Assembly: GCA_002729315.1 (NCBI GenBank)
Contig: PBTW01000088.1
Span: 1 to 37,399, forward strand
Source: Gammaproteobacteria bacterium
GTDB lineage: Bacteria; Pseudomonadota; Gammaproteobacteria; Pseudomonadales; Pseudohongiellaceae
DNA length: 37,399 nucleotides
Direction of reading: 5' to 3'
In this document: positions 1 to 37,399 of the stretch, one piece after another
How the letters are laid out: each line of letters opens with the position of its first letter
Position numbering within the stretch: position 1 is the first letter of the stretch
Notes under the pieces: model-generated
Databases searched by the model: none
What the model was told of the DNA's origin: nothing
Seen by the model: the letters and a program-made list of their open reading frames with translations, nothing else
Translations under genes and position numbers: made by a program

Positions 1-230
1 CGGACCACATTCAAGCGTGCCGGTGGCTCACCGCCGGGTCCAGCGAAAAATTCTTCAGGATGCGGTTCCAGCAAAATAACCAGTGTAGGCAGATTCAGCT
101 CTTCTGCCCGCTGCTTCAGCTGGTCAAGGATAAGCTGGTGCCCAAGGTGCACTCCGTCAAATTTACCGATGGTAGCAACACAGCTCTGGTGAAATTGCGC
201 AAACCGATCAGGATGGTCGAAGATGATCAT
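1..230 (-). CDS. ribF: Bifunctional riboflavin kinase/FAD synthetase, N-terminal part (truncated by window edge)
   Basis: Minus-strand translation from ATG at 230: MIIFDHPDRFAQFHQSCVATIGKFDGVHLGHQLILDQLKQRAEELNLPTLVILLEPHPEEFF; the ATIGKFDGVHLGHQ motif is typical of the FAD synthetase nucleotidyltransferase domain. Confidence 0.92.
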   Translation of the reverse strand, partial: MIIFDHPDRFAQFHQSCVATIGKFDGVHLGHQLILDQLKQRAEELNLPTLVILLEPHPEEFFAGPGGEPPARLNVV

Positions 231-325
231 TCAGGCTAGGCTCAAGGTGAAAAAGCGCCGTATTATACTGTTTTCTCGAGTCACTGTGCAGACGCACTCG
301 GGCTGTGAAACCCCGGTCAGTCGGA

Positions 326-556
326 TTAAGGGGCGTCTGACGTTTCTCCAGAAAGTGCTCGCCAGGCTTTTCGCCCCAAAACTCTGGCAAATGCCGCCAG
401 ACAAACAATCAGCAGACCCTGCCCAATTATGGCATTAACCACCGATATCGTTTCAGGTCGTGAGCTGATCAGCACCAGATTTACCAGGGTTGCCACGGCG
501 AGCGCAGCGGACAGAACCGCGAGCAACAACTGAAGCACGGAGAAAAGTTTATTCAT
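326..556 (-). CDS. Small hydrophobic (two-TM-like) hypothetical membrane protein, 76 aa
   Basis: ORF with two hydrophobic stretches (LLLAVLSAALAVATLVNLVLI and IIGQGLLIVCLAAFA); lies between ribF and the acyltransferase on the same strand. Confidence 0.5.
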   Translation of the reverse strand: MNKLFSVLQLLLAVLSAALAVATLVNLVLISSRPETISVVNAIIGQGLLIVCLAAFARVLGRKAWRALSGETSDAP

Positions 557-588
557 GCGAGCATTATAGGAGGCCAGCGGAGGGAGCG

Positions 589-2337
589 CTAGGCGGTATT
601 TTTGACCTCATGGAAGGATAGAAAGTATTTCAGACCTTCCGCTCCCAGGAACTTGCTCAATGTCTTCTGCTCGGTATTCCGCGTATCAACAATGATCAGC
701 CCTTCTAGCGAATTATTGAAACTGGGGTGGATGTTAAAACAGACCAGTTTGCCATTCAAAGACAGGTAGTGACGCAGGAGCACTGGCACCGCCTTACCGG
801 GATCGCAGCGGCCGATCAACTTGCTCAACATCTTCACGTTAGCCAACTCCGCAAGCATGTCATTTGTCCAGACCCGGTTCATGACTTTGAGTGGGTTAAT
901 CGGTTCGACCAGCTGGAAAAACTCCTTCGCCCCAAAATTAGTAAGCATCGTATCTGCAATAAGACTTCGGGCAAGGTCACTGTATTCCCTCGAAATACTC
1001 ACCGAACCAAATAAAGTGTGATACCTGGGCATTTTAACAAGCACCTGCCCAATCCCCCGCCAGAGCAGATTCAGAGAAACCGGCCGACGCTGATAGTCTG
1101 GATTTATAAAAGAACGCCCCATTTCAACCGCGAAGCCCAGTTGCCGGATGAACGCATCGTCATACTTGTAGAGTGAGCGACTGTATAGTCCTTCAACCCC
1201 ATGCGTGGCAACGATCTCATCGACCAGACCAACCCGATAGGCTCCTGCGATACGGCACTCCGTTTTATCCCACAAAAAAAGGTGTCGATAATGTGGGTCA
1301 AACTCATCGGAATCCTGAGAAAGACCGGTTCCCTCTCCCACTGCGCGAAACGCCTTCTCCCTGGCAATGGCGATCTGCTCCATAACCGGGCCAAGCCGCT
1401 CGTAAGGCGCGAAATACACATCAAACTCATTGTGCTCGACAATACGAAAGTCAGTCATCTTTGCGACCGCGCGCCGTAATTCGTTGGAGCTTTGCTCACG
1501 ACCCAATTCCGAAAGCGTCTCCGGCTCGGCCGGCTGGAACAAGCCTGCCGATTTCTGAAGCGCATCTGTAGCGACACGAAGATACTGTGTCACCGCCACC
1601 GGATTCTGCAACAGCCTCAACTCCTGCGAAGGGATCGAGCGCCCGATAGTCAGGGGCAGAGTGAAGCCCTGTTTATTTGCAAGCTGCCGCGGCAGCAGCA
1701 GGGTGCGAAAGCGCGGATGCACCAGGCCTGCCCCGTAAAAATAGTAACTGTTCCTACCTCCAACATAGATCGGCGTGCAGGAACATTCGTATTTTTTCAG
1801 CAGCTGTCCCGCCAGGCGGTTCCATTCTCGATCCTGAATGCGACGGTGGCTGAATTCATACGCCGACACCATTCCTGCCGGAAACAACAGTATCGCACCG
1901 TCATTCTTCAGGTGCCTGTGAACCTGCTTAATGCCGCCGACATTACCCGCCGTCGCATTGCTGGACAAAACATTAACGCCGATAAATATCGGCGCGAGTT
2001 CGGGGATCAGACGCAGCAACTCATTCGTCAGCACCTGCAGATCAGGCCGATACTTGCCTATAACTTTTGCAAGCGCCATTCCTTCAAGCCCGCCCAGCGG
2101 ATGGTTGGCAACGATTAGCACGGCTCCGCTCTTTGGTACTTCCTCCAACAACGCTTCGTCATCAATCGCGATATCGATCCCCAACGCATCAAGTGTATAG
2201 TCGAGAAACTCAAAGGGATCGCAGTTTGGCGGGCGACCATCGTAGACCTTCGCCAGTGGCCTGAGACCCAGCAGGCTTTCAAGCGCTGAAGCAAGAATTC
2301 TGGGCTTCAGAGGCAATCGACAGGGGTTAGTCATCAT
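589..2337 (-). CDS. Bifunctional acyltransferase: N-terminal PlsC/lysophospholipid acyltransferase domain plus C-terminal OlsB/hemolysin-like GNAT domain (OlsF-like)
   Basis: 582 aa. N-terminal ANHPLGGLEGM matches the NHxxxxD-type/PlsC region, with later FPAGM; C-terminal region (FDVYFAPYERLGPVMEQIAIAREKAFRAVGEGTG...LFLWDKTECRIAGAYRVG...VEMGRSFINPDYQ) resembles the ornithine acyl-ACP N-acyltransferase/hemolysin GNAT family. Confidence 0.85.
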   Translation of the reverse strand: MMTNPCRLPLKPRILASALESLLGLRPLAKVYDGRPPNCDPFEFLDYTLDALGIDIAIDDEALLEEVPKSGAVLIVANHPLGGLEGMALAKVIGKYRPDLQVLTNELLRLIPELAPIFIGVNVLSSNATAGNVGGIKQVHRHLKNDGAILLFPAGMVSAYEFSHRRIQDREWNRLAGQLLKKYECSCTPIYVGGRNSYYFYGAGLVHPRFRTLLLPRQLANKQGFTLPLTIGRSIPSQELRLLQNPVAVTQYLRVATDALQKSAGLFQPAEPETLSELGREQSSNELRRAVAKMTDFRIVEHNEFDVYFAPYERLGPVMEQIAIAREKAFRAVGEGTGLSQDSDEFDPHYRHLFLWDKTECRIAGAYRVGLVDEIVATHGVEGLYSRSLYKYDDAFIRQLGFAVEMGRSFINPDYQRRPVSLNLLWRGIGQVLVKMPRYHTLFGSVSISREYSDLARSLIADTMLTNFGAKEFFQLVEPINPLKVMNRVWTNDMLAELANVKMLSKLIGRCDPGKAVPVLLRHYLSLNGKLVCFNIHPSFNNSLEGLIIVDTRNTEQKTLSKFLGAEGLKYFLSFHEVKNTA

Positions 2338-3473
2338 CCGGATATTGTTTTACCAAATTCGATTCGTGTGGCCAGGCCAGATACAAAGCGCCCAAGCCCG
2401 GAGATCGATGGCCCAAGCAGCGACTTTCCGCGCTCAGTTTAAACAGCGTGAAAAATTGCTGCAACAGCGCCCCTTGCAGCTTCCCGGAGACTCGCATCCC
2501 GATCCCAGATGTGGATCGATTCCGAGCCAGCCCTATTTATTTCTATGATTTCAAAATCTGATACGGCCCGCAAAGAATCCACATCAAGGTTTTTTCCATC
2601 CAGCCTGCCGAAATGCATTCCGTATCGATCGGCAGAGGTGGCATCTAATGCATCCGCTCACGGCTAACTGATGAGACCGAGCACATTTATGCAGACTGCC
2701 CCTTTGAGACGAATGGGGGCACAAATCGATCGGGCTCGCCCCGGGAAATCTGGGATAGAATACTTCCGCCTCGGCCTCCCACTGGCAGACTCACTGAAAC
2801 TGCAGCTCTGCTCTGACCGGATTGGAAGCAAGACAGGCTTCCAGCTCAGCTTGCGACTTATAATAGCTTGACACAGGCGCCACGACAGCCGAAGTTGGGT
2901 TTCACAACCTTCAGAAATCTGAGGTCTGAAGTGACCAGACTCGGCATGAAGGTCTCAACCTGCTCGCGTTCGGAGGTCCCTGAGACGGCGTTAGTAGTCC
3001 ACGGAAAATCCACTGTGTGACAGTCTTACCGGCGGCGTTGAATACCGCAGTCTTCACCACTTCCAACATACCTGAAAACGAGATTGCAGGGCTCGCGATC
3101 AACGGCAACTTCAGGCTTAGATAGCAAACTGACAACAGCAACCACAGGAAGGCAACCCGAAAATAAATAATCCAGGCAGGCCAGATCCAAAAATATGAGG
3201 GTGGGCGACCCTTCAGAACCAGCGGCGGCATACCTTGGGGACGTCGGGCAGTTGCTTGTCTTACGGTCCGTACATCCTAGTTGTTGACCGCTACGTCGAT
3301 TCAAGCGTCCACATTCTGTGGCCGTTATTTTACGAACCACGGCTATAGATTCTCAGCAAGCACTGGATCATAGAGTTGATCCGGCAGAGATAGCGACTGG
3401 TCAATACTTTGCAGGCACTGTTATTATGCTTTGCAAGGGGCCGCAGCTCGATGCGACAAATGAGGAATCCCCA

Positions 3474-3878
3474 ATGATAGGCAAGATACTGCTTACCCTA
3501 GCTGTCGTAGCCATTGCCTACCTGATAGTGCGCCGAGATCCTGGATCAAACCGCGGCACAACGAAGCCCGCCCCCCCGGAAATTTCTGCCGGCCATCAAA
3601 AAAGATTACTCGACCCCACGCTGCATGACGATCTGCGAACCGCATCCTATCTGTTTTTACTTTTCATGGTGCTGGTGGGTGCTGCCCTTTATTACTTTCG
3701 ATGGCAGGATGACCACCAATTGATTACCGTAAAACTATATAGCGCCGATCAAGCAGATCCTGCAAGCTATCAAGTCTATAAGTATCAGCTGGCAGAGCGC
3801 TCCTTCACCACTGTTGACGGAAGGGCGATCACGGTAGCCGGCTCAGACCGGATGGAGGTCATCGGGCTGAATGACTGA
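3474..3878 (+). CDS. Hypothetical membrane protein (start refined inside ORF 3318..3878)
   Basis: ATG at 3474 gives MIGKILLTLAVVAIAYLIVRRD...YLFLLFMVLVGAALYYF, two TM segments; the 3' end overlaps the start of the following reading frame (ATGACTGA at 3871-3878). Confidence 0.6.
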   Translation: MIGKILLTLAVVAIAYLIVRRDPGSNRGTTKPAPPEISAGHQKRLLDPTLHDDLRTASYLFLLFMVLVGAALYYFRWQDDHQLITVKLYSADQADPASYQVYKYQLAERSFTTVDGRAITVAGSDRMEVIGLND

Positions 3879-6024
3879 AAAACATCCCGGCGAGGCCGAA
3901 TCCATTGGCGGTGGTTTCAATGCCATTAATTACGTGATGTCTATTGCCCGCCAAGTGGGTGCCCGCAAACTCAGCTCCAGCGTTCGTTCAAAGAACGCCT
4001 GCAAAGCCTGCGCTTTTGGGACCGGAGGCCAGCGCGGCGGCCTCCACCATGAGCACAGCAGTCGGGTTGAAATCTGTAAAAAAAATCATCCAGGCGCAAC
4101 TAAGCGATCATCGCGCGCCTATTCCGCCACAGATCTTTTAGCAAAACAGCCTCGCAGAACTGCGCCAGCTGACTGGCAAACAGCTCGAAGAGCTCGGGCG
4201 GCTTTCACACCCGGTGTACAAGGCGCCCGGAACCGACCGCTACGAGCTGATCGGCGACGACAAGGTGCTTCAACTGGCCGGCCAAAAAATGCGCGCGACG
4301 CTTCCTGGCCGCAGCTTCTTTTACGGCTCCGGCCGCTCCTCCAATGAAGCGGCATTTCTTCTCCAGCTCCTTGCGCGTATTTATGGCTGCAATCACATCA
4401 ACAGCTGCTTTTTTTACTGTCATCAGGCCTCAGGGATTGCCCTGAGCACCACCGTGGGCACCGGAACGGCCACCATCCGCTATGCGGATCTTCACGCCGC
4501 CGACACCATTTTCGTGTTTTGTGCTAACCCTGCATCAAACCATCCACACTTTGTCAAAGTGCTGCTCGAATGTCGACAGCGGGGGGCAAGGTTATTATCG
4601 TTAACCCGGCTCGCGAGGCCGGTCTTGTCCGTTTTTCCTCCCACTATGTCCAGCCCCATGTGGGTGGCGATTTTGCCTCTATCGTCGGAGTTGCCAAATG
4701 TCTGCTGGACAGCAACGGCGTTGAGTCAAAGTTTGTAGATCAGCATACCGAAGGTATCGAAGCCTACCGCGACTTCTTCGAGCAAACCCAGTGGCAGGAT
4801 ATCGTCAGAGAGTCAGGGATCGATCTAGAAACGATCGTTGAGATAGGCAAGGTCTACCAGGCGTCTCAGGCAACCGTTATGGCATGGCGCATGGGTCTGA
4901 CCCACCACTACAACGGTTCAGAAAATATCGAGGCGGTTATTGCTCTTGCGCTGCTCAGAGGCATGGCAGGGGGTCCGGGCAAGGGTTTGCTTCCACTCCG
5001 CGGCCATTCAAGCTTACAGTGTGTTAGTACCGTCGGCCTGACCCCAGCAATCAAAAGTCAGGCTATGACAGCCCTAGAGCAGGAACTCGGCATTGCGCTT
5101 CCTGCGGGAGAAGGCATGGATACTCTGGCCTGCGTGCAAACAGCGGCGGCCGAACAAATCGACTTTGCTCTGCTGCTAGGTGGTAACCTTTATTCTGCAA
5201 ATCCAGACTCGCGTTTTTCGGCTCAGGCGCTAGACAGAATCCCGTTCAAAGTGATGCTGAATTCCACACTTCACCAGACCCACCTCAATGGTGTAGAAGG
5301 CGAAAATCTGATTCTGCCTGTGCGGGTGAGGGACCAAGAAAAGCAGGCCGCGACACAGGAAAGCATGTTAAATGTCGTTCGCCTGAGCGATGGTGGATTT
5401 GATCGCCTGCCTGCCCTGCAATCAGAAGTGGAACTGATAGCCGGCCTTGCTGAACAGGTGGTATCACCCAGTGCTCTGAACTTTTCCGAATTCAGACAAC
5501 ATCGAAATATCCGTCAGGTCAACGCGAAAGTTCTACCCGGCCTTGAAGATCTGGAGAGCATCGACGACAGCAAGGCAGAGTTCTACATCAAGGGTCGGCA
5601 CCTCGAAACACCGCGCTTTCAGACTCCGTCAAACAAAGCGCACTTTTGTATTCCGAAGACAACCAACTGGTACAGACGTTCTGCTGCGGGCACCCGGCTC
5701 CCGGAGTTCGTCCTGACTAGCGTCAGAAATGAAGGTCAGTTCAACACCATTATTTACAGCGACGAAGACAGCTACCGTCGTCAGTCTGAACGGCAAGTTC
5801 TTTTCATGCATCCTGGCGATCTCGACCTTTTAGACCTTGAAGACGGCGCACGGGTCGACGTTTAAAATAAGATCGGCATAATGTCTGCCCTTCGGGCCAT
5901 CCGATACGACATCAGGCAGGGTTCGGTGATGACTTATTTCCCAGAAGCCAACGTGCTGATTCCTCCGGACGCTGACCCACGCAGCAGAACGCCAAGTTTC
6001 AAAAGTGTTCTGGTAAACGTATAG
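3871..6024 (+). pseudogene. Degraded molybdopterin-dependent oxidoreductase alpha subunit (YdeP/FdhF-like) with two frameshifts and two nonsense codons
   Basis: Homology-like segments run collinearly through changing frames: SKNACKACAFGTGGQRGG...VEICKK (frame 1), then IIQAQLSDHRAPIPPQIF*QNSLAELRQLTGKQLEELGRL...SFFYGSGRSSNEAAFLLQLLARIYG...YCHQASGIALSTTVGTGTATI...ANPASNHP (frame 2), then GGKVIIVNPAREAGLVRF...HSSLQCVSTVG...ARVDV*NKIGIMSALRAIRYDIRQGSVMTYFPEANVLIPPDADPRSRTPSFKSVLVNV* (frame 1). Shifts sit at A8 (4078-4085) and G6 (4581-4586); stops at TAG 4139-4141 and TAA 5863-5865. Confidence 0.88.
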
Positions 6025-6249
6025 CCTCACCGACCCAAAAAGCAAAACTCAAGGTAATCATCTGTAGCTAACACGTCCGCTATCGCGGAACGCATTGACA
6101 GAAAAACTACAAAGGCCCAAAAACAATCTCATTGCTGGCATAATCTATCCTTCGACCGCAAGCTAAACTTACTTATAGCAATTCATTCCGCTATGCTTCC
6201 GCGCTGGGAGACTCGATAACACAGACTACAGAATAATCATTTCAGACAC

Positions 6250-7155
6250 ATGAACCGATTCAATATTTTGTTCCCGCTCTGGGCAATTCTGCTATCCGGC
6301 GTGGCCTTCTTTTTCAGTGAATCCTTCTCATCGCTGGCCTCCTGGATTATTCCGCTGCTTGCCGGCGTGATGTTCACCATGGGTCTCACCCTGAAAGCGA
6401 CGGATTTTAAACGCATCCTCCAAGACCCACGACCCATCCTCGTGGGTGTTTTGTTGCAATTCATTGTGATGCCGCTGTTGGCTGTAGTTTTGGCGAAAAT
6501 GTTCGGGCTTTCCAATCAGATCACCGCCGGACTGGTCCTGGTAGGCTGCTGCGCTGGCGGCACAGCGTCCAATGTCATCAGCTATCTGGCCCGTGCCGAC
6601 CTCGCCTTGTCGATCAGCATGACGGTGTGCTCAACACTGGTCGGCGTCGTTGCCACTCCTTTGCTGACAGGTTTCTACCTTTCTACTACAGTGGATGTCG
6701 ACACCATAGGAATGCTTGTCAGTATCGTACAGATTGTCCTGATCCCAGTACTGATGGGGGTCATGCTTAACCAACTCTTTCCTAAATATATTCAGCCTCT
6801 GACACCCCAGTTGCCAACACTGTCAATTCTGATCATTCTCACCATCATTGCGATCGTAGTAGCACTCAACAGTGACAGTCTGCTGGAAATTGGTGCCCTG
6901 ACACTGGTTGCAGTGGTGCTACACAACCTAGGTGGTATGTGTGGAGGGTTTTACCTGAGCCGAGTACTGGGTTTTGATACTCGTCAGAGCCACACTATTG
7001 CGATCGAAGTCGGTATGCAGAACTCTGGCCTAGGCGTCGCTCTAGCTCTGGAGTTTTTCTCAACTACGGCAGCCCTGCCTGGCGCGCTATTCAGCGTGTG
7101 GCACAACATCAGCGGCTCCCTGCTTGCCTCTCAGTGGAGTCGTAAGCGACAGTAA
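6250..7155 (+). CDS. Bile acid:sodium symporter (BASS) family transporter
   Basis: 301 aa polytopic protein; GVMFTMGLTLKATDFKRIL, GCCAGGTASNVISYLARADLALSISMT and EVGMQNSGLGVALA are typical of the BASS family. Confidence 0.92.
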   Translation: MNRFNILFPLWAILLSGVAFFFSESFSSLASWIIPLLAGVMFTMGLTLKATDFKRILQDPRPILVGVLLQFIVMPLLAVVLAKMFGLSNQITAGLVLVGCCAGGTASNVISYLARADLALSISMTVCSTLVGVVATPLLTGFYLSTTVDVDTIGMLVSIVQIVLIPVLMGVMLNQLFPKYIQPLTPQLPTLSILIILTIIAIVVALNSDSLLEIGALTLVAVVLHNLGGMCGGFYLSRVLGFDTRQSHTIAIEVGMQNSGLGVALALEFFSTTAALPGALFSVWHNISGSLLASQWSRKRQ

Positions 7156-7468
7156 CTGGACTGTCTACTCTTGGATGAACTTCTTAGATGCGACGATTAG
7201 CTGAGTCCGGACTGAACCGGCTCCGCCCCGGCAAACACACAAGCTGAGCAGGGGATGCCAAAACGCCACCCTCAATTGCCCTGACTTTTCGTAAAATCCC
7301 GCATCTTGCGGTTTGCACGAATGATAGTTGGGCTACCCCCGCGACCATTGGCGCTTTTGATCCCTCTTCCCCATTCGCACTCCTGTAGTGCATTGCGCCA
7401 CTAGATCATCGCCAATTGCTACAGTTAAGTGCAGAAATTCAGATCTGCGCGGTAGGTCTTTTCTCTAG

Positions 7469-7945
<477 letters not shown>

Positions 7946-7948
7946 ATA

Positions 7949-9268
7949 ATGAGACTCACTATGCGAACAATTAAAACCGCCTGCCGCTTTTTTGCCGCAC
8001 TGACTGCCATGTTGCTTCCCTCTTTGGCACTTGCTCAGGATGATCTTAATGGCGCAAATACCGCCTGGATACTGACCTCCACCGCATTGGTTCTGTTCAT
8101 GACCCTACCCGGGCTCTCGCTGTTCTATGGCGGCCTGGTAAGAACTAAGAATGTTCTGTCTGTTCTAATGCAGTGTTTTTCGATTGCGGTGGTGATCTCA
8201 ATCCTATGGCTTTTGGTCGGCTACAGCATCGCTTTCGGCCCGTCGGACTCCGCTTACTGGGGCGGCCTCAGCCGTTCGCTGTTCGCCGGTATCGACCTGA
8301 ACTCAATGTCGGGAGACATCCCCGAAACGGTCTTCGCTGCCTTTCAGATGACCTTTGCGATCATCACGCCCGCACTGATTGTTGGCGCTTTCGTTGAGCG
8401 GATCAAGTTTTCAGCCATGCTTCTGTTCTGCACACTCTGGACTCTGGTCGTCTACTTCCCTGTAGCCAACTGGGTGTGGGGAGGAGGCTGGCTTGGCCAG
8501 ATGGGCCTGATTGATTTTGCCGGTGGCACCGTAGTTCACGTCACGGCCGGCGTCGCAGCCCTGGTGACTGCCATCATACTGGGCCCGAGAAAGGACTTTC
8601 TCTCAGCTGCCGCTCTTCCCCACAACCTGACAATGAGCGTCACCGGCGCCGCCATGCTGTGGGTTGGCTGGTTCGGCTTTAATGCCGGATCCGCTCTTGC
8701 AGCGGACGGCGCGGCGGGTATGGCACTGTTTGTGACTCATATCTCGGCCTCGGTCGGCGCTCTGAGCTGGATCAGCATTGAATGGCTCAAGTACGGGAAA
8801 CCAAGCGTGCTGGGAGCGGTCACAGGCATGGTTGCCGGATTGGCCACTATAACCCCCGCTTCCGGAAGCGTCGGCCCGGCAGGTGCATTGCTGGTCGGTT
8901 TGAGCGGTGGCGTAATCTGCTACTACGCCACGTCCTATCTCAAGCAGGGTTTAAAGATAGATGATTCTCTGGATGTCTTTCCGGTACACGGCGTTGGCGG
9001 GATCGTCGGCACTTTCCTAGCAGGCATTTTGGTCTCAGCAGATCTGGGCATCTTCTCTGGCAATGGCCTGGCAGCGGGAACAAGCATCGGCTCACAGGTT
9101 GGGATACAGATTACCGGAATTATCGCTACCGGAGCATACACCGCCATCCTAACCGGTGTATTGCTTAAGCTAGTTGCCGCGCTTACAGGCGGTCTGCGAG
9201 TTGATGAGGAGCAGGAACAACAGGGCCTGGACATCAGCGACCATGATGAAAAAGGCTACTCCATGTGA
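7949..9268 (+). CDS. amtB: Ammonium transporter (Amt family)
   Basis: 439 aa with signal-peptide-like N-terminus, then FYGGLVRTKNVLSVLMQ, DFAGGTVVHVTAG, GWFGFNAGSAL and HGVGGIVGT motifs. Confidence 0.96.
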   Translation: MRLTMRTIKTACRFFAALTAMLLPSLALAQDDLNGANTAWILTSTALVLFMTLPGLSLFYGGLVRTKNVLSVLMQCFSIAVVISILWLLVGYSIAFGPSDSAYWGGLSRSLFAGIDLNSMSGDIPETVFAAFQMTFAIITPALIVGAFVERIKFSAMLLFCTLWTLVVYFPVANWVWGGGWLGQMGLIDFAGGTVVHVTAGVAALVTAIILGPRKDFLSAAALPHNLTMSVTGAAMLWVGWFGFNAGSALAADGAAGMALFVTHISASVGALSWISIEWLKYGKPSVLGAVTGMVAGLATITPASGSVGPAGALLVGLSGGVICYYATSYLKQGLKIDDSLDVFPVHGVGGIVGTFLAGILVSADLGIFSGNGLAAGTSIGSQVGIQITGIIATGAYTAILTGVLLKLVAALTGGLRVDEEQEQQGLDISDHDEKGYSM

Positions 9269-9287
9269 GTGTAAATCTGGCCCGATC

Positions 9288-9315
9288 AAAAACGGCCGCT
9301 AATGCGGCCATTTTT
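9288..9315 (+). terminator. Rho-independent terminator downstream of amtB
   Basis: aaaaacggccgc-taat-gcggccattttt: GC-rich stem flanked by A and T runs (one mismatch), 20 nt after the amtB stop; its symmetric A/T flanks could serve the convergent thioesterase gene too. Confidence 0.8.
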
Positions 9316-9336
9316 GGTTGTCCCGTTTAGCAACAA

Positions 9337-9759
9337 TCATCTGGTTTTACGCAAGGTCGTAATCGCGTATACCAGCTTGTTGCCGTCGAGATCCAGAAAA
9401 TGAGTTGCCACCAGGCAGGTCGTGCGACCGTTATTGATAAGCTCGCCGCGCAGCCTGAACGTCGGACCCAAGACCGGCGCGAAATAGTCTATGCGCATAT
9501 TGACGGTCGCAGACCACTTGAATGCGTTCTTATCATCAAATAGCGTCCGGCAGGTAAAAATAGAAATCATATCTACATACGTGCCGGTAAAGCCTCCGAA
9601 CAGCTGATTGCGTGGGTTCAACAAATGCTGAGGCAGATGCGCCTCGACCTCGACTAGCCCGCGCTCTTCAGTGAGTATCTTCCAACTAGTCGACTCAACC
9701 AGGTCGCCTGCATTGTGACCAGGCTTCAAAAAAATCGGCCGCTCGTGTGTTCCAGTCAT
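9337..9759 (-). CDS. PaaI-family (hotdog) thioesterase-like protein; start refined from ORF 9337..9891
   Basis: MTGTHERPIFLKPGHNAGDLVESTSWKILTEERGLVEVEAHLPQHLLNPRNQLFGGFTGTYVDMISIFTC...; the LxNPxxQLFGG...D pattern is hotdog thioesterase-like. Confidence 0.75.
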   Translation of the reverse strand: MTGTHERPIFLKPGHNAGDLVESTSWKILTEERGLVEVEAHLPQHLLNPRNQLFGGFTGTYVDMISIFTCRTLFDDKNAFKWSATVNMRIDYFAPVLGPTFRLRGELINNGRTTCLVATHFLDLDGNKLVYAITTLRKTR

Positions 9760-9823
9760 GTAAATTCTTCTCCGTCCATCCAATTGCGAATGCAAGACTG
9801 ACACCTGATTCCTGGTGCGAGAC

Positions 9824-10891
9824 TTACCGACGCTGGTCCAGCAGCTGATACATTCTTCTGACGGCTCTTGGATCAACCCCTGCCTCACCAATTTGCGGGA
9901 AATTAGCCCTATGGTTTGTCATATCAATTTGCAAAGCCGCTTCTCCCCAGCTTACTCCTTCTCGATAGAATCGGCCGGTCTTTAGCCAGAGATCTCGAAG
10001 GAAGTCTTGAAGCTTAACAATTGGCTCCTTTGATTCCATGATTGGTCCGTGACCCGGAAGCCAGTAATCAAATTCAAGACTCTTGAGTCCTTCCAGACTA
10101 TCTGGCCATTCATCTACGTGCCCATCACCCATGTATGGCAGCCCGGGGAGCATCATGTCTCCAGTGAACGCGACCTTCTCCTGAGGCAGGAAAATGACAA
10201 CATCACCGCCGGTGTGCGCACGCCCAAAATGCAGCAGCTGGATTTCTCTGTTGCCACCATCGATTGACTGAAATAACGTCATCTTATTCGTCAGAGTGAT
10301 ATGTGGTGGCGTCGGTCGCACCTCCGCAATTGCTGCAAGATACTCCCGCTGGACTTTCAATCGCTCCAGCAAACGACTCCGGCGATCTAAGTTAGTTTCC
10401 GCTGCAGCCAGTCGCTCCAAATTAGCCACAGTCAAGGCTACTGGGTCTGAAAAACTGCGGAAGGTATTCTCCTCAAGCACATCACCCGCCTCACCATTAA
10501 GTTTTTGCCGCGTATATTCGTGACCTATGATTTCGACCCCCACAGGGAAAGCCTGATTGCCATGGGCATGATCAAAATGATAATGGCTGTTCACCAAGTA
10601 ACGGATCGGCTTATCAGTCAACGCCGGCAAGGCATCCAGTAGGGCACGCGCCGCGGTTGGGGTCACATGGGAATCAACCACGAGCGTGTCGTTTTTTCCG
10701 ACCAGCACCATGACATTACTCATGGTGTAAACAGACCCACTGCCGGTGCCAAGCCAGACGCCGTCCTGTGCTTCCACGAATCGGTGGGTTGCGGTTTCGA
10801 TCACTCTGGGCTGCGCGCTTAGCGTCGACATAAATACTGCTGTGAGAACAAGTGAAGTGAATCGAGTCAATGGCCACAGCGTCTGTTTCAT
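9824..10891 (-). CDS. Secreted metallo-beta-lactamase-fold hydrolase; start refined from ORF 9824..11002
   Basis: MKQTLWPLTRFTSLVLTAVFMSTLSAQ signal peptide; HYHFDHAHGN (HxHxDH), GRAHTGGDVVIFLPQEKVAFTGDM and LPGHGPI motifs. Confidence 0.88.
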   Translation of the reverse strand: MKQTLWPLTRFTSLVLTAVFMSTLSAQPRVIETATHRFVEAQDGVWLGTGSGSVYTMSNVMVLVGKNDTLVVDSHVTPTAARALLDALPALTDKPIRYLVNSHYHFDHAHGNQAFPVGVEIIGHEYTRQKLNGEAGDVLEENTFRSFSDPVALTVANLERLAAAETNLDRRSRLLERLKVQREYLAAIAEVRPTPPHITLTNKMTLFQSIDGGNREIQLLHFGRAHTGGDVVIFLPQEKVAFTGDMMLPGLPYMGDGHVDEWPDSLEGLKSLEFDYWLPGHGPIMESKEPIVKLQDFLRDLWLKTGRFYREGVSWGEAALQIDMTNHRANFPQIGEAGVDPRAVRRMYQLLDQRR

Positions 10892-11084
10892 AGCAGGGTT
10901 CCTTTTGATGCTTAAATGTGAGGTAGCTCGGGTCCACAGCCAGAACATAATCCTACAGGAAGGGCTGATAAGCCAGTCCATCAAATTTGCACTGTAAAAC
11001 ATGCTTAATCGGGGCGCCTATATCAGCGAGCTAATTGAACACCTACGAGCCGGCTCGGGAAAAGCCCGTGGTCTCGGCATAAAA

Positions 11085-11113
11085 AAGGCCGGCTCCCGTC
11101 AAGAGCCGGCCTT
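11085..11113. terminator. Bidirectional Rho-independent terminator hairpin
   Basis: aaggccggctc-ccgtcaa-gagccggcctt, an 11-bp perfect stem preceded by an A run on the plus strand (a T run on the minus strand), just past the 3' end of the PEBP gene on the minus strand. Confidence 0.8.
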
Positions 11114-11131
11114 TAAGATAGCCATGCAGTG

Positions 11132-11713
11132 TTATTCCTTGCGCTCATAGTGGCCCATCAACATGCCCGTTGCCAGTACGTGGCCATTCATAGCGTCGAG
11201 TAATTCTGCCTTATCGAGGCCCGGCTCAAGATTTAATGCGTCATCAAGTGCATAGACGCGAAAATGATAGGCATGGAGCTGGCCGTTTGCGGGCGGTCGC
11301 GGACCGAAGTAGCCGGGACGCCGAAGACCATTCAGGCCATTAACAGTGCCTTCCAAACCTTCCATCTCAAGCGTCGCGTCAGCCGGCAACCCTGCTGGCA
11401 GCCCGGAGGCCGAAGCGGGGATGTTGTACATCACCCAGTGCACGAAAGGCTGCTCCATCATGCCGATCTCCACAACTTTAGGATCATCACAGATCAGCGC
11501 GAGCTGCTGCGTACCTTCCGGCAGATCCGTCCAGGTCAGGTCGATAGACACGTTTTCGCCATAGGCCGAATTCGATTCGGGCACCATGCCATGGTGATCA
11601 AAAGCAGAACTGGTTACCGAGATTGTCTCGGGCGCGTCCTGAGCGCCAACCTCAAAAGCCATGGAAGCGAGCAGAAAACAGGCCGAACTTACTAATTGTC
11701 TTTTCATAATCAA
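11132..11713 (-). CDS. YbhB/YbcL family Raf-kinase-inhibitor-like (PEBP) protein, secreted
   Basis: 193 aa with signal peptide; LTWTDLPEGTQQLALICDDP, FVHWVMYNIPA and GYFGPRPPANGQLHAYHFRVYALD are characteristic of bacterial PEBP. Confidence 0.92.
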   Translation of the reverse strand: MIMKRQLVSSACFLLASMAFEVGAQDAPETISVTSSAFDHHGMVPESNSAYGENVSIDLTWTDLPEGTQQLALICDDPKVVEIGMMEQPFVHWVMYNIPASASGLPAGLPADATLEMEGLEGTVNGLNGLRRPGYFGPRPPANGQLHAYHFRVYALDDALNLEPGLDKAELLDAMNGHVLATGMLMGHYERKE

Positions 11714-11791
11714 TCCTCTGTTTCATTGGGGTATGTAATCGGTGAAGCGAGATTTATCGTCCTGATACGGTGACATAACTCATCTGACTGC

Positions 11792-13438
11792 TTACTTGTT
11801 GACCACCAGTTCAACGGCCTCAGCACGCTCACGAAGCAGATACTTCTGCACCTTACCGGTAGATGTTTTATCGATTGGTCCAAAAACGACTTTCTTGGGA
11901 ATCTTAAATCCGGCCATTTCTTCCCGACAATAGCTGATAAGTTCCTCTACCGTAAGCACTTCGCCTTCTTTCAAGGCAACAAAAGCGCAAGGCACCTCGC
12001 CCCATTTCTCATTGGTGCTGGCCACGACTGCCGCTTCCAGAATTTTTGGATGTTTAAACAATATCGATTCGACTTCCAGAGAAGAAATATTTTCACCACC
12101 GGAAATAATAATGTCCTTGGAGCGATCCATAATCTGGACGTAACCATCGGGGTACCAGACTGCCAGATCACCAGAATGAAACCAGCCTCCTGCAAAAGAG
12201 GCTTCGGTTGTGGCCGGGTTTTTCAGGTAGCCCTTCATAACCAAATTTCCGCGCATGAAGATTTCACCCATTGTTTGCCCGTCCTTCGGAACAGGCTTCA
12301 GAGTTTCCGGGTCCGCAACCATCATCTCATCCTGCAGCGGAGCCCGGACGCCCTGACGCGCAAGTAACTCGGCCCGATCATCGACACTAAGTTCCTGCCA
12401 CTCATCATGTGGCGAACAGACAACACATGGGCCGTAGGTCTCGGTCAGTCCGTAAACGTGGCAAACACTGAAGCCCATGTTTTCCATGCCGGCGATCACT
12501 GCAGCAGGCGGCGCTGCTCCAGCCGTCATCGCACTCACTTTTTGGCTTATACCCTGTTTGATCTCGTCTCTGGCATTGACCATGGTGTTGAGCACCACAG
12601 GCGCTCCGCAAAAGTGCGTAACTCTATGCGCCTTAATCGCATTGAAAATAGCTTCGTCCCGAACGTGCCGCAAACAAACGCTGGTGCCGGTAACGGCAGC
12701 AAGAGTCCAAGGGAAACACCAGCCGTTACAATGGAACATAGGCAAAGTCCAGAGGTAGACGGGATGGCCACTCATATCCCAGCAGAGTGACATGGAAATC
12801 GCGTTCAGGTAAGCACCACGGTGATGGTATACCACCCCTTTGGGATCACCAGTAGTGCCCGAGGTGTAGTTGAGTGAAATCGCTTGCCACTCGTCTTTGA
12901 CCTTAAAGCAGCGGTATTCAAGATCTCCCGTTGCCAGGACTTCATCATAGGTCATGGCGCCGAGCAATTCGCCACCAGAAAAGTAAGGGTCGTCAATGTC
13001 AATCACTACCGGCTTGTCAGACAACAGTTCAAGGGCCGCGTTAATCGTATTGCTGTACTCACGATCCGTAAACAGGACCTTAGTGTCCGCGTGCTGCAGA
13101 ATAAATGCTATGGCTTTAGCATCAAGCCGGACATTAAGGGCATTGAGTACTGCCCCGATCATAGGAACCCCAAAATGCGCTTCGAAGGTTTCTGGAGTGT
13201 TAGCTCCCATAAACGATACGGTGTCTCCCTCACCGATGCCCATCTTGCGCAATGCCGAGGCAAGGCGACAGGACCTGGCATAGGTTTCGGCCCAGGTATA
13301 GATCGTGTCACCGTGAATGACCGAAGGAAGATCCGGATAAACGCTGGCGCTGCGCTCAAGGAAACTGAGAGGGGTCAGAGGAGCGAAATTCGCCTGGTTC
13401 ATACCCAGGTTCTGCTCGTAGATATTTTGAACGCTCAT
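11792..13438 (-). CDS. Acyl-CoA synthetase / AMP-dependent ligase
   Basis: 548 aa; YTSGTTGDPKGVVYHHRGAYLNA P-loop, YGLTETYGP, GWFHSGDLAVWYPDGYVQIMDRSKDIIISGGENISSLEVE and KTSTGKVQKYLLRE. Confidence 0.94.
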   Translation of the reverse strand: MSVQNIYEQNLGMNQANFAPLTPLSFLERSASVYPDLPSVIHGDTIYTWAETYARSCRLASALRKMGIGEGDTVSFMGANTPETFEAHFGVPMIGAVLNALNVRLDAKAIAFILQHADTKVLFTDREYSNTINAALELLSDKPVVIDIDDPYFSGGELLGAMTYDEVLATGDLEYRCFKVKDEWQAISLNYTSGTTGDPKGVVYHHRGAYLNAISMSLCWDMSGHPVYLWTLPMFHCNGWCFPWTLAAVTGTSVCLRHVRDEAIFNAIKAHRVTHFCGAPVVLNTMVNARDEIKQGISQKVSAMTAGAAPPAAVIAGMENMGFSVCHVYGLTETYGPCVVCSPHDEWQELSVDDRAELLARQGVRAPLQDEMMVADPETLKPVPKDGQTMGEIFMRGNLVMKGYLKNPATTEASFAGGWFHSGDLAVWYPDGYVQIMDRSKDIIISGGENISSLEVESILFKHPKILEAAVVASTNEKWGEVPCAFVALKEGEVLTVEELISYCREEMAGFKIPKKVVFGPIDKTSTGKVQKYLLRERAEAVELVVNK

Positions 13439-13553
13439 AGAATCGTTTTATTCCCGTTATGTTATTCAGGCGAGAGAGGCATCGAAGGTGAACTGCGAGA
13501 CACCCGCCCACCCTGTTGAAGTCGATACGGTCATCTACCGCCCAGTAAGTCAA

Positions 13554-13580
13554 CAAAAAGTTCCGCTGTCCCGTGACAGC
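13554..13580 (-). terminator. Possible Rho-independent terminator (minus strand) downstream of the SDR/DUF4345-like genes
   Basis: GCTGTC-CCGT-GACAGC stem-loop at 13565-13580; on the minus strand it is followed within a few bases by CTTTTTG. Confidence 0.4.
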
Positions 13581-13711
13581 TGACGCCTGTGTAGACCGCT
13601 AGTTTGGCCTCCAGCAAAGAGTATCCCAATCCAAAGAGCCTGCACAATGTCAGCGGATAAGAAGCGCGCTCATCGACCACTGGCGCAGCGCCAAAGACGA
13701 CTCCCAGGCAA

Positions 13712-14149
13712 CTATATCCCCTGAAGGGAAAGCTCGCGGGATTTTCGATTGGCGCGGCGGTGACCCAGTAGCGAGATCAGCGCCAGCGCAGCGCTTAGCA
13801 GCTCTATATAAAGCAGGCGCAGGGTAAAATCATCGAAGAGGCCTTCGATAAAAATCCCCCAGGACCTGACCGCAGCCAGAGCTGCATAACTCACCAGGAA
13901 TAAGACAAGCGCCGACTCTAGCATACCGGCGAATAGCACTGCCATCAGGGAAAAAACTGCCAGCGATCCCATCATCCCGACATACATGGTTCGCAGTTCG
14001 GTGTAGCCAATCTCATCAATCAGCTCAATTCCGAGATTGGCAAACCATACACGGGGCGTGACAACAAACAGCGCGGCGAGAATGCCATAAACCAAACCGT
14101 TAACTAGCAGGAACCCGCGAGGCAACACCTGATATATCACATTCTGCAA
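13712..14149 (-). CDS. DUF4345-like four-TM membrane protein
   Basis: 145 aa, about four hydrophobic segments; family call by recollection of pattern only. Confidence 0.55.
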   Translation of the reverse strand: MQNVIYQVLPRGFLLVNGLVYGILAALFVVTPRVWFANLGIELIDEIGYTELRTMYVGMMGSLAVFSLMAVLFAGMLESALVLFLVSYAALAAVRSWGIFIEGLFDDFTLRLLYIELLSAALALISLLGHRRANRKSRELSLQGI

Positions 14150-14201
14150 AGTCTCATTCCTCTGTTGGTTGTGGATCAGATCGTAGATAGCACAGCAGGT
14201 C

Positions 14202-14993
14202 TCACCGCCGCGACAGCGGCGCCATTGTCAGATGCCTGCCACCATCGACGATGAGGGTCTCTCCAGTGACCACCTGTGGTCCGGTGATGAAATGTATAAT
14301 AGCATCTGCCACAGTCTCTGGCGTGGCGGTCACGCCCAACGGCGCATTTTCCCGGTTGAACGCCATGAGTTTGGCATAGCGGTCATCACCGTAGCCCTCT
14401 TTCAGCCATTCACCCTCGATAAACCCCGGGCACACCGCATTGATTCTTAGTTTCGGGCCCAAGGCTCTCGCCAGTGAAAGCGTCATGGTAACCATGGCAC
14501 CCTTTGATGCCGCGTAGGCCACGCAACTGCCGATGCCGGTGATCCCCGCAGTCGACGCGACGTTGACCACCGCGCCTCCTTCCTCCTGAGCATGCATTAG
14601 GTGACTCACCGCGCGGGTCATCTGATAAGCACCAACGACATTGACGCTGTAGATGCGCTGGAAATCCTCAGCACTGAGACCATCAAGCCTGTGATGGTCG
14701 ACGAATTTGGTAGTACCCGCATTGTTCACCAGTGCATCAACCCGACCCCACTTCTCATTCGCGGCCTGCGCCATCGCGACACAGTCTTCATCATTGGCCA
14801 CATTAGCTTGCAAAACCAGAGTATCTGCTCCCGCCGCTTCACAAGCTTCGGCAACTTGCTTGGCACCTGCAGCATTGTTGTTGTAATTGATTACCACATG
14901 GCAACCCTGTTCCGCGAGAAGACGTGCCGTTGCCGCACCGACTCCGCTGCTGGAGCCAGTGACTATGGCAACGCGATTCGTCAAATCTTTCAT
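14202..14993 (-). CDS. SDR family oxidoreductase (classical Rossmann fold, FabG-like)
   Basis: 263 aa; VTGSSSGVGAATARLL (TGxxxGxG), LVNNAG, YAASKGAM (YxxxK) and a C-terminal TGETLIVDGGRHL. Confidence 0.93.
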   Translation of the reverse strand: MKDLTNRVAIVTGSSSGVGAATARLLAEQGCHVVINYNNNAAGAKQVAEACEAAGADTLVLQANVANDEDCVAMAQAANEKWGRVDALVNNAGTTKFVDHHRLDGLSAEDFQRIYSVNVVGAYQMTRAVSHLMHAQEEGGAVVNVASTAGITGIGSCVAYAASKGAMVTMTLSLARALGPKLRINAVCPGFIEGEWLKEGYGDDRYAKLMAFNRENAPLGVTATPETVADAIIHFITGPQVVTGETLIVDGGRHLTMAPLSRR

Positions 14994-15394
14994 ATGTCAG
15001 TTCCTTTGTCTGTGCCTTTATCGATACACGAGTGACTGACCCGTATCAGCTTTGTTCAAAATTAGCATAAATCCAGGCTGATTCCCGCTAGGAACCCCTC
15101 ACGAATGAGCTGGCATTGTCTCCGGCGAGAGAATCATCAATGAGCAGCAAATATTTAATAGAAGAAAAATGCCGTTACAATGCGTAACACTTTTCACCTG
15201 TAGTCTGCCTTATCATTTGCACCCCTGATTGAACTCTACTAATCGCTGCGATGTGCCGACCTGGCTTGCCACAGCAAAGTCGCACTGGCAATGAACTGGG
15301 AGGAAGTAGCGACCGTAGCGTAGGTAGTCTTACCATTTTTCTTGCCTGAGATCACGGGCACACCACTAATTCAAGAAATTGGCCGGAGGCCTTT

Positions 15395-16507
15395 GTGAAA
15401 AAGCAGCATCTGATCTCTTTCGCGATACTTTTCACCATCACGGCATGGATGATGGTTCCACGATCAGGTCCCAGTTCAGCAAAGACTCCCGAGGCTGCAG
15501 AGCGGGAAGTTCAGGTAGTCGCGACAGGAGCGCCTGCCAGTGAAGATCCGGACGTGATTTCCATCCGAGCTGAGCGCATCAGGCCAGAACTGTACGTCGA
15601 ACAGATCATGGTTCGCGGCCGCACCCAGGCGTTCCGCCATGTACAGGTGAGGGCCGAGCTGCAGGGAAGACTGGTGAGCGAGCCGGTGCCCCGGGGAGCA
15701 CGGGTCAGTGCCGGCGACGTGCTATGCGAACTGGCGATCGATGATCGATCAGCGAATCTCAATGAGGCTCTGGCGCAGCGTGAACGTGCGCAATTCGAGT
15801 ATGAAGCGGCGGTGGACCTTCAGGCCCGCGATTTGCAGTCCGATGTTGTTGTGGCTCAGCTAAAAGCTGCACTTGAGTCTGCCGAAGCTGCCGTTACTCG
15901 AACGCAGCTCGCCGTCGATCGCACCCAGATCATCGCCCCTTTTGACGGTGTGGTCGAGACACGCACCGTTGAGGTGGGCGATTTGTTGAATGTTGGGTCG
16001 GTCTGCGCCTCTGTACTTGATGACAGCCCGATGCTGCTAGTCGGCCTGATTCCTGAACAGGAAGTCAATCGTATCCAAACCGGAGCCGAAGTCACCGGCC
16101 GCCTGGTTGGTGGCCAGCAAGTGACAGGCACCGTGACCTTTCTCGCCGCCTCGGCAGATCCGGTGTCCCGCAGCTATCGCATCGAAATTGAAGTTTACGG
16201 TGCCGGCGAACAGATTCGCGAAGGGATTACCACTGAAATTCTGGTGAAAGCTGACGAAGTGATCGCTCATCGAATCCCGTCCTCCGCTCTGACTCTTGAT
16301 GACAATGGCAATATCGGCGTCAAAGTGGTGGAACGCAATGACACAGTTGCTTTTTACAACGTCTCCATCGTGGGGGACGACACAAATCAACTCAATCCAG
16401 GGATCTGGGTTACCGGACTTCAGGGTGACATAACACTTGTGACGGTCGGCCAGGAAATTGTTTTTCCCGGTCAGATCGTCGCTGCCAATTTTGATTGGGA
16501 TCTATAA
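15395..16507 (+). CDS. RND efflux periplasmic adaptor (membrane fusion protein)
   Basis: 370 aa; V.VRGRTQAFRHVQVRAELQGRLVSEPVPRGARVSAGDVLCELAIDDR...LDRTQIIAPFDGVVETRTVEVGDLLNVG; directly upstream of an RND permease. Confidence 0.92.
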   Translation: MKKQHLISFAILFTITAWMMVPRSGPSSAKTPEAAEREVQVVATGAPASEDPDVISIRAERIRPELYVEQIMVRGRTQAFRHVQVRAELQGRLVSEPVPRGARVSAGDVLCELAIDDRSANLNEALAQRERAQFEYEAAVDLQARDLQSDVVVAQLKAALESAEAAVTRTQLAVDRTQIIAPFDGVVETRTVEVGDLLNVGSVCASVLDDSPMLLVGLIPEQEVNRIQTGAEVTGRLVGGQQVTGTVTFLAASADPVSRSYRIEIEVYGAGEQIREGITTEILVKADEVIAHRIPSSALTLDDNGNIGVKVVERNDTVAFYNVSIVGDDTNQLNPGIWVTGLQGDITLVTVGQEIVFPGQIVAANFDWDL

Positions 16508-16531
16508 GATAGTCCCGCTTCGGATGCGTCT

Positions 16532-19500
16532 ATGAATTATCTTGAAACTGCGGTTTCCCGATCCAGGACCACTCTCTCAGTTTTTGTTGCGGTCATGTTG
16601 ACAGGCTTTGCCTCTTATCTGTCGATTCCGGTTGAACTGAATCCAGATGTTGATGTGCCGATTATCGTGACCACGATTCTCCACGAAGGCATTTCACCGG
16701 AGGATGCCGAGCGCTTGCTGTCCAAGCCGGCTGAGCTTGAACTGAAAACACTGGACGGAATCACTCAGATCAACTCTTTCTCAAGCGAAAACGCGGCAAC
16801 GGTGATCACCGAATTTGACATCGACTTCGAGTCCTCAACGGCCCTTGCCGATGTGCGAGAAGCCATCAACCGAGCCAAGGCGAGATTTCCGCAAAATACC
16901 GAAGAGCCACTGATTACGGAAGTCTCTGCTGCGGAATTGCCAATTGTCCAGATCGCGATTGGCGGCGAGGGCGTTCCGGAAAGAACACTGCTCCGCATTG
17001 CCGAAGAACTGCAGAGAGAGATCGAAATTCTGCCACAAATCCTCGAAGCGACGATGGTCGGTAACCGGGAGGAACTGCTGGAAGCAGTGATCGACCCGGC
17101 CAAATTGGAAACTTACGGCATTCCTAACTCCGCCATCATTCAGACGGTTACCAGCAACAACCGTCTGATTCCTGCAGGCCAGGTTGACACCGGTCAGGGG
17201 AGTTTTTCGGTCAAGGTCCCCGGCCTGATTGAAAATGCAGATGACCTGTTTGATCTGCCACTCGCATCAAGCGCAGATGGTGTGCTAACAGTATCCGACA
17301 TCGCCGACGTCAGACGGACGTTCAAGGATGCCACCCGATATGCCTACGCCAACGGCTCTTCGTCGATATCGCTAAATGTAATGAAGCGAAACGGCGCCAA
17401 TCTAGTTGAAGCTATGGCCGAAGTCGATCAGGTCGTCACTGACATCCGTCCATCCCTACCCCCTGCCGTCTCTGTGTCTTACATCAACAATACCGCGCCC
17501 CTCGTTATCGAGCAAAACATGGGCCTGCAAGGTAATATGGCCACTGCCATGGTGCTGGTGCTGATCGTCGTCATTGCTTCCGTGGGTATTCGCTCAGGCT
17601 TTCTTGTGACCCTGTCTGTCCCTTTTTCTTTCTTTTTTGCTTTTATCGTCATCAGCTTGCTGGGTTTTACCTACAACTTCATGGTGATTTTCGGGTTGTT
17701 GCTAGGCCTTGGCATGCTTATCGATGGCGCGATTGTGATGGTTGACTACGCAGATCGCAAGATGGCCGAAGGCAAGGACAGCCTCGCTGCCTATCGTCTA
17801 GCTGTGAATCGCATGTTCTGGCCCATACTGGCGTCAACCGCCACCACCCTGGCCGCCTTTCTTCCAATCATGTTCTGGCCCGGTGTTGCAGGTCAGTTCA
17901 TGAGTTATCTGCCGATCACGGTCTTTGCGGTACTGATCGGCTCGCTGTTCTACGCCCTACTCTTCGCGCCCACAATCGGAGCCCTGATAGGCCGCTCCGG
18001 CGCTATCGGTAGAGGCGATGCCAGTGCATTGCGCAACCTGGAGTCCGGCAAAACAGAAAACATTCACGGCGTCACCGCTGTATACGCACGGATTCTGGAC
18101 CTAGCCGTACGCATGCCGGTTGCCGTGTTCGTACTCAGCATTCTCATGCTGATCACCATCGTTACTGCCTATGGTCGTTACGGCAAGGGCGTTGAATTTT
18201 TCACCGGCGTGGAACCGAGTCAGACTCAGATTCAGGTCTTTGCCCGCGGCAATTTTTCGCCGGCTGAGGTGCGCGATCTCATGCTCGATGTGGAGCGCCG
18301 TATTCGTCGCGTGGGGCACATCAAAGGGATAGTGACGCAGTCCGGCGCTGGCTCACAAATGGGTGGCGATCAGCAGACCGCGCCTGATCTGATTGGCAGT
18401 ATTTTCGTGGAGATGACCGACCGGCGGGTACGCCCTGGGATCGATGGCTTTGAAGTCGAGAATCGCTATCGAGAAGCCATTTCCAATATGCCGGGCGTCA
18501 GAGCGGAAGTGGTTACCGTTGAGAATGGCCCACCCGTCGGCAAAGAAATTCAAATTGAACTGTCAGGCGATGATCTCGATCTTCTGTTCGCTGAAGCCAC
18601 TCGGATCCGAAATTTTATGGAGACTGAGCTGGGCGAGCAGCTGATCGACATTGACGATACGGCACCTATACCCGGCATCGAGTGGGAATTCGTCGTGGAC
18701 CGCGCACAAGCCGCCATGTTGGGTGCCAACATGGCTGAAATTGGTACAGCCATTCAGTTGATGACCAATGGAATTTTCATGGGAGACTACCGCCCAGATG
18801 ACAGTGAAGAAGAAGTCGACATCCGGGTCCGCTACCCGTCTCAGTACAGAGGTCTTGACCAGATGGAATCGATTCGCATCAGCACGGTAAACGGGCCAGT
18901 GCCGATCAGCAGTTTTGTCTCACGAGTAGCCAAGCCTAAAGTCAGCTCGATCCAGCGCGTCGACGGCGCCCGGGTTGTCTATGTCCGTGCAAACCCGGCG
19001 TCGGGCGTTGTTGCCGACAACAAACTGCAGGAGATTTCCGCATGGCTGGCTGAAAATCCGCCGGTAGATGGCGTTTATTATGAGTTTAGGGGCGCCAATG
19101 AAGAGCAGGAGCAATCCGCCGCCTTTCTAGTTCAGGCCTTCTCGCTAGCCATGGCTCTTATGGCCATTCTTCTAGTAACACAGTTCAACAGTTATTACCA
19201 GGCCCTGCTGATACTGTCGTCAGTGTTGTTATCAACCGCCGGCGTTCTGCTCGGTCTTTTGACCACGGGCCAGACGTTTTCAGTTATTCTGACCGGCATC
19301 GGCATTGTGGCTCTGGCCGGTATTATTGTGAACAACAATATCGTGCTCATTGATACCTTCAACGTCCTGCGCCAGGAACACCCAGACTGGGCACTGCGGA
19401 AAATCATCGTTCAAACGGGTATTCAGCGACTGCGTCCGGTATTTCTCACCACGTTTACAACCGGCTTTGGCCTGTTACCGCTCGCTATGGGCGTGTCGGT

Positions 19501-19714
19501 AGACCTGATCGGGGCGGAAATCGAAGTAGGAGGCCCCATTACCTCACAGTGGGTGAGCCTGGCATCTGCCATCGTGTTCGGGCTTTCCTTTGCGACCGTG
19601 CTGACCCTTATTGTTACCCCGGCAATGCTGGCGCTTCCACAGAGGCTGCGTGACCTAGTCAAGCGCAAGCCCACAGGGGCTGCCACTCCGGCGCGCGCTC
19701 AGCTCGCTTCCTAA
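16532..19714 (+). CDS. RND efflux permease (AcrB/HAE-1-like)
   Basis: 1060 aa; N-terminal TM followed by SIPVELNPDVDVPIIVTT; GLLLGLGMLIDGAIVMVDYADRKM in TM4 and GIVALAGIIVNNNIVLIDTFNVLRQ near TM10-11. Confidence 0.95.
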   Translation: MNYLETAVSRSRTTLSVFVAVMLTGFASYLSIPVELNPDVDVPIIVTTILHEGISPEDAERLLSKPAELELKTLDGITQINSFSSENAATVITEFDIDFESSTALADVREAINRAKARFPQNTEEPLITEVSAAELPIVQIAIGGEGVPERTLLRIAEELQREIEILPQILEATMVGNREELLEAVIDPAKLETYGIPNSAIIQTVTSNNRLIPAGQVDTGQGSFSVKVPGLIENADDLFDLPLASSADGVLTVSDIADVRRTFKDATRYAYANGSSSISLNVMKRNGANLVEAMAEVDQVVTDIRPSLPPAVSVSYINNTAPLVIEQNMGLQGNMATAMVLVLIVVIASVGIRSGFLVTLSVPFSFFFAFIVISLLGFTYNFMVIFGLLLGLGMLIDGAIVMVDYADRKMAEGKDSLAAYRLAVNRMFWPILASTATTLAAFLPIMFWPGVAGQFMSYLPITVFAVLIGSLFYALLFAPTIGALIGRSGAIGRGDASALRNLESGKTENIHGVTAVYARILDLAVRMPVAVFVLSILMLITIVTAYGRYGKGVEFFTGVEPSQTQIQVFARGNFSPAEVRDLMLDVERRIRRVGHIKGIVTQSGAGSQMGGDQQTAPDLIGSIFVEMTDRRVRPGIDGFEVENRYREAISNMPGVRAEVVTVENGPPVGKEIQIELSGDDLDLLFAEATRIRNFMETELGEQLIDIDDTAPIPGIEWEFVVDRAQAAMLGANMAEIGTAIQLMTNGIFMGDYRPDDSEEEVDIRVRYPSQYRGLDQMESIRISTVNGPVPISSFVSRVAKPKVSSIQRVDGARVVYVRANPASGVVADNKLQEISAWLAENPPVDGVYYEFRGANEEQEQSAAFLVQAFSLAMALMAILLVTQFNSYYQALLILSSVLLSTAGVLLGLLTTGQTFSVILTGIGIVALAGIIVNNNIVLIDTFNVLRQEHPDWALRKIIVQTGIQRLRPVFLTTFTTGFGLLPLAMGVSVDLIGAEIEVGGPITSQWVSLASAIVFGLSFATVLTLIVTPAMLALPQRLRDLVKRKPTGAATPARAQLAS

Positions 19715-19818
19715 GCATAACCACAGCGTTTCACCCGAATCGAGCGTCCCCAGATAGGGTAGCGCGTCGATGACATTCATGCCAGAATCTTTACATCAGT
19801 CGCCGAGACTACAGATCC

Positions 19819-20943
19819 ATGAGCCTTCTATTCGGCTTTTTTTTCGCTAGCATTCTCTTCTCTTTTCTTTGCTCTATTCTGGAGGCAGTACTGCTGAGCA
19901 TCACTCCAGCCTACGTGAGCATCCAGGAGCAGACAGGCTCTCATATTGCCGCTGATCTGGTGCGCTTTAAAGACGACATTGATCGTCCGCTGGCAGCCAT
20001 TCTCACCCTCAACACCATTGCACATACGGTCGGAGCTATTGGCGTAGGCTCACAGGCCGCGCTCATCTTTGGTGAATCCATGCTCGAAATTGCGGGTGTG
20101 CCCCTCATCAGTCTCGAAGCCCTGATAGCGGGACTGATGACTCTGGCGATACTAATCTTTTCAGAGGTCGTTCCAAAAACCATAGGTGCGAATAAGTGGG
20201 AAGCTCTGACACCGTTCACCATCGCATCGCTGAAAATTATGCTAGTCGTTCTGGCACCGCTGGTTTGGACAAGTCAGTACATTACCCGCCATTTGAAAAA
20301 AGATAAGGACAAACCGGTCCTCAGTCGCACCGATTTTCTTGCCATGGCAAAACTGGGAACAGAGAGCGGCGTGCTCGAAGAAAGCGAGCAGACGATCATT
20401 CACAACCTGCTTCGCTTCTCCAAAGTTTTGGTCAAAGATGTTATGACACCCCGGATCGTAGTCAACACCGCCAGTGAAGGCATCACTGTACGAGAATTTC
20501 AGAACGTCAACACAAATCTGCCCCATTCGCGCATACCGGTCTACCGTGAAAAAAATGACAATATCACCGGCTACGTCTTACGTGATGACATACTATTGAA
20601 CCTAGCCGAAACGCAGGATAATAAACTGCTAAAGGCCCTGCGCCGCGATATCGTCGTTGTCCATCGGACTGTCCCGATACCCGACCTACTGGATACTTTT
20701 CTCATCAAAAAAGAACACATGGCTCTGGTGGTAGACGAATTCGGAGGCATGGAGGGTATTGTCACTATGGAAGACATCATAGAAACACTGCTTGGTCTTG
20801 AGATTGTTGACGAATCAGACAACGAGACTGACATGCAAGCGCTCGCCAGAAGCAACTGGGAGCGACGAGCCAAGCGACTGGGCATCATTCCCAAAACCGG
20901 AGAGCCCGGAACATCAGAAGACAATAAAAGCGCTGACTACTGA
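19819..20943 (+). CDS. CNNM transmembrane domain / CBS-pair protein (HlyC/CorC family)
   Basis: 374 aa; CSILEAVLLSITPAYV, LTLNTIAHTVGAIGVGSQA, FSEVVPKTIGA, then the CBS region VMTPRIVVNTASEG and EFGGMEGIVTMEDIIETLLGLEIVDESD. Confidence 0.93.
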   Translation: MSLLFGFFFASILFSFLCSILEAVLLSITPAYVSIQEQTGSHIAADLVRFKDDIDRPLAAILTLNTIAHTVGAIGVGSQAALIFGESMLEIAGVPLISLEALIAGLMTLAILIFSEVVPKTIGANKWEALTPFTIASLKIMLVVLAPLVWTSQYITRHLKKDKDKPVLSRTDFLAMAKLGTESGVLEESEQTIIHNLLRFSKVLVKDVMTPRIVVNTASEGITVREFQNVNTNLPHSRIPVYREKNDNITGYVLRDDILLNLAETQDNKLLKALRRDIVVVHRTVPIPDLLDTFLIKKEHMALVVDEFGGMEGIVTMEDIIETLLGLEIVDESDNETDMQALARSNWERRAKRLGIIPKTGEPGTSEDNKSADY

Positions 20944-20980
20944 CCCGAAAGCAACCTGCCCGCCCCGCAATCTCGGCCGT

Positions 20981-21736
20981 CTAATCGACAGACGCAACCA
21001 AACCATATTCTGCAGCCCGCTGATTATGGCGAGCATGCTCGATATAACGTTCTGACATCAGGTAGAGGTAGGTCTCGGTCAGCTGGATCGATTCGCGAAG
21101 GAAGGCAAATTTCGGGTCCGTTTCCGGCAGGGTATTCTCTGCGACCTCGAGCCGCGCTAGGAAAATTTTGCGCGCCTGCTGGAGATGCTGTTTTCGCTTA
21201 CCGTCGACATTCGAGTTGAAAGAATTGACATGCCAAGACGAGACTTTTTGCAAGCCAAATTCCAGCCTCTCATCATCTGTGGCGTAGAGCCGCCGATACA
21301 AATGCTCTAGGAGGTGATATTTGTTGTTCACTGCCGCCCAGTTCTCCAGGACCACTTCACTGCTGATCATGCACTCCACAATCGGTATGAGCGATTGGTG
21401 ATATAGGCCCTTTGAAACTCTTGCGATCTGCCAGACCTGTTCGAAGAGCTCGGAAGCAGAATTATGGTCACCCTCCTCCTGAAACCGTAAAGCGCGCGTC
21501 ATGATGGCCTGCGTATCAGTCTCGAGGTAAGAGGTGATCGGGATGTCCCTGACAGGAAGCGCTTCCTGAGAGAGGCTGACTGGCAGGCCGTACTCAGATC
21601 GGGCAGCCCTCATAGCTGGCTCTGCAGCTTCAGTATCTGAGATGACAATCGTAAGTAGCCCGCTAAGCACAAGCGCAGTTAAGGCTGGCGCCAGGGCGCG
21701 ATTTCTAGATGCGCTTCGATTAAATGTCGGAGTCAT
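20981..21736 (-). CDS. Secreted/periplasmic alpha-helical (TPR-like) hypothetical protein
   Basis: 251 aa; hydrophobic N-terminal segment ALTALVLSGLLTIVISDTEAAEPA; the region ALRFQEEGDHNSASELFEQVW resembles a TPR. Confidence 0.6.
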   Translation of the reverse strand: MTPTFNRSASRNRALAPALTALVLSGLLTIVISDTEAAEPAMRAARSEYGLPVSLSQEALPVRDIPITSYLETDTQAIMTRALRFQEEGDHNSASELFEQVWQIARVSKGLYHQSLIPIVECMISSEVVLENWAAVNNKYHLLEHLYRRLYATDDERLEFGLQKVSSWHVNSFNSNVDGKRKQHLQQARKIFLARLEVAENTLPETDPKFAFLRESIQLTETYLYLMSERYIEHARHNQRAAEYGLVASVD

Positions 21737-21909
21737 AACGATGTGCCTTTTATGTGTACACTATCGCCCATAACCTACTATTTTACAAAGAGTTTTTAAA
21801 AATAGTTTCATTTATATGACATTAGCGTGACACAAAGAAAAAATAAAGGCAGTAGATTCAATGACTTAAATGTGCCCATATATGTCAATAAGGTATCAGA
21901 ATTGTCATA

Positions 21910-21930
21910 TTAAACAGCCCGTCCGGGCTG
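21910..21930 (-). terminator. Possible weak terminator for the MoxR operon
   Basis: CAGCCC-GTCC-GGGCTG hairpin (21915-21930), followed on the minus strand by TTTAATAT; about 105 nt past the last operon stop codon. Confidence 0.35.
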
Positions 21931-22034
21931 GCATACCAAGCTTCTGACACAGAAAAAAGGAGTCCGTTCCGCCCGCTCTGCAGATAACGGGGCCTTTGGT
22001 GAGGTAGATTGGGGAATCGCAGGTGTTCGAGGAT

Positions 22035-24056
22035 TCAGCGATAGGTTCGGTTGGCAACCAGCACTTCTACCAGCAGCAGTACCATCACCAGCGACAAAAT
22101 CCACCACCACAATCGCTGCGGATTCTCTAATTCCTCAATCAACTGGGCGGTCTGAGCATCTCTGGACTGCAACGGACTGGTATCAGGGTTCACGATCGCA
22201 TCATAAAGTGTCGATGTCGCTACTCGTGTGAAGTTGCTTTCCTCAGGCAGAATGTTGACTGCATAGCGGGTTGAGCCGGCACCCGACGTTGCGGTAAAAA
22301 GGCCAGGCGACGTCGCACGCTGCAAGTTGCTGGATTCAAGACTGACAGAGCGCCCGTCCGCATCCATAACCGAAACTTCGGTATCCAGCACAAACTGCTC
22401 CAGACTGATGCTATCGCCGATCTCGTAGGCGCTCTGGCCTACCTCTGAGCGAACCAGATGGCGGAGAGTTTCGTGTACAAAAGGCAAAAATAGCCCCTGC
22501 AGCGCTAAATTATTCCACTCGAGATCGAGGCTGGAGGCAAACAGCAAGACCTTGCCCTCCCCAACGTCCCTCTCTACCAGCGCCGCTTCCGCGTTATCGA
22601 ACCGCATCAGCACATTGGCATCCTCAGAGGGCGTTAAGCGCCAGTGCCCCTTAAAGCGTGCCGGCCAGTCGCTACCTAGAGAGCGCATAATGGGATGGCG
22701 GCGATCATAGTCTGCGATAACCAGGTAGTCGTCGCGGCCCAGCAAAACCATCTGCTCCAGCCTCGCCGGGCTGATTTCTCCCAACCGCTGGTTGAGCGCC
22801 TTTTCATCGACTCTGTCACCCGGCGCAATCAACAGGCTGCCACCGTTACCGACATATTCAGTCAATGCTGCAGCTTGTAAATTAGACAGTTCGCCGACGT
22901 TAAGCAACGCCACCACATCACTTTGACGCATCGCTGCCGCACTGAGCTCAGCAGAGTCAATAGTCTTAAGGGAGAAAGGAGAAGAATCAGTACTGCTCAC
23001 TGCCAAACCAAACCAATGACCCTCATCGTCAAACCAATTATCCGAAGCCTCGCCGTTGACCAGCAAAACGTTAATCTTGGGCAGAACATCAACCGTAAAA
23101 TAATAGGAATTGTCGTCTGAAAATTCATCGCCAGCGACCCGGATTTCACCAACGTAGTCACCCTCAGTGTCAAAATCTACGGCAAAAGTCACCACCTGTT
23201 CAGAGCGGTTAGCAAGGTCTACGGATCTGCGGTCCACCATTTGCCCGTTCAGCCTCAGGCTGACTTCTCCGCTTTCAAGGTACTGCATCCCGGTGGAGCG
23301 GACTCTGGCCAAAATTTGCTGTTGAGCGGAATCCTCAAGCAGCTGCTCGGGAGATCTTACATCGGTCAGTACCAGATTTTCACTGTCTGAGGAACCGACA
23401 TCAATTAGATACAGAGCGACTCCGGGAGCCAGTTTCCACGACTCATCGGCACCCTGCATCCCGACTTCTTGAAAGTCAGAAATTAGATATATTGCCCGGT
23501 TCTCATAGCGTGAATCCTGCAGCATCTGATCTGCCCGCCGCAGATTTGGATAATAGCGCGTGCGGCCAAACCCGGGTTCGTCAATGCCTTCGATTAGCTC
23601 TCTTATCTGGTCAACCGCAGTCTCAAGCTCCCGGACCACGTCCGCTGCGCTCGAAAAAGCGATCAGGCCAACCTCATCGCCCCCTGTCAATTGATCCACA
23701 ATCGCCAAAGCCTCAGCTTTCGCCTGATCAAAGTTTTCCTGAAAGCGCATACTCATCGACAGATCCAGTAGGATCACTGCCGACTGAGGGTCTGCATCAA
23801 GCAATCGCGCCACAGACTGATTGAACAGAGGCCGGGCAAACGCGAGCACCAGCAAGACGATGACTGCGGCGCGCAGCAGAAGCAAGGCTATCTGCTGGAG
23901 ATGCTGGAACAGCACCAGCTTTTTTGAGGTTTTTTTTAAGAACCGGATAGTGCTGAACATGACTTTGGGCGGCTTTTCCCGACGGATAAGATGTATCGCG
24001 ACAGGAATCAGGGCTGCCAGCAAGCCAATTAAAAAAACTGGAGTAAGAAATACCAT
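22035..24056 (-). CDS. BatA-domain/vWA membrane protein with GATase-like segment
   Basis: 673 aa; N-terminal LTPVFLIGLLAALIPVAIHLIRREKPPKVMFSTIRFLK (BatA domain), MIDAS VILLDLSMSM (DxSxS), mid-protein VVALLNVGELSNLQAAALTEYVGNGGSLLIAPG, C-terminal TM. Confidence 0.85.
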   Translation of the reverse strand: MVFLTPVFLIGLLAALIPVAIHLIRREKPPKVMFSTIRFLKKTSKKLVLFQHLQQIALLLLRAAVIVLLVLAFARPLFNQSVARLLDADPQSAVILLDLSMSMRFQENFDQAKAEALAIVDQLTGGDEVGLIAFSSAADVVRELETAVDQIRELIEGIDEPGFGRTRYYPNLRRADQMLQDSRYENRAIYLISDFQEVGMQGADESWKLAPGVALYLIDVGSSDSENLVLTDVRSPEQLLEDSAQQQILARVRSTGMQYLESGEVSLRLNGQMVDRRSVDLANRSEQVVTFAVDFDTEGDYVGEIRVAGDEFSDDNSYYFTVDVLPKINVLLVNGEASDNWFDDEGHWFGLAVSSTDSSPFSLKTIDSAELSAAAMRQSDVVALLNVGELSNLQAAALTEYVGNGGSLLIAPGDRVDEKALNQRLGEISPARLEQMVLLGRDDYLVIADYDRRHPIMRSLGSDWPARFKGHWRLTPSEDANVLMRFDNAEAALVERDVGEGKVLLFASSLDLEWNNLALQGLFLPFVHETLRHLVRSEVGQSAYEIGDSISLEQFVLDTEVSVMDADGRSVSLESSNLQRATSPGLFTATSGAGSTRYAVNILPEESNFTRVATSTLYDAIVNPDTSPLQSRDAQTAQLIEELENPQRLWWWILSLVMVLLLVEVLVANRTYR

Positions 24057-24071
24057 GCTCTGCGACTGACC

Positions 24072-24965
24072 CTAGAAACTTTTAGCGCGTTTTGACATAT
24101 AAGAAGACAGAGCCTCGTCTAACGGTTCTGCAGTATTCAGCAGACAGTAATCCACGCCACTGCTTTGACACTTCTTACGACAGTAAGCGAGAAATTCATT
24201 TAGGTGTTCCAGATACGCCTGCCGGATCGCGGCGGGCGAAGTGATGTAAGACTCATCGTTTTCCATATCAATAAATTCGGAGGCATCATTGAACGGGAAA
24301 CTCAGCTCCGCATCGTCCATCACCTGAAAGGTAATGATGTCGTTTCCCATACCCCGAAGATTTTGCAGGGTGTTAATCACCTTCTCTTCATCATCCAGCA
24401 TATCTGTAATCAGTATCACAATACTCTTTTTATGAAGTGAGGCCGCCAGATCAGCAAGGGGTTTGACTGTATTAGTTCTCTTGCCTGACTCCACCTGAGA
24501 GAGTGTCTTCAGAATCCGCAGCAGGTGCGGCTGTCTGGTTTTAGGAGGAATGTATTCTCTAACCTGATCATCAAACGTGATCAGACCAACGGCATCTCGC
24601 TGTTTCATGATGAAATAGGACAAGGCAGATGCTAGGGTTACGCCGTAGCTCAGCTTGCTCATTCCACCAGAGCTGTAGGCCATTGATGCGCTTGTGTCGA
24701 GTAGAATCACACAGCGAACATTGGTTTCGTCCTCGTATTGCTTAATATAAAACCTGTCACTCCTAGCATAGAGCTTCCAGTCTACGTGACGCAGATCGTC
24801 GCCACGCTGATAATGGCGATAATCGTTGAATTCGACGCTGAACCCCCGATTCGGGCTCTTGTGCAGCCCGGACAAAAAACCCTCAACGACGACCCGGGCG
24901 CGTAATTCGAGATTGTCGAGCCCCGACAGCACATTGGGATCAAGAAAGTTGATTGACTCTGCCAT
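24072..24965 (-). CDS. DUF58 domain protein (vWA-like MoxR partner)
   Basis: 297 aa; FNDYRHYQRGDDLRHVDWKLYARSDRFYIKQYEDETN is the DUF58 signature; ILLDTSASM MIDAS. Confidence 0.94.
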   Translation of the reverse strand: MAESINFLDPNVLSGLDNLELRARVVVEGFLSGLHKSPNRGFSVEFNDYRHYQRGDDLRHVDWKLYARSDRFYIKQYEDETNVRCVILLDTSASMAYSSGGMSKLSYGVTLASALSYFIMKQRDAVGLITFDDQVREYIPPKTRQPHLLRILKTLSQVESGKRTNTVKPLADLAASLHKKSIVILITDMLDDEEKVINTLQNLRGMGNDIITFQVMDDAELSFPFNDASEFIDMENDESYITSPAAIRQAYLEHLNEFLAYCRKKCQSSGVDYCLLNTAEPLDEALSSYMSKRAKSF

Positions 24966-24999
24966 ATTACTTACGCTGGGTTAACGTCTGCGAATTGAT

Positions 25000-26052
25000 T
25001 CAGATTTCTGACCTTGGTTCAGGGACTGCCTCCAGCAATCGCATGATCACCTCGTCTGTCGTTATCCGCTCTGCTTCGGCGTGGAAATTCAGCAACATAC
25101 GATGTCTGAAAACAGAGGGCGCTAGGGCCCTCACATCGCTGAACGAGACATTGTAACGACCCAGTAAGAGTGCCCGGACCTTTCCCGCTAAGATGAGATT
25201 CTGCGAGGCTCGAATGCCAGCTCCCCAACTGACCCAGTCCTTGATAAATTCTGGCGCAGACTCGCTTTGTGGCCGCGATGCGTGTACAAGACGCACTGCG
25301 TACTTAATGACTGCTTCAGCAGCAGGCACCTGACGGGCAATACGCTGAAAGTCAAGAATATCCTCACCGCTGAGAGGGTGGGAGAGCACCCGATCATGAT
25401 GTTGAGTCGTTTGGCTGACGACAGTCACTTCATCATCCTCGGACAGATAACCCAGCTCGATTTTGAACATGAACCGGTCAAGTTGAGCCTCAGGCAACGG
25501 GTAGGTGCCCTCAAGTTCAATGGGGTTTTGTGTCGCAAGCACAAAAAACGGCTTCGACATGGGGTGCGTCACCCCGGCCGCGGTAACTTGACGCTCCTCC
25601 ATGGCTTCAAGCAGCGCCGACTGAGTCTTGGGCGGCGTCCTGTTGATTTCGTCAGCCAGCAGAATATTGGTGAATATCGGCCCTTTTACAAACTTGAGCT
25701 GTCGGCCACCGTCGGACTCTTCCACAAGCTCTGAGCCCACGACATCAGCTGGCATGAGATCCGGGGTAAACTGAATACGACTGAAGTCGACCTGCAGAAT
25801 GTCAGCGACCGTTTTGATCAACAGTGTTTTAGCAAGACCCGGCACCCCTGTGACCAGCACATGGCCACCACCAAACAGGGCAGTAAGTAATTCATCAATG
25901 ATGTCATCCTGACCTACGATGACTTTTTTAATCTCGGCGACAATCTGATCGCGACCATCCTGCATGCGTCTAACGAGGGCAATATCATCCTGATTCTCGA
26001 TCTCCAGTGCTTGTTCTTGTTCCGCCATGGTGTTGTCCTTAGTCTCTGCCAC
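25000..26052 (-). CDS. MoxR family AAA+ ATPase
   Basis: 350 aa; GGGHVLVTGVPGLAKTLLIKT Walker A, ILLADEINRTPPKTQSALLEAMEERQVT Walker B, FVLATQNPIELEGTYPLPEAQLDRFMF sensor 1. Confidence 0.97.
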   Translation of the reverse strand: MAETKDNTMAEQEQALEIENQDDIALVRRMQDGRDQIVAEIKKVIVGQDDIIDELLTALFGGGHVLVTGVPGLAKTLLIKTVADILQVDFSRIQFTPDLMPADVVGSELVEESDGGRQLKFVKGPIFTNILLADEINRTPPKTQSALLEAMEERQVTAAGVTHPMSKPFFVLATQNPIELEGTYPLPEAQLDRFMFKIELGYLSEDDEVTVVSQTTQHHDRVLSHPLSGEDILDFQRIARQVPAAEAVIKYAVRLVHASRPQSESAPEFIKDWVSWGAGIRASQNLILAGKVRALLLGRYNVSFSDVRALAPSVFRHRMLLNFHAEAERITTDEVIMRLLEAVPEPRSEI

Positions 26053-26880
26053 TTAGTGGCTGAATGCGTAGATTAAAAAGTTAATGCCGATCTTGTAGGC
26101 TTCGTTGGTGGACTGGGTTGGATATCCCTCGTAGAAAGTGTGTTCCCAACCATCTCCAAGATCTGTGTTGTAATTCGCAACCATCATGGCCCTGCCGTCA
26201 TCATCTAGGACAGCATAAACCTCGGGTGGATAGCTGGGATCATCTAGATTCATAAAACCACCAAAATCCCAGGTCACCATCCTGCCCGGCACTTGAGCGA
26301 CTTCATCTATGTCAAAGAAAATATGGAAGATTTCATGGCTCGTATCCAGCTTAATAATTTCGCGGTCAGGAAATATTTTGCCCATTTCCATGAACATATC
26401 GTCAAGATGCGGCTCCCCCCAAAAATCATCAACCATCACAAAGCCGCCGCGGAACATGAATTCGCGTAAAGCCTCTATTTCTTCCTCAGAAAAATTCGGC
26501 CCGCTAAAGGATGAGCCTATGGGCACGCGTTTCCAGTTCATATACAAAAAAATGTGTTCGAAAAGACGCGGATCGGTTAACTGAATAAAGGTTCGATTGC
26601 GGGGATTGGTATCGACGTTGGTATAGCGCTGTACGCCGCGCAAAAAATTCTCATCGGAATCCGGATAGTCAGTATCCCACCAGCCACCGCGCCGCCGCCA
26701 GCCATAGCTAGCGGCCCCGCCCCCGTGGTTGGTATATTGACCCCGGAGCCAGGTAAATTCGGTGACTTCGGTGCCATAAATTGAAAGATCCTCGTTGTTG
26801 CCGGATAGCGGCATCACCTGAGCACCAAGCTCCAGCGAAACGATCAGACTAAACATACAGAGAAGGGCCACCTTTATCAC
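26053..26880 (-). CDS. DUF4159 domain protein, secreted
   Basis: 275 aa; signal peptide; LFEHIFLYMNWKRVPIG...FSEEEIEALREFMFRGGFVMVDDFWG...HEIFHIFFDIDEVAQVPG typical of DUF4159. Confidence 0.88.
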   Translation of the reverse strand: MIKVALLCMFSLIVSLELGAQVMPLSGNNEDLSIYGTEVTEFTWLRGQYTNHGGGAASYGWRRRGGWWDTDYPDSDENFLRGVQRYTNVDTNPRNRTFIQLTDPRLFEHIFLYMNWKRVPIGSSFSGPNFSEEEIEALREFMFRGGFVMVDDFWGEPHLDDMFMEMGKIFPDREIIKLDTSHEIFHIFFDIDEVAQVPGRMVTWDFGGFMNLDDPSYPPEVYAVLDDDGRAMMVANYNTDLGDGWEHTFYEGYPTQSTNEAYKIGINFLIYAFSH

Positions 26881-29597
26881 CTGCTGCCGTCTCCTTCGAC
26901 CGAACGCAGCAACAGGCGTTGTGCGCGTACATAACTAGGCGCCTGTTCCAAGGCATACAGCAAATTCCGTTTTGCTTCACTTGCCTGCCCGTTATTGAGA
27001 TAGGCTTGCGCAAGGTTCGTGAGGGCTTCAACAGGGTCGCTGATCTCGAGTTGCATCAAAACTTCATATTCAGTAACCGCCGCAGCGCTGTCATTGACCG
27101 CCTCGGCATATCTCGCCTTCAGTTCATGGACATCACTTCGATAGGGATCGACCTGAATCGCTCGATCCAGATAATAGGCGGCCTGCTCAAAATCTGACTC
27201 CTCAAGAGCTGCTCCAGCCAGCACCATGGCAGCTCCATAGTCGTGCTGTAGATTTTCCATCAGCACTTTAAGCCATTGCAGGCGGGATTGTCGGTTTCCC
27301 TCACGCTCATAAATTTGCGCCAACACCAATGCCGGGCTTGGATAGCCGGTGTAGCTTGGCAGCATCTCATGTGCTGTTTTTAGGTATTGCTTCGCTTCGA
27401 CGAATGCCTCCTCTTTAAACAGAACAATGCCCAACTGCAGATAGGCCTGAAAGTCTCTGCTGTTTTCCTCAATACGCGCTCGCATGTGCTGTTTGAGAGA
27501 GGCGTTGTTGTAAAGCTCCGCAAGGATCGCGCTGCTGTTCTCGCGAATCCCGTGACCGTGACCGTCTCCTTCATCCGGCACATCTTCTGTGTGAGCATAC
27601 ACATTGATCTCTTCCACCCTCTGATTGATCCAACCTCGAAAACCAGCATCAAAATCATCCATATTAAGTTCGAAGACACTGCGAAAGCGCTCTGCATCGT
27701 CCTTGATCTCACCATACTGATAAATCAGCTCAGTCAATTTTTCAAAGCCGTAAGTCTGTGTGATGTAGTCCACGACCAGATAGGACTGGAAATAAGCAAA
27801 ATTGAGGTCCGCGTTATTGCGGGCCCCCGAAAAGCCACTGTTCAATTCGCCGACGGGCAAAAGCTTCTGCTCCTGTGCTGCCCGAACCAGATCTAACCCC
27901 TGACGACGCCCCCAGTAAGGCCGGCCCTCTCGCTCTTCCCAGACAGAGATGCCCTCGGACAACCATCTTGGCATACGATTCTGGGTCATCTGCAAAGTGA
28001 TCACGTGCATAAATTCATGCCACACAATTTCCTGCCAGTTTGCCGTCAGGGTGTCCGGTGAAATCAGAGTGATTACCTTGCCAAAACAGATTCCAACCAG
28101 TGGACCGATATCTGGAAGGCCGACGGAGCGCACCGCAAAATCAGCACTGTTTTCGAAGACTTCGATAAGAACCTTGCCTTCTGGCTCAAAGCCGTATTTT
28201 GCCGTGAGCGTGTCCCAGCCCTCCTCAAGCAAAGGTTCCAAGTAAGGCCAGAGAATAAGTGAATCTCTTTCACTCATGTGCACTTTGAAATGCTCGCTTT
28301 CAGCTGTTGTATAGGTTTCCAGCGTGTCAAAGACTTTGAGCATGTTGGAAGTCATCACGTTGAACGGGTCATTTTCGAATCCGATCTCTAGGCTCTGTCT
28401 ACCCTCTTCCTCCTCACCGAGGCGCATCAGGTTGCTGCCCAGCAGCGTATGGCCCTGCCAGTACTCAGGATCGGCCTCAATGCTGGCGCGCGCATAATGC
28501 ACTGCCTCCTCAAACCGATAATTATTCCCGAAGCTGTCCGCGATATGCCCAAGAAATTCGGCATTGCCGGGGCTGAACGCTTCAACCCGCCGTTGATAGC
28601 CAGCAAAATCGTCGAAGCGTTCTTCCAGCGCCGCCGAGGCCGCCAGCACACTGAGCGTTTTCAGGGATTCGGGATTCAGTTCCAGCACTTTGTCGAAATA
28701 CTCTTCAGCTTCCTGCTCACGACCATTTATCATAAGAAGCTGGGCATAGGTCTCCAGCGCCTGAACTGAATTTGGATTAATGGCCAGCGCCCGTAGCAAA
28801 GACTTTTCATCACCCACAACCTGCGCAATGCCCACCAGCGCCGGCACGTATCGCGAATTCACTTCTAATGCGTCCTGATAGCTTCGCTCAGCATCGGCTG
28901 CGTTGTATTTCTCCAGAAACAGATCAGCCCAAAGGGTGTGGGCCTCAAGATTATTAGGGTTTGCTCTGGTGGCCTCATCAAATAGGCTATTGGCGTCTTG
29001 AAAATTGCCCATCAACCAACTCGCCAGCGCGACCATCGCGACATCCTCTGAACTGAAAACCAGCCCGGCGTTATAACGCTGAACCACTTTGTCGAGCACC
29101 TGCTGCCATTGTCCCTGCCGTCCGGTAAATTTGAGGAGGCTGCCGTACTGAACTAGGCTTCGCACCGGGGGTTCCGCATTGCCTTCGATTGCCTGCTGAA
29201 GTATTTCCAACGCGGCGCGGGATTGGCCTGTCATGCGTTTGATTTCGGCCAGCTGGGTGGTCAGAAGCGGGTAGTCTGCGTACGCACCATCCTCAATTGC
29301 CTCAGCAACAAGATTTTCCGCTTCCAGATAATTCCCAATCATCACGAGCGCTCTGCTGGCACCAATTAGGCCATCGATGCGATCCAGACCATCGGCTTGT
29401 CTGAATATTTCACTGGCAGCAGCGTATGATCCGGTCAACATCAACTCCTCGCCTCGATACAGCACAGAATCCTGATTCGTGGAAAGTGCATCTTGGGCAA
29501 TAACCGCGGACGCTGGGGCTAGCGCAAAGAGAATCGCAAAAGACCAAACGGCAGACAATGTTTTCAAGAATTGATTAGTAAGCATGGATTGCACCAT
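26877..29597 (-). CDS. TPR-repeat protein with embedded gluzincin (Peptidase MA-like) domain
   Basis: 906 aa; signal peptide; N-terminal and C-terminal TPR-like repeats flank IVWHEFMHVITLQMTQNRMPRWLSEGISVWEE (HExxH plus downstream SEGxxxWEE). Confidence 0.85.
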   Translation of the reverse strand: MVQSMLTNQFLKTLSAVWSFAILFALAPASAVIAQDALSTNQDSVLYRGEELMLTGSYAAASEIFRQADGLDRIDGLIGASRALVMIGNYLEAENLVAEAIEDGAYADYPLLTTQLAEIKRMTGQSRAALEILQQAIEGNAEPPVRSLVQYGSLLKFTGRQGQWQQVLDKVVQRYNAGLVFSSEDVAMVALASWLMGNFQDANSLFDEATRANPNNLEAHTLWADLFLEKYNAADAERSYQDALEVNSRYVPALVGIAQVVGDEKSLLRALAINPNSVQALETYAQLLMINGREQEAEEYFDKVLELNPESLKTLSVLAASAALEERFDDFAGYQRRVEAFSPGNAEFLGHIADSFGNNYRFEEAVHYARASIEADPEYWQGHTLLGSNLMRLGEEEEGRQSLEIGFENDPFNVMTSNMLKVFDTLETYTTAESEHFKVHMSERDSLILWPYLEPLLEEGWDTLTAKYGFEPEGKVLIEVFENSADFAVRSVGLPDIGPLVGICFGKVITLISPDTLTANWQEIVWHEFMHVITLQMTQNRMPRWLSEGISVWEEREGRPYWGRRQGLDLVRAAQEQKLLPVGELNSGFSGARNNADLNFAYFQSYLVVDYITQTYGFEKLTELIYQYGEIKDDAERFRSVFELNMDDFDAGFRGWINQRVEEINVYAHTEDVPDEGDGHGHGIRENSSAILAELYNNASLKQHMRARIEENSRDFQAYLQLGIVLFKEEAFVEAKQYLKTAHEMLPSYTGYPSPALVLAQIYEREGNRQSRLQWLKVLMENLQHDYGAAMVLAGAALEESDFEQAAYYLDRAIQVDPYRSDVHELKARYAEAVNDSAAAVTEYEVLMQLEISDPVEALTNLAQAYLNNGQASEAKRNLLYALEQAPSYVRAQRLLLRSVEGDGSR

Positions 29598-30734
29598 TTA
29601 GCGAATAGAGGTTGACTGCGATTCAATCGGCTCATCTGCGGAGTCGAGGGCAGGGGGTGTCGATGTAAATTCAGAATTAAAGCGGGCAGTGCTACGCGCC
29701 AGATCTACCAGCAGATCCTCCATTTGCTGCCAGTACTCTGCTTCAAGGTATTCCGCCTTTCTGGCCCGCAGCATGATCACAGATCTTTCTAGGTCCTGCA
29801 TTCGGGATTTAAGCGCAAGCCCCTCGGCGGAAAGGTTCTCACCTTCTTCAATCAGAGAGTCAATATAGGCGATTTCAGCAAGACGCCCATCGGCAATATC
29901 CACGACAGGGTCAAGACTGAACAGCGCATCGCCATTGTCGTCGAGACCCGCATGTTCGGAAGCTAGGCGGCCCTGCTCTTCATACCACAACTCAACATTG
30001 GCCTTCGCATATTCAAATGCCTCAAGCATGGACACGCGGTTGTTCTTATCCCGATCTCCATTGCGCTGATCGAGAGCCTCTATGAAGTATCCGGAGAAAA
30101 CGGGGTCGTAGCGCTCTGAAGAGGAACGGGTCGATGAGATCACCACCCGGCCCTTACTAGACAGCGAAGAGGAAAAACCAAAGCTCGCGCTGGTGGTGTT
30201 GATAATAACCATATCCTGCTGATCGAACCGGTCCAGAAGTGAAGCGAACTGCACTCCCGTCATATCCGGACCGAAAATATTGAACTTGGCTTCCTCCTCG
30301 GAACCAGATCCGTGACCGATGAGATAAAGCGTGATCTGATCGCCCGTCTTCACGCGTTCCGCAAGTCGCTCGAGCGCGAGTTCGATTCCCTCCCGACTGC
30401 AGGATCCGTCGACCCGGTCGCCACCGGTAAAGTCATCTTCACCGTCGTCATAGAGCAGCGTGATCGTTTGAGAACTGTAGCCATAATCCCGCACAAGTAT
30501 GTCGTGCAGAGACAGAGACCACTGACGAAAACGCGCCGCATTGTCATCACCGACGGCCGGCCCGGTCATGATGACAGCATATTTTGTGGTTGCGGGAGTG
30601 TCGAGAAAGCGCCTTGCAGGCAGATCTAAGCCCGGGTTCTGGGCACTTGTGATCCCTGCTAAAGCCAGCGAGCACAGGAAGGCCAGCGATTTCGCAGTCC
30701 GGCCTCTCGCTGTGATTGAAGTCAAATTTTCCAT
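29598..30734 (-). CDS. Clan CD caspase/legumain (C13)-like protein, predicted catalytically inactive; start refined from ORF 29598..30818
   Basis: Start MENLTSITARGRTAKSLAFLCSLALAGITSAQ (signal peptide) at 30734, with ATG overlapping the upstream TAA (TAATG). YAVIMTGPAVGDDNAARFRQWSLSLHDILVRDYG, LYLIGHGSG (His), then MVIINTTSASFGF where the Cys is expected, RVVISSTRSSSERYDPVFSGYFIEAL. Confidence 0.8.
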   Translation of the reverse strand: MENLTSITARGRTAKSLAFLCSLALAGITSAQNPGLDLPARRFLDTPATTKYAVIMTGPAVGDDNAARFRQWSLSLHDILVRDYGYSSQTITLLYDDGEDDFTGGDRVDGSCSREGIELALERLAERVKTGDQITLYLIGHGSGSEEEAKFNIFGPDMTGVQFASLLDRFDQQDMVIINTTSASFGFSSSLSSKGRVVISSTRSSSERYDPVFSGYFIEALDQRNGDRDKNNRVSMLEAFEYAKANVELWYEEQGRLASEHAGLDDNGDALFSLDPVVDIADGRLAEIAYIDSLIEEGENLSAEGLALKSRMQDLERSVIMLRARKAEYLEAEYWQQMEDLLVDLARSTARFNSEFTSTPPALDSADEPIESQSTSIR

Positions 30735-33037
30735 TAGGACAGACCTTTCAGTCGCCGTGCCGTCCAATCCAGACTCAACAAACTGAGCAGCAGAGCAAGT
30801 AGCCACGGCTGATCCCACAGATCTAGGCTGACCTGCTCAGAGTAGGCATTGGGGGTAAATTCCACGGCGCTGGTCAGCTGATCGATATCAGCCAGATCAA
30901 AATAGGTTCCGCCACTGAGCTCAGCGACCCGCCCAAGCAGCCCCGTGTCCATGGCAGCGTTATTGAACTCCCTAAGGGAAGGAGTCACTACAAAAGGCAC
31001 CCGCTTTTCAGATTCTCCCGAGCGTCCCTCCCCCGCTGCGCTGGCAACATCTACAAGCAGATCATAAACACCCTCTTCCTCAACCAAGAAGCTACCGCGA
31101 TAGACACCGTCTTCCTCAATATCCCATTCCATAGATTGATCTAGAACAACATCGAGCGGCGCATTGACCTGCATCCACAGCGTGGCGTCGTTATCAGGAT
31201 CGTAATCCATATCCAGCACAGTTGCTGTTACATGAACTTCATCGCCCACATTGTAGAATTCCCGATCAAATTCAACGGTGACTCGCTCCGGAGCGGCGAC
31301 AGCAAGCCAGCGAAGCAACTGCTTCCAGAGGGTTTCATGAGATTGATCAGCAGCCTCCATCATCATCTGCCACCGCCAAGTGCTGGCAGTCGTCAGCGCG
31401 ACGCTCCGACCGCTGCCGTAGCGCTGCGTTGTGAGCACAGGTAAAGCCTGATTCTGATACTGCAGCAACGGATGCTCCATCAAGACGGTTGCTCCGGGTT
31501 TGATTCGGCCAGTCACGAATACCCCCTGCAACTCGGGCAGTTGTCGCCAGCGCATGCCGTTTTCTCCATCATCACCTGACAAGCGTAGCAGAGGCGAGAA
31601 TTCCCCGTTATTGGTAAGTCGCGGAAAGAAGGGTTCTCCCGTTGGATGACTCCCCCGGCGGATGCCCCCGCGAAGATGAGATGGCAAAAAGCTTTCCTCA
31701 ACCAAGGTCACCGGCAGCAAATCTTCCACTGGCGTGCCGATAAATTCCTCATCAATCATGCCGCTCATCAGAAAACCACCACCACGCTCAGCGACAAATT
31801 CCTGGATCATCTGCAGTTGATCCGCGTTAAAGAAGCCCTCTTCGATATCACCGAGAACCAAGGCTTCATACTGGTAGAGCTCTTCCTTTGAACGCGGAAA
31901 ACCACCACTGAGTTCGGTAGGTGTGTTGATACCTTGCCGGTAGTATTTTTCCGGCCCCGTTTGGAGATAGGTAGCAAGCCGAACAGATTTATCATCCTCT
32001 ACGGCCCTTCGGATAAATTTATATTCATTTCGCGGATGCCCCTCAATATAAAGTATGTCGAGTGGCGCTTTTTCTGTATTGTCCACCAGAAACTGGTAGA
32101 CATTGTTTTCCGCAATCAGTTCGTCGCTCCGCAGCTCAACTTCCAAATCGTAAACGATCGCGTCGGGACGCTCCGGAGTCAATTCAATCTCGTAGCGGCG
32201 CGTCACCCCGGCCGCACCAAGTGTCACCATTTCTGATGCCACTTCCTGATCACCATCAAGAATAGCGATCCTGACGTGCTCGCCCGTATAGCCCTCATGA
32301 TTGATCCCGACTGAGACATTGAAGACAGAGCCTTCCAGCACGGTTTTCGCTGCATTGACATCAACGATGCCGATGTCCAGCGGGATCTGCTCCTGTCCGA
32401 TACCCACCGTAAAAATCGGGATGTCACGACTGCCGAAATTCCGGGCTTTGGCGAGGGGATCCAGTTCGCCGTTATCCGCGCCATCGGTCAGCAGGATCAG
32501 CGCTCCCAGAGGAAGCCCCCCGAGCTGATCATCCACATACTCGAGAGCCTGGCCGATTGAAGAAGCTGTACCTGATTCGCCCAGCCCCTCTGCCCCTGCG
32601 ATTCGCTCGGCGGTTTTGTCAAACCTGAAACTGCGAATCTGAAAATTCTCCGCCAGCCCGTCGAGAACCCCACTGTCATAAAACCCTTCACGCATGGCCT
32701 CTCGCCTAGTTTGGCCTCCTGACATGTCGGCAACTGCCATACTCTGCGAATCATCGATAAGCACCGCCAGGTAGGTTTCCTGAGGCGCAACCTGAAGTGT
32801 TGTGATTACCGGACGCAGCAGACAAAACAACAGGATTATCAGCACAGTGGCGCGCAAACCAGTGAAAAACACCTTCCAGGGAAGCGTCAGCGGGCGGGTC
32901 GTCTTCCGATAGCCAAACCAAACGCTAATCACAATTAAGGCGATCAACGATAGAAAGAATATTGGACTGACGCCATAGGCGAAGTCGACGCTTCCCTCAG
33001 CCAAGGCGGATAGTAAATTAGGTTCTGTGTATTGCAT
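30734..33037 (-). CDS. Membrane-anchored vWA + GATase-like protein
   Basis: 767 aa; two N-terminal TMs, MIDAS AVLIDDSQSM, LILLTDGADN, GATase-like LDILYIEGHPRNEYKFIRRAV...YEALVLGDIEEGFFNADQLQMIQEFVAERGGGFLMSG, C-terminal TM LLALLLSLLSLDW. Confidence 0.85.
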   Translation of the reverse strand: MQYTEPNLLSALAEGSVDFAYGVSPIFFLSLIALIVISVWFGYRKTTRPLTLPWKVFFTGLRATVLIILLFCLLRPVITTLQVAPQETYLAVLIDDSQSMAVADMSGGQTRREAMREGFYDSGVLDGLAENFQIRSFRFDKTAERIAGAEGLGESGTASSIGQALEYVDDQLGGLPLGALILLTDGADNGELDPLAKARNFGSRDIPIFTVGIGQEQIPLDIGIVDVNAAKTVLEGSVFNVSVGINHEGYTGEHVRIAILDGDQEVASEMVTLGAAGVTRRYEIELTPERPDAIVYDLEVELRSDELIAENNVYQFLVDNTEKAPLDILYIEGHPRNEYKFIRRAVEDDKSVRLATYLQTGPEKYYRQGINTPTELSGGFPRSKEELYQYEALVLGDIEEGFFNADQLQMIQEFVAERGGGFLMSGMIDEEFIGTPVEDLLPVTLVEESFLPSHLRGGIRRGSHPTGEPFFPRLTNNGEFSPLLRLSGDDGENGMRWRQLPELQGVFVTGRIKPGATVLMEHPLLQYQNQALPVLTTQRYGSGRSVALTTASTWRWQMMMEAADQSHETLWKQLLRWLAVAAPERVTVEFDREFYNVGDEVHVTATVLDMDYDPDNDATLWMQVNAPLDVVLDQSMEWDIEEDGVYRGSFLVEEEGVYDLLVDVASAAGEGRSGESEKRVPFVVTPSLREFNNAAMDTGLLGRVAELSGGTYFDLADIDQLTSAVEFTPNAYSEQVSLDLWDQPWLLALLLSLLSLDWTARRLKGLS

Positions 33038-33039
33038 GT

Positions 33040-36000
33040 CTACTGTCTCGGGCTGTCTGACCCCTGACTCTCTGACAATACACGATAGTATTCCTGAACT
33101 AGGTCCCGATACTCCTCAGGCAACTCTTCGTCGAAAGACGTGTACAGCTTGTTATTGATGTTGTCCAATTCGGCTTTGGCGCGCAGCGCGCCTTCGAGCT
33201 CGATAATCGGCTGGAGAAGCTGGCGAAACAGCTCCGGTTGATTGATGAAATCTTCGATGTCCTGCTGGGTCAGTTGTTGCCTGATCGAACGGGCATTCCC
33301 CCAAGGAAGATTGTTGCCGTCGGTGTCGATCGTTCCACCCGTGCCAGCGCGCTGCTCACCATCCTCTCGGGCACCCCCGATTTGCTGTCGGTTTCCGAGA
33401 GCACCAGCTCGCCCAGCCTGCGTGCCCTGCTGCCCGCCCCTCGCCTGATCGCGCAACTGATCCTGCAGCTGTTCAGCCAGTTGCTGGCTGCGCTGCAGCT
33501 GCGCTCGCATATCACGAAGGTTCGGCTGCGTGCCCTGCTGGCTGCCATTGTCGTTGAAGGCCAGCGCCTGTTGCTGTAGCGACTCGACCTGCTCTCTCAG
33601 GTTTTCCGCATCTTCCGCAGCGCGTTGGAGCTGATCAGATTCAGAACCTTGAGTCGCCGGATCGAGTCTGGCCAACGAGTTGGCCAGATCTTCAAGTTGA
33701 TCTTCAATTTCCTCTTCGATGTTGACCGCTAGATTCACCATGCCATTGCGCAGTACACGGCTGCTGGTGGACATTTCTTCTCGAATCGGTCGCAAGTCGC
33801 GGCTGGCTTCCTGAGCCTGCGACATAAGACGCTGATCCTCATTACTGCCACGGGCGATGATCGCCCTCAGCATGTCCTCGATTTCTTCAAGATCTCGCTG
33901 CTGTTGTTGTTGCGCCTGAATAAGCTCCTGCAGGCTTTCATCATTGCGCACTGACTGACGCGTCTGTCCGAGTCCCTGCTGCCGGCTAGTTTCCGCAATA
34001 CGCTCCTGTAACTGCCGCTGCTGCTGCAGCAACTGCTGCCCGCGCTGCCCCAGATTCTGCGCCAACTGATTCACTGAACTCTCACCCTGTTCATTCAGCC
34101 GCTGCTGTTGCCGCCGGAGGTTTTCCAGAGCCTTCTGGCTACGCGCCGCCGCGATGGAAGCAGAGTCACTTTCCGCCGCTTCCTGCATTTGCTGCGCTGC
34201 GCGCTGAATGGCACTCTCACGCTGCTGCGCACCGGAATCACTGGTGCCAGAAGCTGACTGCGACTGGCTGTTATTCTGCAACGAAGACTGATTACTCTGC
34301 TGACCTAGCGCCATCTGCTGGGCTAGTTGCGCGACCTCGCGGCTCAGCTGCTCCTGCTGCCGCACAAGACGCTCCAGTTCGCGGCGCTTTTGCTCTTCAG
34401 TCATCTGGTCTTCCCGCCGCGCCAGATTGCGCTGTGCCCGGGTCAAGCCCTCCTGTCGCCGCGCCAGCTCTTCCAGCTTGTCGATCTCCTGCTGATTCTG
34501 CTGAGAGCTTCTTCCCCGGGAGTTGGGCGTTTCGTAGCGATTCTCCAGCTGTCCCATTTCCATTTCAAAAAGCTCTCTGAGATCCTCGCGCTCTTGCTGC
34601 GCCGAACCGCCACCGCCGCCTCCACCACTTTGCTGCATGCTGATACTCGTACGATTGATGTTTGCTTCGGCCTTTAGGATGTATTGCAAAGCCAGCTGTT
34701 CAGGCTGAAGGGCACTGGTAATCTGCACTTTATCAAGTTCACCCGCCGCCAGATTCATCTGCTCAATGGCCATCGACAGATTTTCGACCGCCGAGTCATA
34801 TGTATCGTCTGAAAAGTTCAATCGCTCGGCCAGACGATCAATCGACATCCTCGCTCGACCGGTGGCCTCTCGCTGGGATTCGGCAATAATTTCCGCATCA
34901 GCTCCGAACTCCTCCGGGGATACCTGATTCTGACGGTTGCGCAACTTCCACGTCGCCGCAATGATATCTTTCTGCACTGAAACCAACGCGCTGCTGTCAC
35001 CACCCTGACCGCCGCCGGCACCCTGTCCCCCACTCATCCCCGGATTTCTCCGAAATTCCTGATCCGTAGGGATAATCTGCAGGAAGTAGATATCGGAAAT
35101 CACCTCAGTCGGGCCGTCCAGGCCGTTATTGTCGGCTAGCGTAAGAAAATAACTGACAAAATCTCCCGGTTCGACTTCGAGGTCTTCAAGATAAATCAGC
35201 TCGCTGCCTGCAACGCTGCGAACATTTTCTCCAGTGAGGAAATCCACTTCGACCGCTTCTGAGCCCACCACACTGTAATTCAGAGTGAACTCGCTTAGTC
35301 CGTAATCATCGCTGGCATCCACCTCCAGTACCACTTCCTCCAGCGGCATCACTTCTTGATCGCGCCCAGGACGCCGCAGAGAGAGTTCCGGCGGTGCGTC
35401 CTCTATAGACCTGATGAAATAATCCAGCGGCTCCTGACTCTCTAGGCCAGCCAAATCGGTGGCGAATATCCGATAGACCCCATCCTGAGTCACGGTGAAG
35501 CTCGCGCTCCCGAGATCACCGTCGATTTCCAGATCTAGATCCTGATAAGAGGGTAGTTCCGAACCGGCTTCTGCGGGATCCCGATAGCTCTCCTCGAACT
35601 CCACTCGAGCTGTCGCAACGGCCTTGTTGAACTGAATATCTAGTAAAACCTTTGTACCTTCCGGCACAATCATGTCACCAGTGTCCTGTTCCGTCGTGTC
35701 GGTCAGCTCGGTGTAGTCAGGATAATCGAACGCCAGATTGATCTGCTCGACTTGTGGCAAATCGAACAGTTTTATCTGAAATTGTGAAGAACTCTGTTGT
35801 CCCCGCTCTTCGAAGGCAACGTAATAGGTAGTATCCACCTGCAGCGAAGGAATGAAATAGCTGTATGTAGCACTGCTGCTGCCACTGCCATCCCGACTCA
35901 TGGATACATCCTGCCAGTTGACGTTGTCATCCTGCAGCCTTAGATCGATACTATCTGGCGTTGCGTTGGAGACACGGGCGACAATCGTGACACTGCTACC

Positions 36001-36651
36001 GCGCTGTAACTCAAGATCGCCGGGCTCTACTGAAATTTCAATATCCGGTAGAAATTCCGCGACGACCAGTGGCTCGGAAATCGCGAAAGGCCAGGCCAAG
36101 CGGGTCCCGGAATTCAACAACGATTCCGAATTCAAGAACACTGCTGAAACCACAGAAACCACCGTAAGGGCGGCAGCAAAACTCATCCAGGATTGCTGCG
36201 CGGGCGCCACCGTTTCAACTTCCCGCTGCTGCTCGACCACGTGGGCCTGTGCATCTTCCCACAGTTGCTGGATAAATTGCGTAGAGACTCCGGCGCGACC
36301 GTATTTAAGATCGTCCTCGCTGAACTCCAGCGAAGTCAGCAAGCGCTGTTCAAAGTCCGGTATGTGGTCCTCAACATAATGCGCCAGCATTCTGTCGTCC
36401 GTGTTACGGCGGCGAAGCAGGCGCAGGAACGAGGCGGTGATCAGAAACCCAGCAAATACTGCCACTGCAAACAAAGCAATGGAGCCTAACTTTCCGGGCT
36501 CCACCCACGCGCCCACGAGGCTTAATGACAGGGCTAAGACGGCTAGGGCGATAGTAAAGAGGCTTGCGCCCTTCAAGAAGAAAAACCTAGCGCGGCGACG
36601 GCGAAGCTGCTGGAGTGTCTGTTGGAGACTTGCGATGGTTGGTGTGGTCAT
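33040..36651 (-). CDS. DUF4175-like membrane protein with Gln-rich coiled-coil C-terminal half
   Basis: 1203 aa; two N-terminal TMs plus a third near aa 155; beta-rich middle; long Q/E/R-rich region (RREDQMTEEQKRRELERLVRQQEQLSREVAQLAQQMALGQQ...); directly upstream of the vWA/GATase gene (2-nt gap). Confidence 0.75.
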   Translation of the reverse strand: MTTPTIASLQQTLQQLRRRRARFFFLKGASLFTIALAVLALSLSLVGAWVEPGKLGSIALFAVAVFAGFLITASFLRLLRRRNTDDRMLAHYVEDHIPDFEQRLLTSLEFSEDDLKYGRAGVSTQFIQQLWEDAQAHVVEQQREVETVAPAQQSWMSFAAALTVVSVVSAVFLNSESLLNSGTRLAWPFAISEPLVVAEFLPDIEISVEPGDLELQRGSSVTIVARVSNATPDSIDLRLQDDNVNWQDVSMSRDGSGSSSATYSYFIPSLQVDTTYYVAFEERGQQSSSQFQIKLFDLPQVEQINLAFDYPDYTELTDTTEQDTGDMIVPEGTKVLLDIQFNKAVATARVEFEESYRDPAEAGSELPSYQDLDLEIDGDLGSASFTVTQDGVYRIFATDLAGLESQEPLDYFIRSIEDAPPELSLRRPGRDQEVMPLEEVVLEVDASDDYGLSEFTLNYSVVGSEAVEVDFLTGENVRSVAGSELIYLEDLEVEPGDFVSYFLTLADNNGLDGPTEVISDIYFLQIIPTDQEFRRNPGMSGGQGAGGGQGGDSSALVSVQKDIIAATWKLRNRQNQVSPEEFGADAEIIAESQREATGRARMSIDRLAERLNFSDDTYDSAVENLSMAIEQMNLAAGELDKVQITSALQPEQLALQYILKAEANINRTSISMQQSGGGGGGGSAQQEREDLRELFEMEMGQLENRYETPNSRGRSSQQNQQEIDKLEELARRQEGLTRAQRNLARREDQMTEEQKRRELERLVRQQEQLSREVAQLAQQMALGQQSNQSSLQNNSQSQSASGTSDSGAQQRESAIQRAAQQMQEAAESDSASIAAARSQKALENLRRQQQRLNEQGESSVNQLAQNLGQRGQQLLQQQRQLQERIAETSRQQGLGQTRQSVRNDESLQELIQAQQQQQRDLEEIEDMLRAIIARGSNEDQRLMSQAQEASRDLRPIREEMSTSSRVLRNGMVNLAVNIEEEIEDQLEDLANSLARLDPATQGSESDQLQRAAEDAENLREQVESLQQQALAFNDNGSQQGTQPNLRDMRAQLQRSQQLAEQLQDQLRDQARGGQQGTQAGRAGALGNRQQIGGAREDGEQRAGTGGTIDTDGNNLPWGNARSIRQQLTQQDIEDFINQPELFRQLLQPIIELEGALRAKAELDNINNKLYTSFDEELPEEYRDLVQEYYRVLSESQGSDSPRQ

Positions 36652-36987
36652 TAGGTCCAGTTGGAAGTGTGGTTGCCGACATGCAGATTTTGAGCCGACA
36701 AACGACCCTGCAGTGATTCCATACTGCTGTCAGTTGTCCCGTTGCCAATTTCAGACTCCTGCAGGCCGCTTCCAATCCTATCGCGAGTAGCGGACCTGCT
36801 GCGCCCCAAATTTGACGCCGAACCCTATTTAACTATCCCACTAACCAGACTGGAGAGCAAGGCCTATGGACGTCGCATCCGACGTCGGGCCTGTCCCGTG
36901 CAGAGTGCGCAAGCAAAATAAGCCGGTCTACTTGAAAAAGCAGCTGCTAGGCGCGCTTGAGGCCGCCTACTATACACAGGTACGGAG

Positions 36988-37009
36988 AGCTGAACCGGCC
37001 GGTTCAGCT
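36988..37009. repeat. 22-bp perfect palindrome
   Basis: AGCTGAACCGGCCGGTTCAGCT equals its own reverse complement; overlaps the stop codon of the NUDIX ORF (37004-37006). Confidence 0.9.
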
Positions 37010-37399
37010 TGAGAAGCAACCCATTTCTTCCGGTCGGTAGTATGAAGAATTTTCCGGAAAGACTCGAATGCCGGCCTGCGCCACACCGGACAACAGCGAC
37101 GCCAGCGTCGCGTGACCTAACAAGTCTTGCAAAGTTGTCAAAGTCGGTAGGGGCAAGATCATGGAATCATTCTTTGCAGCGGTGATCGCTGCGCAGGGGC
37201 TGAGCCATCTGAAATCCAGAATTTCATCGTTATCGACGTTTACCTCAACCGCTTCAAGCAGTGGACACAGGAAAAACCAGGTACAGAAGCGCCTTGGCAA
37301 TTTAGGAGGCGTCGTCCAGTGCGCGGTATGAATTAGCTGCTTTTCAGAAATTTCGACCCCTGCTTCTTCGCGGGTTTCTCGAACGGCTGCACGAAGCGC
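37004..37399 (-). CDS. NUDIX hydrolase (truncated at window edge)
   Basis: Reading in frame from 37399: ALRAAVRETREEAGVEISEKQLIHTAHWTTPPKLPRRFCTWFFLCPL...; AVRETREEAGV is the Nudix box RExxEExG. Confidence 0.88.
   Translation of the reverse strand, partial: ALRAAVRETREEAGVEISEKQLIHTAHWTTPPKLPRRFCTWFFLCPLLEAVEVNVDNDEILDFRWLSPCAAITAAKNDSMILPLPTLTTLQDLLGHATLASLLSGVAQAGIRVFPENSSYYRPEEMGCFSS

Follow-up and report, generated by a model that had tools for sequence, protein, structure and literature searches.

An eight-gene MoxR operon of Pseudohongiellaceae, related to Rhizobium RL3499-RL3502, with a putative secreted gluzincin and a caspase-fold protein lacking the catalytic cysteine

MoxR AAA+ proteins are described as working with vWA partners in a chaperone-like manner, in assembly or as switches (PMC3893208). 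Among the characterised examples, the RL3499-RL3502 operon of Rhizobium leguminosarum, as described in PMC3893208, PMC5118466 and PMC5700661, is the one to which the locus reported here is most readily compared. RL3499 mutants have defects in membrane integrity and morphology (Vanderlinde et al. 2011, as cited in PMC3893208). Bat (Bacteroides aerotolerance) operons likewise combine MoxR, DUF58, BatA/vWA and TPR proteins, but no DUF4159, DUF4175, protease or caspase-fold protein is described for them (PMC5700661). TldD/TldE and PqqF/PqqG, which bear on the locus in another way, are each reported to be a two-component protease acting on peptide precursors (PMC8602642).

The window analysed is a stretch of 37,399 nucleotides from the genome of a marine bacterium of the Pseudohongiellaceae (Gammaproteobacteria). 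Eight adjacent ORFs, A to H in order of transcription, occupy positions 22035-36651 of its minus strand. Gene A (33040..36651, 1203 aa), the first of the operon, encodes a DUF4175-type protein predicted to lie in the inner membrane, and B (30734..33037, 767 aa) a protein with a double TM, a vWA domain, a glutaminase-like region and a C-terminal TM. These are followed by three putatively secreted proteins: C (29598..30734, 378 aa from an ATG, with an alternative longer ORF starting at a GTG at 30818), which has a caspase/legumain fold; D (26877..29597, 906 aa), a TPR protein with a gluzincin domain; and E (26053..26880, 275 aa), a DUF4159 protein. The last three genes encode a MoxR AAA+ ATPase (F, 25000..26052, 350 aa), a soluble DUF58/vWA protein (G, 24072..24965, 297 aa) and a protein with a BatA double TM, a vWA domain and a C-terminal TM (H, 22035..24056, 673 aa).

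Spacing within the block is tight. Read directly, the junctions are 2 nt at A/B, TAATG at B/C, 0 nt at C/D (TAAATG), a 4-nt overlap at D/E, 0 nt at E/F (TAAGTG), 34 nt at F/G and 15 nt at G/H. This bears out the closely spaced minus-strand genes of the initial annotation, including the length of the D/E overlap; its sequence, however, is GTGA and not the ATGA given there, because E starts with GTG. Internal promoters or terminators, which according to the initial annotation would refute its proposal, appear in a pattern scan of the region at chance level, with no excess of promoter-like matches (8, against 10.9 with an sd of 3.0 in shuffled sequence) or of terminator-like matches (14, against 15.9 with an sd of 3.7). 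About 100 nt past H, a terminator-like hairpin with a T-run (21915..21930, minus strand) closes the operon. Downstream of this hairpin, positions 20981-21736 of the minus strand encode a secreted 251-aa protein that adjoins the operon in most loci of the same genus. A weak homologue of it (28% over 122 aa) is found on contig C42, beside a solo DUF4159 gene.

Pfam searches assigned most of the proteins to known families. D matched TPR and Peptidase_MA_2, E matched DUF4159, G matched DUF58 and VWA, and H matched BatA and VWA with a sub-threshold GATase-like match; B matched GATase1_like above the cut-off and VWA below it. F is a MoxR protein of the AAA_3 family (212.6 bits), its bpMoxR match being far lower (39.5 bits). 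No match to BatD, a component sought by comparison with Bat operons, was found in the operon by Pfam or NCBIfam scans. The DUF4175 match of A exceeds its cut-off (29.6 against 27.3 bits). TIGR02302 is a DUF4175-like family. A TIGR02302 gene and a MoxR gene are both included in the CenKR envelope regulon of Rhodobacter (PMC9275681).

The catalytic and ion-binding motifs are near-invariant across about 90-107 aligned sequences. Walker A and Walker B are intact in F, as are the MIDAS motifs of G, H and B (DxSxS in B). D carries the zinc-binding motif HEFMH at residues 527-531 (28005..28019, minus strand), with Glu548 as candidate third ligand; both histidines, the motif glutamate and Glu548 are kept in 104/104 aligned homologues and in three further families. 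Alignments of homologues show no conserved cysteine fit for catalysis in E, H or C, and the single conserved cysteine of B sits in a membrane segment. A solved structure, 4i66 (Hoch_4089), is available for DUF4159. Judged by motif, no intact periplasmic catalytic site was found besides that of D, a protease.

Topology was read from hydropathy and charge, together with the published topology of BatA (PMC5700661). A is predicted to have TM helices at about residues 32-50, 58-76 and 155-173, with a cytosolic loop of 78 aa and about 1000 aa of Gln-rich coiled coil beyond the third helix. In B and H, two TM helices joined by a short basic (Lys/Arg-rich) loop would be followed by a large periplasmic region and, at the C-terminus, one more TM. 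In Borrelia, the vWA domain of the BatA-type protein BB0173 has been reported to be periplasmic (PMC5700661). C, D and E have hydrophobic N-termini interpreted as signal sequences; the one in C lies below the hydropathy threshold used. This agrees with the periplasmic set of gluzincin, pseudo-caspase and DUF4159 protein that had been proposed from the sequence at the outset.

Comparison with sampled alphaproteobacterial operons places the locus beside RL3499-RL3502. DUF4159 is uncommon in Gammaproteobacteria (11/370 genomes) and frequent in the phylum sample, mainly as a BatA fusion of about 950 aa (72/299 genomes). The operons with this fusion read MoxR, DUF58, BatA-DUF4159 and a membrane protein of about 700 aa, and were equated with RL3499-RL3502 by this gene content, not by comparison with the Rhizobium sequence. 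In hhalign profile comparisons, B corresponds to the 700-aa membrane protein that ends these operons (99.8%), H to the N-terminal part of the fusion (99.4%) and E to its C-terminal part (92.9%). Like RL3499-RL3502, the locus has adjacent MoxR and DUF58 genes, a DUF4159 protein, a BatA double TM and a B-type vWA/GATase-like membrane protein of about 700 aa. Kinship with a rhizobial MoxR-DUF58-DUF4159 operon, suggested in the initial annotation, can now be stated gene by gene. The two differ in that BatA and DUF4159 are fused in RL3499-RL3502, whereas E is a separate, secreted protein in the A-H operon, to which A, C and D are added.

DUF4159 genes also occur outside such operons. A second, unlinked copy without a MoxR partner lies in the same genome at G000:C42:2430-3227 (L096). 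Other solo copies are those of loci L093, L094, L097, L262-L264 and L268-L271, and several families have one to three of them. Both L094 and L096 have a DUF6351 tannase-like gene near the solo DUF4159 gene.

Genome-neighbourhood analysis, also proposed in the initial annotation, recovered the complete A-B-C-D-E-F-G-H order in 83 fetched loci, 67 of them distinct. All 20 loci of the same genus have the eight genes in this order, save where the contig or the fetched stretch ended, and four loci of a sister genus do likewise. Nearly all loci without the complete order are cut by contig ends. In the one interior exception, L189, an intact stretch of the final 17 residues of E adjoins the expected position; E is thus present there, though disrupted or masked in the record. 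The survey covered Pseudomonadota, and a contig scan gave 80 loci, all apparently from close relatives of the Pseudohongiellaceae type. One copy with the ordinary Pseudohongiellaceae-like operon comes from a record titled Chloroflexi bacterium (L146); this title or bin is probably wrong, because its operon copy is Pseudohongiellaceae-like.

The same genes recur in other arrangements in four more gammaproteobacterial families. In families f25, f189 and f237 the order is E-B-C-D-F-G-H-A (with A running off the contig in f237), and in f122 it is B-C-D-F-G-H-A-E. Across the three gene orders, seven genes keep one cyclic order while E moves. The eight-gene set is therefore a real, co-inherited unit, as the proposal of a single multi-component unit had supposed. 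Loci with C and D form one clade in both the MoxR tree (100/97) and the DUF58 tree (100/99), and in these trees family f25 clusters with families from other taxonomic orders, while f16, which belongs to the same GTDB order, falls in a second operon type described below. Such a pattern would be consistent with transfer of the whole operon, or with ancient inheritance followed by loss.

Co-inheritance bears on whether C and D belong functionally to the rest. It is conceivable that A, B, E, F, G and H work together and that C and D are merely co-transcribed with a separate task, as Rhizobium-type operons work without them. C and D nevertheless stay adjacent between B and F through three orders and five families, with E interposed before F in Pseudohongiellaceae. 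At E<=1e-10, C was detected only in its own genome and in two others among 230 genomes of the class, both of which carry the operon. Weak caspase-profile matches in other families of the phylum reach at most 29 bits and were not counted as members. Because the C-D pair is fixed and C is absent from the other sampled genomes, a separate role for the two seems quite unlikely, and the second protease pair found beside the core in the other operon type also speaks against it.

C itself has no Pfam match. An AF2 model built from 63 sequences (pLDDT 89.2, pTM 0.83), which replaced an earlier one from 12 sequences (pLDDT 64), matched legumain/PIG-K in Foldseek (E 1.8e-7, probability 1.00), and the profile of the same 63 sequences matched Arabidopsis metacaspase-4 (E 2.8e-7). 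C shares its fold and the dyad histidine with the caspase/legumain/PIG-K superfamily (clan CD). In the metacaspase-4 alignment, His141 of C (codon 30312..30314, minus strand) lies in the HG motif, whereas Ser182 (codon 30189..30191, minus strand) falls on Cys139, the position of the catalytic cysteine. Both residues are invariant (63/63), among 16 invariant columns, and the cysteine position is Ser in every sequence found. The designation of C as a pseudo-caspase, made before any fold was modelled, is thus upheld in both fold and lost nucleophile. Since both dyad positions are invariant even though the cysteine is gone, C might be a Ser-His hydrolase or transferase built on a caspase fold, and not a dead partner, within a trans-envelope proteolysis machine that runs on ATP and whose periplasmic protease modules, each of an active metalloprotease and an inactive partner, can be exchanged; we regard this as a long shot.

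The co-occurrence of MoxR, vWA and caspase-fold proteins also recalls the ternary conflict systems of PMC7159879, in which case the operon would act as a defence switch with C as the caspase effector. However, none of the eight genes encodes a VMAP, iSTAND, FtsH or beta-propeller third component, and C combines the missing cysteine with a signal-like N-terminal segment. Presence in the genus is vertical and near-universal, with housekeeping neighbours. A role in defence is accordingly very remote. The defence-system candidate was rejected with a single, marginal PADLOC library match (DolB, E 4e-4).

A second gammaproteobacterial operon type provides a parallel to the C-D pair. This type reads TldD-TldE-E-F-G-H-A'-B' in 10/10 loci examined, from six families. 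Its proteins A' (about 750 aa) and B' (about 640 aa) correspond to A and B in hhalign comparisons (99.0% and 97.1%), and both types thus have a six-gene core of DUF4175, vWA/GATase, DUF4159, MoxR, DUF58 and BatA/vWA proteins. The Rhizobium type keeps five of these six families, in four genes. In all ten loci the core is adjoined by a TldD that carries HExxxH and a TldE that lacks the zinc motif. Nine of the ten TldD N-termini start with a Tat-like M/V/L-x-R-R-x-F, and the tenth is the same with its start cut; TldE has neither HExxxH nor a twin-arginine-like start. Extra Tat-type TldD copies flank the TldD-type operon in L085-L088, L233 and L236, the last with TldE as well. In Stenotrophomonas maltophilia, genes NIPOLPBK_01784-01792, which answer to this type, have been described as a 'not-yet-characterized operon' that is co-regulated and down-regulated in biofilms (PMC7688217).

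Both types consist of eight genes, with the core and an HExxH-type protease beside a partner devoid of the zinc motif, but they differ in the pair itself, which is TldD/TldE in one and the gluzincin D with the caspase-fold C in the other. D and C stand where TldD and TldE stand, but the comparison is one of analogy, as C and TldE are unrelated. The parallel, an active protease and a seemingly inactive partner beside the same core, is in our view the main new argument. The initial annotation had noted neither this counterpart operon, nor the exact Cys-to-Ser change in C, nor the lack of a conserved candidate catalytic cysteine in B, E and H. Four genomes of the same genus (L254-L257) carry a TldD/TldE pair that resembles the one of the TldD-type operon but is unlinked from MoxR, and the two protease pairs are therefore not mutually exclusive in a genome.

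Taken together, these observations suggest, with a probability of roughly 45%, that the products of all eight genes form a single machine spanning the envelope, a variant within the RL3499-RL3502 family, which would maintain or mature envelope proteins by proteolysis under the control of ATP. In the cytosol, a MoxR hexamer of F and its MIDAS partner, the DUF58 protein G, would spend ATP on remodelling or gating A, B and H. Candidate contact points for F and G are the cytosolic loop of A (about 78 aa) and the short Lys/Arg-rich loops of B and H. On the other side of the membrane, the vWA and glutaminase-like domains of the membrane proteins may hold the secreted E, D and C, such that A, B and H would carry force or a signal from F and G to E, C and D. 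D would be the cutting subunit and C would present or gate the substrate, as TldE does for TldD. In Leptospira biflexa, deletion of the bat genes, which are located beside moxR there, left growth and morphology unaffected (PMC3557215); this stands against the proposal.

The chaperone and quality-control role envisaged in the initial annotation is borne out as regards one multi-component unit with a periplasmic set, but not as regards a general chaperone or quality-control function. The only intact catalytic site detected in the periplasmic set is that of a protease, and the processing of specific exported substrates is therefore an equally live reading. In its narrowest form, D (with C) would be a dedicated maturation protease that cuts one exported precursor or peptide, with MoxR gating or assembling it and no general quality control. 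Such a role would suit the position of TldD/TldE beside the same core in TldD-type operons, given the peptide-precursor activity described for TldD/TldE and PqqF/PqqG (PMC8602642). Yet the eight-gene block has no conserved candidate precursor gene, and the protease-less Rhizobium operon, as summarised in PMC3893208, gives a broad envelope phenotype. A dedicated maturation protease is thus a serious account, though on balance an unlikely one.

MoxR proteins elsewhere also serve in metalloenzyme assembly (PMC3893208), and the operon might, like the mxa operon, insert metal into or assemble PQQ alcohol dehydrogenases of the periplasm, or else molybdoenzymes. Five PQQ alcohol dehydrogenases exceed the family cut-off in its own genome (G000), which has weaker matches as well, and in family f25 genes like moaC, moaE, moeB, mogA and moeA, as read from the proteins, lie directly upstream (L090 5586-10150, L244 17340-19898). 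The matches in this genome are located on contigs C8, C31, C98, C118, C120 and others. Beyond the genome itself, however, of 18 others that carry a DUF4159 operon, 15 lack a PQQ alcohol dehydrogenase at E<=1e-60, among them all three f25 and both f237 genomes, while the enzyme occurs in about 96 genomes of the order that lie outside the few DUF4159-positive families. Unlike in an mxa cluster, no linked PQQ dehydrogenase was found in the window by Pfam search of the larger ORFs, and in none of the other families inspected do the molybdenum genes lie upstream of the operon. A metalloenzyme role is hence rather improbable. As specific candidates, PQQ-dehydrogenase assembly was rejected on the grounds that operon and enzyme do not co-occur in other families, and a molybdenum-cofactor link on the grounds that the upstream genes are seen only in family f25.

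MoxR-vWA systems are widespread. The occurrence of two unrelated metalloprotease pairs beside the same core suggests that periplasmic proteolysis is the job of this core, or one of its jobs. C would represent a conserved family of caspase-fold proteins in which serine replaces the cysteine, useful for asking about roles beyond proteolysis.
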